Below, piece by piece: positions 1 to 64,000 of a stretch of 64,000 nt of DNA. Numbering within the stretch: the stretch's first letter is position 1; every line of letters begins with the position of its first letter. Under the pieces are notes generated by a model, which saw only the letters and a list, made by a program, of their open reading frames with translations, had not been told where the DNA came from and did not search any database. The stretch is taken from NCBI GenBank assembly GCA_030583665.1, contig CP129469.1, forward strand, positions 2,657,043-2,721,042. Direction: 5' to 3'. Origin of the DNA: Candidatus Jettenia sp. AMX2. GTDB taxonomy: Bacteria; Planctomycetota; Brocadiia; Brocadiales; Brocadiaceae. A program made the translations under genes and the position numbers.

Positions 1-521
1 TTCTCCAACAATTCACGGTTTCTGTCTTCCAGTTCCTTTTTTATCCCAAAGAACTCTTCTTTTGCACGAGCCAGGACTGTTTGCAGATCAGAAAGTTTTT
101 TTTCATAGGTATTCTTTAATACATCTTTCTCCTTTCTTTCTTTCTCTAACCCGTCCTCCAATCTCTGAATTTTTTTTAAAAGTGCAATTTCTTCATCTCC
201 ATCTCTTACTCCCAGGCTAATTGTTGCCCCCCTTGATAAATATCCTGCTCCTTGTGTATTTTGAACTGGCATGCGCTCAATGGTTTCATCCTGAGAAGGA
301 TTTCCTGTAAATACTCCGATACTATGCGTCTCCGGGACAGGCCCACTCCTCTCTGGATTATTTTCTATTGTAAGAGATCGGGGATTACCTTCATCGACTA
401 AATATTCGTCTTTTTTCCCTGTAAATTTTGTTTTCAGAAATGTACAACCGTTACCTAACATAACTGAAATACCTATTATGATAAAAATGGATTTTTTTGC
501 TGTAAAATTGATATGAAGCAT
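1..521 (-). CDS. Putative lipoprotein/coiled-coil protein, C-terminus cut by window edge
   Basis: I read this frame directly from the sequence. It opens at ATG (519-521, minus strand) and stays open to base 1, so about 173 residues are visible and the C-terminus is missing. Residues 1-26 form a short positively charged and hydrophobic leader ending in LGNGC, which could be a weak lipobox with the Cys as lipidation site. The middle is polar and unstructured. From about residue 115 the sequence is rich in K, E and L with heptad spacing, suggesting a long coiled coil. A candidate promoter lies about 110-135 bp upstream. I do not recognise a family. The lipobox is imperfect, so an ordinary secretion signal or membrane anchor is also possible. 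Confidence 0.6.
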   Translation of the reverse strand, partial: MLHINFTAKKSIFIIIGISVMLGNGCTFLKTKFTGKKDEYLVDEGNPRSLTIENNPERSGPVPETHSIGVFTGNPSQDETIERMPVQNTQGAGYLSRGATISLGVRDGDEEIALLKKIQRLEDGLEKERKEKDVLKNTYEKKLSDLQTVLARAKEEFFGIKKELEDRNRELLE

Positions 522-847
522 TTTATTTACAAGGTTGCTTTATTAAAGTAACAATATTGGTTATTGTGAAGAGACCCGGCATCATTCTGCTGTAATGAAC
601 GATTACCTATTTTATAACGTTACCGGATATTTATATAAAATATTTTATAAATGTCAATATTATTATTCTACAAAAGCCATACAAAATTGCTGAGATGGTA
701 AAGCAGGGAAGAAATTATAGGCAGTCTTTCTTTCAATGGTCCATCCCTCACCACGAAAAAAAAGCAGAAGAATCAAAAAAGAAAACTGCACAATAGAGGT
801 GAAAAATAAATGAGATGTTGACAAAAAGGAACGTATGCCGGCTAATG
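522..847. other. Gene-free stretch
   Basis: An AT-rich spacer between the edge lipoprotein gene and the end of ahbB. Apart from the candidate promoter at 630-657 I see no open frame with coding character and no strong repeat. Confidence 0.5.
630..657 (-). promoter_or_regulatory. Candidate sigma70 promoter for the edge lipoprotein gene
   Basis: Read on the minus strand: TTGACA (652-657), 16-bp spacer, TATAAA (630-635). The predicted start lies near 623, giving a leader of about 100 nt. The surrounding DNA is very AT-rich, so a chance match is possible. Confidence 0.4.
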
Positions 848-1318
848 CTACAATCTGACCCCGACTTTTTTAAATTCTTTTTCACTATAAAGAATTACAT
901 AGTCGTTTAAACCTGTCCGGTTTCTGATAGCCTGGATCACAGCCTCACACTCGGCATCCGTATAGCCATGAATCATGGTAAATACATTATACTCCCAATC
1001 GGGATAGGTAGGCCGTTCATAACAATGGGTTACTTCTTCAAAACTGGCCATAATCTGGCCTACTTCATCAACGCTTTCCTTCGGTACCTTCCATACACAC
1101 ATAGCGTTTGCGTTAATACCGATCTTACGGTGGGCAATAGAGGCAGCCAGCCGACGTATCTTGCCGGATTTTAACAGTTGCTGAAGCCTTTGTATCACCT
1201 CTTCTTCTGATATGCCCAATGCCTGACCAATGTCTTTATAAGGGGTTTTTGTTATAGGTAAGCCCTCCTGAATATGCTTGATAAGCTTTATATCGATATC
1301 TTCTTTTTTATTTGTCAT
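848..1318 (-). CDS. ahbB: Siroheme decarboxylase subunit AhbB-like (Lrp/AsnC-fold)
   Basis: This 156-residue protein has an N-terminal winged-helix region (about 1-60) like Lrp/AsnC regulators and a C-terminal ferredoxin-like domain. It carries the AhbB/NirDLGH signature HCYERP at residues 98-103, followed by YNVFTMIHG. In this family AhbA and AhbB together decarboxylate siroheme to 12,18-didecarboxysiroheme, a step of the alternative heme route (and of heme d1 synthesis by NirDLGH). The gene is last in a minus-strand operon behind ahbA (71-nt gap) and a siroheme-reductase-like gene. Despite the HTH domain, a regulator is less likely than an enzyme because of the paired paralogue and the HCY motif. 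Confidence 0.88.
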   Translation of the reverse strand: MTNKKEDIDIKLIKHIQEGLPITKTPYKDIGQALGISEEEVIQRLQQLLKSGKIRRLAASIAHRKIGINANAMCVWKVPKESVDEVGQIMASFEEVTHCYERPTYPDWEYNVFTMIHGYTDAECEAVIQAIRNRTGLNDYVILYSEKEFKKVGVRL

Positions 1319-1389
1319 AGTTTAATATTGGTATAAACAATCAAGTTTGCTCATACCACCCTTTATAGTAAAATTCCCAAACATACCTG

Positions 1390-1857
1390 TTAATAAATTT
1401 TAAAACGTACGCCGATCTTAAACTTCTTAACGGTCGGCAAACTCCTCACGGTAAGCTCTGTTCTTTCTTCGATCTCTTTTAATAAACGGTGAAGTTCCTC
1501 GTCGTCCCTGGCTGACATCGTAAACCATACATTGTAAGGAATGTAGGTATTTTTCCCTTTCCTGAGATAATTGTGAGACACACCGCTGTATTCGTTGATA
1601 ATTTCACTGACTTCTTCTATACGGTCTTCCGAAACCTTCATAGCAGCCAGCGTAGCTTCTCTGCCCATGGCCTGAGTATTTATAATAGGCGCAAGCCGCC
1701 TTACATATCCCTTCTCAATCATGAACTTGACACGCTCAATAATTGTATCTTCATCTATATCCAGTTCTTTACTCAATTCCAAAAAAGGCCTTTCTACGAG
1801 AGGCATATTGGATTGTAAACGGTGAAGTATCTTTCTGTCTGTATCACAGAGTATCAT
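1390..1857 (-). CDS. ahbA: Siroheme decarboxylase subunit AhbA-like (Lrp/AsnC-fold)
   Basis: This 155-residue protein is a paralogue of the downstream AhbB-like protein. It has an N-terminal HTH-like region and a C-terminal domain with SHNYLR followed by YNVWFTM, the AhbA-type counterpart of the HCYERP motif. AhbA/AhbB form the siroheme decarboxylase, which removes acetate carboxyls from siroheme. Its ATG overlaps the stop of the upstream reductase-like gene by 4 nt (ATGA), so the two are translationally coupled. The assignment of A versus B rests on these motifs only. Confidence 0.88.
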   Translation of the reverse strand: MILCDTDRKILHRLQSNMPLVERPFLELSKELDIDEDTIIERVKFMIEKGYVRRLAPIINTQAMGREATLAAMKVSEDRIEEVSEIINEYSGVSHNYLRKGKNTYIPYNVWFTMSARDDEELHRLLKEIEERTELTVRSLPTVKKFKIGVRFKIY

Positions 1858-2723
1858 ATTCGTTTTTTTATCTCCTCAATTCCTATTTGTTCTATAACTG
1901 CTCTGAACCGGTGTTCAGTTTTATCCGAAAGAATCGTATCTGTACATACATCGAGGGCTTTTAACGTAGAGGATTCATCTGCCTGGGACAACAAGTCCAG
2001 GGCAAATTTAGGGTGACGCCCGACTTTTCCACCAATCATTACACGGTATTTTTTCCCGGCTGATTTTATAGAACCTGATGGGCACGCCCTGGCACAGAGA
2101 CCGCAGTGTACACATTTTTCGCTATCAATGCTGACCTGATTCCCGTTCACAGTAACGGCACCCTCCCTGCATACCTCCACACATTGCATACATCCAATAC
2201 ATTCAGATCTGGCATCCACGTAAACAGGCTCTATTGCTTGGACACCAAAGTCCTTTATCTGTGGCATAGAGCAACTATTCGGACACCCTGATACCGCCAG
2301 CTTCATTGTATGATGAGGAAGAATCGGTCCTTTAATTTTATCCATTAACCGTTGGGTAAAATTTAATTCCTCCATCCTTTTTTTAATTTTATCTGTTAAA
2401 ATTCCTGCATCAGTAATGAGAAACGGACAATTGACCCCTGCACCGTTACAAGACTTTACCTGATAAAGAAAAGGATTTCCTTCCTTATCAAAATATTTTG
2501 AATATTTCCGGAGAACAGTAAATTTCTCGTTGTCTATAGGTCGTTTTGCAGTTTGAACACTTGCTTTACCCATAAACTCCTCTCTGGCAGCAATAACCTC
2601 CGCCTCAGTTACTACGGCCTTCCCCCGGCTGCGGGCAAGGGTCTCAACCTTTTCACGAACAACTTTCTGCACAAAGGGAGGAACCTTTTCCAATAGAAAC
2701 GATGCAGATTTATCCCATTCCAA
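1854..2723 (-). CDS. Nitrite/sulfite-reductase-like siroheme protein with N-terminal PCP_red-like and C-terminal 2x[4Fe-4S] domains
   Basis: The protein has 289 residues. Residues 1-45 resemble the small PCP_red domain found at the C-terminus of light-independent protochlorophyllide reductase (a W-A-L-VP-F-V-R pattern). Residues about 65-165 resemble a siroheme/[4Fe-4S] half-domain, with Cys92 and Cys99 (CX6C; the canonical spacing is CX5C) and Cys147/Cys151 (CX3C, SGCPNSC). Residues 171-218 hold two ferredoxin motifs, C175-C178-C181-C185 and C204-C207-C210-C214. It is shorter than dissimilatory or assimilatory sulfite reductases and first in the operon with ahbA and ahbB. It may reduce sulfite or nitrite, or handle siroheme-derived tetrapyrroles. 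The start is supported by AAAGGAGG just upstream. Confidence 0.75.
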   Translation of the reverse strand: MEWDKSASFLLEKVPPFVQKVVREKVETLARSRGKAVVTEAEVIAAREEFMGKASVQTAKRPIDNEKFTVLRKYSKYFDKEGNPFLYQVKSCNGAGVNCPFLITDAGILTDKIKKRMEELNFTQRLMDKIKGPILPHHTMKLAVSGCPNSCSMPQIKDFGVQAIEPVYVDARSECIGCMQCVEVCREGAVTVNGNQVSIDSEKCVHCGLCARACPSGSIKSAGKKYRVMIGGKVGRHPKFALDLLSQADESSTLKALDVCTDTILSDKTEHRFRAVIEQIGIEEIKKRI

Positions 2724-2844
2724 GGGTAACCTCCTTTAAACAAAAATGCCACAATCAGAAAATTGCGGCAATTCTTAAATAATGTAATGAACTATCTTTG
2801 CAAACGTATTTGTCGTACCTGCTGTATAGAGAAAAACATTCGGT

Positions 2845-2866
2845 ATATAATAAAGCTTTATTATAT
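2845..2866. promoter_or_regulatory. 22-bp perfect palindrome overlapping the -10 box
   Basis: Eleven bases on each side of the centre at 2855/2856 pair perfectly (left arm ATATAATAAAG). The palindrome covers the -10 hexamer and the predicted start site, the position expected for a repressor operator. The binding protein is unknown. Confidence 0.5.
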
Positions 2867-2888
2867 TTGTAAAAAAAGTGATTGTCAA
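2860..2888 (-). promoter_or_regulatory. Consensus sigma70 promoter of the siroheme/ahb operon
   Basis: On the minus strand: TTGACA (2883-2888), 17-bp spacer, TATAAT (2860-2865), a full match to the sigma70 consensus. It would start transcription near 2853 and give a leader of about 130 nt before the reductase-like gene. Confidence 0.7.
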
Positions 2889-3027
2889 TTTCATTTTCAG
2901 GATAAATTCCAGCGGTCGCTATCGTCCTTGCCTGGTTTTAAACCTTGACATTTCCTTGTGTAAAACTTAATATTCTGAATATGGAAAATTACCCGCTTAT
3001 ACCCAAACAATACAGGGATTGTAAACT

Positions 3028-3294
3028 ATGAACGAACAAAATTTTCAGGAACAATTATTACGTTTGATTGAGGAGATTAAAAAATTTCCGGAAGCAAAGA
3101 AAAAAAGCCTGGAAATGCTGACGGGCGAAATCGGTAAAAAATATGAAGATCTTCACAACAGTTTATTACTGTTACAGGACACCCTCGATTCGCTACGGCT
3201 AAATGTTGCATATTTGCTCTTTGATCTGGAAATTACGAAAAAAGAAAATTCGGCACTAAGAAAGAAACTAGAAGAACAGGGTAATAATAAATAA
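3028..3294 (+). CDS. Small coiled-coil protein of unknown function
   Basis: This 88-residue protein is rich in Leu, Glu and Lys and is almost certainly all-helical. The stretch from about residue 33 to 84 has heptad-like leucines. It has no signal peptide, membrane segment or catalytic motif. It lies 15 nt upstream of a nucleotidyltransferase-like gene and probably shares its transcript. I do not recognise the family. Confidence 0.7.
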   Translation: MNEQNFQEQLLRLIEEIKKFPEAKKKSLEMLTGEIGKKYEDLHNSLLLLQDTLDSLRLNVAYLLFDLEITKKENSALRKKLEEQGNNK

Positions 3295-3309
3295 TAGTAA
3301 AAGACATAA

Positions 3310-4065
3310 ATGGAAGAACTTACCTTATCTGATATACCTGAAGGAGTAAAAAAGAGTATAGAACCATTCCTTCGGGATATTCTGGCACACCACAAAGAAG
3401 ATATCGTTTCTCTCTATATAATAGGAAGCGCGGTAACCAGAGATTTCAACGTAACATATTCCGACATCAATACTTTGATTATTGTTAAGGAAGTTAAAAT
3501 TCTTTTTTTTGACTTTATTTCATCATTAGGCAAGCGTTACGGTAAAAAGAAAATACGTGCACCCCTTGTTATAACCCCTGATTATATAAGCAGATCATTG
3601 CATGAATTCCCCCTGGAATTTCTTGAGATGAAACTGGTTCATCAACTGGCTTACGGGAATGATATCCTGAAAGAGATAAAGATAGAGAAAGCTGACGTCC
3701 GGTTTCAGTGTGAGCGTGAATTAAAGGGAAGACTGGAAAATCTCTGCCAGTGTTATATACAGGCAATGGGTGACAGGAAAATCCTGACGGATTTATTTAC
3801 AAGAACGCTTTCCGGCTATTTTCCGATATTCCACGGTATACTTTTTTTGTACGACCATAAACCATTGAAGATAAAGATGGATGTTCTCTGCGCCTTAGAA
3901 AAGTACTTACAAACAGACATGGGAGCTTTTAAGAAGCTACTGGAAATAAAGGCGAATAATATCCGCCCTCCTTTAGAAACATTGAAGGAGATATTTAAGA
4001 ACCTCTATTATCTTATCGACGATATGGCAAGGAAGATGGATGAATTTAAGATTGTTCATGCATAA
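3310..4065 (+). CDS. Nucleotidyltransferase-fold protein with helical C-terminal domain
   Basis: This 251-residue protein has an N-terminal MNT/pol-beta-like motif: GS at residues 39-40 followed by SDIN at 51-54. The usual metal-binding pattern is GS-x(about 10)-D-x-D. Here the second acid is Asn54, so catalysis may be altered or lost. Residues about 120-250 are predicted helical. The gene follows the small coiled-coil gene and overlaps the TPM-domain gene by 26 nt, so the three are probably co-transcribed. An antibiotic-type or MNT-type nucleotidyltransferase role cannot be assigned from sequence alone. Confidence 0.65.
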   Translation: MEELTLSDIPEGVKKSIEPFLRDILAHHKEDIVSLYIIGSAVTRDFNVTYSDINTLIIVKEVKILFFDFISSLGKRYGKKKIRAPLVITPDYISRSLHEFPLEFLEMKLVHQLAYGNDILKEIKIEKADVRFQCERELKGRLENLCQCYIQAMGDRKILTDLFTRTLSGYFPIFHGILFLYDHKPLKIKMDVLCALEKYLQTDMGAFKKLLEIKANNIRPPLETLKEIFKNLYYLIDDMARKMDEFKIVHA

Positions 4066-4828
4066 AAAACTTTTTTACAGATGCTTTCTTATCCTATTTC
4101 TTCTGTGCCTATGTCTTCCTGCCCAGGCACAGGAAATACCCGTTCCCCGCACATACGTAGAAGACAGAGCCAATATCATTCGGGACACAATAAAAAGGAA
4201 TTTGAATGGCTATCTTCAGGAATTAGAGCAAAAGACAGGCGCACAGATGATTGTTCTCACGGTTACTACAACAGGCGGTATTACCATTGAAAACTATGCA
4301 ATAGAACTTGCCGGAAAGTGGAGGTTAGGACAGGAAGGGAAGGATAATGGCGTACTTATTGTTATTGCAAAGAATGACCGTGCTTACAGAATCGAGGTGG
4401 GATACGGACTTGAAGGCGCATTGCCGGATAGTTATTGCGGCACGGTGGGAAGGACCTACTTCGTTCCCAATTTTCAGCGTGGCAATTACAGTGAAGGCAT
4501 ATATCAGGGCGTTATTGCGCTGGTTCACAGGATTGCAGAAGAAAAAAATATAACGATTACAGGCATGCCTGCAATGACCGAAGTAAGAAAAAACAGACAA
4601 CAGCAACCGCTTTTTCTATTCCTGATACTCTTTATAGTGCTACCATTTTTTTTAAACCATTTCTTTTTCAGACATAGCAGAAGGCGATACTGGAGAGGTG
4701 GCACACCAATAATCTTTGGCGGACCAAGAGGATTTGGCGGCAGTACAGGTGGTTTTGGTGGCTTTGGTAGTTTTGGCGGCGGTGGTGGCGGATCATTTGG
4801 TGGAGGCGGTGTGTCAGGACGATGGTAA
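4040..4828 (+). CDS. TPM-domain (YgcG/TLP18.3-Psb32-MOLO1) membrane protein
   Basis: This 262-residue protein has a signal peptide (about 1-30, ending AQA), a TPM domain (about 36-170) with the typical YVEDRANII start and GKDNGVLIVIA and YRIEVGYGLEGALPD motifs, one transmembrane helix at about 191-210, and a Gly/Phe-rich tail ending in SGRW. TPM proteins face the periplasm and usually sit next to LemA, as here. The start at 4040 is supported by AAGGA at 4029-4033 with 6-nt spacing. A second in-frame ATG at 4058 has no such site. It probably acts in the envelope; the biochemical role of the family is poorly defined. Confidence 0.85.
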   Translation: MNLRLFMHKKLFYRCFLILFLLCLCLPAQAQEIPVPRTYVEDRANIIRDTIKRNLNGYLQELEQKTGAQMIVLTVTTTGGITIENYAIELAGKWRLGQEGKDNGVLIVIAKNDRAYRIEVGYGLEGALPDSYCGTVGRTYFVPNFQRGNYSEGIYQGVIALVHRIAEEKNITITGMPAMTEVRKNRQQQPLFLFLILFIVLPFFLNHFFFRHSRRRYWRGGTPIIFGGPRGFGGSTGGFGGFGSFGGGGGGSFGGGGVSGRW

Positions 4829-4900
4829 TAACAAAAAAGCCTATGCCGGCAATTCGGCATAAAAGGGAACAATAATGTCATTTAAAATACAGGGGGTAGT

Positions 4901-5464
4901 ATGAAAAAGGCGTTACCCGCTATTGCTGTTGTGGTATTTACAGGCATACTCTTCAGCGCCTGGTATGTAAATGGATATAACCGGGTTGTCAGATTACAGG
5001 AGGATGTTCAAAAAGCCTGGGCGCAGGTAGATACCCAGCTCAAAAGGCGATATGACCTCATCCCTAATCTCGTAGAAACCGTAAAAGGTTATGCAGCCCA
5101 TGAAAAAGAAATTTTCGAAAATCTGGCCGAAGCAAGAAGAGGATACTTTACCGCCGGAACAATAGAGGATAAAACCAGGGCGGCTACCCGCGTTGAGGGC
5201 TTCTTGTCCCGTTTGCTCGCATTTCGGGAGGCTTATCCCGAACTTAAAGCAAATGAATCGTTTCTTAAACTGCAGGACACCCTGGAAGGCACTGAAAATC
5301 GCATTTCCGTAGAACGCAAGAGATATAATGATGCCGTCAGGGAATACAATGCATATATAAAAAGCTACTTCGGCCGTTTCTTTGCTTCACGTACCGGAGC
5401 CACCGAGGCAAGCTATTTTGAGGTTGCAGAGACTGAAAAAGAGGCACCAAGGGTAAAGTTTTGA
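4901..5464 (+). CDS. lemA: LemA family protein
   Basis: This 187-residue protein has an N-terminal membrane helix (about 4-23) and a helical LemA domain with the conserved block W-x-Q-V-D-T-Q-L-K-R-R-Y-D-L-I-P-N-L-V at about 46-64 and RISVERKRYNDAVREYN near the C-terminus. Length and order are typical. It follows the TPM gene after 72 nt, a common LemA-TPM pairing. A small hairpin (TATGCCG / CGGCATA) in that gap may lower read-through. Its stop codon begins the first copy of a 19-bp direct repeat. Confidence 0.9.
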   Translation: MKKALPAIAVVVFTGILFSAWYVNGYNRVVRLQEDVQKAWAQVDTQLKRRYDLIPNLVETVKGYAAHEKEIFENLAEARRGYFTAGTIEDKTRAATRVEGFLSRLLAFREAYPELKANESFLKLQDTLEGTENRISVERKRYNDAVREYNAYIKSYFGRFFASRTGATEASYFEVAETEKEAPRVKF

Positions 5465-5659
5465 ATTAGGCCTACGGCGACTAAAAAACACATTTTCCCT
5501 CCTTTGACGGGAGGGATTAAGGGAGGGTGATCACAGATTGTTCCTTTCACCCCCGCCTAACCTCCCCCATCGAGCCTGCCTGTGCGTCACCGCACGCAGA
5601 CAGGGGGGAGGAACTAACAGTTTGAAATTCCTAAACATTAAATTAGGCCTACGGCGACT
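5464..5659. repeat. 19-bp direct repeats flanking a G-run/hairpin segment
   Basis: The 19 bases AATTAGGCCTACGGCGACT occur at 5464-5482 and exactly again at 5641-5659. Between them lie a pyrimidine/purine repeat (CCTCCTTTGACGGGAGGG and related runs, 5499-5560) and an imperfect GC-rich hairpin at about 5577-5605. The layout looks like a repeat insertion with duplicated flank. Confidence 0.7.
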
Positions 5660-5675
5660 TTGTATGCGGACACAC

Positions 5676-5750
5676 GTAGGGGTGAAGCATTTGCAGCCCG
5701 GAATATAAGACTATCTTCAAACTGAATACCTGCAAATGCTTCGCCCCTAC
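5676..5750. repeat. 75-bp inverted-repeat element, copy 1
   Basis: The ends are GTAGGGGTGAAGCATTTGCA and, inverted, TGCAAATGCTTCGCCCCTAC. The same terminal sequences recur at 13183-13254. No coding potential; MITE-like or REP-like dispersed repeat. Confidence 0.75.
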
Positions 5751-5855
5751 AACTCAGAATGACTTTTTTGTTTTTCATTGATGCTCTACTATTTTTGATT
5801 TTAAAATTACCTTCTGATAAAAATTTTCTTCTCATTAACAAAATCATTCAGTCCT

Positions 5856-6737
5856 ATGCGTGAGATAAGAGCAGACATCCGTCTCGGAGATTGCCATGAG
5901 GTACTTAAAACGTTTCCGGATAATACATTCGATTTAATTGTCACCTCCCCTCCTTACGCTGATAGCCGTTCCAGGACATACGGGGGTATAAAACCCGATG
6001 ATTATGTTGCGTGGTTTTTGCCGCGTTCACTGGAATTTCTTCGCGTTCTAAAGCCAACAGGAACCTTCATTTTAAATATCAAAGAAAAGGCGGTTAACGG
6101 CGAACGTCATACCTATGTCCTCGAATTGATTCTTTCACTACGCAAGCAGGGGTGGCTTTGGACAGAAGAATTTATCTGGCACAAAAAAAATTGTTATCCT
6201 GGGAAATGGCCAAATCGCTTTCGCGACGCATGGGAACGATGCTTGCAATTTAATAAAACAAAAAAATTTAAGATGTTTCAGGATGCAGTCAGAGTTCCCA
6301 TGGGAGAATGGGCACATACACGTTTAAAGTCCCTTGGCAAAAACGACGTAATCCGATTTAATTCACAAGCTGGTAGCGGATTTGGTAAAAATATAGCTAA
6401 TTGGTTGAATAGGGATCTAGCTTACCCTACAAATGTAATTCACCTTGCAACGGAGACGGGAAATAAAAATCATAGCGCAACGTTTCCGAAATCTTTACCC
6501 GAATGGTTTATAAAATTGTTTACTGAAGAAGATGATTGGGTTTTGGATCCTTTCGTAGGTTCCGGAACAACGTGCGAAGTTGCGCAAGAAATATGCAGAA
6601 ATTCCGTGGGAATAGATATCAAGCCGGAATATTACCATATGGCTAAATCAAAAAACAAAGAGACAGAACGGCTACTTTGCGAAGAAAGCGCCAGTTATGG
6701 GAATAATAACAGAAAAAGAAATAACAAATTACATTGA
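5856..6737 (+). CDS. Beta-class DNA methyltransferase (N4-cytosine or N6-adenine), type II modification enzyme
   Basis: This 293-residue protein has catalytic motif IV TSPPY at residues 30-34 near the N-terminus and the S-adenosylmethionine-binding motif DPFVGSGTT near residue 230, an order typical of beta-class amino-methyltransferases. The target recognition part lies between them. TSPPY favours N4-cytosine methylation, though some N6-adenine enzymes also carry it. The 3' end overlaps the next gene by 41 nt, and that gene resembles a restriction endonuclease, so the pair forms a type II restriction-modification unit. The recognition sequence cannot be read from the protein. Confidence 0.9.
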   Translation: MREIRADIRLGDCHEVLKTFPDNTFDLIVTSPPYADSRSRTYGGIKPDDYVAWFLPRSLEFLRVLKPTGTFILNIKEKAVNGERHTYVLELILSLRKQGWLWTEEFIWHKKNCYPGKWPNRFRDAWERCLQFNKTKKFKMFQDAVRVPMGEWAHTRLKSLGKNDVIRFNSQAGSGFGKNIANWLNRDLAYPTNVIHLATETGNKNHSATFPKSLPEWFIKLFTEEDDWVLDPFVGSGTTCEVAQEICRNSVGIDIKPEYYHMAKSKNKETERLLCEESASYGNNNRKRNNKLH

Positions 6738-7458
6738 AAAGAACATCGAAAGCTTTCACCGTCGACGTCTTGAAAGTCTCTGCAAATTGAGATTGAAGAT
6801 AGTTTTAAAACGCAAAAATCCGTATCTTTTCAAGGCTAAAAACATTACAACCGCTGGCGAGCTTGTAAAAGGCTTGCTTGATGCACATTTATCATCGCAG
6901 GAAGAGGGAGTTTTTGGTGATTTTCTCGAAGGATTAGCAGTATTTATTAATAATAAGGTATATGGTGGTCATAAATCATCGAGCGAAGGTATAGATCTCG
7001 AGTTTGAAAAGGATTCGATTGTTTATATCGTTTCGATTAAATCCGGACCAAATTGGGGAAATAGTGGTCAAATCAAGAAAATGATAGAAAATTTCAAGAA
7101 AGCCAAACAAAGGAGAAGAACATATGCATCAAAAACTAATATTGTTGCAGTAAATGGCTGTTGCTATGGGAAACTCAAGAGAGAAGACAAAGGCGAGTAT
7201 CTGAAAAAATGCGGGCAGAGCTTTTGGCGTTTTATATCGGGAGATGATAATCTTTACACAGAAATTATTGAACCACTCGGTCATAAAGCAAAAGAAAAAA
7301 ACGAAGAATTCTTGATAGAATATGGAAATGTCGTGAATAAATTTACCAAGCAATTCATGGATGAGTTTTGCAGTTCAGATGGCAGCAAAATATTATGGGA
7401 TAGAATCGTTAAGCTAAATTCTGGCTCAGAAATCAGTAAAAATTCCTGGGCATTTTAA
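6697..7458 (+). CDS. PmeII-like type II restriction endonuclease
   Basis: The protein has 253 residues. The central block (about 50-150) carries GLLDAHLSSQEE, GDFLEGLA, SSEGIDLEF, VSIKSGPNWGNSGQ and NGCCYG, which I associate with the PmeII group of type II endonucleases. The Asp of GIDLEF and Lys of SIKSG would supply a PD-(D/E)XK-like active site. It overlaps the methyltransferase gene by 41 nt, which couples the toxic nuclease to its protective enzyme. Both genes are intact, so the system may be active. The family name is from memory; the methyltransferase pairing makes the nuclease role more secure. Confidence 0.78.
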   Translation: MGIITEKEITNYIEKNIESFHRRRLESLCKLRLKIVLKRKNPYLFKAKNITTAGELVKGLLDAHLSSQEEGVFGDFLEGLAVFINNKVYGGHKSSSEGIDLEFEKDSIVYIVSIKSGPNWGNSGQIKKMIENFKKAKQRRRTYASKTNIVAVNGCCYGKLKREDKGEYLKKCGQSFWRFISGDDNLYTEIIEPLGHKAKEKNEEFLIEYGNVVNKFTKQFMDEFCSSDGSKILWDRIVKLNSGSEISKNSWAF

Positions 7459-7478
7459 AGGATATTTTTCCCCGGATA

Positions 7479-8678
7479 TTAAAGCAGCCTCAAATACTTA
7501 TCAAGCAATTCCTTAAAGCGTACATCCGCACCAGCCTGCTTGAGATACACGCGCAGGTATTGCCAGGCATCATCAACCGCACCTGTTTCAATAAGACACA
7601 TAATCAGCGGATAAAGCACCTGTTTGTCCATGGTTGCCTGCGAAGAAATTCCTCCGGTAAGTGCATTCTGATAATGATAACGGCCTTCTGAAATTCGTTC
7701 TTGCGATAGAAATGGTTTGCCAGTTCAATATCTATTGCACGTATCCAGGTATCTTTTTTGCTGCTTACCTGTTCCCTGTGCATTGCCGCTGTATCATGAT
7801 CGTTATTCTTTAATGCAATTCTGATAATCAGATGGCGGGCATCATCTTTTACATCCGTATGGAGCAGCCGCTGGGACTTCCTTTAAACTTTCATCAAATT
7901 GTTCAAATTCAAAAAGCATACTGGCACGAAGCAAACGCACACCCGGCTTATCAGCACGTTCAAGAATACGTTCATACCAGACAAGGGCATTTTCTTTTTC
8001 ACCTTGCCGGACATAAAGGGAAGCGATTGTTTCCATTGCAGCCGTGTCATCGAGACCCAGATAATATGCCGTAAGAAAATATGACAAGGCACGTTCCGGC
8101 TGATCTTTCCGAATGTAAAGATTACCCATTTGTGCATGGAGAGTGGCGGAGTATGGCTGGCGGTTGATAAGGCTATCCAGCAACTGCCAGGCCTGCTGGT
8201 ATTCACCTACGTCAATCAGCAAACCTGCCAACCCTTCCCTGAAACCAGGAAACTCCGGTTCGGCCAGTATTGCCAGGCGAAGAACGGCAATGGCATCATA
8301 CAGACGGCCGGCATTGCGCTCAATCTCAGCAACCCGGCCAAGAATATCACCACTGAACTCCCCTTGCGCAATAACATTGCCATATGCCTGGCTTGCCAAA
8401 TCATATCGTCCTATCTCAAAAGCTGCATGCCCTAACAAGCGCTGTACTTCGGTATTATCACGCATTTGCATCAATACAGGCTCAAGCAATTCAATAACCC
8501 GACCATACTGCTTTCTATTAAAATAATCATGCGCCCTGGTAATATGTTGCCTGCTGATAGCATCACGCGGTCTGACCTGGTCTACGCCCTGTGCATGGGC
8601 AAACAAGGCAAACACAGAAAATATCAGTAGCAGCATCAACAGTAATCCTAACCACATGCGAAAATATTTTATCATCAT
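7479..8678 (-). pseudogene. TPR-repeat secreted protein of the TonB cluster, broken by two frameshifts
   Basis: The 5' part (8678 to about 7873) encodes a signal peptide (residues 1-29) and tandem TPR-like helices, including QYGRVIELLEPVL. The frame then breaks near the GGG run at 7873-7875. Coding sense resumes in another frame (QRLLHTDVKDDARHLIIR) and shifts again near 7681-7690 (GRYHYQNALTGG), ending at a TAA at 7479-7481 after KYLRLL. The intact product would have about 400 residues. A TPR protein is the usual last member of TonB2-type clusters, and this gene is last in its operon. The breaks may be real decay or sequencing errors. Confidence 0.75.
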
Positions 8679-8699
8679 AAACTCCTCACTGCATCAGTC

Positions 8700-9386
8700 T
8701 TATTCGTTTAACCGAAAAACCAGTGTCTGAACAGCAAGGACGGCAACGGGCACTCCGTTATGCCTTGCTGGTTCAAACTGCCATGCCGTCACCACCTCTT
8801 CAACGGCACGTTCAAATGTACCCGGTCCCTGCCTGTCGAGTATCTCAAATTGATCAATCCTGCCATTTTGATTAATAAGCAGTCTGACTGTTACAAACCC
8901 TTGTTGTCCCTGCCTCCGCGCATCTGCCGGATAATTCGGCTCGCGTATTCGCCGAGGACGTGGCGGCTGGTCAACAGCATCCACATCCATAATTCCCTGC
9001 ACAACCGATTGTTCGGCCGCTTTTTCCGGAGCATCGACCGGTTGCTCGGCTGCTTTTTTCGGAGTCTCGACCGGCATCTCCGGCTGCTGTACCGGTAATT
9101 GTATATTGCTTTGTAAATTGGCACTGGCAAGCACTAAGGGTTCTGGCTCTACCGGCAGTGAAAACTCTATCGTTTCCGGCAGAGGCAAATCCTGATCGGA
9201 ACGCTCGGAAATCTCAGATCTTTGTTCGCTGGCTGACAGCACCCAGCGCACTGACAAGTTTTCCATCGCAGTCGCTTTATCAGGCAGGCTACTGCTATTT
9301 AAACTGGCCAGACAAAGAAACAACAGACCATTAACCAGAACGGTCAGGGTCAATGCAAAAATAGTTTTTTGAATACTTGGTTTCAT
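8700..9386 (-). CDS. tonB: TonB-family energy transducer
   Basis: This 228-residue protein has an N-terminal membrane anchor (about 10-28), a Pro/Glu-rich periplasmic spacer (about 60-130) with repeated AAEQPVDAPEK-type units, and a C-terminal TonB domain starting at PNYPADARRQGQQGFVTVRLL (about 150-226). TonB spans the periplasm and passes proton-motive force from ExbB/ExbD to outer-membrane receptors. It lies 24 nt after exbD and 21 nt before the broken TPR gene, in one operon. A TonB receptor gene is about 4 kb away on the same strand. Confidence 0.92.
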   Translation of the reverse strand: MKPSIQKTIFALTLTVLVNGLLFLCLASLNSSSLPDKATAMENLSVRWVLSASEQRSEISERSDQDLPLPETIEFSLPVEPEPLVLASANLQSNIQLPVQQPEMPVETPKKAAEQPVDAPEKAAEQSVVQGIMDVDAVDQPPRPRRIREPNYPADARRQGQQGFVTVRLLINQNGRIDQFEILDRQGPGTFERAVEEVVTAWQFEPARHNGVPVAVLAVQTLVFRLNE

Positions 9387-9410
9387 TGCTCAAACCTCCA
9401 TGAATCTTTC

Positions 9411-9830
9411 TCACAACGTGTCAGGCCGGCTGGTAGCAACAGCCACATCTTGTACACCGGCTAACTTAATTACGTCTATGACTTCAATTAACCTTCCCGC
9501 CACAACTGCTTTATCCGGAACAACAACAACAGAACCTCTTTCTTTTTGGTGAAATTCTTTCACCCGGCTGCCAAGAGTCATAATGTCCAGTTCACGCCCT
9601 TCTGCATATAATGCTCCGCTGGCGGCAATACTAATACGCAGGCTTTTCGGCTGGAGCAGGTGTGTTTGCGTAGCCACCGGACGGTCAACCTTGATTCCGG
9701 TATCCCGCACAAAGGTACTGGTAACCAGAAAAAAAACCAGCAGAATAAATACAATATCAATCAACGGCGCAAGATTGATTGCAACTGCATCTGAACCCGT
9801 TTTACGATTTCCCTGCATAGATTGAAACAT
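9411..9830 (-). CDS. exbD: ExbD/TolR biopolymer transport protein
   Basis: This 139-residue protein has one transmembrane helix (about 22-42) with the conserved Asp (LIDIVFILLVFFLVTSTF) that takes part in proton transfer, followed by a periplasmic ExbD domain. It lies between exbB and tonB. ExbD works with ExbB in the inner membrane to energise TonB. Confidence 0.93.
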   Translation of the reverse strand: MFQSMQGNRKTGSDAVAINLAPLIDIVFILLVFFLVTSTFVRDTGIKVDRPVATQTHLLQPKSLRISIAASGALYAEGRELDIMTLGSRVKEFHQKERGSVVVVPDKAVVAGRLIEVIDVIKLAGVQDVAVATSRPDTL

Positions 9831-9856
9831 AATCCTACAATCCCCGTTTTATTAAG

Positions 9857-10465
9857 TTAATCATGACACAAAACTGTTTCTATTTTTTTTGTGTAAAGTT
9901 TTGCAGTATCGATACACTGCTGTGCCTGGGTATTGAGCACCCAATAAGCAAGCACAATTGGCAGCGCAGTAACGAGACCGGCCTGGGTTGTCAGCAATAC
10001 CTGTGAAATCCCCCCGGAAAACGATGAAGACGTCACCACACCGGTTTCACGTAAAGCATCAAATGTTCTCAGCATGCCCAGTACGGTACCCAGCAAACCT
10101 AGTAGCGGTGCCAGCGTTCCCAGAGTAGCAATCAACGCAAGACGCCGTCTGAGCATGTCGGCCTCACTTTCAAGCATCGGACGAAGTCGTTTTTCAAAAA
10201 ACTCACGCTGTGGTTCATTTGCAGTCACCGCCTGACCAAGCAGCCTTCCAAGGTAAAGGGTATCATACTTTTTGCATAACGATCGTGCCTGTTCGTTTAA
10301 CCCCTTCCGTACATGGTCGATAACCTGGTCAGCCCATGCAATGCCATGCCGGCGCTGCTCCCGCAACTCAAGCCACTTCCACCCTATCAGCAGCCAGGCT
10401 GCCAGCGAGAGCACCACGATAGCGGCCATTACCACACCGTACTGTTGAAGCATTATCTCAATCAT
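9857..10465 (-). CDS. exbB: ExbB/TolQ-family proton channel subunit
   Basis: This 202-residue protein has three transmembrane segments and the MotA/TolQ/ExbB domain, including LATLGTLAPLLGLLGTVLGMLRTFDAL and GISQVLLTTQAGLVTALP. It forms the inner-membrane channel with ExbD. It is the shorter of two ExbB-type proteins in this operon; the upstream long one has a periplasmic extension. Confidence 0.92.
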   Translation of the reverse strand: MIEIMLQQYGVVMAAIVVLSLAAWLLIGWKWLELREQRRHGIAWADQVIDHVRKGLNEQARSLCKKYDTLYLGRLLGQAVTANEPQREFFEKRLRPMLESEADMLRRRLALIATLGTLAPLLGLLGTVLGMLRTFDALRETGVVTSSSFSGGISQVLLTTQAGLVTALPIVLAYWVLNTQAQQCIDTAKLYTKKIETVLCHD

Positions 10466-10586
10466 CTGCTCAATTATTTACTGTTCAAAACTCCATCTCA
10501 ATTTTGGGTTTCGAATTGCGAATTTCAGATTTTCACTTTACCATTCGCAATCCTAAATCTACAATCCTAAAATGGTTCTCTGTATA

Positions 10587-12020
10587 CTACTTACCAGATT
10601 CCGGAGCAACGGAAGACTCATATGCAACAATTTTATTTAACAATGTTGCCGCATGTTTCTCTGCATCCGCAATGATACTGTTAGCGCGGCTACTCAGTAT
10701 GCTATACATGAGTACAATCGGAATCGCCATTGCCAGACCGGTTGCAGTAGTCACCAGCGCCTCCGATACACCCCCCGCCATCATATTGGGGCTTGCCTCA
10801 CCAAGTGCCGTAATCACATCAAATGTCTGAATAATGCCGGTAACGGTACCAAGCAATCCCAGCAGCGGTGCAACCGCACCAAGAACAGCGATCCCGGCAA
10901 GAAAACGGTTCAGTCGCGGCGTTTCGTGAAGCAGTTGCTCCTGAATCGCATCTTCCATTGCATGTTGCCCCTGCCGCCGTCTTTTCAGACACGCCATAAG
11001 CACCCGTGTTACCGTATTGGGTGATTCGGCACAAAGTTGCTCAGCCTCATCCATTTCTCCCCTGTCCACAACATTCATGACACGTTCGACCATAAAAGGA
11101 ACCGGCCGTTCACGGCCAAGCACGAGTAACCGTTCGCCAATAAATGCAAATGCAAGCAGCGCAATCCCCGCAAGAGGAAACATTACCGGCCCGCCTGAAC
11201 GAAGACGGGCACGGAAGGTCGTCGTGTCAAGGAGGGCTTCAGCCCTCAGTTGCCTGGTAACATCAGCCGGCGCATCAACCAGCCCCGTAGTCCCCCTGCT
11301 TACCTGATTGAACAAGGTTCTCAGCTTTACCTTATGCTTCCTGGCTAAATCTTCATGCCACCTGAATCCCTCGGCGTCCTGAGGACTCGCTATTGCCATT
11401 CCGATACGGCCATCTTTTGTACGATAGGCAAACACAATATGGCCTAAACGCAGCAGTGTTACCTGTTCCAGATTGCCATTTGCAGTGCGTAGATCTGTGG
11501 TGGTCAATGATACTCTTCCAGCCTGATCAATCACTCCGGCAAATACGGCTAAGGTGGATGTAACACCTGCAAGACGTCCTGTCACAGGACTACCAGGTTT
11601 CAGGTTCTGAATCGACTCATCCAGTTCTTCAATCAGCAATGTACTGCCTGGAACTTTATCCAGATAAACAGCGAGACGTCCGGCTAACGAAACCGCCTTG
11701 CGTAAGTGTGGCTCTACTGCTGTCATTTGCCGTGCCTCAATCTGAGACAACAGTAATTCATCTGCAAGCTGATTAAGTTCTTTTTGTGCGTCTTCCAGTT
11801 GTGCTTGCAACGTTGCTTTGAGAACTTCAAGGCGGCTTTGTTCTGCTTCCAGCTCAGCAGTCAGTTTGTGTAAGTACCGTTCAAGCTCCGTCATTTTCAA
11901 TGGAACTTCAGCCGCTGCTGCCACAAATCCAGAGAACATCAGCAATCCTGTAATGAACAAAACGATTATCATCCTTGCCACACTCCGCAACACCCGTATT
12001 TTTTCAACCCATGCCATCAT
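10587..12020 (-). CDS. Long MotA/TolQ/ExbB protein with N-terminal periplasmic coiled-coil domain (TtpC-like)
   Basis: This 477-residue protein has a signal/anchor (about 15-38), a long coiled-coil (about 45-100), a DUF3450-like periplasmic middle, a transmembrane helix near 285-300, and a C-terminal ExbB domain with GIAVLGAVAPLLGLLGTVTGIIQTFDVI and SEALVTTATGLAMAIP. This layout matches the TtpC-type accessory subunit of TonB2 systems. The start codon overlaps the stop of the upstream DUF3450 gene (ATGA), so the two are coupled. The partners are the second ExbB, ExbD and TonB downstream. Confidence 0.88.
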   Translation of the reverse strand: MMAWVEKIRVLRSVARMIIVLFITGLLMFSGFVAAAAEVPLKMTELERYLHKLTAELEAEQSRLEVLKATLQAQLEDAQKELNQLADELLLSQIEARQMTAVEPHLRKAVSLAGRLAVYLDKVPGSTLLIEELDESIQNLKPGSPVTGRLAGVTSTLAVFAGVIDQAGRVSLTTTDLRTANGNLEQVTLLRLGHIVFAYRTKDGRIGMAIASPQDAEGFRWHEDLARKHKVKLRTLFNQVSRGTTGLVDAPADVTRQLRAEALLDTTTFRARLRSGGPVMFPLAGIALLAFAFIGERLLVLGRERPVPFMVERVMNVVDRGEMDEAEQLCAESPNTVTRVLMACLKRRRQGQHAMEDAIQEQLLHETPRLNRFLAGIAVLGAVAPLLGLLGTVTGIIQTFDVITALGEASPNMMAGGVSEALVTTATGLAMAIPIVLMYSILSSRANSIIADAEKHAATLLNKIVAYESSVAPESGK

Positions 12021-12832
12021 TCATCACTCCCATCTGTCTTGATTAACTGCAGCGGTACCGTCGCAAGGGCAGGTGTTGCCTTTCTCCGTACAATAGCAAT
12101 TGCAGTTCTTGCCGCATCAGCTTTTTTGCGGGGTACGTCATACAACCATCCTCCTGCCGGATTGCGATGTGCAATTCCCAGCACACGGCCATCTTCACTT
12201 ACAAACATGCTGCTTAGCATCCCCAAACGCAGCACATAACCATGCACCACCCGGCCATCAGCCAGCCCCACTGGCTCATTGGACAACTGCACGGTATCCA
12301 GGTGCGGAAGTATTTCATCGGCGACATCAAACAGTATCTGCATACTGGATAATTGCTCATGTAGGGTATCGCTCCGGCACTGCACCTTCACCTTATTCAG
12401 TTGTTCAAGCCATACAGTCCGTTCACGGTAGGGCTGACGTTGAATAACCGTTTCAATCAGGCCGGCGAGTGGATACAATCCAGCAGCGCTGGCCGCAATT
12501 TCCTTTTGCAAATTTACCTGCCGTACACTGTCGTGCCGGCCTTCCTCTGTTTGAACATAGCCATGTTTGTGCCCGATACTTTCCTGTGTTTCGGTTAACT
12601 GCTGGCGTAGTTTGTTAATCTGAGCTTCGATACGCTGTTGTTCCTGCCGGAACGTTGTGCGTTGTTCGCGGATCTGACTGCGAACCAGTTCAAGGTTTTC
12701 GATTTTTTCCCTGATTTTTGCCACCAATTCCGCACGGCGCTGGTCCTCTCCATAGACAGGGAGACACCACATACCGAGCAAAAATGCAACCATAACTCCT
12801 ATGGCAGTACGTGTTATTCTACTTGACTTCAT
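12017..12832 (-). CDS. DUF3450-family periplasmic protein of the TonB cluster
   Basis: This protein of about 271 residues has a signal peptide (about 1-28), a long coiled coil (about 32-95) and a globular C-terminal half. It matches DUF3450 proteins that open TonB2-type operons. I place the start at ATG 12830-12832; the preceding TTG is in frame but less likely. Its stop overlaps the next start. Its role is probably in assembly or gating of the ExbB complex, as judged by operon position only. Confidence 0.8.
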   Translation of the reverse strand: MKSSRITRTAIGVMVAFLLGMWCLPVYGEDQRRAELVAKIREKIENLELVRSQIREQRTTFRQEQQRIEAQINKLRQQLTETQESIGHKHGYVQTEEGRHDSVRQVNLQKEIAASAAGLYPLAGLIETVIQRQPYRERTVWLEQLNKVKVQCRSDTLHEQLSSMQILFDVADEILPHLDTVQLSNEPVGLADGRVVHGYVLRLGMLSSMFVSEDGRVLGIAHRNPAGGWLYDVPRKKADAARTAIAIVRRKATPALATVPLQLIKTDGSDE

Positions 12833-13128
12833 CAATCCTGATTAACTCCTGTTCACAAACCACGGTTGAACACCAAAAAATTATGAATGTAAAATACAAT
12901 CCTGAGACCTGCGAAAATAAAACAAAAATTTCTCTCAATTAAATTACCTTTGACAGCAATTTTTTTTCATTTTTTTCTCCTCACAGGAAAAAACACAACT
13001 ATGCACCTTTGCCAAAGCAACAGCTCATTTCCAAAGTCTGTTTTACGAATACCTGTTTATTTGCACAAAGAAGCAATACCTTATATCTCTCTTGCTTTAT
13101 CAATTGATTTTCCGAAACAAAATTTCTT

Positions 13129-13277
13129 GTAACAATTTAGTTTTTTGAAAAATGCCAATAATAGCGATGTTTAACGCACAGTGTAGGGGAGAAGCATTTG
13201 CTATAGATTGGTATAATGCGTTTATATCCAAACCGGCCAATGCTTCGCCCCTACTTTTTCAAAAACTAAATTGTTAC
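13129..13277. repeat. 149-bp MITE-like element with near-perfect terminal inverted repeats
   Basis: The left end at 13129-13152 (GTAACAATTTAG then T and A runs) is the inverse of 13255-13277, with one extra T as the only difference. The centre (13183-13254) is a second copy of the inverted-repeat core seen at 5676-5750. No open frame for a transposase is present. Confidence 0.8.
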
Positions 13278-13325
13278 TATTTCTTGTTCATTGTATTCTT
13301 AAACAGAGTTAAGGAGAAGAAGCAA

Positions 13326-13356
13326 AGCACGGACAAACACAAAATTTGTCCGTGCT
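13326..13356 (-). terminator. Strong hairpin downstream of the TonB receptor gene
   Basis: A perfect 12-bp stem (AGCACGGACAAA / TTTGTCCGTGCT) closes a 7-nt loop. It lies about 100 nt past the receptor stop. No clear U-run follows on the minus strand, so it could be an mRNA-stabilising or repeat-derived hairpin rather than a terminator. Confidence 0.4.
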
Positions 13357-13456
13357 AACCCAGAACCTGCCCTTATGGAAATGACTAACCACGTAAATAC
13401 TTGGCTCGTCAAACCCACGATGTAAATAAAATTCCTTTCTATACAATACAATATAT

Positions 13457-15844
13457 TTAAAAAGTAACTTCCAGACCCGTATAGGCAAAAAACGGCGCAC
13501 CGGGACGTGGGCCATGAGGATGCCGCGATGCGATATACTCACGATCAAAGGCGTTCTGTATCCCCCCAAAAATCTTTGCATTTTTGGTCAGACGGTAATC
13601 TGCTGATACATCCAGGAGGAAGTGCGAATCTACCATCCCGTAACGAGCATCAGGAACACCATCGATATTTATCTGTTCGCGGGTATTACTTGCCGTGGTA
13701 AATGTCTTATGCACATATATCCCCATAGTATTGATGCTAAACCGGTCAAACCCCAGGCCGGTACCTGCCGCTAAAACATGTTTGGGGATATATGGAATAC
13801 GGCTACCCTTCCGGCCTCCGGCGAAAATCGATTCGGCATCCAATGAAGGTGTATCACTTCTTATCTCCGATTCTGTAAAGGTATACGTTATTGTATACGG
13901 GTTGCGAAAGCCCCAGTCATTGGCAATCCCCGCATCCCACTGCATCGAAAGCTCTGCACCATAAATGCGCGCCCTGCCAGCGTTCTCATCAACACCACCA
14001 GCCCCGATACTTTCCCGGACGAGGAGGTCATTAAAGTGCGTGAAGAAACCGGCCACTTCCCCGCTAAAGGCGGTTTTGGCGTGCGTATAGCGCATACCCA
14101 GCTCTGTACCAATGGACGTCTCTTCTTTCTGCCTCTGTTGAATCGAGGCTTGAGGTGCAGGCGGAGAAACACCACGGTGCACACCCCCGAACATCCTCCA
14201 TTGATCATCAAAATCATAAGTGAAACCGCCGCCGCCGCTCACCAGGTGCATGTCACCAAAGCCGGTGCTTTCACTGCCAACACGACGATCTTCGAAACGC
14301 TGCTGGAGGTATTCATGGCGGAAACCAAGCGTAATAGCTAGCTGGCCAAAATCCAGCCTATCCTGAAGGTAAAATGCAAAAGCATCTGTTTTTGCTTTCC
14401 GGTTATCCTGGGTCCCGGGAATGCCAGCAGCCCGGTCAGTAATCGTACCATTAGCCGCCTGTGTAAAGGTATCCTGCCACTGAAAACGGTTTACTTGATC
14501 CTGATGATAGCGGCCACCTATGGTAAGCGTATGGTCAATAGCACCTGTGGTAAAACGATAATCTGCTGCACTCTCTGCCCCCCAGAGGTAATACGTACGA
14601 TTATTCGCGCGCACTCTAAAAGTTCCTGCTGCTTCACCACGCAGTACATCCAGCGCAGTGCCACCTTCAGCCAGAGCCCGTGAAAGGTTAATGCCGTTGA
14701 CATCCTGTAACTTATACCAGTTACGATCAAATTTATTATAATACAATGTACTTCTCAGATCGAGGTCGTCTGTCAATTCAATATAATGACGCAAATAGGT
14801 GCGGTAATGTTCCGTATCGATATTGTCAAAACGTGATGCCTGATATCGCCGGAAAGGATTCCTCTTAAAGTCTTCTTCTGTAAGGCCAAGGTACGTTTCA
14901 TCAGCATCAAGGGTCGTATACCCGAACCGTCCCTCAATGCGCTGAAAAGCAGCCGTATTTGGCTCCCACATCAGCTTTACCATCGGTTCTGCAACGGTAA
15001 AGCCTGTGTCACCACCGCGGAAATCCGGTGTTGCGTCAATCTCTTTAAACCCCTCGGTATGCCGGTGATAGCCCTCTACCAGGTAGCCGAACCGCCCCCA
15101 GCCGGCCAGATCGAAGGTGTCCCCAAAGTAGGCATGCGTACGGATTTCATTTTGCCTGCCATACATTGTTCGTACATAGCCGCGCCGTGACTCGGGGATG
15201 GGAGTCGAGAGATAGTTTACAACACCACCGGTAATATGCGGCCCGTAGAGAATCTGGCTTGAACCTTTCAAAACCTCTATGCCACTCATACGTGCAATAG
15301 TTGGGCTATAATATGCAGCAGGATCAGAATATGGAGCAGGCGCAGTCAGCACACCATCTTCCATTAATGTGGTTCTGCCGCTACGGCCAGGATCGGTACC
15401 GCGCACACTGATATTGGGAAACAGACCAAAGCCGTCCTCTTCACGCAGATAAACACCCGGTACCTGTCTGAGCACGCGGTTTATATCAGCATATGACTGC
15501 TGGCGAATTGCATCTGTTCCGAGATACTGACCTGAGCCTGGCAAATCACGGGCACCCTCGGCTGAGCCAATTATGGTCATACCAGGCATGCGGTATTCCT
15601 TGCGATTTTCATCTTCCTGTGTATTGGCATCACCGTCGGATGCAAATTTCACATCCTCTCCTTTTTCCTCCTCCGTTTCCATCATTTCAGCATCCACCTT
15701 CACCATAAAAAGAAAATTTGACGTGGCAAAAGTGATGGTAACACATAACATTATTCCCAGCACTGCTTTTAAAAAAGAAAAAAACACATAATGGTCTTTT
15801 CTATTCTGCACCTCAAGTTGATTATTGGAATATGCTCTGGACAT
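13457..15844 (-). CDS. TonB-dependent outer-membrane receptor (ferric-siderophore/FecA-like)
   Basis: The protein has 795 residues. It has an extended N-terminus with a hydrophobic segment at about 25-48 (signal or anchor), then an acidic linker, a plug domain (about 105-225: DAIRQQSYADINRVLRQVPGVYLREEDGFG, ISVRGTDPGRSGRTTLMEDG, EVLKGSSQILYGPHITGGVVNY) and a beta-barrel ending in the aromatic-terminated strand FAYTGLEVTF. The TonB-box region is not obvious. Two Fur-like boxes lie 154 and 226 bp upstream, so iron repression is likely. The substrate is probably a ferric chelate. Confidence 0.88.
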   Translation of the reverse strand: MSRAYSNNQLEVQNRKDHYVFFSFLKAVLGIMLCVTITFATSNFLFMVKVDAEMMETEEEKGEDVKFASDGDANTQEDENRKEYRMPGMTIIGSAEGARDLPGSGQYLGTDAIRQQSYADINRVLRQVPGVYLREEDGFGLFPNISVRGTDPGRSGRTTLMEDGVLTAPAPYSDPAAYYSPTIARMSGIEVLKGSSQILYGPHITGGVVNYLSTPIPESRRGYVRTMYGRQNEIRTHAYFGDTFDLAGWGRFGYLVEGYHRHTEGFKEIDATPDFRGGDTGFTVAEPMVKLMWEPNTAAFQRIEGRFGYTTLDADETYLGLTEEDFKRNPFRRYQASRFDNIDTEHYRTYLRHYIELTDDLDLRSTLYYNKFDRNWYKLQDVNGINLSRALAEGGTALDVLRGEAAGTFRVRANNRTYYLWGAESAADYRFTTGAIDHTLTIGGRYHQDQVNRFQWQDTFTQAANGTITDRAAGIPGTQDNRKAKTDAFAFYLQDRLDFGQLAITLGFRHEYLQQRFEDRRVGSESTGFGDMHLVSGGGGFTYDFDDQWRMFGGVHRGVSPPAPQASIQQRQKEETSIGTELGMRYTHAKTAFSGEVAGFFTHFNDLLVRESIGAGGVDENAGRARIYGAELSMQWDAGIANDWGFRNPYTITYTFTESEIRSDTPSLDAESIFAGGRKGSRIPYIPKHVLAAGTGLGFDRFSINTMGIYVHKTFTTASNTREQINIDGVPDARYGMVDSHFLLDVSADYRLTKNAKIFGGIQNAFDREYIASRHPHGPRPGAPFFAYTGLEVTF

Positions 15845-15997
15845 GGTATAAGATCCTTATTAAATTGTCTTTGACAAAAATCGGAACGCTTGCGTTAAAT
15901 TTACAGGTTGTAAACATTCTCACCAAGCAGTAGTCATGGAACAGCCTTTACCATAAGTTGCATGCCTACCCCTCCTTTCTCCTTACCATACAGTTAA

Positions 15998-16012
15998 TGA
16001 GACTAAATCTCA
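15998..16012. promoter_or_regulatory. Fur-like box 1
   Basis: The 15-mer TGAGACTAAATCTCA fits the 7-1-7 inverted pattern of Fur sites with 6 of 7 arm positions paired. It lies upstream of the TonB receptor gene. Confidence 0.55.
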
Positions 16013-16069
16013 GCAATCCTAAGCTATTATATCTTTTGTAAGGAGATTGTCAAAGAATATTTTAAAAAA

Positions 16070-16084
16070 TGAGACTCATTCTCA
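16070..16084. promoter_or_regulatory. Fur-like box 2
   Basis: The 15-mer TGAGACTCATTCTCA is a 7-1-7 inverted repeat with 6 of 7 arm positions paired and close to canonical Fur sites. It lies between the TonB receptor and the broken membrane-protein gene, on whose 3' side it falls, so control of the receptor is more likely. Confidence 0.65.
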
Positions 16085-16142
16085 ATAAATAAGCATAAAA
16101 ATAATTTCCCGAATCGTTTCTTTCATATTTGTAAATGCTCCT

Positions 16143-16705
16143 TTATGATATGGGATCTGTTACCCCTTGGATATTAACCGTTAATTCCGGCCTCAAAACT
16201 CCCCATATAAATATCACTATTACGGTAATAACCGCCAGGAGAAATATTCCTGTGGAAGGAATGGATAACCACGCCAACGACGTCTTTGCAAGACCTGTAC
16301 TTCCAAGCCCCGGCGCAAGCATCCCCGCAAATAACCAAAATAGTGAGTAACCCATTGATCCGGCACCCAATCCTATAGCAGCAATTACCCTCACCCTTCT
16401 TTGTCCGTTTACATGCTGAGAGCAAGATAATCATCACAAGAGATGCCGTAGCCATTCCGGTTGCTATGAACGTGTGATCTTTTAAAATATGCCCACGATT
16501 TGTCTGTTGTCTTTGACATCTCTGCCGTATTGCCTTTATACACGGTGTCATATACCTCGCGGGCTGAAGCTTTAAGGGACTCCTTGATCCGGTCTTCCGA
16601 AATACCAAATACCGCTCCCATGCCAAAACCGTAAAAAAGCGTCACAAGAGACAATAGTATCCCTAGCCAGAGTTGCCTTACCCGATAAAAATAGTTCTGA
16701 ACCAT
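16143..16705 (-). pseudogene. Small membrane protein gene with two frameshifts
   Basis: Coding sense starts at ATG 16703-16705 with AAAGGAA upstream. The first part reads to KSWAYFKRSHVHS (a first transmembrane helix at about 12-32), shifts near 16460 to ATGMATASLVMIILLSA, then shifts near 16412 to RVIAAIGLGAGSMGYSLFWLFAGMLAPGLGSTGLAK and ends at 16143. Joined, it gives about 185 residues and four hydrophobic segments. I recall similar uncharacterised membrane proteins with a KSW-YF-R-H-H motif in other bacteria, but know no function. It follows the iron-receptor gene region and shares its frameshift problem. Confidence 0.7.
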
Positions 16706-16850
16706 GCATTTCCTTTCTTTCAATTTGCGAGAGTAAATCAGACGATTATCATACAACAAAATATGGGTGCATTTCAAGTGTAACGATTTTTTATTCTTTT
16801 TTTTAAAAAGAAACGACCATGCATAAATGACCCGGAAAGAATGGCATTGT

Positions 16851-16919
16851 GTCACCCCTTCGGGGTTTAAGATGTTTTGTATATCATTTACTATAATCAT
16901 GTCATCCCTTCGGGATTAA
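16851..16919 (+). repeat. 69-bp REP-like unit, copy A
   Basis: Begins GTCACCCCTTCGGGGTT and ends CATCCCTTCGGGATTAA, with CTATAATCATG between. Two short palindromes frame the unit. The same 69-bp unit occurs at 17320-17388, 30778-30846 and 58028-58096. Confidence 0.85.
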
Positions 16920-17133
16920 GATCAATAAATAACCACAAAGCAACAATCTCAAAGGGTAAAATTCCTATAGAAAATACAATTATAAACAAATGACCCCGAA
17001 GTAGTAATACGATTGTAGGTCAATGAAAATAACCATGAACAAATATTCCCGAAGGGATGTCATGATGATAGATAACTACTACATAGTCAACTTATAGTAT
17101 CTAACAGATGAAACCGAACAGAATATGGTTATG

Positions 17134-17262
17134 TCTTTCTTTATGTTCCTCATAAACTTCGTGTGCTTCGTGTTAAAAACAATTTCAATGTTGGGTGGGC
17201 ATTGCCCACCAAACAAGACCGTTTCTGTCATTGCGAGGAGTGAAGCGACGAAGCAATCTCAT
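17134..17262 (+). repeat. Approximately 130-bp dispersed repeat, copy 1
   Basis: Contains CTTCGTGTGCTTCGTGTTAA, GGTGGGCATTGCCCACC and TCATTGCGAGGAG. A clearly related copy lies inverted at 30427-30559, and fragments are at 57837-57882 and 58309-58330. Confidence 0.8.
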
Positions 17263-17319
17263 TGTCATGGGGGAGAGATTGCTTCGGATAAAACCCTTTT
17301 GAATGCCGGTTACAGATCA

Positions 17320-17388
17320 ACAACCCTGAAAGGGTGATATGATTATAGCAAAAGAATAACAACGAATAAACAACCCCGAAGGGGTGAC
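17320..17388 (-). repeat. 69-bp REP-like unit, copy B (inverted, diverged)
   Basis: Reverse orientation to copy A. It keeps GATTATAGCAAAAGA and the outer ACCCCGAAGGGGTGAC palindrome; the inner palindrome is diverged (ACCCTGAAAGGGT). A partial copy of one palindrome is also visible at about 17047-17066. Confidence 0.8.
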
Positions 17389-17439
17389 ATGCTCCATAAG
17401 TAAGAGACAGGGCCATCAGGGAACAGGTATATTCCCGGA

Positions 17440-17991
17440 TTATTTCACTATTTCTTTTATGTCTGAACATGCTGATGTTTCTGTGAAAGAATATGGGCAA
17501 ACTGCGGGACTATTTCGCGACTGAAGCCAATAATATCCATTCCCACATTGACACAATATTAATCCATTACGTTTTAACTGATTGGGCCATGATTCAAAAA
17601 ATGGGAACAGGGCAGCGCTTACTGTGGCAAATGCCTTTTGTTTTTCCTGTATATCTCCTGCCTTCAGCAGTTCCTCTGCCCCTTCAAAAACATGCTCCAT
17701 CATATGGCGGCCGGGTCCCTCAGGTTCAGACAAAACACCCTGCTGTGCAGCATCTGACATTTTCCTGGCTAAATCCGCAATCCCTTCTGTTTCTTTTCTT
17801 ATGAAATGTTCATAGATGCCCTGATAGGCTGACAATACAGACTGAAGATGGGCAAATGTCTTCTTCCCGATGGTTATTATTACATCATGGGAATGATCAT
17901 GACCTTTATGGGCAAAAACATTTTGTACCTGGTAGCAATAAATAATAAAAAAAATAATGAGACATTTCTTTACATACTTGTTTTTTACCAT
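17440..17991 (-). CDS. Histidine-rich-start periplasmic protein, DUF3347-like
   Basis: This protein of about 183 residues has a signal peptide ending near VFA, followed by a metal-binding-like HKGHDHSHD segment at the mature N-terminus. The rest is helical, with a C-terminal CQCGNGYYWLQ and Pro/Cys-containing tail that recalls DUF3347 proteins linked to metal efflux systems. I chose ATG 17991 because AGGGAG lies 6 nt upstream; the ATG at 18012 has no such site. It follows an outer-membrane protein gene by about 40 nt in the nickel/cobalt locus, so a metal-handling role is plausible. Confidence 0.65.
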   Translation of the reverse strand: MVKNKYVKKCLIIFFIIYCYQVQNVFAHKGHDHSHDVIITIGKKTFAHLQSVLSAYQGIYEHFIRKETEGIADLARKMSDAAQQGVLSEPEGPGRHMMEHVFEGAEELLKAGDIQEKQKAFATVSAALFPFFESWPNQLKRNGLILCQCGNGYYWLQSRNSPAVCPYSFTETSACSDIKEIVK

Positions 17992-18032
17992 AGATAACTC
18001 CCTTTGTATCATTTAGCGGAACATTTAAAATA

Positions 18033-19043
18033 TTAAAACGAGATCGAGGCGGTAACTATTGCCCGGTACTTTTCCAGCCCCTCACCGCCCTGCTGACTTG
18101 CCTCCTGATTCAGGTCTTTCCAAACAGGGAATTTTATCAAGGCCCCGATGCTAACATATTTCCTAAAGGTGAATCTTACTCCCGGAGAGAGATAGTGTAT
18201 TAATCCTCCGGAATCATCTACCTTCATTTTATCCTCAACATCTTTTTTAAGATAAAGCAAATTTGACTCTCCGATAATATCTACTCGGGAGAGAATGCCC
18301 CCCATATCTTCATAGACCTGATATACCCCTGCAACATTAAAACGTGTCTCTGTTCCTGCTTTTTCTCCGTCATATTCTGAAAACACATTCAAAGATGTAT
18401 CTCCTACAAGGGTAAAATGAGGAAAAAGCTGCCTGGATGCAGCAAATCCACCGGTGAAAGACGGGGAACCAAAGCCAGGCTGCATGCCCAGCTCAAATGG
18501 ATCACCCTCTCTATCGCGTTTTGTAGTGCTTCCGGTTGGCACGGTAAACCCTGCAAAGAATGACATCTTCAGATCGTCCAGGGTATAAGGCGCCCCATAG
18601 GTGTCTTCCGGGCCAAAACTATACAGGCCGCGAATACCGTCACGCACACCAAGCTTAAAACCGTATTGAACCATGAAACCCAGATCTCCAAAACCTTTTG
18701 AGGTGCCTAAGGTGTCCTGCTTCTTAACAGACAGGGGAAGGTTTGCATAAAGGGATAACGCATCGGTAAGTCCATAACCAATAAGGGTATTAGCAAAGAT
18801 AAATGATTTAACATTTTCAGGCTCAGCATGGCTTTTCTGTATAAACGGAACATACTCAAATCTTTCGAACAATAAAAACCTTCCTCTGCCCATGGCTAAA
18901 GGCGATGATGTTTCAATAGGCGCACCCGGACCAAATGCAGTGGAAATACCCCCACCGTGATGCGCAAGGGCTTCATGTCCCTTCCATAATAAAAATGTTG
19001 ACAAAAAAACAACAAAAAGAATAAAACGGTGTTTCCGCTGCAT
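18033..19043 (-). CDS. Outer-membrane beta-barrel protein (phenol_MetA_deg/transporter-like)
   Basis: This protein of about 336 residues has a signal peptide ending near ALA, a short His/Gly start (HHGGG) and many alternating amphipathic strands, ending in a terminal Phe (TASISF). It resembles PF13557-type outer-membrane proteins often found near metal transporters. The start at 19043 follows AAGGAG with 9-nt spacing; an upstream TTG is less likely. It lies between cbiO and the His-rich gene, and may let a metal complex cross the outer membrane. Confidence 0.7.
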   Translation of the reverse strand: MQRKHRFILFVVFLSTFLLWKGHEALAHHGGGISTAFGPGAPIETSSPLAMGRGRFLLFERFEYVPFIQKSHAEPENVKSFIFANTLIGYGLTDALSLYANLPLSVKKQDTLGTSKGFGDLGFMVQYGFKLGVRDGIRGLYSFGPEDTYGAPYTLDDLKMSFFAGFTVPTGSTTKRDREGDPFELGMQPGFGSPSFTGGFAASRQLFPHFTLVGDTSLNVFSEYDGEKAGTETRFNVAGVYQVYEDMGGILSRVDIIGESNLLYLKKDVEDKMKVDDSGGLIHYLSPGVRFTFRKYVSIGALIKFPVWKDLNQEASQQGGEGLEKYRAIVTASISF

Positions 19044-19375
19044 ACACAATGTCTCCTTTCGGTTAAATCAGATTCTTCACTTCGAACAGAATGACTGTGT
19101 TTGACATTCTGAGGGAGCAAAGTAACCAAATAATCTCTGTTTGAAATTCTTATACAATTACAATCAAGCAGTTTTGTTATACATAACGACATAAATAATG
19201 CCTGAAATCTTTGACATTATGAAAAACCGAACAATACCTTAGGGAAATTATGCGGCATTATTTAAGTCGCTATCTATAGTTGACTGCACGCTCATTATGA
19301 AGCCCGTACAGGCCATCTGAACGAATATCACAATAATACTATCAAAATATTCGTGTTACTCATGTTAAAAAATTT

Positions 19376-20098
19376 TTACCTTTCTATCGCCTCCATTCCA
19401 TGCTGTTTTAGCAAATCTTCATCATGGATTAATTCAAGAGTAGGTCTGTCTGCAATAATTTTCCCGTTATCCATAAGAATACAGCGTCCTGTAGACTCCT
19501 TTATTAAATATAAATCATGTGTTGCTATCATCAGTGCGATTTGCAGTTCCTTCAGATAGGTTATCAGGCGGCGCCTGTGGTAGTGATCCAAATCGTTTGC
19601 CGGCTCATCCAGGATCAGCAGATCCGGTCCCATCGCCATCGCAGCAGCCAGAATGACCCTCCGCTTTTCTCCACCGGATAAATGCTGGGGTGGTCGCAAA
19701 CGCACATCCTCCAGTCCAAAATATGCAAGCCATTTTTCCACGGTATCCACGACCTGTTGTTTCTTCCAGCCCAGATTTCTCGGGCCAAACGCAATCTCTT
19801 CCCATACGGAAGAACAGAATATCTGATCATTTACCTGCTGAAAAGTCAGCGCCACGCGACGCCTTACCTCATTGATATTTTTTATTTCTGTAAGCGGATG
19901 TCCAAAGACCTCTACATACCCTGAAGAGGGCTTGAACAAGCCGTTGAGATGCCAGAAAAGGGTAGTTTTCCCAGCACCGCTCGGTCCTATAACTCCCACT
20001 TTTTCACCCTGATGTACAGAAAAGGACAAGTCAGATAATGCCTGCCTTCCGTTCTGATAACAGAATGTTACATTGTTTACATGGATAACACAGGACAT
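19376..20098 (-). CDS. cbiO: Energy-coupling-factor ATPase CbiO-like (cobalt/nickel)
   Basis: This ABC ATPase of about 240 residues has Walker A GPSGAGKTT near 40-48, signature LSGGEKRR near 138-145, Walker B LLILDEPANDLD near 160-171 and H-loop ATHD. It pairs with CbiQ to drive metal uptake through the ECF-type transporter. I chose ATG 20098 over an upstream TTG; it overlaps the end of cbiQ by 22 nt. Confidence 0.9.
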   Translation of the reverse strand: MSCVIHVNNVTFCYQNGRQALSDLSFSVHQGEKVGVIGPSGAGKTTLFWHLNGLFKPSSGYVEVFGHPLTEIKNINEVRRRVALTFQQVNDQIFCSSVWEEIAFGPRNLGWKKQQVVDTVEKWLAYFGLEDVRLRPPQHLSGGEKRRVILAAAMAMGPDLLILDEPANDLDHYHRRRLITYLKELQIALMIATHDLYLIKESTGRCILMDNGKIIADRPTLELIHDEDLLKQHGMEAIER

Positions 20099-20763
20099 CC
20101 CAAAAATACTCCGGCCCAAACAATACCTGCAAAAATACCCAGAATGATTATACTCCCGTAAGGGAACGCGCTGTCATCATCGGCCAGTACAGGGAATACA
20201 CCGCTAAATCCCCTGGATTGCATTGCCCGCTCCACATTTTCGGCCTGTTCAAAACTGGCAATAAGCAAGCAACCAATTGCGCCTGCAATATTATATAACT
20301 GCAGAGGATATATGCCTTTTCCTGCCCCACGGGAGGCCTGTGCTGCAAGCATTGTTTTCAACCGTTCGGACAATATAGGCAAAAACCGTGCAGTAAAGGC
20401 TATAATATGAATCAGGATTGAAGGTATTCCAAGTCTTTCAAAGGACGACAGGATTTTATCAAACCCAACCCATGTAATCCAGACTACAATCCACAACCAC
20501 ATCGACAGCATTTTCACCATCACCACCGGAGCAATCTGTCGTCCTTCATGTGTCCAGAGGAGGCTTATGCCCGTCAGAAGGAAAAAAATCAATATCCCTT
20601 TACAACGCGATAGCGTCAAAAAGGTATTTTTTACTACAAGGACAGCAAAGCTAACAATAGTAATCAGGCAGATCAGCAGCACGGATAAACTGTCGAGCAG
20701 TCCAATCCCGAATAAAATCATTAATACGAGTACCGTACTAATTCTTGTTGAGGGCGGTGACAT
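20077..20763 (-). CDS. cbiQ: Energy-coupling-factor transmembrane protein CbiQ-like
   Basis: This 228-residue inner-membrane protein has several hydrophobic helices and the coupling motif AQASRG (about 143-148), which docks to the ATPase, with a second SRG in ERAMQSRGF. It lies 34 nt after the NikL-like gene and overlaps cbiO. Confidence 0.88.
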   Translation of the reverse strand: MSPPSTRISTVLVLMILFGIGLLDSLSVLLICLITIVSFAVLVVKNTFLTLSRCKGILIFFLLTGISLLWTHEGRQIAPVVMVKMLSMWLWIVVWITWVGFDKILSSFERLGIPSILIHIIAFTARFLPILSERLKTMLAAQASRGAGKGIYPLQLYNIAGAIGCLLIASFEQAENVERAMQSRGFSGVFPVLADDDSAFPYGSIIILGIFAGIVWAGVFLGCPVLSM

Positions 20764-20797
20764 TTTAAATACATCTCTTCTTTCATAACAAAAGGGT

Positions 20798-21202
20798 TTA
20801 AATCAGGTAACGCTTAGTCACAAAGATGATACCAAAAATGATTGCAATCCCCGCTATGATACGAACTATGAAATTATCGAAAAACCCATTTGCAGTTCCT
20901 TGTAAAGCCTCCTGCCATGTTAGTTGGGCACGGTGTCCACCTCCCGCTTCCACTACGACCATGTAAGGTTCATCGTCAATATCCTGCTGAGGTATAATCC
21001 AGTTTCCCCTTTCATCAAGAGTATCCCTCAGGATTTCAATGCCATCCATATCCACAACTATCAGGACAGCGTTGGATGCAGGCGATTTATCGCTAAAGTA
21101 AGCATGGAGTTTTCCTTCTCTGGAAGCAAGGTAGAGTCCGTGGGCAATTGCCTCTGAACAGATAAAAAGAATAAAGAAAATAACGAGAGAGAAGAGTTTC
21201 AT
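20798..21202 (-). CDS. NikL-like periplasmic component of a nickel/cobalt ECF transporter
   Basis: This protein of about 134 residues has a signal peptide ending SEAIA, an Ig-like beta domain (about 20-95) with DERGNWIIPQQD and EAGGGHRAQ, and a C-terminal transmembrane helix (about 110-130). It sits where cbiN or nikL usually lies, between cbiM and cbiQ. Its GGGH and beta domain match NikL proteins better than the short two-helix CbiN. The start overlaps the end of cbiM (ATGA). Confidence 0.7.
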   Translation of the reverse strand: MKLFSLVIFFILFICSEAIAHGLYLASREGKLHAYFSDKSPASNAVLIVVDMDGIEILRDTLDERGNWIIPQQDIDDEPYMVVVEAGGGHRAQLTWQEALQGTANGFFDNFIVRIIAGIAIIFGIIFVTKRYLI

Positions 21203-21804
21203 GAAGAAACCCCCAGTAATGAAGGTCTGACTTTTTGTAAAAAATGCACAAGCAAAAAGCTGATGATGCCCTCCACGAAAACAACCGGAATATGACCAAG
21301 AAAAACCAGTCTTGCAAGGGAGGCAAACCCCTGATGTGTCGTAACGAGTGCAGCGAAGAGCAGTATTACAGAAACAAGAATTGTTCCCCCTCCTATAAGC
21401 GCACCGATCCATGGACGTTTCTTTGGAGAAGTTATCTTCATCCAGTGACGGCCCATCACGCCCATTACCGCCCCTGGCACTGCCATGATGAAAATATTGA
21501 CACCCAATACCGTAAGCCCTCCAAAACCTATTAAGAGAGCCTGTAATAAAAGCCCGACCGTAACAACAGTCAATGCACCCCATCCAAGCAGAAGTCCGGC
21601 TATACCAGCAAGCACAAGATGCATGCTGAAAGGACCAATTGGTATGTGGATCGCTGAACCGGCAAAAAATGCAGCGGCTACCACCCCGTATACCCCTACC
21701 TGTTCCGGCCGCAGATGGCGAACCGATACTCCTAATGTCGGTATGGCTACTGCCCATCCTATACCGATAATGTATGGTGAAAGTACTCCGTCACTGATAT
21801 GCAT
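21199..21804 (-). CDS. cbiM: CbiM/NikM-like substrate-binding membrane subunit
   Basis: This 201-residue, multi-helix protein begins Met-His-Ile-Ser-Asp-Gly, the N-terminus expected of CbiM/NikM, where Met1 and His2 bind the metal. This favours ATG 21802-21804 over the TTG just before it. Conserved HIPIGPFSMHL follows near residue 53. It is the specificity subunit for Ni2+ or Co2+. The upstream region holds a structured leader and a candidate promoter. NikR nearby suggests nickel. Confidence 0.9.
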   Translation of the reverse strand: MHISDGVLSPYIIGIGWAVAIPTLGVSVRHLRPEQVGVYGVVAAAFFAGSAIHIPIGPFSMHLVLAGIAGLLLGWGALTVVTVGLLLQALLIGFGGLTVLGVNIFIMAVPGAVMGVMGRHWMKITSPKKRPWIGALIGGGTILVSVILLFAALVTTHQGFASLARLVFLGHIPVVFVEGIISFLLVHFLQKVRPSLLGVSS

Positions 21805-21903
21805 CAACGATTCCCTGGATGAAATAAATTCTTAGGCTTTGCCTCAGAATGGTGCAAAGCGAATACTTGCCATAAACAAAGCCGAAAGATGGTAGTTAGG
21901 CGG

Positions 21904-21986
21904 CAGGTCTTATACGTTTTCAATATAAGATTCGACAGGCTGTCCGAGAATTCACTTTTTGCGAATTTATAGCCTGCCAAGACCTG
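21904..21986 (-). ncRNA. Structured leader of the cbiM operon (candidate metal or cobalamin riboswitch, or operator)
   Basis: On the minus strand an 8-bp outer stem (CAGGTCTT at 21979-21986 with AAGACCTG at 21904-21911) encloses an inner stem (GCAGGCT at 21971-21977 with AGCCTGT at 21935-21941). A 6-bp hairpin CTTATA / TATAAG between the inner stem and the outer 3' strand shares bases AAG with the outer stem. The folds are mutually exclusive in part, as in regulatory leaders. The CAGGC/CAGCC pair recalls the NiCo (czcD) riboswitch, but most of that consensus was not identified. The same DNA contains the dyad TCTTATA-N9-TATAAGA, which might instead be a NikR operator. Confidence 0.4.
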
Positions 21987-22027
21987 ACTCCTTTGCTCTT
22001 TGCAATATAAATGCTACGATTTAGAGT

Positions 22028-22055
22028 ATTGTAACATCACAGTGAGTAATATCAA
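22028..22055 (-). promoter_or_regulatory. Candidate promoter for the cbiM operon
   Basis: On the minus strand: TTGATA (22050-22055), 16-bp spacer, TACAAT (22028-22033). Transcription would start near 22021, giving a leader of about 217 nt that includes the structured region. Confidence 0.45.
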
Positions 22056-22347
22056 GGTTTTTTGTAAAATTGTGAATGTTCACTGCAAAGGCGCAGGGAT
22101 TGTCCTCATGAAAGCGGGGAATAAGGGATACGTAAATATTAAAAGAATAAATGTAATCCTGTGTGGAATGTCAGGCTTCATAATTTTGAAGTGAAAGATT
22201 CTTTGGATTTCTTTTCAGAGACTCTTCGGAGATTATCGACGGTATCCCACCAGAATGAAGAAACGAATGGTCCGGCCCGGTTTCATCGTCTGTCTTAGTT
22301 CTTTAAAAAACCATATAGTGTTACCGGTAAGGAGATTTTTCTTAAAA

Positions 22348-22764
22348 TCACAGAACCTCCTTTCCCGTTGTAGTCATGGCAAAACCACCATGCTTCACAC
22401 CTTTTGCAGATTTTAATTTTCCATATAATGCTTCTATATCTTTCGGCTTACCTTTTAATACAATTATTTCAAGGCAATTATCATGATCCAGATGAATATG
22501 CTGGGTAGAGAGGATAATCGTATGATAATCGTGCTGGATATCAATCAGGAAATTTGTTAATTCTCTTTTATGATGATTATAAACAAGGGTGATTGAACCG
22601 GTAACCTCTTTACCCTCCTGCCACTCTTTTTTAACCAAATCATCTCTAATCAGGTCACGTATGGCCTCGGAACGGTTCGTATATTTTTTCTCTTTTATGT
22701 GTTCATCAAACCTCTTGAGTAATCCTTTCTCCAGCGAGACCCCAAATCTGACCAAATTTGACAT
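22348..22764 (-). CDS. nikR: Nickel-responsive regulator NikR
   Basis: This protein of about 138 residues has an N-terminal ribbon-helix-helix domain (RFGVSLEKGLLKRFDEHI then NRSEAIRDLIR) and a C-terminal ACT-like nickel domain with the ligand set HIHLDHDNCLE. Its metal ligands are His and Cys residues of this segment plus another His upstream. NikR represses nickel uptake genes when nickel is plentiful. The start is set by AAGGAG before ATG 22764. The cbiM transport genes follow on the same strand about 540 bp away and are likely targets. Confidence 0.93.
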   Translation of the reverse strand: MSNLVRFGVSLEKGLLKRFDEHIKEKKYTNRSEAIRDLIRDDLVKKEWQEGKEVTGSITLVYNHHKRELTNFLIDIQHDYHTIILSTQHIHLDHDNCLEIIVLKGKPKDIEALYGKLKSAKGVKHGGFAMTTTGKEVL

Positions 22765-23115
22765 AAACACTCCTTGTGGTTCCAGTGCTGACATTAAAAA
22801 CCATAGTGTGGCATAGCCACAACAAAAAAAATTTAACCATAAGTTTGCAAAAAAACCTTGCCCTGAACGTAGTAAAATGTCTGCTATAAAACAAGATCTT
22901 ACAAATTTGCAATACCGATATTATCAGAGAAGATTTCAATATATCATAATAAATCGGATTGCTTTTTAAAAGACAAAAACATGATAATGAAGTTCCTGTT
23001 CGCTCAACAGCACAGGCATTTTCACTCCACGAAAAATGTATAGTTCATTTCAAAAAGCTAAAATATTGCCATTTTTCTGTTTTTCTCCATAATAATTCAT
23101 GGTATTATCTTTGCT
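22765..23115. other. Divergent intergenic region
   Basis: Lies between nikR (minus) and the MBL gene (plus) and must hold both promoters. I see no clear -35/-10 pair, repeat or hidden gene. Confidence 0.4.
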
Positions 23116-23931
23116 ATGAAACAGACAGCAGAAACCGACTACATAAAATTTCTCGGAACGGCAGGCGCCAGGATCGTAGTCTCAAGACAGTTGCGCGCCT
23201 CAGGCGGGATGTGGTTCTCACTCGATGGATTTAATGTACTAGTGGACCCGGGCCCTGGTTGTCTGGTACGGTGTGTTTCCAGCAGGCCAAAGATGGACCC
23301 CATGAACCTGGATGCCATCATCCTAACCCACAGGCATCTTGATCATGCGGCAGATGTAAACGTCATGATTGAGGCAATCACCGAAGGAGGGTTCAAAAAA
23401 CGGGGCATACTTTATACACCGGAAGATGCATTAACAGATGACCCTGTTGTATTCAGATATGTAAGGGATTATCTTTCGGGAATAAAGATTATGAAAGAAG
23501 GGGGAAGGTACAAGCTCTCGGATACGGTTTCTTTTGAAACCCCTGTAAGGCATCAGCATCCGAATGAAACATATGGTCTCAAATTTTTTACCCCGCGGTA
23601 TACGATTTCCTTAATTGTCGATACCCGTTATTTCCCGGAATTACTAAAATACTATAAGGGAGAGGTCCTGATCGTAAATGTGGTCCGTTACAATTCAGGT
23701 AAAGATACAAAAAAATGGCTTTACCATTTAACGATAAGAGATGTGAAGGAGATAGTTACAACCTTACAACCTAAGGTAACCATATTAAACCATTTTGGCA
23801 TGACCATGGTTAAAGCACAGCCACATCGAGTTGCAGAACAGCTATCGAAAGAAACTGGTTTTAGGATCATTGCAGCAGGGGATGGCATGAATTTCAACTT
23901 AATGGAAAAATTGAACGGGGAAGTGTCTTGA
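23116..23931 (+). CDS. MBL-fold metallo-hydrolase
   Basis: This 271-residue protein has the metal-binding motif THRHLDHAAD (about 75-84) and a later His-containing NHFG motif, plus a preceding DPGPG. This is a beta-lactamase-like metallohydrolase fold resembling RNase Z/PhnP-type small hydrolases. The substrate is unknown. It stands alone, divergent from nikR and convergent with tatA. Confidence 0.85.
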   Translation: MKQTAETDYIKFLGTAGARIVVSRQLRASGGMWFSLDGFNVLVDPGPGCLVRCVSSRPKMDPMNLDAIILTHRHLDHAADVNVMIEAITEGGFKKRGILYTPEDALTDDPVVFRYVRDYLSGIKIMKEGGRYKLSDTVSFETPVRHQHPNETYGLKFFTPRYTISLIVDTRYFPELLKYYKGEVLIVNVVRYNSGKDTKKWLYHLTIRDVKEIVTTLQPKVTILNHFGMTMVKAQPHRVAEQLSKETGFRIIAAGDGMNFNLMEKLNGEVS

Positions 23932-23990
23932 GTCCCATATAACCGGAATTTTGTAACATACCACTAAACAGGGCACAAGACCAGTCTTCT

Positions 23991-24203
23991 TTATTGCTGT
24001 ATCTTTAATTTTGTGATTGTGTCTATACCGTTCTTTATTTCTTTCACCTCTTTAATCTCTTCCTCTACACCTTTGAAGCCCTGCCGGAAGCTTGCAAAAC
24101 TCTTTCCTACGGACCTCATTACATCCGGTAATCTTTTCCCAAAAAAGAGAAAAACAATACTACCGATGATAACCCATTCCCAACCGCCCGGCAAAGAAAA
24201 CAT
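23991..24203 (-). CDS. tatA: Sec-independent translocase TatA/E subunit
   Basis: This 70-residue protein has the short N-terminal helix (about 8-22), the FFGKRLPDVMRSVG hinge motif and an amphipathic charged tail, typical of TatA. TatA forms the export pore for folded proteins. GGGAG lies before the ATG. It follows the polyprenyl synthase gene by 14 nt. No tatC is seen in the window. Confidence 0.9.
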   Translation of the reverse strand: MFSLPGGWEWVIIGSIVFLFFGKRLPDVMRSVGKSFASFRQGFKGVEEEIKEVKEIKNGIDTITKLKIQQ

Positions 24204-24217
24204 AGAAATTCTCCCGT

Positions 24218-25189
24218 TTATTTTCGTCTTTCAACAATATAATCTGCTAATTCCAGCAAGGTAGTTTTGTATTTTGAATCAGGCAGGGGGGCAATCTCAT
24301 CCTGTGCCTGTTTCACAAAATTCCGTGCCGTATTAAAAGCGTATTCTACCGCATCATGTTCTGTTAACAAATCCATGATGGCATCCTTCGTCTCGTTAAC
24401 ATCATGCTGAAATATCAGTTCACGCGTTCTTTCAAGTTTGTTTTTCGGAAGTTGATTCACAAGCCTGATAAGGGGTAGGGTAAGTTTTCCCTTCTGTATG
24501 TCAGTATTTAATGATTTTCCAATCTCTTCCTCGGTACCCATGACATCCAGGCAGTCATCTACAATTTGAAAAGCGATTCCAGTTTTCAGGCCGTAATTGA
24601 ACAGCAGATCAGCAACCTTGCGGTTGGCACCGGCAAAAGTTGCTCCCAAACGGCAGCTTGCAGCACAGAGAGATGCCGTTTTTCTTTCGATAATATCGAA
24701 GTAGTCTTTCTCATTCAAACCGATATCGTAACGCCGCTGAAGCTGAATAATCTCCCCTTCGCTCATAATATTAACAGTCTGAGAAAGCAGGAGAGTCGCG
24801 ACCTGGGAATCAAGGGCTGAAAGTATCGTGAATCCTCTTGAAAAGAGATAATCCCCGAACAGGATGGATATTTCCCTTCCCCATTTTGAATTAACACTTT
24901 CAACATGCCTCCGCATCGTAGCTTCATCAATAATATCATCATGAACAAGGGTTGCGGTATGTACCATCTCTACCACAACAGCAAGGTCTATGTGCTGAGG
25001 CAATATTTCACCAACACATTTCCCCGATAACAATACCAAAGCAGGGCGCAGCCTTTTCCCTTTATATTTACTGATGTGGGAAATAATTTCTGCCAAAGAA
25101 TTCCCTTCAGGTTTTAGTTCTTTATAGAATCGGGTCTCAACCTCGTCCAGATATACCTTGATTGAGTCGAATATACCCAGAGTCTCCAC
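24218..25189 (-). CDS. Polyprenyl diphosphate synthase
   Basis: This 323-residue protein has both aspartate-rich motifs: DDIIDEA (about 98-104) and DDCLD (about 225-229), plus GKRLRP. It makes long-chain isoprenyl diphosphate for quinone side chains (octaprenyl- or heptaprenyl-type) or undecaprenyl carriers. The start is GTG with GGAG upstream. It is the upstream partner of tatA in a short minus-strand unit. A quinone tail role would suit the nearby complex I and ubiB. Confidence 0.88.
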   Translation of the reverse strand: METLGIFDSIKVYLDEVETRFYKELKPEGNSLAEIISHISKYKGKRLRPALVLLSGKCVGEILPQHIDLAVVVEMVHTATLVHDDIIDEATMRRHVESVNSKWGREISILFGDYLFSRGFTILSALDSQVATLLLSQTVNIMSEGEIIQLQRRYDIGLNEKDYFDIIERKTASLCAASCRLGATFAGANRKVADLLFNYGLKTGIAFQIVDDCLDVMGTEEEIGKSLNTDIQKGKLTLPLIRLVNQLPKNKLERTRELIFQHDVNETKDAIMDLLTEHDAVEYAFNTARNFVKQAQDEIAPLPDSKYKTTLLELADYIVERRK

Positions 25190-25265
25190 AATTAATGCTC
25201 TCCTTCCTTCTTCTAATGTTGGTAAAGGTAATAAGGCCTTATAATATCAGTCACTAGAAAAAAAG

Positions 25266-26345
25266 TCAAACTTCTTTTTCCTTTATGCGAGAGATTTCAC
25301 GAAAAACATCTTCCGGAGCTATAGAGTTAATGCACGTAACATGGTCACACGTCCGTTTTTCACAAGGGCTGCAGGAAATCTCCTTTCTTACAATTATTGT
25401 GTTTTTCCCGTAAGGGGCATAAACAACGGGGTCTTTTGGACCGAAAATCGCAATGGTGGGGATTCCAATACTTGAGGCAATATGGGTGGGACCGGTATCG
25501 CTGCCGATAAAAATACTTGCATGGTGGAGTAAAGCAATGAGTTGCATTGCCGATTCTGTCTTGCAGGCAATGATAGCCTTATATTGCATGAGTGATGCAA
25601 TCTCTTCTGCAATCCCGTATTCGGAACCTCCCCAGGTAAAAACCACTGAATAGCCGAAATCTTGTATTAACCGGTCTGCAAGGATGGCATAGTTTTTTGG
25701 CTGCCAGCGCTTAAATTTCCCGAATAAGCTCGTACCCGGATGGATTATTGCAAGGGGTTTTTCCCTGAGATTACTCTGATGAATAAAGGTTTCAATGTGA
25801 AGGCGGTCTGTATCCGGAATTGAGAATACAGGTCTTTGATACTCTGTATTTATCCCAATGCCACGCAAAAGATTAAGATATTTATCAATTCTGTGTATTT
25901 TTTTCCCCTGCGGGGTAACCCGTAAGTTACTGAAAATAAAATTAAATTCCCTGCAATGTCCCCTGGAAAAACCAACCCTTGTCCCTGCACCACTTAAAAA
26001 TGTTAATAATCCGCTTTTGAAATTGCCGTGAAAATCCAACGCAATATCATATTTCCTGCTCCTTAATCTCTTAAAAAACCGATGCATCTCTGAAATTATC
26101 TTTCCGTACTTCCCGGGATATTTCAGAAAATCCTGACATTGTTTCCGGGGAAAGATAATAAGTTCGTCTATATCCGGAATACCTTCAACCAGATCTTTCA
26201 GCTTATCTTCTACAAGCCAGGTAATATGCGCTGAAGAGAAGGCTGTTCTCAGATTTCTCACCGCAGGGATAACATGGACAACATCGCCCATTGCACCCAA
26301 ACGAACAACAAGGATATTTTCAGGACTTTCTAATTGATTTTTCAT
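25266..26345 (-). CDS. Glycosyltransferase family 9 / lipopolysaccharide heptosyltransferase-like
   Basis: This protein of about 359 residues has an N-terminal ENILVVRLGAMGD and HVIPA motif and the C-terminal TGPTHIASSIGIPTIAIFGP motif, characteristic of ADP-heptose:LPS heptosyltransferases. A Cys-rich region near the C-terminus (CSPCEKRTCDHVTC) is typical for this group. It adds heptose to lipid A-core in Gram-negative envelopes. I prefer ATG 26345 to an upstream TTG. A Kdo/WaaP-type kinase gene lies just upstream on the opposite strand. Confidence 0.88.
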   Translation of the reverse strand: MKNQLESPENILVVRLGAMGDVVHVIPAVRNLRTAFSSAHITWLVEDKLKDLVEGIPDIDELIIFPRKQCQDFLKYPGKYGKIISEMHRFFKRLRSRKYDIALDFHGNFKSGLLTFLSGAGTRVGFSRGHCREFNFIFSNLRVTPQGKKIHRIDKYLNLLRGIGINTEYQRPVFSIPDTDRLHIETFIHQSNLREKPLAIIHPGTSLFGKFKRWQPKNYAILADRLIQDFGYSVVFTWGGSEYGIAEEIASLMQYKAIIACKTESAMQLIALLHHASIFIGSDTGPTHIASSIGIPTIAIFGPKDPVVYAPYGKNTIIVRKEISCSPCEKRTCDHVTCINSIAPEDVFREISRIKEKEV

Positions 26346-26746
26346 TGTATACAAAACACTAAATATTAAAGACTTAGGATAATACTATAATCCTTATAAA
26401 GTCTATTTTCAATAACAATCCCAATAACAATTTCAAATTTCGGATTTCGGATTTCGGATTCTTCATTTTGTAATCGCAATTGAAATCGTTTCCATCCTTC
26501 TATATAATTACCTCAATCCGGTCGCCAGGGAGAGAGATTGCTTTGCTTATCGCCGGTAATGACATTTCTCAAGGATCATTGCGAGGAACACATTCGTTTT
26601 TACCAAGGGTAAACTCTGCGACGAAGCAATCTCAACTATGCTATCCGAGCTATCCGGAACATGGCCACTTATCGCATGGTCAAGGTAAATACAGGAATAC
26701 AAGTCCTTGCACTAACAATTACCCCTAAGACAGCAGAATTATTATC
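26346..26746. other. Gene-free divergent spacer
   Basis: Contains a short tandem repeat of ATTTCGG (26440-26460) and the dispersed repeat at 26525-26640. I see no gene or strong promoter. Confidence 0.5.
26525..26640. repeat. Dispersed repeat with inverted GAGAGATTGCTT / GAAGCAATCTC ends
   Basis: The element begins AGAGATTGCTTTGC, contains TCATTGCGAGGAACAC and ends GACGAAGCAATCTC. Related ends occur at 17229-17282 and 30425-30450, part of the same dispersed family. Confidence 0.7.
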
Positions 26747-27664
26747 ATGATACCTCATCAACCAAAGATATTATCACCTTTTTCAGTAGTAAAAAAAGGG
26801 AATGTTACCTTATTGGTAAAAGAACAATACAAAGAATCGGTACAGCATATGGTTTTTGATGCCGAGTCACTCTTCAAACAATACAAAGATAAGGTTGATA
26901 TAAAATCCGGGAGAGGCGATTATTTGTCAGTTCCTGTAAAAGAAAACAGCGCAGAAAGACTTATTATGAAAAATTACAAGCACGGAGGTCTGTTTGGCAG
27001 GTTTTTGGGCAGTGTTTTTTGTAATGGAAACAGACCCCTGCGTGATATGTGCCTCCATGAAATTGCATCTCAAAAAGGAGTGTCAACTGCCGAAGTCGTC
27101 GCTGTAACCAAAAAAAAAGTGTGGGGGGCGTTTTACCGGGCAAATATTATATCAAAGGAGATATCCGGAGCGGTTGATATAGCCCGGTTTCTCAAAGAAT
27201 CATCCTTTGAAGATACACAAAGATTGAAAAAATCTATAATCCTGGCCTCGGCAAAATTAATACGTTGTATGCATGATGCCGGCATATATCATGCAGATTT
27301 ACATTTAAAAAATATACTTATACAAGAAGATCCGGCAAGCAACATTCACATTCAGGCTCATATTGTGGACTTGGATAAATCAATTATTGTTAGTAGTATT
27401 ATGACAATCCATCAAAGGATCCGGAATTTATCACGTCTTGACCGCTCTGTTGAAAAATTCAATTGGCTCCTGAGTCGTGCGTCCATGAACAAAAAAGCAG
27501 GTTTGATCTCCGGAATAGACAGGGTCAGGTTTTTTAAGTATTATATGACATATGGTAATACCCTTGGCAAGGATTGGAAGAAGTATGTCCGTAAATACCA
27601 ATCGAATTATTCCCTTCGTAAATTGTGGTGGCGGGTGTTGGGTCTTTCAGGAAAGAAGGTTTAA
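26747..27664 (+). CDS. Lipopolysaccharide kinase (Kdo/WaaP family)
   Basis: This 305-residue protein has a protein-kinase-like fold with the catalytic loop HADLHLKN (about 184-191) and metal-binding VDLDKS (about 206-211), and LIMKNYKHGGLFGRF in the N-lobe. It probably phosphorylates sugar residues of the LPS core. It ends 2 nt before the GTG start of plsY, so the two are co-transcribed. The heptosyltransferase gene on the other side supports an LPS role. Confidence 0.83.
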   Translation: MIPHQPKILSPFSVVKKGNVTLLVKEQYKESVQHMVFDAESLFKQYKDKVDIKSGRGDYLSVPVKENSAERLIMKNYKHGGLFGRFLGSVFCNGNRPLRDMCLHEIASQKGVSTAEVVAVTKKKVWGAFYRANIISKEISGAVDIARFLKESSFEDTQRLKKSIILASAKLIRCMHDAGIYHADLHLKNILIQEDPASNIHIQAHIVDLDKSIIVSSIMTIHQRIRNLSRLDRSVEKFNWLLSRASMNKKAGLISGIDRVRFFKYYMTYGNTLGKDWKKYVRKYQSNYSLRKLWWRVLGLSGKKV

Positions 27665-27666
27665 CT

Positions 27667-28302
27667 GTGTCAATACAAGATATTATGGGTCCTGTTATTT
27701 CGTATTTTATTGGCAGTATTCCGTTTGGATTTTTAGTAACCAGGATGGTAAAAGGTATTGATATCCGGCAATACGGCAGCGGTAATCCGGGTGCAACCAA
27801 TGTTGGAAGGGTTTTGGGCAAACCATATGGTGTTTTGGTTTTCATTCTGGATATGCAAAAGGGTTTCTTGCCTGTTTTTCTTTTCGAACGGCTATTTTCT
27901 GGTTACGGACATAATTTGCCTTTACTCTTGTGCGGTCTGGGGGTAATATGCGGACATACATTCCCTCTCTTTCTTGGCTTTAAGGGGGGAAAGGCCGTTG
28001 CAACCGGTTGCGGGGTATTTTTATGGTTAGCCCCCCTGCCGCTTCTTATCTCTGCAGGGGTATGGTTACTAACGGTCTCCCTTTCCCGTTATATATCGCT
28101 GGGGTCTATGCTCAGCGCAATAAGCCTGGTTGTGTGTTTAATCATACTGGGCAAAGATCCCTTCGGGGAAGGACTTTATCTGACACTGTTTTCACTATGC
28201 ATCGCTATCCTTCTTTTCCTCAGGCACAAATCCAACATTAAGAGGATAATAAATGGCACTGAAAATAAAATCGGGATAAAAGTTAAAACAGATAATGCAT
28301 AG
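27667..28302 (+). CDS. plsY: Glycerol-3-phosphate acyltransferase PlsY
   Basis: This protein of about 211 residues is multi-helix and carries the PlsY motifs SYFIGSIPFGFL, GSGNPGATNVGR and FKGGKAVATG. It transfers an acyl group from acyl-phosphate to glycerol-3-phosphate, the first step of phospholipid synthesis. The start is GTG 27667, preceded by AAGAAGG, and lies 2 nt after the LPS kinase gene; longer forms from 27625 lie inside that gene. Confidence 0.9.
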   Translation: MSIQDIMGPVISYFIGSIPFGFLVTRMVKGIDIRQYGSGNPGATNVGRVLGKPYGVLVFILDMQKGFLPVFLFERLFSGYGHNLPLLLCGLGVICGHTFPLFLGFKGGKAVATGCGVFLWLAPLPLLISAGVWLLTVSLSRYISLGSMLSAISLVVCLIILGKDPFGEGLYLTLFSLCIAILLFLRHKSNIKRIINGTENKIGIKVKTDNA

Positions 28303-28325
28303 GAACTTAAAATCTAGATTATAGA

Positions 28326-28553
28326 AACCACAGATTTCACAGATTTAAAAAATAAAAAATTAAAATAATGGTTTAATGAATGAACATTATGGAGCATGGA
28401 AATACTTTACCAACCTACTCGATATAATTTAAAATTCTTTCTTATCAATAACCTTGTCTAATTATATGGGTAACCCTTTATTTCAGCCTTAATGAGATTT
28501 CATGTGTTTTTAATCTTTTTCTTTAATCTGTGTAATCTGTGAAATCTGTGGTT
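28326..28553. repeat. 228-bp element with 20-bp perfect terminal inverted repeats
   Basis: The ends AACCACAGATTTCACAGATT (28326-28345) and its exact reverse complement (28534-28553) bracket AT-rich DNA between the convergent genes plsY and dsbD. No coding frame lies inside. It is MITE-like or may serve as a bidirectional structure between convergent genes. Confidence 0.8.
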
Positions 28554-28570
28554 CCTTCTTTATGATCATT

Positions 28571-30397
28571 CTAGTCAAACCTTTCCAGGACAGCTAAAAA
28601 TTCCTTAGGCGAAACAAATCCGATAATAGTCTTATCTTCAGCAATAGTTCCATCCCTGTTTACAAATACCATGGTAGGCAAACCGACAACACTGTACTTA
28701 CTCAAAAGCTGCCTGACCCGAGGGTCGTCAACATTTGTACAATCAATTTTAATCATTACAAATCTCTGCAACTCACGAATAACCGATGGGTCCCGATAGG
28801 TAACCTTTTCAAGCTCCATGCAAGCCGCACACCATTCAGCCCAGAAATCAATCATTGCCACCTTGTTTTCCGCCCTTGCCAGTTTCAGTCCTTCCTCTTC
28901 ATCTGTTATCCAGTGAATCGCCTCTTTCGGTGCTTGTACTTCCTGCACCTGCACAGCAGGGGTTGTTGGTATGGCTGGTAAAATATATCCTTTAATCAAG
29001 AGATGCCCTGCGAGAAAATAGGCGCCAAAGATAAATACTATGATGCCAAAGGCCTTCCTGGCACGCTGAAATTGAGTGCTCTCATGGGTCAGGCTGTCAA
29101 AGCCACCGGAAAATACGGCTGTAACAATTAAGAATATCCCCACGATCAAAACAAAAACATTTTCCGGAATAATAAACCTCAGGTAATAAAGGGCGACTCC
29201 AATAAGGAGCAAACCAAAAATTCTTTCTATAGTTACCATCCATATACCGGATTTCGGCATGGCCTTTATCGTGCCAGAAAAGGTTCCTAACGCAATGAGT
29301 GGGATACCCAAACCCCATGCAAAGATAAACAGTTTCAGGAATCCCAAAAACTTGTCTCCGGTAGTAGCAATGTAAACCAGCAGGCTGGCAAGGACAGGGC
29401 CGACGCAGGGAGAAGCAACAATCCCTGAGATTAATCCCATAATAAATACCCCGATAAAACCCTTGCCGGCTTTTTCTCCAAGCCGTTCAGAAATAAAAGA
29501 TGGTGCCTGGAGGGTATACACTCCAAACATACTCAGGGCAAGCGCTACGAATATCGCAACAATAAACCCTATAACCCATGGACTTTGCAAGGCAAAGCCA
29601 AACAACGCCCCTGTAGATGCGGCAATTACACCAAGGGTTGCATAGACAAGAGAGATACCAAGCACATAAATCAACGAGAGAAAGAATGCGGTAAGTGGCC
29701 TGCCAGGTCTATCTCCTGTTACCTTGCCCCCGATTACCGCGACAATGATAGGTATCATTGGATATACGCATGGGGTAAAACTCAGGCCTATACCTGCCAG
29801 AAAGACAAGGATCATCGACACAAAGAGGCCTCTGCCCTCAGGGATTTTCTGAAAACCGCCACCAGTTCTTTCCGGCCTTGGAGGGAAATCTTGTTTTTCT
29901 GACTGCAATACTGGCTTTTCCTTGCCGGGTGGCCCTATCTGCACAGGAAGGGTTACCTTTTCTATTTTGGGAGCAAAGCAGACCTTATCCGAACATCCCT
30001 GATAATGTACCGTAAGTTTCAGGCCGTGAGGGCCGGGGGAAAGATCTTTTGATATCTGAAGATACGCTCTCACTGCTACCTTCTCTTCGTAGACAGCGAT
30101 TTCCTTTTCCAGAAAGGGGTCATATTTAATCTTCCCTGGCGGGCGTTCTGCCGATACGACTGTAAACTGTTCGGGATCATCGCTCGCCACTTTTACCTGA
30201 TCTTTATAAAGATAATGGTTTTCAGAAATCGTAATTGTTACCGTTACGGGTATCACATCGCCGGCAGCGGTACGGTCTTTTATGCCGGATACCTCAAGCT
30301 TGAAAGGGGTTGTTTCTCCGAAGGTTATAACCGGAAATAAGAAGAGCAGGAAGAGGACAATGCCGGACAATTTTTTTATAAAGTAACTTGCTTTCAT
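28571..30397 (-). CDS. dsbD: Thiol:disulfide interchange protein DsbD
   Basis: This 608-residue protein has a signal peptide, an N-terminal DsbD-alpha-like domain (about 30-160) with the paired cysteines GCSDKVCFAP, a central eight-helix transmembrane region with FTPCVYPM and ASPCVGPV cysteines, and a C-terminal thioredoxin domain with WCAAC (about 520). It carries electrons from cytoplasmic thioredoxin to the periplasm and helps reduce apocytochrome c for heme attachment. SD AAGGAG precedes the ATG. A gene with this role is expected where multiheme cytochromes abound. Confidence 0.93.
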   Translation of the reverse strand: MKASYFIKKLSGIVLFLLFLFPVITFGETTPFKLEVSGIKDRTAAGDVIPVTVTITISENHYLYKDQVKVASDDPEQFTVVSAERPPGKIKYDPFLEKEIAVYEEKVAVRAYLQISKDLSPGPHGLKLTVHYQGCSDKVCFAPKIEKVTLPVQIGPPGKEKPVLQSEKQDFPPRPERTGGGFQKIPEGRGLFVSMILVFLAGIGLSFTPCVYPMIPIIVAVIGGKVTGDRPGRPLTAFFLSLIYVLGISLVYATLGVIAASTGALFGFALQSPWVIGFIVAIFVALALSMFGVYTLQAPSFISERLGEKAGKGFIGVFIMGLISGIVASPCVGPVLASLLVYIATTGDKFLGFLKLFIFAWGLGIPLIALGTFSGTIKAMPKSGIWMVTIERIFGLLLIGVALYYLRFIIPENVFVLIVGIFLIVTAVFSGGFDSLTHESTQFQRARKAFGIIVFIFGAYFLAGHLLIKGYILPAIPTTPAVQVQEVQAPKEAIHWITDEEEGLKLARAENKVAMIDFWAEWCAACMELEKVTYRDPSVIRELQRFVMIKIDCTNVDDPRVRQLLSKYSVVGLPTMVFVNRDGTIAEDKTIIGFVSPKEFLAVLERFD

Positions 30398-30426
30398 AGC
30401 AGAGTCTCCTTTTACAGTCAGTCATG

Positions 30427-30559
30427 AGAGATTGCTTCACTTACGCTCGCAATGACAGAAACGGTCTTTTTTGGTGGGCAGTGCCCACCCTACATTGAAA
30501 CTATTGAAATTGTTTTTAACACGAAACACACGAAGCTTACAAAGAACATGAAGAAAGAG
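30427..30559 (-). repeat. Approximately 130-bp dispersed repeat, copy 2 (inverted)
   Basis: The reverse complement matches 17134-17262: AGCTTCGTGTGTTTCGTG, GGTGGGCACTGCCCACC and TCATTGCGAGCG. The two copies are in opposite orientations 13 kb apart. Confidence 0.8.
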
Positions 30560-30634
30560 AGGATTTAGATTTGCTTTATAATTTCTCAGTAATAACCCTG
30601 ACAGGGTTTTCGGAAATATCCAATATAATTAAGC

Positions 30635-30726
30635 TATAGCTAAAAGCTTCTGTTTTTCGAAAAATACCGGCTAAATCTATGGTGTTTATTGGATTAAGCA
30701 CCGAAAACCTGACATTTTTGGCTATG
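30635..30726 (+). repeat. 92-bp MITE-like element, copy 1
   Basis: Ends are TATAGCTAAAAGC and, inverted, TTTTTGGCTATG. Shares TTTTTCGAAAAATACCGG and ATTGGATTAAGCACCGAAAA with a second 92-bp copy at 37459-37550. Both copies have the same length and inverted ends. Confidence 0.85.
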
Positions 30727-30777
30727 TCTATCAACTCAAAAGGATACCATAATTATGGTTTTGACCTATTTCTTTTC

Positions 30778-30846
30778 TAAATCCCGAAGGGATGTCATGA
30801 TTATAGCAAAAGACACAAGATATATTTTCAACCCCGAAGGGGTGAC
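30778..30846 (-). repeat. 69-bp REP-like unit, copy C (inverted)
   Basis: The reverse complement begins GTCACCCCTTCGGGGTT and ends CATCCCTTCGGGATTTA, with CTATAATCATG between. A partial third palindrome (GTCACCCCTTCGGGGTT) lies at 30996-31012. Confidence 0.85.
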
Positions 30847-31396
30847 AGAAAAATAGTCAAGGTTTAAAAGCCGAACGCTAGAAGTTGTAAGGGTATAAGC
30901 TGAAAGTTGGAAACATGGAGCCTTTCAGCTTTTGGCTTACATGTTCAAGGTTTAAGGTTATGACCTCTGACTTCGGACCTCTGATTTACCCATATGTCAC
31001 CCCTTCGGGGTTATTTGTTCATGATTGTGTTCGCCAGAATCGTTTCACCCTTTAGTACCTTCAGAGATAAATTTTTACATTTTCAGCAATAATATTTTTT
31101 ATAGTGTCTGGAATCCCGCCCCCGTAAGATTTTGGAGAAGGTTTTAGTACTACCCAACTTTTGGAACTCTTACGACTCGCTCGGGTTAGGGGTTAAATGC
31201 ACTCCCCCTGCAACTGTCATTCAAACAAATATCTTAAAGCATAAACAATTTCCGGAGGAAATAAAAGAAGCATTTCAATAAATATTTTTAATGAATCAGA
31301 ATTTGATTAGATCAGCATGAACAAACCATCACTGTTCAATGTATACAGGAGCAGGGTTTGTCCATGCTAACCTATCTAAAATAATGCCAGTTTCAT

Positions 31397-32140
31397 CTAT
31401 TTTTTAGGACTACGAGATTCTTCAATACCCTGGGTTTTCACGAGCAGATCAATGATAAGTTCAAATTCATCACGTGTGAACCAATCCTTTTTAAGCCTTT
31501 CTCTGGCCTCTGTACGCATATCCATAATACACTTTGCCCAATCTTCTTTAGACTTCTGTACTAAGAGTATCCTGTCATATTCATGGCATATAATACACTT
31601 TTTTACCATTATTTGTGCTGCTACATCATCACGCATAATCATTCCTCTTTCAACAAGATACTCTATAAGAATGGGGATGTCTTCTTCCAGAAATAGTTCT
31701 GGCGCATTATCACGCATCCTTAATACCGTTTCTTCCCATTCTTCCTTTGTTCTGTCCTTATTGAGTATCCTGATAACCGTATGGCATCTGGTACACCTGT
31801 CAATGAAAAGCAACTGGGCATTTTCATACTTTTTCTTTTGAGGAAAGGGAACGATCCTGTCTTTTCTTATCCCAACAATTTCATCAATGATTTGTTTGCC
31901 TTCCTCTTCAGTTATCCAGAATTTATTTTTCTGCATCATCAGACTAACACAAATTCGCCATTCATCTTCTGTTTTGGGTTCTGCAAATACCCGTTTAAGG
32001 GTATGGCATTTCGAACATTTTTCCTCATATAAAAATTGCGGTTCTTTATAGTGAAAGTATTCTTCAGGTTCCTGTGCATAACCTTGTGAAGGAAAAAGCA
32101 CCGATAGCGATAGCAACAAAATTATTAAAAATCCTACCAT
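31397..32140 (-). CDS. Triheme cytochrome c made of three tandem monoheme modules
   Basis: This 247-residue protein has a signal peptide (about 1-22, ending YAQ), then three repeats of about 65-75 residues. Each has a heme motif, CSKCH, CTRCH and CIICH, followed by an EEW/DEW-type Trp motif and MR-type tail. It is periplasmic (or anammoxosome-lumenal) and probably an electron carrier. The triplication is visible by eye. I do not recognise a named family; such cytochromes are common in anammox genomes. Confidence 0.85.
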   Translation of the reverse strand: MVGFLIILLLSLSVLFPSQGYAQEPEEYFHYKEPQFLYEEKCSKCHTLKRVFAEPKTEDEWRICVSLMMQKNKFWITEEEGKQIIDEIVGIRKDRIVPFPQKKKYENAQLLFIDRCTRCHTVIRILNKDRTKEEWEETVLRMRDNAPELFLEEDIPILIEYLVERGMIMRDDVAAQIMVKKCIICHEYDRILLVQKSKEDWAKCIMDMRTEARERLKKDWFTRDEFELIIDLLVKTQGIEESRSPKK

Positions 32141-32506
32141 AAAAATCTACTTCAAATTCAGGATAACACGAGAAAATTTAAAACTATAAGATTCCATGAA
32201 TAAAACAAAACATATCCCTAAGGCTACCTTATCCGTCATTTTGCGAAGGTCTTTTCCGAAGCAACCCTTAAGGTTTAAGTCAAGGATTACAATAACATTT
32301 TTAAAAATCACGTATATTCCCTGTAGCTACGCACAAACCAAATAATTAACTTTCGCCAAATCTGTCCGGTTTCATCCAGTTATTATTCAGGAAACCCTTG
32401 TCATCTTCATTTAATTTGACACCCATAATATATTGTGCTATTATAACATTTTTATCTCATTAGATTTACAATTTTTTAAACAGACTGAAAACGGAGAAGA
32501 ACAGCA
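32141..32506. other. Gene-free divergent spacer before hemC
   Basis: Apart from the hemC promoter candidate, I see no gene, repeat or structured element. Confidence 0.5.
32416..32444 (+). promoter_or_regulatory. Candidate sigma70 promoter of hemC
   Basis: TTGACA (32416-32421), 17-bp spacer and TATTAT (32439-32444). Transcription would begin near 32451, giving a leader of about 56 nt. Confidence 0.5.
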
Positions 32507-33463
32507 TTGACAAATGAAAGACAGATTATCGTTGGTTCCAGAGGTAGTAAGCTCGCCTTAATTCAGACAAACTGGGTTATTTCTGAATTGAAACGGTTAA
32601 ACCCGGAGTTTGAATTTCGCATTGAGAAAATAACCACAAAGGGTGATAAAATTACTGATGCACCCTTATCACGTTTAGGTGGAGTTGGTTTATTTACCAA
32701 GGAATTAGAAATAGCTTTAATCGATAAAAAGATTGATATTGCCGTTCATAGCACAAAAGACGTACCTACAGTAATACCGGAACAATTAATCATTGGTGCA
32801 ATACCCAGGCGTGAAGATCCTCGTGATGTTCTTATTAGTAGTAATGATGCCAGTCTGGAGCAATTACCGGAAAATGCCAGGATTGGCACCAGCAGTCTTC
32901 GCAGAAAAGCGCAACTGCTTGCTTTCAGGCCGGACTTAAGAATACTGGATCTTCGTGGTAACCTTGATACACGACTCGGAAAACTCAGGACTGAGGATAT
33001 GGAAGCCATCATCCTGGCCCACGCAGGACTCCTGAGGATGAATTATACGGGGCAGATCAGCCAAATCATTCCTTTTGAGATTATGCTGCCTGCTGTAGGG
33101 CAAGGCTCACTCTGTATTGAAATACGTAAAGATGATGATCAAATTAACAACATCGTTTCCGGTATGAATGATATGGAGACAAGGATTGCTGTTGAAGCAG
33201 AACGCTCTTTGTTGACGAGGCTTCAGGGAGGATGCCAGGTACCCATTGGGGCTTATGCACAAATACAGGGCAATGAAGTACATTTAGAGGCAGTTATCTG
33301 TTCAGTAGATGGCAAAACGGTTATACACGACAAACAGAAAGGCCCTGTTAATCAGGCGGTAAAGATAGGAGATAATCTTGGTCAGGTAATGCTGGAAAAA
33401 GGAGGGGTAAGCATCCTGAATGAAATTCGCCAGAAATTTCAAAACATTATTCATCATATTTAA
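32507..33463 (+). CDS. hemC: Hydroxymethylbilane synthase (porphobilinogen deaminase)
   Basis: This 318-residue protein opens with IIVGSRGSKLALIQTNWV, carries KGDKITDAPL, HSTKDVPT, RRKAQLLA and the GGCQVP segment (near residue 245) whose Cys holds the dipyrromethane cofactor. It joins four porphobilinogens into hydroxymethylbilane, the tetrapyrrole precursor of siroheme and heme. The start is TTG 32507 with GGAG about 10 nt before; no better ATG exists in frame. It complements the ahb genes 30 kb away. Confidence 0.93.
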   Translation: MTNERQIIVGSRGSKLALIQTNWVISELKRLNPEFEFRIEKITTKGDKITDAPLSRLGGVGLFTKELEIALIDKKIDIAVHSTKDVPTVIPEQLIIGAIPRREDPRDVLISSNDASLEQLPENARIGTSSLRRKAQLLAFRPDLRILDLRGNLDTRLGKLRTEDMEAIILAHAGLLRMNYTGQISQIIPFEIMLPAVGQGSLCIEIRKDDDQINNIVSGMNDMETRIAVEAERSLLTRLQGGCQVPIGAYAQIQGNEVHLEAVICSVDGKTVIHDKQKGPVNQAVKIGDNLGQVMLEKGGVSILNEIRQKFQNIIHHI

Positions 33464-33520
33464 ATTGTAAATTGGGCACCAAATCCTTCAAGCGAGGTAA
33501 AGCCTTGTTGCAGAATTTAG

Positions 33521-34099
33521 TTATACATGTAAATAAATAAGAGGTTTAACAGTTTCCTGATAATACGTTTGGTCTGAAACTACGGGCGAGAAAAAAGGAG
33601 AGAAAAACTCGTCAAGGCAGGTAAGAAATTCATTGAGATTGATTCCCATATATATTTCAAAGGGATTATCTGCATTTTTTAACACGGTGCGTAATTTACT
33701 ACGCCCTGATACGGAAAGACGCCTGAGTCCCTGAAGTTTTCGGGTATGGTACTTAAGAAGCGAAACTGATATCTGAATCAATCCTTGTAAAAATAATCTG
33801 CAATCACCTTCTTTTCTCTTCCACAGCCCCTCCCATACTTCCCCCGCTTCCCACCAGTAGGCAAAGTTATACAGGTCAACACCATAAAGATATTCTTTGT
33901 TTTTCTGCCACCCTTCCGGTAATGACAGGCACATATCCGTATCCTCTTCCTGCAAGCCATAACTATGTCCGCGGGGATCATAGAATGGATGCGGGGTAAC
34001 TCCCGGTATATGCCGGTAAGAAGGGAAATGACGCTGGGGATAATAACGTGGTATGGCTGGATCAAATGGCCGTGGCTGTCCAATGGTACATTCTACCAT
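33521..34099 (-). CDS. DUF309-family protein
   Basis: This 192-residue protein has a Pro/Tyr-rich N-terminus with PSYRHIPGVTPHPFYDPRGHSYG and a core with YNFAYWWEAGEVWEGLW followed by FLQGLIQISVSLLKY, a pattern typical of DUF309. The function is unknown. It is convergent with hemC and lies downstream of the nuo operon on the same strand, separated from nuoN by 149 bp. Confidence 0.75.
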   Translation of the reverse strand: MVECTIGQPRPFDPAIPRYYPQRHFPSYRHIPGVTPHPFYDPRGHSYGLQEEDTDMCLSLPEGWQKNKEYLYGVDLYNFAYWWEAGEVWEGLWKRKEGDCRLFLQGLIQISVSLLKYHTRKLQGLRRLSVSGRSKLRTVLKNADNPFEIYMGINLNEFLTCLDEFFSPFFSPVVSDQTYYQETVKPLIYLHV

Positions 34100-34248
34100 A
34101 TAATCTTACCGTGAATTTATTTTCAAATTTTACATAAGATAGACAGGCTGAACAAGATAAATACATGCAGGACTTTTAACGATAATTATATATCCCTTTA
34201 GACAAGAAAGCAATGTCACGGCATTCATCGTATGGAAAATAAGAAGGG

Positions 34249-35712
34249 CTACCTCATGAGAAAGACAGACTGCCGGGCTATTTCCATAACCCGAGAAGGG
34301 AAGATACCTAAATGAATCGTGCCGACTACCGAAATAACAACAGCAGCAACGATAAGGGGCGAGATGGTAAGAGGCTGAAATTCTCTTTCGGGATCCCTCA
34401 TATACATAACCGTTACAATGCGCAGATAATAATATACAGAAATAACACTGTTTATCACACCAATGACAGCCAACCCAATATAGCCCGATTTAACGGCGGC
34501 GCTAAAAATATAAAATTTCCCCATGAAACCTGCCGTTGGCGGAATACCTGCCATGGAAAGCAAAAAGAGTGTCATTGCTATTGCCAGGAGCGGATATTTG
34601 TATCCCAATCCCGCATAATCATTAATCTGCATGCACTCATCACCCTTTTGACTCAGTATGATAACAATAGCAAAGGCCCCGATATTCATAAAAACGTATG
34701 TCAGAATATAAAACAATATCCCTGAAACCCCTGTTGTATTTGCCGTTACCAGGGCAATAAGAAGATATCCCGCATGGGCAATACCCGAATATGCCAGCAT
34801 ACGCTTAATATCTGTTTGGGAAATGGCAACAACGTTTCCGACGATCATGGTTAATACCGCAAGGATATAAATAATTATTTGCCACTCATAATGGACAGGT
34901 CCAAATGCCGCTATAAAGATCCGTACAAAGGCAGCAAAGGCAGCGGCCTTGGAACCTACCGCCATAAAGGCTGTAACCGTTGTGGGTGCACCTTCATAGA
35001 CGTCCGGGGCCCATGCATGAAATGGTACCGCCGCAACCTTAAAACCGAGTCCGATAATTATTAGCCCTGTGCCCATAAACAGCAATGGTTTTGAAACTGC
35101 ACCCTTACTCCCAACGATACCGGAAATCTGGCTGAGATTAAGAGAGCCGGTAGCACCATAAATCATTGAGATACCATAGAGCAGAAACCCTGTAGCAAAT
35201 GCACTCAGTAAAAAATATTTCAAAGCTGACTCATTTGATTTGAGTTTTGAGCGGTTGAATCCTATCAGGATATAAATACTGACAGATACGACCTCAAGCC
35301 CGATGTAGATATTTAATAAATCGGCTCCGGATGCCATAAGCATCATACCTATTGTTGAGAACAGGATTAAGGCATAGTATTCACCGTGATTAATCCCTTC
35401 CCGCTTGATGTAATCATGGGATAGCAAGATAACGAGCCCTGCGGTAAGCAAAAAAATAAAGTTGAAAAACAGGGAATAGTTATCAATGATAAAGGACTCA
35501 TCAAAGGCAAATAAGGTCGTCCCGGTAAAACTTCTCGAAAACAGAGCCGCAGCAACGATTCCTGCAAGGGACAGGTAAACCAGGATATGCTTATCACCTG
35601 ATTTTCTTGAAGACAGGACATCCACCAGAAGCACAATCATAGCGAACCCAGCTAAGATTAAAATTGGCAAGATGCTCAGGATGTTAAACGTCATTATCGA
35701 GACATTCGTCAT
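34249..35712 (-). CDS. nuoN: NADH-quinone oxidoreductase subunit N
   Basis: This protein of about 487 residues is multi-helix with the Mrp-antiporter core (ALKYFLLSAFATGFLLYGISMIYGATG, KRMLAYSGIAHAGYLL). It is a proton-pumping membrane subunit of complex I. I place the start at ATG 35712; the upstream TTG adds an unusual leader. It is last in the operon. Confidence 0.93.
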   Translation of the reverse strand: MTNVSIMTFNILSILPILILAGFAMIVLLVDVLSSRKSGDKHILVYLSLAGIVAAALFSRSFTGTTLFAFDESFIIDNYSLFFNFIFLLTAGLVILLSHDYIKREGINHGEYYALILFSTIGMMLMASGADLLNIYIGLEVVSVSIYILIGFNRSKLKSNESALKYFLLSAFATGFLLYGISMIYGATGSLNLSQISGIVGSKGAVSKPLLFMGTGLIIIGLGFKVAAVPFHAWAPDVYEGAPTTVTAFMAVGSKAAAFAAFVRIFIAAFGPVHYEWQIIIYILAVLTMIVGNVVAISQTDIKRMLAYSGIAHAGYLLIALVTANTTGVSGILFYILTYVFMNIGAFAIVIILSQKGDECMQINDYAGLGYKYPLLAIAMTLFLLSMAGIPPTAGFMGKFYIFSAAVKSGYIGLAVIGVINSVISVYYYLRIVTVMYMRDPEREFQPLTISPLIVAAVVISVVGTIHLGIFPSRVMEIARQSVFLMR

Positions 35713-35790
35713 ATATTTAAACCTTTTCCACAAAACAGGGAAAGTAAAAGAATCCCGGACTTTTTATTATCATCAGCCATTTCTCTGATC

Positions 35791-37380
35791 CTACCATTCT
35801 GTTTCAGCCTCAGGAACTATGTCAATTCTGGGAACGGTGACGGCCTTCTCGTCTAACCGTCCATGCGTATGCTGTTTTTGAACATGCGATGCAACGTGCG
35901 TCTTTTCCCCGATTTGCTTTAAAAGATGGTTTACCGAGGCGTCCATTTTTCTCAGAAAGGAATTGGGATAAATACCAATCCAGAAAATCAGGAATACTAT
36001 TGGAATCACAATCGCTAATTCACGCCTGCTCATATCCTTTAACGTCTTATTTTCTTCATGGGTTATTTCATTAAACATAACCCTTTGAAACATCCAGAGC
36101 ATATACACAGCAGCAAGAATAATCCCCGTTGCCGCAATAGATGCATACAGGATACGGGACTTAAATACACCGACAAGAATGAGGAATTCCCCCACAAAAC
36201 CATTGAGTCCCGGAAGACCGATAGAGGACAGGGTAACAATCAGAAAAAAGACCGCAAAAACCGGGATCTGTTTTGTCAGACCCCCAAAGTCTGCAATCAT
36301 TCTGGTATGCCTTCTCTCGTAGAGCATCCCGACGATAAGAAAGAGCGCCCCCGTACTCAGGCCGTGATTAACCATTTGGGTAATACTGCCCTCAATCCCT
36401 TGAATATTAAAGGCAAATATTCCCAGCATAACAAAGCCTAAATGGCTTACACTGGAATAGGCAACAAGTTTCTTCAAATCATCCTGTACCATGGCAACCA
36501 ATGCGCCGTAAATAATGCCAATAATTGCCATCCATGATATTACAGGGATAAAGGCATGACTTACATCCGGAAACAAGGGCAAGCTGAACCGTATAAAACC
36601 GTAAGTTCCCATTTTCAGGAGAACGCCTGCGAGGATAACACTCCCTGCAGTGGGAGCCTCTACATGGGCGTCCGGCAGCCACGTATGAAAGGGAAACATC
36701 GGAACCTTTATGGCAAAAGCAAGAAAGAAGGCTATAAACAGCCAAAATTGTACGGCAAAGGAAAGGTTAAGCTTGTAAAACTCCAGGATACTAAAGGTAT
36801 ATTCACCCGTTGCCCTGTAATGTAGAAAATACAGGGCTATGATTGCAAGGAACATGAATACGCTGCCGGCCGTGGTATAAAGAAAAAACTTTATCGCCGC
36901 ATAAACCCGCCTTGGACCTCCCCAGATACCGATCAACAGATACATGGGAATGAGCATAAGCTCCCAAAATACAAAGAACAAAAACATGTCCAGGGAAATA
37001 AACACTCCGATCATCGCCGTCTCAAGTAACAACATAGCAACCATGTATTCCTTCACATTCTTAGTAATGTTCCAGGAAGCCAGGATTGAAATAGGCGTAA
37101 TAAAGGCCGTCAAAAGTATTAAAAAGAGACTGATACCGTCAATCCCCACATGATAATAGATGCCAAAAGAGGGTATCCACTGCAATTTTTCAACAAATTG
37201 CATCATGTGGGTATTTGAATCAAAACAGAAATAAAGCGGGAGAGAAAGAAAAAATACTAACACCGTGACGAGAAGGGATGTAAACCGGATAAGCTCACGG
37301 TTTTTGGATTCCACGAGGAGAATAAGAAATACTCCTATAACCGGAAGAAAGGTAATTAAAGAAAGAATAGGTACAGACAT
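35791..37380 (-). CDS. nuoM: NADH-quinone oxidoreductase subunit M
   Basis: This 529-residue protein is multi-helix with WELMLIPMYLLIGIWGG, FPFHTWLPDAHVEAPTAGSVILAGVLLKMG and KKLVAYSSVSHLGFV. It is an antiporter-like proton-pumping subunit. GGAG before the ATG supports the start. The gap to the upstream nuoL is 217 bp and carries a MITE-like element. Confidence 0.95.
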   Translation of the reverse strand: MSVPILSLITFLPVIGVFLILLVESKNRELIRFTSLLVTVLVFFLSLPLYFCFDSNTHMMQFVEKLQWIPSFGIYYHVGIDGISLFLILLTAFITPISILASWNITKNVKEYMVAMLLLETAMIGVFISLDMFLFFVFWELMLIPMYLLIGIWGGPRRVYAAIKFFLYTTAGSVFMFLAIIALYFLHYRATGEYTFSILEFYKLNLSFAVQFWLFIAFFLAFAIKVPMFPFHTWLPDAHVEAPTAGSVILAGVLLKMGTYGFIRFSLPLFPDVSHAFIPVISWMAIIGIIYGALVAMVQDDLKKLVAYSSVSHLGFVMLGIFAFNIQGIEGSITQMVNHGLSTGALFLIVGMLYERRHTRMIADFGGLTKQIPVFAVFFLIVTLSSIGLPGLNGFVGEFLILVGVFKSRILYASIAATGIILAAVYMLWMFQRVMFNEITHEENKTLKDMSRRELAIVIPIVFLIFWIGIYPNSFLRKMDASVNHLLKQIGEKTHVASHVQKQHTHGRLDEKAVTVPRIDIVPEAETEW

Positions 37381-37458
37381 CCCGTCACTCCAAAATTCTA
37401 TTTTTATCTCAATTGCTGTATGTTATTAAATAATGAAAACTTTGAAATTCCTACGTAT

Positions 37459-37550
37459 TATAGTCAAAAGTTTCTGTTTTTCGAAAAATACCGGATGAAT
37501 CCCTGGTGTTTATTGGATTAAGCACCGAAAACCTGACTTGTTTGGCTATA
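37459..37550 (-). repeat. 92-bp MITE-like element, copy 2, inside the nuo operon
   Basis: Shares the ends and core of the element at 30635-30726 (TTTTTCGAAAAATACCGG, ATTGGATTAAGCACCGAAAA). It lies in the only large gap of the nuoA-N operon, between nuoL and nuoM. Confidence 0.85.
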
Positions 37551-37597
37551 CATAAAACCTTCAACGACTAAATATCCCTGTAATTTTGGATAAACCC

Positions 37598-39523
37598 TTA
37601 CCAGCCAAGGGCAGCAAGCACAACAATAAATACGCATCCGATTACAATATAAAAGGCATAATTGCGTGTGTATCCTGTTTGTAATAAACGCAAAACAGTA
37701 CTAAGCCATTGAATAAAACGGGCAATACCGTTTACGGATCCATCAATCACCTGGACGTCAACATGTTTCCACAACAGAACGGACATCTTCTTTATCGGTC
37801 TTACAAAGAAAAAGTCATAGATTTCATCAACAAAGTATTTGTTCAGTAAAATTTTATACAGTATCTGAAAACGTCCTGCCAGCATGCCAGGTAACTCGGG
37901 CCTCCTCACGTAAAAATGGTAGGCTGTAAATATACCAGCAACGGCAATAGCCGTTGAAATAACCATCATGAAGTACGGATTACCTCCTGTATGGTGTACT
38001 TCAACCCTGGTTCCGGTAACCCCAACAGCATGAAAGGAGCTAAAGACAGGCGAGAGAAATTTTTCAAGTGCATTCGCACCGGGGATACCCAGAAAACCTC
38101 CAACAATTGACAATCCGGCAAGCACTATAAGCGGGATCGTCATGTTTTTTGGCGACTCATGGAGGTGTTCCATTACGTGGTGATCTACCCTTGATTTACC
38201 ATGGAATGTTACAAAGAGTAAGCGAAACATATAGAAGGCCGTAAAGAAGGCTGCAACGGCAGCAAGAAACCAGTAGAGAAAGTTTCCGTGAGTTAGCGAT
38301 TCCAGCAGTATCTCATCTTTACTGAAAAACCCCGCAAAAGGCGGAACGCCAGCAATAGCAACCGTGCCGATCAGAAAGGTCTTATAGGTAACCGGTATGT
38401 GATGCCTTAACCCCCCCATTTTCCGTATATCCATTTCACCGGATAATGCATGAATCACACTGCCAGACCCTAAAAACAACAGGGCCTTGAAAAATGCATG
38501 CGTTGTAAGGTGGAAAACACCGGCAGTAAAAGCGCCAACACCACAGGCCAGAAACATGTACCCGAGCTGGCTAATGGTGGAATACGCCAATACACGCTTT
38601 ATATCGTTCTGTACCAGTCCAACAGATGCTGCAAAAAGGGCTGTAACAGCGCCGACACACGCAACCACCGTCATGGTGAAAGGAGATAGCATATAAAGGA
38701 CATTACACCGGGCAATCATATAAACACCTGCCGTAACCATGGTCGCTGCATGAATAAGAGCGCTAACCGGCGTAGGGCCTTCCATAGCGTCCGGCAGCCA
38801 TGTGTAAAGCGGTATCTGTGCCGATTTACCCGTCGCACCCATAAACAGGAGAAGGGTAATCACCGTTACCGTAAAGCTCCCCACTACAAAATTTCCATGG
38901 AAAGCTGTATCGAATACCTCGGTAAATTTGATGCTGCCGAATGTCAGGAAGATAAGCAGAATACCCAAGGCAAAACCAAAATCACCGACCCTGTTAACAA
39001 TAAAGGCCTTTTTTGCAGCATCCGAGGCGGATTTTTTCTCAAACCAAAAACCAATTAGCAGATAAGAGCATAACCCGACTGCCTCCCATCCAATAAACAT
39101 AAGGAGAAAATTGTTGCCCAGAACAAGTAACAACATTGAAAAGGTAAATAAATTCAGATAGCAGAAATAACGATGGTACCCCTTATCGTCGTGCATATAA
39201 CCAAGAGAATATATATGGATGAGAAGTCCTACCCCTGTAATAATCAGGGTCATAAGTACCGATAAAGGGTCTATCTGCAGACCTGCGGCTGCTTTAAACG
39301 AACCGGATTCAATCCAGTTAAAGATCTGTTTTTCAAAGAAACGTTCGTGTGGAGGAAAAGAAAGGAGGCTGCAAAATACAAATACCGCAACCAAAAAGGA
39401 CAAACCGACTGACCCGCAGGCAATATAACCTATGGTTTCTTTTTTCAGCCTTTTGCCGGCAATTCCGTTAACAGATGAACCAATTAAGGGGAATAACAGG
39501 ATAAGCGCAACAAAGTCTAGCAT
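37598..39523 (-). CDS. nuoL: NADH-quinone oxidoreductase subunit L
   Basis: This 641-residue protein is the largest antiporter-like subunit, with FIGWEAVGLCSYLLIGFWFEKKSA, PLYTWLPDAMEGPTPVSALIHAATMVTAGVY-type motifs and the long C-terminal region typical of NuoL (HL helix). It follows nuoK after 6 bp. Confidence 0.95.
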   Translation of the reverse strand: MLDFVALILLFPLIGSSVNGIAGKRLKKETIGYIACGSVGLSFLVAVFVFCSLLSFPPHERFFEKQIFNWIESGSFKAAAGLQIDPLSVLMTLIITGVGLLIHIYSLGYMHDDKGYHRYFCYLNLFTFSMLLLVLGNNFLLMFIGWEAVGLCSYLLIGFWFEKKSASDAAKKAFIVNRVGDFGFALGILLIFLTFGSIKFTEVFDTAFHGNFVVGSFTVTVITLLLFMGATGKSAQIPLYTWLPDAMEGPTPVSALIHAATMVTAGVYMIARCNVLYMLSPFTMTVVACVGAVTALFAASVGLVQNDIKRVLAYSTISQLGYMFLACGVGAFTAGVFHLTTHAFFKALLFLGSGSVIHALSGEMDIRKMGGLRHHIPVTYKTFLIGTVAIAGVPPFAGFFSKDEILLESLTHGNFLYWFLAAVAAFFTAFYMFRLLFVTFHGKSRVDHHVMEHLHESPKNMTIPLIVLAGLSIVGGFLGIPGANALEKFLSPVFSSFHAVGVTGTRVEVHHTGGNPYFMMVISTAIAVAGIFTAYHFYVRRPELPGMLAGRFQILYKILLNKYFVDEIYDFFFVRPIKKMSVLLWKHVDVQVIDGSVNGIARFIQWLSTVLRLLQTGYTRNYAFYIVIGCVFIVVLAALGW

Positions 39524-39529
39524 GTAACC

Positions 39530-39832
39530 CTACCATTTCATGATATTGATGTCATCGATATTTACTGTCTCTTTATTTCTAAATACCGCAACAATAATTG
39601 CCAAACCTACAGCAGCTTCAGCCGCAGCTACCGCCATAGTAAAAAAAACAAACAATTGCCCATCCATGGAATTGAGATAATGGGCAAACGATACAAATGA
39701 CAGGTTAACGGCATTGAGCATAAGCTCGATACACATAAAGATTACAATGGCGTTCCTCCGTATCATTACACCAACAACACCAAGGGTAAACAGGATAGAA
39801 CTCAGCACAATATAATGAACTACAGTAATCAT
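39530..39832 (-). CDS. nuoK: NADH-quinone oxidoreductase subunit K
   Basis: This 100-residue three-helix protein has [29 protein letters not shown] and the conserved Glu residues of the E-channel ([17 protein letters not shown]). It lies directly after nuoJ without spacing. Confidence 0.95.
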
Positions 39833-40342
39833 TTATAATTTCCTTTTAGCCAGGATGATTGCACCAATAGCAGCGGCAAAGAGTAACACAGAAACTATTT
39901 CAAACGGCAGGAGATATCTGGTGAATAACAGACTGCCGATTAATTCCGTATTTCCAACACTTGCAAGGTAATCACCTGTATATTCACCTTTTTTGCCGAG
40001 GGTTACCTTTGATTTCAGAATTATACCGATAGCAGAAAGTAAAAGAACACCCATAGCAAGGGCTGGTATCTTTTGAAACGGTAAGGCATCCTTCTCTTCT
40101 TCCTTTACATTTACATTTAGTAGCATAATCACAAAAAGAAAAAGCACCATAATGGCGCCGGCATATACGATAATCTGAACTGCTGCTATAAACTGTGCAG
40201 CAAGCAACAGGTACAGTACCGCAATACTGATCAGCGTCAGGATGAGGTAGAGAGCACAGTAAACCGGATTTCTTTCAAAAATCAGATAAACGCCGGCAAT
40301 TACTGCGACGGCAGCCATAACATAGAATAAATATGCTTCCAT
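39833..40342 (-). CDS. nuoJ: NADH-quinone oxidoreductase subunit J
   Basis: This 169-residue membrane protein has RNPVYCALYLILTLISIAVLYLLLAAQFIAAVQIIVYAGAIMVLFLFVIMLLN-type motifs of NuoJ. It ends next to nuoK and follows nuoI by 23 bp. Confidence 0.93.
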   Translation of the reverse strand: MEAYLFYVMAAVAVIAGVYLIFERNPVYCALYLILTLISIAVLYLLLAAQFIAAVQIIVYAGAIMVLFLFVIMLLNVNVKEEEKDALPFQKIPALAMGVLLLSAIGIILKSKVTLGKKGEYTGDYLASVGNTELIGSLLFTRYLLPFEIVSVLLFAAAIGAIILAKRKL

Positions 40343-40365
40343 AAGGTTATGTAACGTTAAATTTC

Positions 40366-40794
40366 CTAAAAGCTTATTTTCCTTTTTCTCGAAAAATCCA
40401 ACAACTGTTCCTTATCATAAACAACCTTATCACGACAGGTAGACAACTCAAAGGTATCCCTCAGTATTACAGCCCTTACCGGGCAAGCTTCTTCACAAAA
40501 GCCGCAAAAGATGCAACGAAATGAATCTAATTTGTAAATTTTTGGATATCTCCTATCTGTTGTTTCTTCGGTTGCCCCCTCAACGTAAATGCATTGCGAA
40601 GGACAAACCCTGGCACAGAGCCCGCATGCAATACAACGTTCCCTCCCGTCTTTCCCTACCTGTAATTCCGGCAATCCCCGGAACCTTGGTGAAAGCGTTG
40701 GCCTCACATCGGGATACTGTACGGTAACAACCGCTCCTGGATTAAGAAACCTTTTGAGAGTAAGCGCGAGGCCTTTTAGTAAGGGCAAAATCAT
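40366..40794 (-). CDS. nuoI: NADH-quinone oxidoreductase subunit I
   Basis: This 142-residue protein has two [4Fe-4S] motifs (CIACGLCARVCPSQCI and CIFCGFCEEACPVRAV). It passes electrons between the peripheral arm and the quinone site. It starts 1 nt after the nuoH stop. Confidence 0.95.
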   Translation of the reverse strand: MILPLLKGLALTLKRFLNPGAVVTVQYPDVRPTLSPRFRGLPELQVGKDGRERCIACGLCARVCPSQCIYVEGATEETTDRRYPKIYKLDSFRCIFCGFCEEACPVRAVILRDTFELSTCRDKVVYDKEQLLDFSRKRKISF

Positions 40795-40795
40795 A

Positions 40796-41791
40796 TCAGC
40801 TTATAAGCACCATAATAAAAGCAGTTATTACTATATTCAGTAATGCAAGAGGCAATAGAAATTTCCAGCCAAAATACATCAGTTGATCATATCTAAGCCT
40901 GGGATACGTTGACCGTAACCAGATGAAAAAGAACAGGCAGCATGATAATTTTAAGAAAAACCAGACGACCGGAGGAAGGAACGGCCCCTGCCACCCTCCA
41001 AAGAAAAACGTTACTGCAATAGCAGATACCGTAATCATATTGGCATATTCAGCCATGAAGAACATAGCAAATTTCAGGCTGCTGTACTCGGTATGATATC
41101 CGGCAACAAGCTCTGTTTCCGCTTCGGGAAGATCGAATGGAGTACGGTTGACTTCTGCAATAGCACTCACAGCATAAATAAAAAAACCCACCGGTTGCAG
41201 TATGACATTCCAGAGTCCGGTTTGTGCATTTACAATATCCACGAGGCTTAATGATCCTGTCAGCATAATGACTCCGATAAGCGACAAGCCGAGTGTCAAC
41301 TCATAACTGATCATCTGCGCGGCAGACCGTATCCCACCCAATAACGAATATTTGTTATTCGATGCCCAGCCTGCCATAACGATTCCATAAACACCGAGTG
41401 ATGAAACTGCGAAAACATAGAGGAGGCCTACATTAATATCCGTGATAACAAGGTCTATACTGTATCCAAAAATCTTTACCGTATCACCAAATGGTATGAC
41501 TGCAAAGGTAATAAGGGCAGGAATAAGGGTAATAACAGGTGCCAGAACAAAGAGCAATTTGTCTGCTTTTTCCGGAATAATGTCTTCTTTAAAGAGAAGT
41601 TTGATGCCATCAGCCAGCGGTTGTAATATTCCGTGCGGCCCCACACGCATCGGTCCAAGACGAACCTGCATATGAGCCATAACCTTTCTCTCAATCCATA
41701 TCATGGATATAACCATAAGCTGCACTATGCCAAATACCAAAATGACCTTAATGCAACTAATAATAAAATAGATAAAGAATTCTTTATTCAC
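40796..41791 (-). CDS. nuoH: NADH-quinone oxidoreductase subunit H
   Basis: This protein of about 331 residues has the NuoH motifs ERKVMAHMQVRLGPMRVGPHGILQPLADGIKLLFKED and AEVNRTPFDLPEAETELVAGYHTEYSS, which form the quinone chamber. I place the start at GTG 41791 with AGAGG upstream; the longer form adds an atypical leader. It follows the desulforedoxin-like gene. Confidence 0.93.
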   Translation of the reverse strand: MNKEFFIYFIISCIKVILVFGIVQLMVISMIWIERKVMAHMQVRLGPMRVGPHGILQPLADGIKLLFKEDIIPEKADKLLFVLAPVITLIPALITFAVIPFGDTVKIFGYSIDLVITDINVGLLYVFAVSSLGVYGIVMAGWASNNKYSLLGGIRSAAQMISYELTLGLSLIGVIMLTGSLSLVDIVNAQTGLWNVILQPVGFFIYAVSAIAEVNRTPFDLPEAETELVAGYHTEYSSLKFAMFFMAEYANMITVSAIAVTFFFGGWQGPFLPPVVWFFLKLSCCLFFFIWLRSTYPRLRYDQLMYFGWKFLLPLALLNIVITAFIMVLIS

Positions 41792-41929
41792 CCGAATATA
41801 CCTCTTGTTGCCATTCTGAACGAAGCCAGAAACCACGCCCGAAAATACCGCTTTTATCTATCACCTCCGGCTTAGCGGCACATTGGCTTTTTCATCACTT
41901 TCTGAGCCGGATTGCCGTTGTGTATTTTA

Positions 41930-42211
41930 TTATTTCACCACCGTCTCTTCCCTTTGCATCCTCTTTCCGCAACATTCCAATATACCAGTTGTTTCAGCAA
42001 CCACCCTTATCTTTTGCTTGCATATATTACATACAAAAATTGCCCCATTTACCGGTTTGTGATGGACAGATGTCCACGTAGCCATCATTCCTTTGGAACC
42101 AACGAGACTCATTTCCTTACCACAGCAGACCAGTACCCCAAAACCTTCCTCAACAACAACGACTTTTTGCCTGCAAATTTCGCAAAAATATGTTTGATCT
42201 TTTTTTGCCAT
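41930..42211 (-). CDS. Tandem desulforedoxin-like (rubredoxin-type Fe centre) protein within the nuo operon
   Basis: This protein of about 93 residues has two repeats of a Cys motif: CEICRQKVVVVEEGFGVLVCCGKEM (about 10-34) and CNICKQKIRVVAETTGILECCGKRM (about 60-84). CxxC plus CC with GKxM is the signature of desulforedoxin or the N-terminal domain of desulfoferrodoxin, each of which binds one iron by four Cys. I chose ATG 42211, with GAGGA 7 nt upstream, over a longer form. It sits between nuoG and nuoH. It has no clear iron-superoxide-reductase site, so it may transfer electrons or bind iron. Its role in complex I is unknown. Confidence 0.8.
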   Translation of the reverse strand: MAKKDQTYFCEICRQKVVVVEEGFGVLVCCGKEMSLVGSKGMMATWTSVHHKPVNGAIFVCNICKQKIRVVAETTGILECCGKRMQREETVVK

Positions 42212-42270
42212 AAATTTATCCTCATTAGACACCCCTTCTCGGCACAGCCTGCGAAAAGGCATCGAGGTAC

Positions 42271-44937
42271 TTAACGTTCTTTATAAACTCTTACCGGAGT
42301 ATATGTTCCGGTGCGAAGAAGATTGATGGGTACCCATTCATAATCCTCAGATAGGAAAACCATACCAGCCGGTAATCTGCTGGTAATCTTTGCCTTGAGT
42401 TTTATTGAGTCGTGAGTGGATTCAACGCAGACCATATCTCCGTTTTGTATATCCATTCCACTAGCATCTTTCCTGTTTATTTCTACAAAGCATTCAGGAG
42501 CAACCGAGACAAGGGTCTTTGAGTACCTGGAAAAGGTTCCCTGGTGATTCAGACTTGCACCAGCATATAACAAAAACGGAAAACCTGTATTCTTTTTTAT
42601 ACCTGATACCTTAGGTGGTATACACCTGAAGGTATACTTCATTTGTTTATTTTTATCAAATACGGAAGATGCCCAATAGAATTCTTTCCGTTTTAAGCGA
42701 TCATAGTTAATCCCTGTATACATTGGAACAATTCTCTCTATCTCATTCAATATGTCTTTGGCTGATGCATAAGGATAGTTATTTCCCATCTCCCGTGCCA
42801 GTTCACAAATAATCTGCCAATCCGGTTTTGAATCTCCTATAGGCAGAAGAACCTTGTTTAACCGTTGTACAGTCATTCCCATATTCGTAAAAGTGCCTTC
42901 CTTCTCGGCAAAAGTACTTGCAGGGAAAACAACATCGGCAAATTGTGCCGTTTCCGTTAAAAACGCATCCTGAACAACAAGAAAATCTATCTTTTTCAGG
43001 GCTTTGCGCAGCTCCCTGGCTGGTATACACTCCACAGCGGGATTTGTCCCCATAACATAGAGGCCTTTTACCTTCCCCTGCAGGATAAGGTCCAGTACAG
43101 GAACGGACTTGTTTTCGAAAAAGTCAGAGGGAAATGTAATACCCCATAATTTTTCAACTCTTTCCCTGCCCGGCACATCATGGATGTCAACATATCCAGG
43201 GAGGAATTCCGGCACAACCCCCATATCATTTATCCCTTGAGAGTTATTATGGGATCTTGAAAACAAAAGCGAAATCCTGCATGAATTTGTATCCGTATAA
43301 TATGCGGTATTAACCAGGGTACAAAGGTTCATCAATGCCTCTATTGTATCAGAGGCTAACGGGTCTTCCTGTATATCCTTGCCGCAAACAATGATACAAC
43401 GTCCCGGCTTTGCCAATGCTATTGCCGTATCCCGGATTGTTTCTTTGGAGACTCCGGTTAATTGAGAAGCCTTTTTGACATTATAATCATCCAGGAAAGA
43501 AAGCAACTCACGGAAATTATTTGTCCCAGACTCTACCTTGCTGAGATCAACAAGTTTTTTATCAAGAATAACTTTGATCAGGGCATTCACCAATGCAATC
43601 TGACTGCCGGCCGTATAGTGCAGACGAATACTTTTTTTGGCAGTACTTCTGAACACAATATCCCGCATATTAGCAATAATAAGATGCGCATCATTCATCC
43701 GTATAGCTTTTCTTGCCATATTCCCTATTACGGGATGGGCTTCAGTTACGTCTGCTCCAAAAAAGAATAACGTATTTGCAGTTTCCACCTCTTGTAGTGA
43801 TAATGCCGCCAATCCATAAGCAACAGACTTATAAATCAGGCTGTTTAAAGAAGGTGATTTCATATTGGCAAGATTATCAATTGTATTCGTTCCCAACACA
43901 GACCTGCAGAATTTCTGGAAAAGATAATTATCCTCATTCGTAGCTTTCTCAGAGCCAATACCGGCAATTGCTTTCCCCCCGTGTCCGTTGATAACCTGCC
44001 GGAACTTTTCTGATGCATATCTGATAGCTTCCGGCCATGTTGCCGGCAATAATTCTCCATCCTTCCTTATGAAAGGTGTTTTTATCCGTCCTTCTGCATG
44101 GATAAATTCATGACCAAACCTTCCCTTTATACAAAGATTGCCTTCATTTACTCCCAGATGATCATCCGATGTCACCCGTCTGACTGTTTCCTGTCCGCCA
44201 TCCAAAAGCATCGGGACAGACTTTGTATTTACCACAATAGTACATCCCACCGCACAATAAGGACAGATGGTTTGTGTTTTTTTCAGTTCCCAGGGCCTGC
44301 CTCTGAACGCAAAAGATCTGTCTTGCCAGGAACCGGTTGGACAAACAGCCAGACATCCACCACAAAAACTACAGCCCAGCGGCTTATCAAAAGCAGTTCC
44401 AATGTACGTATTGATTCCCCGCTTCTGAAAATCAATAACACCGATACCCTCTATTTCCCTGCATGTACTTACACACCTGCCGCATAAAATACAACGATTG
44501 CGGTTTAACTCCAGGACCGGGTTATCACGGATTATCGGGGCATTCATCCTCACCACGCGAAAGCGGCTTGGAGCCTGATTCAGTTCATGGGTAATGTCCT
44601 GCAAACCACATTCGCCTGCCTTATCACAGGTAGGACAGGAAAGCTCATGATGGGCCAGCAGGTATTCCATTACAGACTTCCGGTATTGAACAACTTTAGG
44701 GGTATTTACCTTTACAATCATACCCTCGGATACAGGATGCGCGCACGCAAACCGATGCCTTGTCCTGCTTTCCGTAACCTCGACCATACAAAGTCTGCAA
44801 CCTCCGAATTGTGAGAGCTTCGGATGATAACACAAACCGGGAATATAAACATTATTATTCAATGCAGCCTGAAATATATTGGTTCCTTCAGGAACAGCAA
44901 TTGGTTTATCGTCAATAACAAGATTCACTATCTTCAT
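42271..44937 (-). CDS. nuoG: NADH-quinone oxidoreductase subunit G (formate-dehydrogenase-like)
   Basis: This 888-residue protein has an N-terminal [2Fe-2S] ferredoxin domain (GLCYHPKLSQFGGCRLCMVEV), a His-Cys cluster, two [4Fe-4S] motifs (CILCGRCVSTC, CSFCGGCLAVC) and a molybdopterin-oxidoreductase core with CPYCAVGC (about 226). The equivalent of the formate dehydrogenase active Cys/SeCys stretch reads NLANMKSPS, with no Cys or His, so it probably lacks formate oxidation. It conducts electrons in complex I. The start overlaps the nuoF stop (ATGA). Confidence 0.93.
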   Translation of the reverse strand: MKIVNLVIDDKPIAVPEGTNIFQAALNNNVYIPGLCYHPKLSQFGGCRLCMVEVTESRTRHRFACAHPVSEGMIVKVNTPKVVQYRKSVMEYLLAHHELSCPTCDKAGECGLQDITHELNQAPSRFRVVRMNAPIIRDNPVLELNRNRCILCGRCVSTCREIEGIGVIDFQKRGINTYIGTAFDKPLGCSFCGGCLAVCPTGSWQDRSFAFRGRPWELKKTQTICPYCAVGCTIVVNTKSVPMLLDGGQETVRRVTSDDHLGVNEGNLCIKGRFGHEFIHAEGRIKTPFIRKDGELLPATWPEAIRYASEKFRQVINGHGGKAIAGIGSEKATNEDNYLFQKFCRSVLGTNTIDNLANMKSPSLNSLIYKSVAYGLAALSLQEVETANTLFFFGADVTEAHPVIGNMARKAIRMNDAHLIIANMRDIVFRSTAKKSIRLHYTAGSQIALVNALIKVILDKKLVDLSKVESGTNNFRELLSFLDDYNVKKASQLTGVSKETIRDTAIALAKPGRCIIVCGKDIQEDPLASDTIEALMNLCTLVNTAYYTDTNSCRISLLFSRSHNNSQGINDMGVVPEFLPGYVDIHDVPGRERVEKLWGITFPSDFFENKSVPVLDLILQGKVKGLYVMGTNPAVECIPARELRKALKKIDFLVVQDAFLTETAQFADVVFPASTFAEKEGTFTNMGMTVQRLNKVLLPIGDSKPDWQIICELAREMGNNYPYASAKDILNEIERIVPMYTGINYDRLKRKEFYWASSVFDKNKQMKYTFRCIPPKVSGIKKNTGFPFLLYAGASLNHQGTFSRYSKTLVSVAPECFVEINRKDASGMDIQNGDMVCVESTHDSIKLKAKITSRLPAGMVFLSEDYEWVPINLLRTGTYTPVRVYKER

Positions 44938-46784
44938 TTGATTGCCATAAAATTACATTTTTCATAACACACATTACATTTAATACATTTTTCCTTATGA
45001 ATAAAGGCAACTTCCTTAGCACTACCGCTTATTGCCTTAACAGGACAATTGCGGATACAGGCCTGGCATTTGGTGCATTTCTCGGGAATCACCTCATATC
45101 TATGAAGGGCAGCACAAGAGGCAGTGGGACAAATCTTATCGCTTATGTGTGCAATATATTCATCCCGGAAATATCTGAGGGTTGATTTTACCGGATTCGG
45201 TGCGGATTGCCCAAGGCCACAGAGGGACATTGTTCTAATCTCATCACACATTTGCTCCAGCACTTCCAGGTCCTTTTCTTCTCCTTTTCCCTGGGTAATC
45301 CGGGTAAGGATGTCAAGCATGAGGGTAGTTCCAATACGGCACGGGGGACATTTCCCGCATGACTCGCTTGCACAGAAACTCATAAAGAACCTGGCCATCT
45401 CCACCATACAGGTAACTTCATCAACAACGACAAAGCTACCGGAACCCATCATTGCACCAGCTCCAACGAGTGATTCGTAATCGATTGGCAAATCCAGCAG
45501 AGATTCAGGCAGGCATCCGCCGGAGGGACCTCCAATCTGCACCGCTTTGAATTTTTTCTTTTTAGGGATACCACCACCAACATCAAACACAATCTGGCGT
45601 ATGCTTACTCCCATCGGAACCTCAACAAGACCTGCGTTCTTTATCTTGCCGGTTAAAGAAAATATCTTTGTCCCTTTACTCTTTTCAGTACCAATCTTCG
45701 CATACCACTCTGCACCTTTGTTGATAACAAAAGGCACATTGGCAAAGGTCTCCACATTATTCAGTAGGGTAGGTTTGTCCCATAGACCCGCTTCGACTGA
45801 CTGCGGAGGCCTTGTGCGCGGCATGCCGCGCTTGCCTTCAATGGAGTTCTGCAGCGCAGTCGATTCACCACAAACAAAAGCACCTGCGCCTTCTTTTACA
45901 AAGATATCAAGACTGTACCCGCTGCTTAATATATTTTTTCCCAGGAAACCATGCTTCCTTGCCTGTTCAATCGTATGTTTTAATCTTTTGACTGCTAACG
46001 GATATTCTGCACGGACATAGATATAACCGCTGGTTCCTTGAATAGCATATCCCGCAATAATCATGCCTTCCAGCACGGAATGAGGATCTCCTTCCATAAG
46101 ACTTCTATCCATAAAAGCACCAGGATCGCCTTCGTCTGCATTGCAAACAACAAATTTTTCATCGGCAGAATATTTAGCACAGGATGCCCATTTCTCACCC
46201 GTCGGAAACCCACCGCCTCCACGGCCCCGGAGACCCGATTTACTTATTTCATGAATTACCTCCTTGGAACTCATCGTTGCAAGCACCTTTTTGAGCGCAG
46301 TATATCCACCCGATGCGATATAATCCTCAATGCTATCAGGATCAATATAGCCACAATTCCTGAGAATAAATTTTTGCTGACCTTTATTCATTTCCAGGTC
46401 TTCGAAAAAAGGCAGGCCATCGTAGGGTATATCTCTGGCTTCTCTTACAGGCATCTGGGATAACGCAAATTTTCTTACTGCCTCTCCCTTTGCTACGTGG
46501 TCTCCTATTATCTGAGGAACCATCGTTTTTTTTACATTTCCATAGGTAACACGTGTACGGCCAGGAAAAATTACATCGACAAGTACTTCATAGGCACACA
46601 TGCCAATACAACCCGTACGGATGATCTCGGCATCCAGCTTTTGTTTTTCCAATTCCTGCTCAATAGCTGACAATACGGTTTTTGCACCGGCACCAAGACC
46701 GCACGTAGCCATACCAATCAATATCTTTGGTTTTTTTATATTGGTTATTTTTTCTGTTCCTGTTATTTCTTCTGTTTTAATCAT
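44934..46784 (-). CDS. nuoF: NADH-quinone oxidoreductase subunit F with extra ferredoxin tail
   Basis: The protein has 616 residues. It has an N-terminal thioredoxin-like [2Fe-2S] part (about 20-110), the FMN/NADH domain (GLRGRGGGGFPTGEKW, CNADEGDPGAF), a [4Fe-4S] site (ESCGKCPPCRIGT) and a C-terminal pair of ferredoxin motifs (CTKCQACIRNCP, CIKCNVCYEKCN). The longer form with both additions resembles hydrogenase-linked (HndC/HydB) NuoF types. It oxidises NADH. Both ends overlap neighbours by 4 nt. Confidence 0.94.
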   Translation of the reverse strand: MIKTEEITGTEKITNIKKPKILIGMATCGLGAGAKTVLSAIEQELEKQKLDAEIIRTGCIGMCAYEVLVDVIFPGRTRVTYGNVKKTMVPQIIGDHVAKGEAVRKFALSQMPVREARDIPYDGLPFFEDLEMNKGQQKFILRNCGYIDPDSIEDYIASGGYTALKKVLATMSSKEVIHEISKSGLRGRGGGGFPTGEKWASCAKYSADEKFVVCNADEGDPGAFMDRSLMEGDPHSVLEGMIIAGYAIQGTSGYIYVRAEYPLAVKRLKHTIEQARKHGFLGKNILSSGYSLDIFVKEGAGAFVCGESTALQNSIEGKRGMPRTRPPQSVEAGLWDKPTLLNNVETFANVPFVINKGAEWYAKIGTEKSKGTKIFSLTGKIKNAGLVEVPMGVSIRQIVFDVGGGIPKKKKFKAVQIGGPSGGCLPESLLDLPIDYESLVGAGAMMGSGSFVVVDEVTCMVEMARFFMSFCASESCGKCPPCRIGTTLMLDILTRITQGKGEEKDLEVLEQMCDEIRTMSLCGLGQSAPNPVKSTLRYFRDEYIAHISDKICPTASCAALHRYEVIPEKCTKCQACIRNCPVKAISGSAKEVAFIHKEKCIKCNVCYEKCNFMAIK

Positions 46785-47284
46785 ACCTGGGGAATCCCGG
46801 ATTCTTTCATTTGTTTTATTACCATATCAACATCATCTGAGGTCAGTTTTCCATGTATATCCTCATCCACCATCATAACAGGGGCCAAAGAACAAGCACC
46901 CAGGCATGCCACTTCTTCTAAAGTAAATAAGGAATCCTTCGTTGTTGCACCCACCGGAACATCTAATATCTCACTCAGTTTCCCGGTAATCTTCTTGGCA
47001 CCTTTCACATGACAGGCTGTCCCGCAGCACACCTTCAGGATATGCTGTCCCCGCGGTATAAGGTGGAATTGTGCATAGAATGTGGCAACCCCGGTTATTT
47101 CACTTGCACTCATATTCAGTCTTTCCGCGATATAATAAACTGCGGATTCGGGCAAATAACCATATGCGACCTGGACCTGCTGTAAAATGGGAATAAGTGA
47201 ACCTCTCTGTCCCTCATATTTTCTCAGTATCTTCTCTACATCAGAAAGGTCGGTTACCTGATTCTGCATCAGTTTCTCATTCAT
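46781..47284 (-). CDS. nuoE: NADH-quinone oxidoreductase subunit E
   Basis: This 167-residue protein has the thioredoxin-like [2Fe-2S] fold with the four Cys in CCGTACHVKGA and EVACLGACSLAPVMMVDE. It works with NuoF in the NADH-oxidising arm. It starts 141 bp after the nuoD stop, a gap where I see no clear element. Confidence 0.94.
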   Translation of the reverse strand: MNEKLMQNQVTDLSDVEKILRKYEGQRGSLIPILQQVQVAYGYLPESAVYYIAERLNMSASEITGVATFYAQFHLIPRGQHILKVCCGTACHVKGAKKITGKLSEILDVPVGATTKDSLFTLEEVACLGACSLAPVMMVDEDIHGKLTSDDVDMVIKQMKESGIPQV

Positions 47285-47425
47285 CCTGTAAGCCCATAAT
47301 TGTTTTGATCTTTATAAATACATGAAACATATAAAGTATGTGAAAAACCTATTATAACGCACGGTAAATAAATTGTAAAATAATTACGGCAAATTTACCG
47401 GAAAGCTCCATACTATCTACAGGTT

Positions 47426-48610
47426 TTAGCGGTCAATTTCCCCTAAAACAATATCCAGGCTCCCTATTGTGGCAACTACGTCCGGAAGTAATTTACCTTC
47501 TACCATTTTCGGTAAAGCTTCGAGATTAACAAAAGAAGGGGGCCGTATTCTCAGGCGGTATGGACAACCGGAACCGTCGCTGATAATATAAAAACCCAAT
47601 TCACCTTTAGGGGCTTCAATACTTACATAGACCTCCCCTTCCGGCGGGCGGATACCCTCAATAATGAGCTTAAAATGGTGAATCATAGCCTCCATCTTTG
47701 TTTCCACATCTTCCTTCGGGGGTAATGTAACCCTCGGAATATGGGCAGTAATATCTCCTTTGGGAAGTATGTCAATTGCCTGCCGAACAATACTGTTACT
47801 CTGACGCATTTCTTCAATACGTACACAATACCGGTCATATACATCCCCGTTTTTCCCTACAGGAATTGTAAAATGATATTTATCATATCCGGAATAGGGT
47901 TCTGATTTCCTTATATCCCAGTTTACTCCGGAACCCCGCAAGCTTGGACCGCTTAATCCGTAATTAATTGCATCTTCAGCAGTAATAACACCAACACCAA
48001 CCGTACGTTTTTTCCATATAGGATTGTCTGTCAGGAGGGTCTCGTATTCATTAAGCCGTGAAGGAAACTCAGCAACAAACTTACTGGTTCTCTCCAAAAA
48101 ACCAGAAGCCAGATCCTTCGCAATACCGCCAATCCGTATAAACGATGTATGCATTCTCGCCCCGGAAATCAACTCGAAGAGATCGTAAAGGGTCTCACGC
48201 TCCCTAAAACAGTAAAAGAATACCGTCATAGCACCAATGTCCAATGCATGGGTTGCTAACCATAGTAAATGGGATGATATCCTTGTAAGTTCACAGAGAA
48301 GTACCCGGATATGTTGCGCCCGTTCCGGGATCTCAATACCAAGCAGTTTCTCAACGGCAAGGGCATAGGCCAGATTGTTCGAAAAAGGAGCAACATAATC
48401 CAGCCGGTCTGTAAGCGGAATAAATTGGTGATAGGTTTTAGTTTCGGCAAGCTTCTCCACGCCTCTATGGAGGAATCCGATATGAGGCATAGCTTTTATA
48501 ATCACTTCACCATCAAGTTCCAGCAAAAGCCTCAGCACACCATGGGTACTGGGATGTTGCGGCCCCATATTAATGGTCATTATATGCGTCGTTTTAACCG
48601 GAGCTTCCAT
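47426..48610 (-). CDS. nuoD: NADH-quinone oxidoreductase subunit D
   Basis: This protein of about 394 residues has NMGPQHPSTHGVLRL, HIGFLHRGVEKL, TDRLDYV and the C-terminal R-I-R-P-P-S-F block of the 49-kDa quinone-binding subunit. I chose ATG 48610, which overlaps the nuoC stop. Confidence 0.95.
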   Translation of the reverse strand: MEAPVKTTHIMTINMGPQHPSTHGVLRLLLELDGEVIIKAMPHIGFLHRGVEKLAETKTYHQFIPLTDRLDYVAPFSNNLAYALAVEKLLGIEIPERAQHIRVLLCELTRISSHLLWLATHALDIGAMTVFFYCFRERETLYDLFELISGARMHTSFIRIGGIAKDLASGFLERTSKFVAEFPSRLNEYETLLTDNPIWKKRTVGVGVITAEDAINYGLSGPSLRGSGVNWDIRKSEPYSGYDKYHFTIPVGKNGDVYDRYCVRIEEMRQSNSIVRQAIDILPKGDITAHIPRVTLPPKEDVETKMEAMIHHFKLIIEGIRPPEGEVYVSIEAPKGELGFYIISDGSGCPYRLRIRPPSFVNLEALPKMVEGKLLPDVVATIGSLDIVLGEIDR

Positions 48611-49110
48611 CACTCTTTACCCTTTCGGTACCTGTCGTAAAGTGTTGATGGTTGCCTCCTGTCAGCTGGATAGTCCTTTCTCAAGGGATAACCTTCAAAG
48701 TCATCAGGGGTAAGTATCTTTCTGAGATCGGGATGTCCCTCGAATATAATGCCAAACATATCGTATGCCTCTCTCTCATGCCAGTCAGCGGTTTTCCAGA
48801 TAGTAGTTACTGTTGGTATACGAGGTTCAGCAGATGATATCGGTACCTTGATACGCACACGGTGATTTTTCTCTATTGAATAGAGATGATAAACCACCTC
48901 AAAAACACCATCCGTTTCTACCCGGTCAACACCACATAAATCTGACAAAAAATGAAAACACAGATCCTTATCATTCTTAAGGAATCCGGCAATTTCAATA
49001 AGATATTCCTTTTTTATAGAAAAGGTTAATTCGTTACGAAATATGCCTGAATCTGTAACTGCTTCAGAAAACCTGGTCTTTATTACTGCCGCAATAGCCT
49101 CATTATCCAT
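48610..49110 (-). CDS. nuoC: NADH-quinone oxidoreductase subunit C
   Basis: This protein of about 166 residues has the 30-kDa subunit motif [39 protein letters not shown] near the C-terminus. I place the start at ATG 49110; a TTG-led longer form from 49134 is also open. It is coupled to nuoD. Confidence 0.93.
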
Positions 49111-49169
49111 TGTTCTTCTGTAACTATTAACCAATATATTAAGGTAGCTAAAATTCTCTTCTCTTATTC

Positions 49170-49649
49170 TTACCTGTTTTTTTCAAATGTTTCTTTTTCA
49201 ATTTTTTTTTGTATTTCCATAAGGGCATGGATTAATGCCTCAGGTCTGGGTGGACATCCCGGGAGATATATATCCACTGGCATGACCTGATTTATTCCCT
49301 GTACAACACTATAACTATTATAAATACCTCCGGATATTGCGCATGCTCCCATAGCAATAACCCATTTGGGTTCCGGCATCTGATCATAAATTTTTCTTGC
49401 AACAGAAGCCATCTTGTAAGTAAGCGTTCCTGCAACAATCATCAGGTCAGATTGCCGAGGAGAAAACCGGAACACCTCAGCTCCAAACCTTGCAAGGTCA
49501 TGACGGGGAGCAACAACTGCCATCATCTCTATAGCACAACAAGCCAGCCCAAATGGCATAGGCCAGAGAGAAGATTTGCGGGCCCAGTTTACCATTGTCT
49601 CCAGGGTAGTAGTCAATATATTATCGCCTAAACGGCTTTCTACTCCCAT
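49170..49649 (-). CDS. nuoB: NADH-quinone oxidoreductase subunit B
   Basis: This protein of about 159 residues has the tandem-Cys motif [12 protein letters not shown] and [14 protein letters not shown], which hold the N2 [4Fe-4S] cluster. I chose ATG 49649 because GGGGAGG lies before it; it overlaps the nuoA end by 10 nt. Confidence 0.95.
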
Positions 49650-49993
49650 TCCAGCCCTCCCCTTTTCCAGATATATACATAACAAACAAATAAAACTCCT
49701 ACAAAAATCAGGATCTCAATGAATCCAAATAATTTTAATGATTGAAATGCAACCGCCCATGGGTACAGAAAAATAACCTCTATATCAAAGATTACAAAAA
49801 GCATGGCAATAAGATAAAATTTAACAGAAAAACGCTCATGCGCTGAACCTGCAGGATCAATACCACACTCATAAGGAGTAAGCTTTTCAGATGTAGGCTT
49901 TTGTGTTCCCAAAAGTGCAGAAAGTATTATATTGGTAACCGCAAAACCTGAGGCTACTACTAATAATATAAATATTGGTAAATATTGTCCCAT
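49640..49993 (-). CDS. nuoA: NADH-quinone oxidoreductase subunit A
   Basis: This 117-residue three-helix membrane protein has the conserved [40 protein letters not shown] segment. It opens the operon. No Shine-Dalgarno site lies before its ATG, and a strong promoter ends only about 9 nt upstream, so the transcript may be leaderless. Confidence 0.95.
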
Positions 49994-50002
49994 GATAGAG
50001 CC

Positions 50003-50030
50003 ATTATAAGGTTATTTCTGTAAAAGTCAA
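50003..50030 (-). promoter_or_regulatory. Promoter of the nuoA-N operon, possibly giving a leaderless mRNA
   Basis: On the minus strand: TTGACT (50025-50030), 16-bp spacer, TATAAT (50003-50008). Transcription would start near 49996, about 2-4 nt before the nuoA ATG (49991-49993). Confidence 0.6.
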
Positions 50031-50128
50031 AGATATTTAAAACAATATTTGGTGGGTGATGCGCTGTTTTTCCATGAAAACAGTGACGTCCGCCAGCAAA
50101 AAATATTTTCACTGAAAACGAATCTTTT

Positions 50129-51016
50129 TTATCCTCGCGGATGGAATTGTTTGTGAATGCTTTTGAGATGCTGCCTGCTAACATGAGTATAAATTTGTGT
50201 AGTTGACACATTAACATGGCCGAGCATTTCCTGGACAGAACGCAGATCAGCACCATTTTCCAACAAGTGGGTAGCAAATGAATGCCTCAGCTTATGAGGA
50301 GATACCTGCTCATGAATACCAGCTTTAAGGGCACAATTCTTTACTATTACCCAGATATTTTCGCGCCGAAGCCTTTTGCCGGATTTCGAGAGAAACAGAT
50401 AGATGCTGTTCTGATTGTTCTTTATTTCCGGTCTGGCCGTTGTTAAGTAATTCTTAATTGCTTCAATTGCTTTTGCTCCAAGAGGAACTATACGCTCCTT
50501 TGATCCTTTTCCGCGACATTTAATGTATCCGTACGCAAGATTAATCCAATCCATCTGTATTGCAGATACCTCTGAGACCCGTGCACCGGTAGCATAGAAA
50601 AGCTCAAGAATCGCCTTATTTCTTATCCCGAGTTTCGTTTTTACGTCTGGGGCCGAAAGCAGGCTGTCAATTTTATCATGAGGAATAATGCCAGGCAATC
50701 TTTTCCAGAGCTTTGGTGAATCTGTCGAAGTAAGTGGATTCTTTTGTAATCTCCCTTCTGCAAATAAAAATTTATACAGCATACGAACGGCTACGATAGC
50801 GCGGGCGACAGAATTCATAGAAATTCCCCGCTGTTTCTCAGAAATGATAAAGCTTGTTATCGTATCGGGACGGACATCCTGAAAATCCGGTATTTTTCTG
50901 GCATGAAGAAAGGCGACAAATAACTTCAAATCCCGCTCATAACTTATGATAGTATTCCTGGATAAACCACATTCAACGGTAATGTAATTCAGAAATGATT
51001 CGATGGCTTGTTGCAA
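50129..51016 (-). CDS. xerD: Tyrosine recombinase XerC/XerD-like
   Basis: This 295-residue protein has an N-terminal SAM-like domain (about 1-85) and a C-terminal catalytic domain with Arg in TGARVSEVSAI, Lys in KCRGKGSKERIVPLG, HKLRHSFATHL and LGHVNVSTTQIYTHV, giving the full R-K-H-R-H-Y set. It resolves chromosome dimers or integrates elements. Length and lack of mobile neighbours favour the housekeeping XerD role; XerC is also possible. The start codon is TTG. Confidence 0.88.
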   Translation of the reverse strand: MQQAIESFLNYITVECGLSRNTIISYERDLKLFVAFLHARKIPDFQDVRPDTITSFIISEKQRGISMNSVARAIVAVRMLYKFLFAEGRLQKNPLTSTDSPKLWKRLPGIIPHDKIDSLLSAPDVKTKLGIRNKAILELFYATGARVSEVSAIQMDWINLAYGYIKCRGKGSKERIVPLGAKAIEAIKNYLTTARPEIKNNQNSIYLFLSKSGKRLRRENIWVIVKNCALKAGIHEQVSPHKLRHSFATHLLENGADLRSVQEMLGHVNVSTTQIYTHVSRQHLKSIHKQFHPRG

Positions 51017-51045
51017 AATATATGTGTTCCTATCTTTGATATTAC

Positions 51046-52740
51046 TTATAAACGCCCTGACCTCAAAATCCCGATTGTCAATCCCAATCCGAGAATACCT
51101 GCAAAGATAAAACCCAGAATACCCATCATGGGAAAACCATACATCAGAGGCCCTTTATTGGTCATGATAATAAGCGAAGAACCAATAATCAGAGCGGAGA
51201 TTACCAAACTGAATGAGAGCCGGTTACTTGATTTATCCATTTCTGATATAAATTTCGAGAGACCCCGATGTTCAAATTCAATTTTTAATGTACCCGTTTT
51301 TACCTTCTTCATGATGTCACGGATATCCCCTGGAATCAATTTAAGAATATCTGCCAATTCTGAAGAATAGGATGACAGGTTCTTCAGTATCCGTTTTGGA
51401 TCGTGACGTTCATGTACCAGTCTTTCCACGAAAGGTCGTGCATGGGCAATCGTATTAAATTCAGGATCCAGCTGCCTTGCAATGCCATCGATCGTGGCAA
51501 GGGACTTAATGAGGACATGCAGTTCGGAAGGAACCTTTAAGTTGTGGCGAATCAAAACGTCGACAGCCTGGGGAAGTATTGCAGAGATATCTATCTGTTT
51601 TAAAGGCATATCATAGTACCGGTCTATGAAGTCGCCGATATCGAGCTTTAAATCCCGTGTAACCTCTTCATTAACGAAAGAACCCAGCGTTTCCAGTGCT
51701 TTTAGAATACCGTTTATATTTTTCATGGTTATTGCGATCAGGAGGTCCACAATAGCATCACGTGTGTCTTCATCAAGTCTGCCCACAATTCCAAAGTCCA
51801 CAAGTGCAATGGTTGTATTGGAAAGGATGAATATATTTCCGGGGTGAGGGTCTGCATGGAAGAATCCATCAATAAATATCTGCTGAAGGATAGCATTGGC
51901 ACCATTGGTAGCAATAGCTTTTTTCTCTTCGAGAGGATGAGATTGACCTAAATAATCGTTTAATCTGGTACCTTTAATCTCTTCTATGGTGAGAACATTG
52001 TATTTCGTATAATCCCAAAAAACCTCAGGAATATAAACAGTTGGAATATCTTTAAAATTATTGTGGAATTTATCAATATTATGCGCCTCATACCGGAAAT
52101 CCATCTCCCTGGTGATAATCCTCGCAAATTCATCTACAATACTGACGGGATCAAAAATCCTTTTATCATGCATATACCGGTTAATCAGGAAGGCCAGATT
52201 ATAAAGAATATCTATATCTGTTTCGATAACCCCACTGATGCCTGGCCTCAGCACCTTTACAACGACATGTTCACCTGATTTGAGTTGTGCCCTGTGTACT
52301 TGTCCCAATGAGGCTGCCGCAAGGGGTGTGGATTCAAACGAAGCGAACAGTCCTTCAGGATAAATTCCAAAAGACTCCTTTATCTGTTTTCTGACCTCCT
52401 CATAACTGAACGGGGGAATGCGATCCTGGAGTTTGCTCAGTTCCAAACATAAATCCAGCGGAACAACGTCAGGCCTTACACTCAGGATCTGCCCCAGTTT
52501 TATAAATGTTGGACCAAGTTCCTCCAGCGCCTTTCTTAAACGAACAGCCCGGGATTCCTGTGGTTCAGTAAAACGCCGCAGCAACCGAGTTTTGATAATA
52601 CCTCTTCCGATAAGATGAGTGTCCAGATGAAGTTGTTGTATGATATAACCAAAACCGTGCTTGGTTAATATCCTGAGGATTTGATTAAACCGGCGAATAT
52701 CCCGGATCTTTTGGCCTATTTTCCCAAATTGCATGAACAC
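51046..52740 (-). CDS. ubiB: UbiB/ABC1/AarF-family atypical kinase
   Basis: This 564-residue protein has the KxGQ-type motif TFIKLGQILSVRPDVVP, the Ala-rich loop PLAAASLGQVHRAQL, VVVKVLRPG, the catalytic-type loop HADPHPGN and DFGIVGR, and two C-terminal transmembrane helices (about 510-560). It supports isoprenoid quinone synthesis or membrane lipid handling as an ATPase/kinase-like protein. The start is GTG with AAGGG upstream. Confidence 0.9.
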   Translation of the reverse strand: MFMQFGKIGQKIRDIRRFNQILRILTKHGFGYIIQQLHLDTHLIGRGIIKTRLLRRFTEPQESRAVRLRKALEELGPTFIKLGQILSVRPDVVPLDLCLELSKLQDRIPPFSYEEVRKQIKESFGIYPEGLFASFESTPLAAASLGQVHRAQLKSGEHVVVKVLRPGISGVIETDIDILYNLAFLINRYMHDKRIFDPVSIVDEFARIITREMDFRYEAHNIDKFHNNFKDIPTVYIPEVFWDYTKYNVLTIEEIKGTRLNDYLGQSHPLEEKKAIATNGANAILQQIFIDGFFHADPHPGNIFILSNTTIALVDFGIVGRLDEDTRDAIVDLLIAITMKNINGILKALETLGSFVNEEVTRDLKLDIGDFIDRYYDMPLKQIDISAILPQAVDVLIRHNLKVPSELHVLIKSLATIDGIARQLDPEFNTIAHARPFVERLVHERHDPKRILKNLSSYSSELADILKLIPGDIRDIMKKVKTGTLKIEFEHRGLSKFISEMDKSSNRLSFSLVISALIIGSSLIIMTNKGPLMYGFPMMGILGFIFAGILGLGLTIGILRSGRL

Positions 52741-52909
52741 ATCATTTCCCTTCGTTCCCTGAGAATTTTTGTTTCAATTTCCCGTAATCCGTTCAAACCT
52801 TTTTTCTGTTTTCCATAATGAAAAAAGAAAAGAATTCATAGTGTGTTGGTTTTCGAAAAAACAACGTCTTACAAAAAAGTCTCTCAAGGCACAATATCAC
52901 AAAAAATAA

Positions 52910-53461
52910 TTATTCCAGAAGAACAAGGCCATAAATATTAACCTCGTCCTTTTCGTCCTTAAGCGTTTCTATGCTTAAATGATTATTTCTTACCGTCTGA
53001 TAGACATCGATGCCGCAAGCCTCCATCGATGGCCTTGCTTCAGCAGTACGGATGCAGGTTGAATCTGTTATACAATTCTCACATAATTTACAGGGCCCGG
53101 CGCCAAGACCAAAGGCTTTGTAGAACCCCAAAGAAAATGCCACCCTTTCTACCTCTGCAGTCACATACCGCATCTGCCAGCTCATCCGCCCGTGCAGGAG
53201 CAATGCCTTATGGTATTCCCCCAGGATGCCCTTCATCTCTTCGTAAGAGGGGGAATGAGGAGGACAGGTTAGCTTTTTCCCATATTCATCGCATCCGTAT
53301 TTACACTTTAACTGAACCCATCGTGCAAGAACAATGGTATTCGTATGGATGACGACTCCCTCTTCACAACCTAATTCCAAAGTTTTTTTAATTAGAGAGT
53401 TGTATGCCCCGTCAGGATGCTTTATCATGCCCCGGTTTTGTGATGCAACGGAAACCTTCAT
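52910..53461 (-). CDS. DUF2284 Cys-rich putative metal-binding protein
   Basis: This 183-residue protein has many Cys residues: CKYGCDEYGKKLTCPPHSPSYEEMK and CKLCENCITDSTC. This is the pattern of DUF2284 predicted metal-binding proteins. It may carry an Fe-S cluster. No neighbours suggest a pathway. Confidence 0.8.
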   Translation of the reverse strand: MKVSVASQNRGMIKHPDGAYNSLIKKTLELGCEEGVVIHTNTIVLARWVQLKCKYGCDEYGKKLTCPPHSPSYEEMKGILGEYHKALLLHGRMSWQMRYVTAEVERVAFSLGFYKAFGLGAGPCKLCENCITDSTCIRTAEARPSMEACGIDVYQTVRNNHLSIETLKDEKDEVNIYGLVLLE

Positions 53462-53583
53462 ACTTACAAGAAATTATTTTCCTATCAATAGTACTATAAA
53501 CGAGTAGGAATGTTTAATCAAACATTTTTTCGTCCAGGGACGTCCAAAACACTCCCATTGACAGAAGAAATTTACAAAGTATA

Positions 53584-54294
53584 ATGGGTGTGTATATGAA
53601 AGAGGAAAAAAAGCGGCCTACCATTAAGCAGCTTCCTATTCATGAGCGACCGAGGGAAAGATTAATTCAAAACGGCGAAGAATATTTAACCGATGCCGAA
53701 CTCCTGGGAATTATCATCCGTGACGGCACTTCAAATTACAGTGCTGTAGATTTAGCCAGAAACCTTCTTTCTGAATACGGTAATTTCCGGCGCTTAAGCC
53801 TGGCTTCCATTGGGGAACTCTGCAAGATAAAAGGAATAGGCCCTGCACGGGCTGCTCAAATCAAGGCATCGTTAGCTATCGCCAAACGTTTTTCTACCAT
53901 TCCGATGAAACCCCTTCAGCAATTTAAATGCAGCAAAGACATCTTTGATCATTTCCACGAACGGTTGCGTGAACACAAACAGGAGGTTTTTCTTGTTATT
54001 TTACTCAATAATAAAAACAGAATTCTTAAAGAACTGACGATCTCTTCGGGTAGTCTTACCTCCAGTATCGTCCATCCGAGAGAGGTATTTAATCCTGCCG
54101 TTAAAGAATCTGCCGCATCTGTTATTTTTGTTCATAATCACCCTTCCGGAGACCCAGAGCCAAGCAGAGAGGATATTCATACAACCAGCCGGTTGCTGGA
54201 AGCAGGAAATATCATTGGAATAAAAGTACTGGATCATATTATTATAGGAAACGGGGATTTTGTAAGTTTCAGGGACAGGGGGATTATGCCATAA
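53584..54294 (+). CDS. radC: RadC-family (JAB/MPN) protein
   Basis: The protein has 236 residues. The N-terminal half has an HhH-like GIGPARAAQIKA motif; the C-terminal JAMM domain has HNHPSGDPEPSREDI with the metal ligands. RadC was once linked to DNA repair, but its role is uncertain. An ATG at 53596 is an alternative start, giving MKEEKKRP. Confidence 0.9.
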   Translation: MGVYMKEEKKRPTIKQLPIHERPRERLIQNGEEYLTDAELLGIIIRDGTSNYSAVDLARNLLSEYGNFRRLSLASIGELCKIKGIGPARAAQIKASLAIAKRFSTIPMKPLQQFKCSKDIFDHFHERLREHKQEVFLVILLNNKNRILKELTISSGSLTSSIVHPREVFNPAVKESAASVIFVHNHPSGDPEPSREDIHTTSRLLEAGNIIGIKVLDHIIIGNGDFVSFRDRGIMP

Positions 54295-54322
54295 GCGTTA
54301 ACTTAAGCGATATTTGGGGTGG

Positions 54323-54370
54323 CACGGGCAAAGCAGAGACGCAAAATCTTGCGTCTCTGCTTTGCCCGTG
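54323..54370. repeat. Perfect 22-bp stem hairpin downstream of radC
   Basis: The 22 bases at 54323-54344 are the exact reverse complement of 54349-54370, with the 4-nt loop AATC. Core CAGAGACGCAA/TTGCGTCTCTG. No U-run follows, so it is better read as a dispersed palindromic repeat than a classical terminator. Confidence 0.75.
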
Positions 54371-54432
54371 TTCAACCCGAGAAACGCGGTTATCGTCGCA
54401 AGTTAAGATTTATGTAAAAATTTCGTTTTATG

Positions 54433-54458
54433 AAAAAGCAGAAGCTTTTGGCTATATA
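54433..54458 (-). repeat. Fragment of the 92-bp MITE-like element
   Basis: The reverse complement gives TATAGCCAAAAGCTTCTGC, matching the left end of the elements at 30635 and 37459. Only the end is preserved. Confidence 0.5.
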
Positions 54459-54652
54459 TCATCTCTGATTTCAATCTTAGATTACGATTAATTCATGAAA
54501 AGGAAGAGTAACGCATTATTCTATACTTATAAGGATACCCATTCTAGCGGAGGAGGTTTATTTCTTTTTATGGAAAATTGTTCCGGTGGCTGATTCATTT
54601 CTGAAAATCTCTGAAAAATCATAGTATATTTATGTGAATTTATTTTCATGCC

Positions 54653-54727
54653 AGAGGGTATCCACACGACATGATACTTGCACTCCAGCACCGTATATGA
54701 TAGACTCTTCTTTCCCTTCGCCTCCAT
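54653..54727 (-). pseudogene. Remnant of an IS200/IS605 TnpA-type transposase
   Basis: A short minus-strand frame reads MEAKGKKSLSYTVLECKYHV then VWIPS, which matches the N-terminus of IS200-family TnpA (Y/CKYH-x-VW-x-P). The match stops after about 25 residues, so only a fragment survives. Confidence 0.55.
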
Positions 54728-54869
54728 TTCTGATATCTTCTGAATCTCAAATATCCACTCTATTGAATGTAAATGAATAAAGGCGAAAATGGCAAGAGAA
54801 CTGAAAGACAGGGTTAAAAAACAGCAGTGCATTCGTTAATCGGCAAACAGTTTACTGGAGACAAATACA

Positions 54870-56555
54870 GTGAGTAATCAGCCAAATAAAATTATCTATT
54901 CCATGCTCAGGGTGAGCAAATATTATGACAAAAAACCGGTATTGAAGGATATTTCCCTTTCGTATTTTTATGGCGCCAAGATTGGCGTACTTGGCTTAAA
55001 TGGTTCAGGAAAGAGTTCTCTCCTGCGCATCCTTGCAGGGGTAGATAAGGATTTCAACGGACAGGCGACCCTCTCAGCCGGCTACACGGTCGGATTTCTC
55101 GAACAGGAACCGTTGCTGGATGAAACAAAAACGGTGCGCGAAATTGTGGAACAGGGTGTTCAGGAACTGGTAGACCTTCATAACGAGTACAACCGGATCA
55201 ATGAGCGTTTTGCTGAACCAATGACGGACGAAGATTTGAATACACTGATAGAACTGCAGGGGGAGGTACAGGAAAAAATTGATGCGCTTGGCGCATGGGA
55301 CCTTGATTCCCGTCTTGAAATGGCTATGGAAGCACTGCGCTGTCCCGAAGGAAATACGCCGGCAAACATACTGTCCGGAGGGGAAAGACGCCGTGTGGCT
55401 CTTTGCAGGCTGCTCCTGCAGAAGCCGGATATTTTACTTCTGGACGAGCCTACAAATCATCTTGATGCCGAAACGGTTGCATGGCTGGAACACCATTTAC
55501 AAAATTATGCAGGAACGGTAATAGCGGTAACCCATGACCGTTATTTTCTCGACAATGTAGCTGGCTGGATCCTGGAGCTGGACCGGGGATATGGAATTCC
55601 ATGGAAGGGGAACTACACCTCGTGGCTTGAGCAGAAGCAGAAAAGGCTGCAGCAGGAAGAAAAGCAGGAAACAGAACGGCAAAAGACCCTGCAACGTGAA
55701 CTGGAATGGATCAGGATGACCCCAAAGGGCAGGCACTCAAAATCGAAGGCGCGCATTAATTCTTATGAATCACTTTTCGACCAACAAAATGAAAAACGAA
55801 TAAAGGATTTGGAAATCTATATTCCACAGGGACCGAGACTGGGCAATCTGGTCATTGAGGCAGACAAGGTTATTAAGTCATACGGTGACCGTATTCTGGT
55901 AGAGGAAATGACATTTTCCCTTCCGTGCGGAGGTATCGTTGGTGTTATTGGTCCTAACGGCGCAGGAAAGACTACCCTGTTCCGTATGATCACCGGTCAG
56001 GAAAAACCTGATTCCGGCACAATCCGGGTAGGTGAATCGGTAAAGCTTGCATACGTTGACCAGAGCCGGGAAACCCTCGATCCGGATAAAACTGTATGGG
56101 AGATAATTTCAGGAGGCCGCGATTTCATCAGGCTTGGAGGCAGGGAGGTAAATTCCCGCGCCTATGTGGCACGTTTTAATTTTTCCGGCACCGATCAGCA
56201 AAAACCGGTAAAAACATTGTCCGGCGGAGAACGGAACAGGGTTCACCTTGCCTGTATGTTGAAGGAGGGCGCCAACGTCCTGCTGCTCGATGAACCGACG
56301 AATGATCTTGATGTAAACACGATGCGGGCACTGGAAGATGCCCTGGAAAATTTCCCCGGCTGTGTCGTAGTAATCAGCCATGACCGATGGTTCCTCGACC
56401 GGATTGCAACCCACATCCTTGCTTTCGAAGGAAATAGCAAGGTCGTCTTTTTTGAAGGAAACTATTCCGAATACGAGGCAGAAAGGAAGAAGCACCTTGG
56501 CATTGCAGACGACCAGCCCCATCGCATCAAATACCGCCAGTTAACAAGGGCATAA
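54870..56555 (+). CDS. ettA: ABC-F ATPase EttA (energy-dependent translational throttle)
   Basis: This 561-residue protein has two ABC cassettes. The first has Walker A GLNGSGKSS and LSGGERRRVAL; the second has GPNGAGKTT and LSGGERNRVHL. Between them lies a charged helical linker with an EttA-type RMTPKGRHSKSKARI. It has no transmembrane part, so it acts on the ribosome. The start is GTG 54870 with GGAG 9 nt upstream. Confidence 0.92.
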   Translation: MSNQPNKIIYSMLRVSKYYDKKPVLKDISLSYFYGAKIGVLGLNGSGKSSLLRILAGVDKDFNGQATLSAGYTVGFLEQEPLLDETKTVREIVEQGVQELVDLHNEYNRINERFAEPMTDEDLNTLIELQGEVQEKIDALGAWDLDSRLEMAMEALRCPEGNTPANILSGGERRRVALCRLLLQKPDILLLDEPTNHLDAETVAWLEHHLQNYAGTVIAVTHDRYFLDNVAGWILELDRGYGIPWKGNYTSWLEQKQKRLQQEEKQETERQKTLQRELEWIRMTPKGRHSKSKARINSYESLFDQQNEKRIKDLEIYIPQGPRLGNLVIEADKVIKSYGDRILVEEMTFSLPCGGIVGVIGPNGAGKTTLFRMITGQEKPDSGTIRVGESVKLAYVDQSRETLDPDKTVWEIISGGRDFIRLGGREVNSRAYVARFNFSGTDQQKPVKTLSGGERNRVHLACMLKEGANVLLLDEPTNDLDVNTMRALEDALENFPGCVVVISHDRWFLDRIATHILAFEGNSKVVFFEGNYSEYEAERKKHLGIADDQPHRIKYRQLTRA

Positions 56556-56868
56556 GGTAAAAACCAGTGAATGTTGTCGGGTAGTTAAAATGTCTGGAAT
56601 TGCTGCGGTATGCTGCGGTATAAAGTAAAATAAATTGCTTCGCATGTTTTGCAGTTTCAGTAGCCCCTTTGGGCTCACATTTTTGTGCTTATCTTTACCA
56701 AGGTAAGCAACCTGCCTCTGTTATTTCTCAATTAATCAGTTGTAATTTCATGAATGTTATATTACTATCTAAAGGATTTTTATAGAATGTTTTTTCTGTT
56801 ATGCGTTTTTTAATTTCATTCAGAATACCATCAAACAAACTTAATCCAGAAAGGAGATTTCTGAGTTC
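56556..56868. other. Gene-free spacer before folD
   Basis: Only a short tandem (TGCTGCGGTA twice, 56600-56620) was noticed. No gene, repeat family or strong promoter was recognised. Confidence 0.4.
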
Positions 56869-57789
56869 ATGGGTGCAAAATTAATCAGGGGAACTGAAAT
56901 CGGAGAGCAGATCCTGCAAGAGATTACCACTGAAGTGGCAGAAATAAAAGAACAACACGGTGTTGTGCCGGGGCTCGTAACAATACTCGTGGGAAGTAAT
57001 CCTGCCTCGCTGTCATATGTTACTCTAAAAATCAAAACCGCCCACAGGTTAGGGTTTAAAGAGATTCAGGACAACCAGCCTGTTGACATTCCCGAAACAG
57101 ATCTGCTTACCCTTATCGACAAATACAATAAAGACGATTCGATACATGGTATCCTCGTCCAGCTTCCCCTCCCGAAGCATATTGATGAAAAAAAAGTGAT
57201 AAATACCATCGACCCCGACAAGGATGTTGATGGTTTCCATCCTGTCAATGTCGGACGCCTTATGATCGGAGGCGATGAGGTAAAATTCCCGCCATGTACT
57301 CCGGCTGGCATTCAGGAACTGATTGTGCGCTCAGGCATTGAAACAAGCGGTGCTGAAGCCGTTGTTGTCGGACGTTCAAATATCGTAGGAAAACCGATCG
57401 CCAATATGTTGTTTCAGAAAGGGAAAGGAGCCGATGCAACAGTAACGGTCGTTCATACACGCACAAAAAATATGGCCGAACATTGTAAACGTGCAGATAT
57501 CTTAATTGTTGCTGCCGGTGTGCCTGGTTTAGTAAAACCGGAATGGATAAAGCCCGGCGCATGTGTTATTGATGTAGGCGTCAATAGGGTAGGTGAAAAA
57601 CCAAGCAAAAATGACCCAACTAAAATGGTACCAATCCTTAAAGGTGATGTTGATTTTGAAGCAGCTAAAGAAATTGCCGGATATATAACCCCTGTTCCTG
57701 GCGGTGTTGGCCCTATGACCATCACCATGCTTATGAAAAACACCCTTCGCTCCCTTAAATTCAAGTTAGCCCTGGTAAGCCCCAATTAA
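56869..57789 (+). CDS. folD: Methylenetetrahydrofolate dehydrogenase/cyclohydrolase FolD
   Basis: This 306-residue protein has PGLVTILVGSNPASLSYVTLKIK with the catalytic Lys, GILVQLPLPKHID, DPDKDVDGFHP, CTPAGIQEL, VVGRSNIVGKP and TPVPGGVGPMT. It interconverts methylene-, methenyl- and formyl-tetrahydrofolate, the methyl branch of one-carbon metabolism, which also serves the Wood-Ljungdahl pathway used by anammox bacteria. AAGGAG is upstream at slightly long spacing. Confidence 0.94.
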   Translation: MGAKLIRGTEIGEQILQEITTEVAEIKEQHGVVPGLVTILVGSNPASLSYVTLKIKTAHRLGFKEIQDNQPVDIPETDLLTLIDKYNKDDSIHGILVQLPLPKHIDEKKVINTIDPDKDVDGFHPVNVGRLMIGGDEVKFPPCTPAGIQELIVRSGIETSGAEAVVVGRSNIVGKPIANMLFQKGKGADATVTVVHTRTKNMAEHCKRADILIVAAGVPGLVKPEWIKPGACVIDVGVNRVGEKPSKNDPTKMVPILKGDVDFEAAKEIAGYITPVPGGVGPMTITMLMKNTLRSLKFKLALVSPN

Positions 57790-58391
57790 CAATGACGATT
57801 CCTTAGCAGTAGGGCAGAGGCACTGCCTGCCAAATTTAACACAAAGCACACGAAGTTTATGAAGAACACGAAGAAAGACATATTTTTATAGTTTTGTTTT
57901 TTATTTTTCTCTTCGTACTACTATCCATCAATTTCTTGTTTTTTTTGCGTGTTTTTCAAAATACATAACCGTAAGGCAATGACCAGATAAGGCTTACGTA
58001 AAGTTTTGGGTATTGTGGGTTTCCTATGTCACTCCTTCGGGGTTAGAAATCTTTTGTATGACTTTTGCTATAATCATGACATCCCTTCGGGATTAAAAAA
58101 CAAAAAATAAATCGTAATAATTCACCGCAAAGGTGCAAAGAACGCATTTGAAACTGTTTCGTATTTCGAATTTAGTTGCGGCCACAGGCCGCGCTAAGTT
58201 ATCCGTGGTGTTAATACATGCTTTTTTTCCTATTTACCGTTTCGCTCATTTTTACGGTAGTTATTTTTTGGGTGGACAGAACCTGCCATGTATCGTTTTA
58301 TTTTGGTGGACGGTGCCCACCCTACATTCGGTTTTTTGTTAAAACAAGTGCAGAAAACGTCCCCTGCACACCAATGAAAATTGTTCAATTT
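57790..58391. other. Repeat-bearing gene-free stretch
   Basis: Contains a fragment of the 130-bp repeat (57837-57882), the 69-bp unit and a second fragment (GGTGCCCACCCTACATT, 58309-58330), plus a short GC palindrome (GCGGCCACAGGCCGCGC). No gene was found. Confidence 0.5.
58028..58096 (+). repeat. 69-bp REP-like unit, copy D
   Basis: Begins GTCACTCCTTCGGGGTT, contains TTTGCTATAATCATGACA and ends CATCCCTTCGGGATTAA. Same length and layout as copies at 16851, 17320 and 30778. Confidence 0.85.
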
Positions 58392-59363
58392 CTAATGCTC
58401 ATCCCTCTGCAATTTTGCTTTACGGAAATAAAGAAAGAAAGACGCCACAATGCAAAGCCATACCTGAATAATCATAACATAATAGATAAAACCTGCCACA
58501 AACCTAAAAAGATGCGATCCTTTTAATGTTCCCGTACTCCTGTAATACAAACTCTTAACCGGCTTAAAAATAGACCTGGACTTCGTACTGCTTCGTTCCG
58601 CCCTGACAGGCGACGGTCTTTGTTCTGTGCCTGGACTTACAGCAGGTTGTCTGGCTGTTTGTGCAGGTCTTGTTGTCTCAGCAGGTCTGGTTACTGCCGG
58701 AGATGGTTGTGGTGTGCGAACGGATGTCCCTGCAGACCTTTCCTGTACAGAGGTAGCTGGTCTTTCTGCCCTGGTTTCTGTTGTTTGGGGTCTGGATGCG
58801 GCATCCCTGTCGCCCGGAACAGATGCCGCAGATGGCCTTGTTTCAGCCTGCTGTGGTGTTTCTGTCCTTCTTTCCGGCGATCGCGATTCTGCTGTTCTCT
58901 GGGCTTCCTGGGGTGTCTGAGCAGCTTGTTGGCCGGATGTCTGAGATGTTCTTCCATTCGTGGTTTTCATACGCTCAGCAATTATTCTTCTATAAGACTG
59001 CAGAGCCTCGTTAGCCTTATCTTCCATACCCATCCTTTTATATGCCAGCCAAAGCCGTTCAAATGCTTGTGCATATTCCGGTTTGATACTAATGACCTTG
59101 TTGAAAGCACCAACAGCCTCTTCAAATCTGCCCAGCCTGAAGTAGACACTTCCCATGCCAAAATATGCTTCGGCGTGGTCAGGGTCTATCTCTATAACTT
59201 TTTTTAATAATTCCAAAGATTCTTCAACCTTGCCTACTCTGTAAAGATTATAAGCCTCCATATAATGTTTATTTGCTTCTTCATATCTGTCGGCAAGCAG
59301 GGTTTGTCCATGAAGGGCATTCATTGCCAGGATAGCAAGAAAAGAAATCAGATATTTTTTCAT
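58392..59363 (-). CDS. TPR protein with Pro/Thr/Arg-rich linker and C-terminal transmembrane helix
   Basis: This 323-residue protein has a signal peptide (about 1-24), three TPR-like repeats (about 30-130: HYMEAYNLYRVGKVEESLELL, AEAYFGMGSVYFRLGRFEEAV, AQAFERLWLAYKRMG), a long low-complexity stretch (about 140-265) of Thr, Pro, Arg, Gln and Ala, and a C-terminal transmembrane helix (about 290-310) with a short basic tail. It may be anchored in a membrane with the TPR domain outside the cytoplasm. The function is unknown. Confidence 0.8.
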   Translation of the reverse strand: MKKYLISFLAILAMNALHGQTLLADRYEEANKHYMEAYNLYRVGKVEESLELLKKVIEIDPDHAEAYFGMGSVYFRLGRFEEAVGAFNKVISIKPEYAQAFERLWLAYKRMGMEDKANEALQSYRRIIAERMKTTNGRTSQTSGQQAAQTPQEAQRTAESRSPERRTETPQQAETRPSAASVPGDRDAASRPQTTETRAERPATSVQERSAGTSVRTPQPSPAVTRPAETTRPAQTARQPAVSPGTEQRPSPVRAERSSTKSRSIFKPVKSLYYRSTGTLKGSHLFRFVAGFIYYVMIIQVWLCIVASFFLYFRKAKLQRDEH

Positions 59364-59675
59364 AAATCAGGATAGGGAAATGATTGAATTATTGTAACTA
59401 TTCAGGAAAATTTACTATATTCCCCCTTTCTAAAGAGGTAGAGGGTTGTTTAATTTTAATGTTTTATTTACAACCCCCTGGATCCCCCTTTTTTAAGGGG
59501 GACTTTGCCGAAGATCATTTAACTGAATAGTTACTTCTTACCTATGAAAACATTAAATCCTTTATTTTGGTTCCTGCAAAAAACCCTACTTTAACCATAT
59601 TAAGTTCGGTCTCATCTGTCAGATACTATAATTCTCATGGTATTCCGGGTAATGCTTTGCGCAGATTATGAACAA
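59364..59675. other. Gene-free spacer
   Basis: Contains the 141-bp element at 59394-59534. No gene or terminator was recognised in the remaining bases. Confidence 0.45.
59394..59534. repeat. 141-bp MITE-like element with 12-bp perfect terminal inverted repeats
   Basis: GTAACTATTCAG (59394-59405) and its exact reverse complement (59523-59534) enclose TCCCCCTTTCTAAAG and CCCCCTTTTTTAAGGGGG runs. No open frame lies inside. Confidence 0.75.
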
Positions 59676-61640
59676 TCAGAAAAAGCGTTCTGCCGATTGG
59701 TAAGAACTGTCAGCCATCGTTCTGAGCTGCTGATAATTTAACAAGCTCCCTGCAAGAAGGATATCAACTTCACGGGAAGTTAAGGAATGGATTGCTTTTA
59801 TTTCCCTGTTTTTTTTCAGATTTCTTATGGTAATCTTACCTTTGGATTTCAATTGAGCTTTTATATCAGGAAGTTCGATAGTATCTCCCTGTTCAAACCA
59901 ATCATAATCACTCTCGTTTTCAAATGTTAAGGGAAGAATCCCAAAATTTATGAGATTAGAGCGATGAATCCGGGCAAAAGACCTGGCAATAACGGCCTTA
60001 ACACCTAAATACATAGGTGCCAGCGCAGCATGCTCGCGGCTTGAACCCTGACCATAATTTATCCCTCCAATAAGGAATCCGCCCCCCTTTTCCCTGGCAC
60101 GATTCACAAAATTCTTATCCACCTTTTCAAATACAAATTCAGAGATGGCAGGAATATTTGATCGTAAGGGCAAGATCTTTGCTCCGGCGGGCATAATATG
60201 ATCCGTAGTAATATTATCCCCAACCTTTAAGAGAACCTCGCCGTGTATTGAATCCGGCAGGGAGTCTTTTTGGGGCAAAGGTTTAATATTGGGTCCTCTG
60301 ATAACGGTCACATCTTCAGGTTTTTCAGAAGGCGGAATGATCATACTATCATTCAGAATAAATTTTTTTGGATATTTGACAGAAATGGGATCACCAAATT
60401 TTCTTGGGTCACTTATGGCGCCATTCAATGCAGTTGCTATAGCCGTTTCCACACTGGAAAGGTAAATCTTTGCATCATTCGTTCCGCTTCTGCCTTCAAA
60501 ATTTCTGTTAAACGATCTCACGGTAATTCCTCCGGAAGAGGGTGCCTGCCCCATCCCGATACACGGTCCACAGGCAACTTCAATAATACGCGCACCGGCA
60601 GCAATCATATCCGCCAAAGCACCATTTTTTGCTATCATCCCGAGTACCTGTCTGGAGCCCGGAGAGACCGTAAGGCTAACATCGGGATGAATCTTTCTGC
60701 CCTTCAGCATTGAAGCCGTTACCATAAGGTCGTAATATGAGGAGTTCGTGCAGCTTCCGATACAAACCTGCTGTACTTTCACGCCTTCCATCTCACTCAC
60801 TTTGCAAACATTGTCAGGACTGTGAGGTTTTGCAAGTAATGGTTCCAGCGCAGAAAGGTCAATTTCTATAACTTCATCATACTTCGCGCCGGAACTGGCT
60901 TTTAGTGGCCGCCACACTTCTTCTCTTCCCTGCATTTTGAGATATTTCTTTGTTTGTGCATCACTGGGAAAGACGGATGTAAGCGCTCCCAACTCCGCAC
61001 CCATATTGGTAATCGTTGCGCGTTCCGTCACGGTAAGCCCTTCCGCACCGTCACCTCCGTATTCGAATACTTTACCAACACCGCCCTTTACCGTTAGCCT
61101 TCCCAATAATTCCAATATTACATCTTTTGCTGTTACCCATGGTTTCAATGTTCCGCTTAACTTTACCAGTACTACCTGCGGCACGGTAATAGAGAATGGT
61201 CCGCCGGCCATTGCAATTGCAACATCCAGCCCGCCAGCGCCAATTGCCAGCATGCCCAGGCCGCCACAAGTAGGTGTATGACTGTCAGAGCCAAGCAATG
61301 TCTCTCCCGGTACGCCAAATCGCTCCAGGTGTACCTGGTGACAAATACCATTCCCCGGTTTTGAGAAATAAATACCATATTTTTTTGCAATACTCTGAAG
61401 AAACAGATGATCATCAAAATTTTCAAAACCAGCCTGAAGCATATTATGATCAACATAACTGACCGAAAGTTTCGTCTTTACCTTGGGTATGCCTATAGCT
61501 TCAAACTGTAAATAAGCCATGGTTCCTGTTGCATCCTGCGTAAGGGTTTGATCTATAGAAACAGCAACCTCCTCACCGGTTTTCAGTTTGCCTGACACAA
61601 GGTGTGAACTCAGAATTTTCTGTACAATGTTCTTTCCCAT
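59676..61640 (-). CDS. Aconitate hydratase
   Basis: This protein of about 654 residues has the aconitase motifs QTLTQDATGTMAYLQFEA, GSDSHTPTCGGLG, GSCTNSSYYDL (Cys ligand), ACGPCIGMGQAP (two Cys ligands) and, in the swivel domain, GGINYGQGSSREHAAL. It isomerises citrate and isocitrate. The length fits the mitochondrial-type family. I chose ATG 61640 (MGKNIVQKILSSHLV), where homologues begin; an open form from 61694 adds 18 atypical residues. Confidence 0.9.
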   Translation of the reverse strand: MGKNIVQKILSSHLVSGKLKTGEEVAVSIDQTLTQDATGTMAYLQFEAIGIPKVKTKLSVSYVDHNMLQAGFENFDDHLFLQSIAKKYGIYFSKPGNGICHQVHLERFGVPGETLLGSDSHTPTCGGLGMLAIGAGGLDVAIAMAGGPFSITVPQVVLVKLSGTLKPWVTAKDVILELLGRLTVKGGVGKVFEYGGDGAEGLTVTERATITNMGAELGALTSVFPSDAQTKKYLKMQGREEVWRPLKASSGAKYDEVIEIDLSALEPLLAKPHSPDNVCKVSEMEGVKVQQVCIGSCTNSSYYDLMVTASMLKGRKIHPDVSLTVSPGSRQVLGMIAKNGALADMIAAGARIIEVACGPCIGMGQAPSSGGITVRSFNRNFEGRSGTNDAKIYLSSVETAIATALNGAISDPRKFGDPISVKYPKKFILNDSMIIPPSEKPEDVTVIRGPNIKPLPQKDSLPDSIHGEVLLKVGDNITTDHIMPAGAKILPLRSNIPAISEFVFEKVDKNFVNRAREKGGGFLIGGINYGQGSSREHAALAPMYLGVKAVIARSFARIHRSNLINFGILPLTFENESDYDWFEQGDTIELPDIKAQLKSKGKITIRNLKKNREIKAIHSLTSREVDILLAGSLLNYQQLRTMADSSYQSAERFF

Positions 61641-61753
61641 AGAAATCTTCTCTGTAAAAAGAATACCATCACGCCGCAGATAAGCATACTCCATTCTGCA
61701 ACGCCTTATTTACTTATAAATTAAACGATATTCCCATCAAATACAATAAAAAA

Positions 61754-61778
61754 AATCCCACCATACTGCGGTGGGATT
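61754..61778 (-). terminator. Rho-independent terminator of the 11-heme cytochrome gene
   Basis: On the minus strand AATCCCACC / GGTGGGATT forms a 9-bp stem with a 7-nt loop, followed by a T-run (61748-61755). It lies about 40 nt past the cytochrome stop. Confidence 0.75.
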
Positions 61779-61819
61779 TGAAAAAAACAGCATATCAATT
61801 TCAGGATTACTCAACTATC

Positions 61820-63052
61820 TTACTGGTGCAAAGCCGGAGCTTTTATATATCCATAGCCACCAAAAAGCAATACATCAATATCTTTTGGTAAAAATACTTT
61901 ACTAAAATTGTGCGATTTTTTTGTACCGTAATACGTGCCATGACAAGACTGGCAGGTAACCAGTTCCTTTGTTATTATTCCCTGATTGCGCAATTTTAAA
62001 ACCTTGCCAAAAACTGATCCTTCTCCGACATTTAACTGAGCATGCTCCGGACCGCCGATATGGCACTTTTCACAGGCATCATACGCTTTTGCTTTCTCTA
62101 CCGAGAATTCATGACCAGGATGGCACGCATTACAACTTCCACCGGTTCTGTCGTATTCATAAGCCAGGCTTAATTTATGGCAATCCTTACATCCTGGCAT
62201 AGTAAGCGACCGGGTGGTTATTATATCGTATGGGCTTGGCGTGGCTATTGCATGCCCTTTCAGGTGAGCACTTTCACGAAATTCAACATATTCCGTCTGA
62301 TGGCATTCTCCACAGGTATTTGCTGAAACATAGCCATGCTTTTTTGCAATCGCCCCATGATCATTTCCATGACATCCGATACAGGTAACTCCCTTCCTTG
62401 CATGAGCGCCTCTTGTCCATTCCTTTACAACTTCAGGTGTTGCCAGTTTATGACAGGCAAGGCAATCCACCTCCTCATATGTACCGGATGGCTTGACCTT
62501 TTTTTCTGCGTAAGCTTTAAACAGGTCGCCAGGCATGTGAGGGTGCACAATTCCCAGATGGCAATCAGTACATACCAGTTTTTCAGGAACCCCCCCAAAA
62601 GGTCCACCATGCTTATTGCTTGCCGTTGCAAACTCAATATGCGACCTATCCTTGGTATGCCCTTCTGTATGACAGCGTATGCAGTTTTCATTGAGTATTT
62701 CAAGGCTGTCTTCTGCAATTTCAATAAACGCACCATCTGTATAGCCCTGGAGCGCATGCATAATGGAATCGTGCGTTCCATCACTGAGCTTTGCATGGGC
62801 ATATCCTTTGATCCCCGGCCCCACATGACATGCATGGCAGTTTTCAACATGTTCATTATGATGCTTTGATGTCTGAAACGAATCATAATGAATTTTCATC
62901 TCGTGGCAACTGGCACAAAACTCACTCTTCTCCGAATAATGATAAACCTCTCTTAACGTAACAGAAAAAACAACCAACATTATTATGGTGAAGAAGCCTA
63001 CGAGCTTTTTTCTTCTCTGGATAAATTCCAACAACTGCTTCAACCGCTCCAT
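61820..63052 (-). CDS. 11-heme membrane-anchored cytochrome c (NapC/NirT-like N-terminus)
   Basis: This 410-residue protein has one N-terminal transmembrane helix (about 17-36) then eleven CxxCH motifs: CASCH, CHACH, CIRCH, CTDCH, CLACH, CIGCH, CGECH, CKDCH, CNACH, CEKCH and CQSCH. The first four lie in a NapC/NirT/NrfH-like arrangement that would accept electrons from quinol. The last seven resemble a HAO/cytochrome c554-like multiheme domain (SANTCGECHQTEYVEFRESAHLKG). It is probably a quinol dehydrogenase fused to an electron-delivery or catalytic module. A named partner is not in view. Confidence 0.88.
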   Translation of the reverse strand: MERLKQLLEFIQRRKKLVGFFTIIMLVVFSVTLREVYHYSEKSEFCASCHEMKIHYDSFQTSKHHNEHVENCHACHVGPGIKGYAHAKLSDGTHDSIMHALQGYTDGAFIEIAEDSLEILNENCIRCHTEGHTKDRSHIEFATASNKHGGPFGGVPEKLVCTDCHLGIVHPHMPGDLFKAYAEKKVKPSGTYEEVDCLACHKLATPEVVKEWTRGAHARKGVTCIGCHGNDHGAIAKKHGYVSANTCGECHQTEYVEFRESAHLKGHAIATPSPYDIITTRSLTMPGCKDCHKLSLAYEYDRTGGSCNACHPGHEFSVEKAKAYDACEKCHIGGPEHAQLNVGEGSVFGKVLKLRNQGIITKELVTCQSCHGTYYGTKKSHNFSKVFLPKDIDVLLFGGYGYIKAPALHQ

Positions 63053-63448
63053 AAATTCCTCCTACTGTTCTTATTATATAATAAAGGCCTGTGCCGTTTA
63101 CTCCCTAATCATATAGAAAAATTCTGAAATTGAAAGCGAAATAACAGATACTTCCATCTGTTACCATCTGCTAGAAATCGGGTTAGTTCCTCAAAGTCTC
63201 CAATAACAAAAAGGATTTCGGGGGTTGTAGTAAACCGCTTCAATACTATAAAAGTTCCTATACAATAAATTTATTTAAAAAGTTTGCAAATTCTATCACA
63301 AACTTTATTGATGTTCAAGTCATTTTTTGCAAGCAAAAAGTAAACATTCCATAGTGATTGACAAGTATACCGTTTTCAGGTAGAATTTCACTTTTAATTC
63401 ATATATCTGAATTGTTTAATTCATAACATCAGCAGAAGGGATTTAATT
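63053..63448. other. Divergent intergenic region
   Basis: Contains a clear promoter for the edge gene (63358-63386). The rest (63060-63350) is AT-rich with no recognisable gene or repeat. Confidence 0.5.
63358..63386 (+). promoter_or_regulatory. Sigma70 promoter of the edge gene
   Basis: TTGACA (63358-63363), 17-bp spacer, TAGAAT (63381-63386). Transcription would start near 63393, giving a leader of about 56 nt. Confidence 0.6.
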
Positions 63449-64000
63449 ATGTCTATTCGGTATACAAAATGGTTTGCTTTCGGAACACTGCTCGTATCAA
63501 GCAGTATGTTCACATTCTTCAGTACTTCGCTTATAACAGAAAAATCAACCCAGGCACAACATACCGATATTTTCGGAAGGCTCGATGGCAAGAAGGATAG
63601 TTTTCACCAGTCTTTTGCGCCCTATGAGGGTATTATACCAATCCCCTGGATTGATGAGAAACCTACACCCACCACGATTAAGGTTACCGAGGTAATCACC
63701 TATGAAATCCCGGTAGATGAAAAAAAACTCGTTGAAAAAAAACTCACAAGTGACGACCTGGAATTAAAGGAAGTAACAAATGCATCAGAAATAAATTTTC
63801 ATCAGGTCGATTGCTATTTCTTTGAGGTGGTAAAACAAACACAAATACGCACGGTGGAAAATCTTTCTTTTATACGTGATAGGGAAGGCACTCAATATTG
63901 GCTATCTGACGGGAAAAAGTATGTTGAATGGGGCAGATGGTCTGATTGGGATGTTGAGAAAGGGTCACAGCAAACTGTGGAGATGGCAGAGAAGAAACCA
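63449..64000 (+). CDS. Secreted protein of unknown function, C-terminus cut by window edge
   Basis: I read this frame directly. ATG 63449 follows AGAAGGG, and the frame is open to the end of the window (184 residues). Residues 1-40 form a signal peptide-like leader (TKWFAFGTLLVSSSMF, cut near TQAQ). The rest is polar, with TTIKVTEVITYEIP and a repeat of EKK/LVEKKL. A WGRWSDWD block lies near the end. No heme motif or family was recognised. Confidence 0.65.
   Translation, partial: MSIRYTKWFAFGTLLVSSSMFTFFSTSLITEKSTQAQHTDIFGRLDGKKDSFHQSFAPYEGIIPIPWIDEKPTPTTIKVTEVITYEIPVDEKKLVEKKLTSDDLELKEVTNASEINFHQVDCYFFEVVKQTQIRTVENLSFIRDREGTQYWLSDGKKYVEWGRWSDWDVEKGSQQTVEMAEKKP

What the first reader, a model, noticed from the sequence alone, without database searches (positions are those of the whole stretch)
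41930..42211. Tandem desulforedoxin-like protein inside the complex I operon
A small protein with two CxxC...CCGKxM domains lies between nuoG and nuoH, with operon-like spacing and its own ribosome site. Desulforedoxin domains bind iron with four Cys, but I know of no standard complex I subunit of this kind. It could be an extra electron carrier, an iron donor for Fe-S assembly or a redox sensor of the complex.
Basis: partly seen in the sequence, partly recalled or inferred. Interest (0 to 1): 0.65.

Follow-up and report, generated by a model that had tools for sequence, protein, structure and literature searches.

The report
Tandem desulforedoxin in anammox complex-I operon
Anammox bacteria carry, inside the gene cluster for the respiratory NADH-oxidising complex I, a small and very well conserved protein with two predicted iron-binding desulforedoxin domains; in one Scalindua group the same gene sits instead beside an NADH-rubredoxin reductase-like gene and peroxide-scavenging genes, so it is probably an overlooked electron carrier drawing electrons from NADH.

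Summary
On the minus strand at 41930-42211 a 93-aa protein (here "Dsrx") carries two desulforedoxin domains, each with the exact CX2C-X15-CC motif, between nuoG and nuoH of a complete 14-subunit complex I operon. It is ancestral in two anammox families: 29 of 33 Brocadiaceae-like (f1) and 14 of 17 Scalindua-like (f4) genomes have it, and no other genome in the class does. All eight cysteines and 34 of 93 residues are invariant, and dN/dS is 0.06-0.10. In 37 of the 43 genomes it lies in the nuo operon, often 3-6 nt after nuoG and overlapping the nuoH start. In six genomes forming one Scalindua clade it has moved, once, into an operon with an NADH:rubredoxin-oxidoreductase-like flavoprotein, a rubredoxin-desulforedoxin fusion and two rubrerythrins. 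No genome has it in both places. The shared element is an NADH-oxidising flavoprotein. Best reading: a two-centre, rubredoxin-like electron carrier fed from NADH, via the complex I arm ancestrally or via the reductase in the moved clade, probably toward O2- and peroxide-scavenging diiron proteins. A bound complex I subunit is the main rival. Metal, electron partners and co-purification remain untested.

The parts
41930..42211 (-). dsrx: 93-aa tandem desulforedoxin protein
   Evidence: ORF and translation; PF06397 x2 and TIGR00319; orthologues in 43 genomes
42104..42208 (-). Desulforedoxin domain 1 (residues 2-36), Cys10, Cys13, Cys29, Cys30
   Evidence: PF06397 residues 3-36; predicted fold matches D. 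gigas desulforedoxin 1dxg, 0.5 A over 36 residues, 50% identity
42041..42103 (-). Linker (residues 37-57) with invariant M42 M43 W46 T47 P53 G56
   Evidence: Invariant columns in 43 genomes, kept also in the relocated copies
41948..42040 (-). Desulforedoxin domain 2 (residues 58-88), Cys61, Cys64, Cys80, Cys81
   Evidence: Second PF06397 stretch, same CX2C-X15-CC spacing; all four Cys invariant
42219..42223 (-). GAGGA ribosome-binding site of dsrx
   Evidence: Read from sequence, 7 nt before ATG
42271..44937 (-). nuoG (888 aa), upstream neighbour
   Evidence: PF00384, PF04879, PF10588, PF22117
40796..41791 (-). nuoH, downstream neighbour (start set from homologues; the longest ORF begins at 41836)
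   Evidence: PF00146 E=1.2e-134; homologues begin at about residue 16 of the ORF
34249..49993 (-). Whole nuoA-N operon (14 subunits) holding dsrx
   Evidence: ORFs, Pfam for NuoE, F, G, H and tblastn synteny with relatives

Best explanation
Dsrx is a small, apparently cytoplasmic (no signal peptide evident) two-centre electron carrier of the rubredoxin/desulforedoxin type. Each CX2C-X15-CC domain should hold one Fe(Cys)4 centre, so the protein can store or relay two electrons one at a time. It takes electrons from an NADH-oxidising flavoprotein. In Brocadiaceae and most Scalindua that would be the NuoEFG arm of complex I, with which it is encoded. In one Scalindua clade it would be an NADH:rubredoxin-oxidoreductase-like enzyme. 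It hands them most likely to diiron O2- and peroxide-scavenging proteins (rubrerythrins, flavodiiron proteins). In the window organism it would thus act as an electron outlet or safety valve of complex I. Shown: gene, domains, conservation, operon linkage, single relocation, neighbours. Inferred: iron rather than zinc, redox role, donor, acceptor, direction.
For: All eight Cys and 34/93 residues are invariant in 43 genomes, and dN/dS is 0.06-0.10, close to the neighbouring nuo genes. Domain 1 of the AF2 model (mean pLDDT 81) overlays D. gigas desulforedoxin at 0.5 A over 36 residues. The gene is in the nuo operon in 37/43 genomes, commonly 3-6 nt after nuoG and overlapping the nuoH start by 0 to 8 nt. 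In six genomes forming one clade (support 100/99) it sits in an operon TatSOR / NROR-like / Dsrx / rubredoxin-desulforedoxin fusion / rubrerythrin A / rubrerythrin B. NROR identity rests on Pyr_redox_2 plus Rubredoxin_C. No genome has it in both homes; where examined (G029, G032) the emptied nuoG-nuoH junction is closed up. The shared feature of both homes is an NADH-oxidising flavoprotein. Published reduction potentials of most desulforedoxin-like centres are about 0 mV (PMC7482061), too high for the NADH-to-menaquinone path but fit for an outlet to rubrerythrin or flavodiiron proteins. A survey reports class A flavodiiron protein and rubrerythrin genes in all anammox species (PMC10156729).
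Against: No metal, spectrum or activity is known; such Cys4 sites can also bind Zn. The relocated copy has neighbours that already include a rubredoxin-desulforedoxin carrier, so Dsrx there could do something else. Genomes with an ordinary rubredoxin also keep Dsrx, so it is not a simple rubredoxin replacement. The window genome has no recognisable superoxide reductase, so a SOR acceptor is unlikely there. No known complex I donates electrons to a desulforedoxin (own knowledge; literature search empty).
Confidence: 0.5

Rival explanations
1. Dsrx is a lineage-specific accessory subunit stably bound to anammox complex I, with Fe or Zn centres that have a structural or stabilising role, comparable in kind to the zinc-binding accessory subunit NDUFS6 of mitochondrial complex I.
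For: Fixed position between nuoG and nuoH across two families, translational overlap with nuoH, conservation as strong as core subunits: dN from window to Scalindua 0.18, against 0.36 for NuoI, 0.26 for NuoE and 0.20 for NuoH, and an invariant MM-x2-WT linker that could be a docking surface.
Against: Six Scalindua genomes moved it out of nuo into an NROR/rubrerythrin operon yet kept the linker; families f5, f2 and f3 have complex I genes without it.
Confidence: 0.25
2. Dsrx is a stress-protection redox partner (for rubrerythrin, flavodiiron protein or superoxide reductase) that sits in nuo only for co-expression; complex I itself does not reduce it, and a soluble NROR does.
For: Relocation to the NROR/rubrerythrin operon; NROR-like proteins (about 31% identity) also exist in the window genome and many relatives.
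Against: Persistent nuo linkage in 37 genomes, surviving insertions on either side, is hard to explain by co-expression alone; Kuenenia has no recognised NROR in the published table (PMC10156729) but the Kuenenia-like genomes (g10) keep Dsrx in nuo.
Confidence: 0.13
3. Iron donor or metallochaperone for Fe-S cluster insertion into complex I.
Against: Fully coordinated Fe(Cys)4 sites hold iron tightly (own knowledge); the relocated operon contains no Fe-S assembly genes.
Confidence: 0.05
4. Redox or O2 sensor, or zinc-ribbon regulator, of complex I or of the nuo operon.
For: Zinc-ribbon-like weak Pfam matches below cut-off.
Against: No DNA-binding or signalling domain; neighbours in the second home are electron-transfer enzymes.
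Confidence: 0.07

Closest known systems
Desulforedoxin (D. gigas Dx; PF06397 / TIGR00319; PDB 1dxg)
   Same: Each domain has the same CX2C-X15-CC site; domain 1 is 50% identical with predicted fold rmsd 0.5 A over 36 residues.
   Different: Dx is a 36-residue single-domain protein (a homodimer, own knowledge); Dsrx is a covalent tandem with a conserved linker of about 20 residues and lies in a complex I operon.
Desulfoferrodoxin (Dfx, superoxide reductase with N-terminal Dx domain)
   Same: N-terminal Dx domain (1vzg, 2ji1-2ji3).
   Different: Dsrx lacks the catalytic PF01880 domain; in its place is a second Dx domain.
Rubredoxin-desulforedoxin fusion of Scalindua (77 aa, found here)
   Same: Two-domain Fe-Cys4-type protein with a C-terminal Dx domain; its operon also hosts the relocated Dsrx.
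   Different: N-terminal domain is rubrerythrin-type rubredoxin (PF21349), not Dx; never found in nuo here.
NADH:rubredoxin oxidoreductase / rubredoxin / rubrerythrin or flavodiiron systems of anaerobes
   Same: Proposed logic: NADH to flavoprotein to Fe-Cys4 carrier to diiron scavenger; the relocated operon has these kinds of part.
   Different: In the ancestral home the flavoprotein would be complex I itself; not demonstrated.
Zn-binding accessory subunit NDUFS6 of mitochondrial complex I
   Same: Small metal-site protein linked to complex I (own knowledge).
   Different: No match to it among the family or structure hits seen here; Dsrx has two Dx domains and can leave the operon.

Membership tests
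Desulforedoxin domain family (PF06397 / TIGR00319) | Profile match above curated cut-off | tested here: met
   55.4 bits vs 23; 46.3 vs 36.05
Desulforedoxin domain family (PF06397 / TIGR00319) | Four-Cys site CX2C...CC in each domain, conserved | tested here: met
   C10/13/29/30 and C61/64/80/81 invariant in 43 genomes
Desulforedoxin domain family (PF06397 / TIGR00319) | Dx fold | tested here: met
   Domain 1 vs 1dxg: 0.5 A, 36 residues, Z 4.5; domain 2 not separately matched
Desulforedoxin domain family (PF06397 / TIGR00319) | Binds Fe as Fe(Cys)4, redox active | not testable with these tools
   Needs protein
Desulfoferrodoxin / superoxide reductase | Catalytic PF01880 domain | tested here: not met
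   No PF01880 match in the protein; TIGR00320 35.5 bits vs cut-off 146.9
Rubredoxin (PF00301) | Rubredoxin profile match | tested here: not met
   Not among matches at E<=10
Complex I (NDH-1) subunit | Encoded in nuo operon with conserved synteny | tested here: met
   37 of 43 genomes
Complex I (NDH-1) subunit | Present wherever the related complex I is present | tested here: not met
   f5 and f2 nuo operons examined lack it, with nuoG adjoining nuoH; f3 also lacks it
Complex I (NDH-1) subunit | Co-purifies stoichiometrically | not testable with these tools
   No proteomic data held; the Kuenenia complexome paper was not found in the library

The most novel reading that the evidence does not exclude
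Anammox complex I (Brocadiaceae and Scalindua) is a branched enzyme: beside NADH/menaquinone it reduces a dedicated tandem-desulforedoxin carrier encoded inside its own operon, an NADH:desulforedoxin outlet feeding diiron O2, NO or peroxide scavengers. The Scalindua relocation swaps complex I for a soluble NADH:rubredoxin oxidoreductase as the donor.
Probability: 0.25. Interest if true: 0.82.

Novelty: new variant of a known kind. Interest (0 to 1): 0.6.

Why it matters
The electron transport system of anammox bacteria is still debated, including which way complex I runs and how NADH-derived electrons reach oxygen-defence enzymes when Kuenenia has no recognised NADH:rubredoxin oxidoreductase (PMC10156729). 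A conserved Fe(Cys)4-type protein in the complex I operon of two anammox families, not reported in the literature searched here, is a concrete candidate for that link. The natural experiment in Scalindua (one gene, two alternative NADH-flavoprotein homes) makes the idea directly testable.

Tried and rejected
Chance ORF: rejected (conservation, dN/dS). Forward-strand reading: no family match. Superoxide reductase partner in the window organism: rejected for this genome, no PF01880 at E<=0.001, although most relatives have it. Dsrx as the only rubredoxin of the cell: rejected, an ordinary rubredoxin exists (G000:C1:2339505-2339645). My first idea that Dsrx replaced the rubredoxin-desulforedoxin fusion in Scalindua: corrected; the fusion is still there next to Dsrx in G029 and four further genomes, and only in G032 does it look broken or degenerate. 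Dsrx as a marker of all hydrazine synthase-bearing Brocadiales: rejected, f2 and f5 genomes match HZS_alpha but lack Dsrx. Four Dsrx-negative Brocadiaceae-like genomes (G002, G006, G007, G389): nuoG/nuoH junction not found assembled, so not counted as losses; in f4, G385 showed only NuoG matches of 36% or less, and G415 and G417 were not examined. Structure search beyond 1dxg and SORs gave nothing meaningful; domain 2 and the linker were barely tested. Literature: no paper combining desulforedoxin with complex I/nuo or with anammox, none with the Kuenenia nuo-region locus tags as I remember them.

Full report
WHAT IS THERE. The interval 41930-42211 holds, on the minus strand, a 93-aa ORF with ATG, a GAGGA ribosome site and a stop codon. 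It lies in a full nuoA-N operon (34249-49993, minus strand) between nuoG and nuoH, 59 nt after the nuoG stop and 138 nt before the nuoH start as set by homologues. Pfam PF06397 matches both halves (E=4.7e-15) and NCBIfam TIGR00319 is over its cut-off. Each half has CX2C-X15-CC, the spacing of D. gigas desulforedoxin. It is the only protein of the window genome with a PF06397 match over the cut-off.

PHYLETIC RANGE. Searching all 75 held genomes of the class with a profile of orthologues finds the protein in 43: 29 of 33 genomes of family f1 (records named Brocadia and Loosdrechtia; f1 also holds the Kuenenia-like g10, by inference) and 14 of 17 of family f4 (Scalindua), none in f2, f3, f5 or the other families of the class. 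Across 392 Planctomycetota genomes only these families have it, apart from two weak matches: one single-Dx protein in f2 and one unrelated-looking tandem protein in G177. The four f1 genomes without it also lack an assembled nuoG-nuoH junction: G006's nuoG is cut by a contig end, no nuoG orthologue was found in G002, G007 and G389, and nuoH is missing from G006 and G007 and only partial in G002. Some f2 and both f5 genomes match hydrazine synthase alpha but lack Dsrx, so Dsrx does not follow that family across the order.

SYNTENY. All 29 f1 copies lie in nuo: directly after nuoG, or 1.0-1.2 kb after it in two g10 genomes (G010, G019), where in G010 an antitoxin-like ORF intervenes. Eight f4 copies are also in nuo (G026, G035, G037, G397, G408, G409, G413, G416). 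Gaps of 3-6 nt from nuoG, and overlaps of 0 to 8 nt with the nuoH start, are common, a sign of translational coupling. Insertions of 0.6-1.2 kb occur on one side or the other in several genomes, but the gene stays in the operon.

THE RELOCATION. In six Scalindua genomes (G029, G032, G410, G411, G412, G414) the gene is elsewhere. In G029 and G032 nuoG directly adjoins nuoH with 120 and 174 nt between; the nuo operons of the other four were not fetched. In all six Dsrx lies just after an NADH:rubredoxin-oxidoreductase-like gene (Pyr_redox_2 plus Rubredoxin_C, with a C-terminal zinc-ribbon-like tail below cut-off), followed by a 77-aa rubredoxin-desulforedoxin fusion (PF21349 + PF06397; degenerate in G032), two rubrerythrin-family proteins (PF02915), and in G029 and G032 a single-domain desulforedoxin. 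A TAT-signal-bearing PF01880 superoxide-reductase-like protein precedes them wherever the contig reaches, and a P-type ATPase-like and a cytochrome oxidase-like (CcoNO) gene follow (the last two names are my reading of the sequence). The copies form one clade with 100/99 support beside the nuo-linked Scalindua copies. The simplest history is an ancestral nuo location and one move. No genome has both. In the nuo-linked Scalindua examined (G026, G035, G037) the orthologous NROR-like operon has the rubredoxin-desulforedoxin fusion but no Dsrx.

CONSERVATION AND STRUCTURE. 34 of 93 residues, including all eight Cys and linker residues M42, M43, W46, T47, P53, G56, are invariant in 43 genomes. dN/dS to three relatives is 0.06-0.10 (dS is near saturation, so rough). 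From the window to Scalindua, Dsrx (dN 0.18) is at least as conserved as NuoE, NuoH, NuoI and NuoK. The AlphaFold2 model has mean pLDDT 81 and pTM 0.72. Domain 1 overlays desulforedoxin 1dxg with 0.5 A over 36 residues. Relative placement of the domains was not examined.

MECHANISM. Desulforedoxin centres are one-electron Fe(Cys)4 sites; most measured ones sit near 0 mV, with +240 mV in one enzyme (PMC7482061). That is above menaquinone, so Dsrx is unlikely to be an in-line stop between NADH and menaquinone (inference from standard potentials). It would fit an outlet carrying NADH-derived electrons to high-potential acceptors. A survey reports class A flavodiiron and rubrerythrin genes in all anammox species, lists no desulfoferrodoxin, and gives no NADH:rubredoxin oxidoreductase for Kuenenia (PMC10156729). 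The two homes of the gene share one thing: an NADH-oxidising flavoprotein encoded next to it. I therefore commit to an NADH-linked two-centre electron carrier (0.5), with a bound accessory subunit of complex I as the main rival (0.25). These are not fully exclusive: a docked carrier could be both. Metal, donor, acceptor and location are inferred.

KNOWN OR NEW. The domain is known; the tandem orthologous family, its fixed place in complex I operons and its alternative place in an NROR/rubrerythrin operon were not found in the literature held here, which lacks most subscription papers, including the Kuenenia complexome study. I rate it a new variant of a known kind.

Noticed in passing
L046:9052-9285, L153:5130-5363, L154:5569-5802, L152:5574-5807: A 77-aa two-domain protein in Scalindua fuses a rubrerythrin-type rubredoxin domain (PF21349) to a desulforedoxin domain, beside an NROR-like gene and rubrerythrin-family genes in every case examined.
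   Followed up: partly
L047:8715-8991: In G032 the rubredoxin-desulforedoxin fusion next to the relocated Dsrx looks split and degenerate, as if being lost (or an assembly error).
   Followed up: no
G000 whole genome: No superoxide reductase domain (PF01880) found in the window's single-contig genome nor in G005 and G017, although a published survey says all anammox species have superoxide-reduction genes (PMC10156729).
   Followed up: partly
window 44934-46784: NuoF is 616 aa with an extra C-terminal 2x[4Fe-4S] ferredoxin domain and an N-terminal extension, resembling NADH-oxidising subunits of multimeric hydrogenases more than textbook NuoF; it could be an additional electron port.
   Followed up: no
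window 42271-44937: NuoG has molybdopterin oxidoreductase, Fe4S4 and dinucleotide-binding domains all over cut-off, i.e. looks formate dehydrogenase-like.
   Followed up: no
L140:10294-13947: In Scalindua-like G029, one of the genomes where Dsrx left the nuo operon, nuoF is duplicated in tandem.
   Followed up: no
G026:C128:2553-3507 and G035:C99:3855-5093: Single-domain desulforedoxin genes lie within about 1 kb of superoxide reductase genes in Scalindua, as if desulfoferrodoxin were split into two proteins.
   Followed up: no
G009:C187:46-198 and G009:C4:6174-6281: Partial extra copies of Dsrx near a contig end and near nuoH in G009, suggesting a partial tandem duplication between nuoG and nuoH.
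   Followed up: no
L150 / L107:1645-1905 (G177): Another tandem desulforedoxin-like protein (86 aa, two PF06397 stretches) occurs in an unrelated planctomycete family, next to a single-domain one.
   Followed up: no
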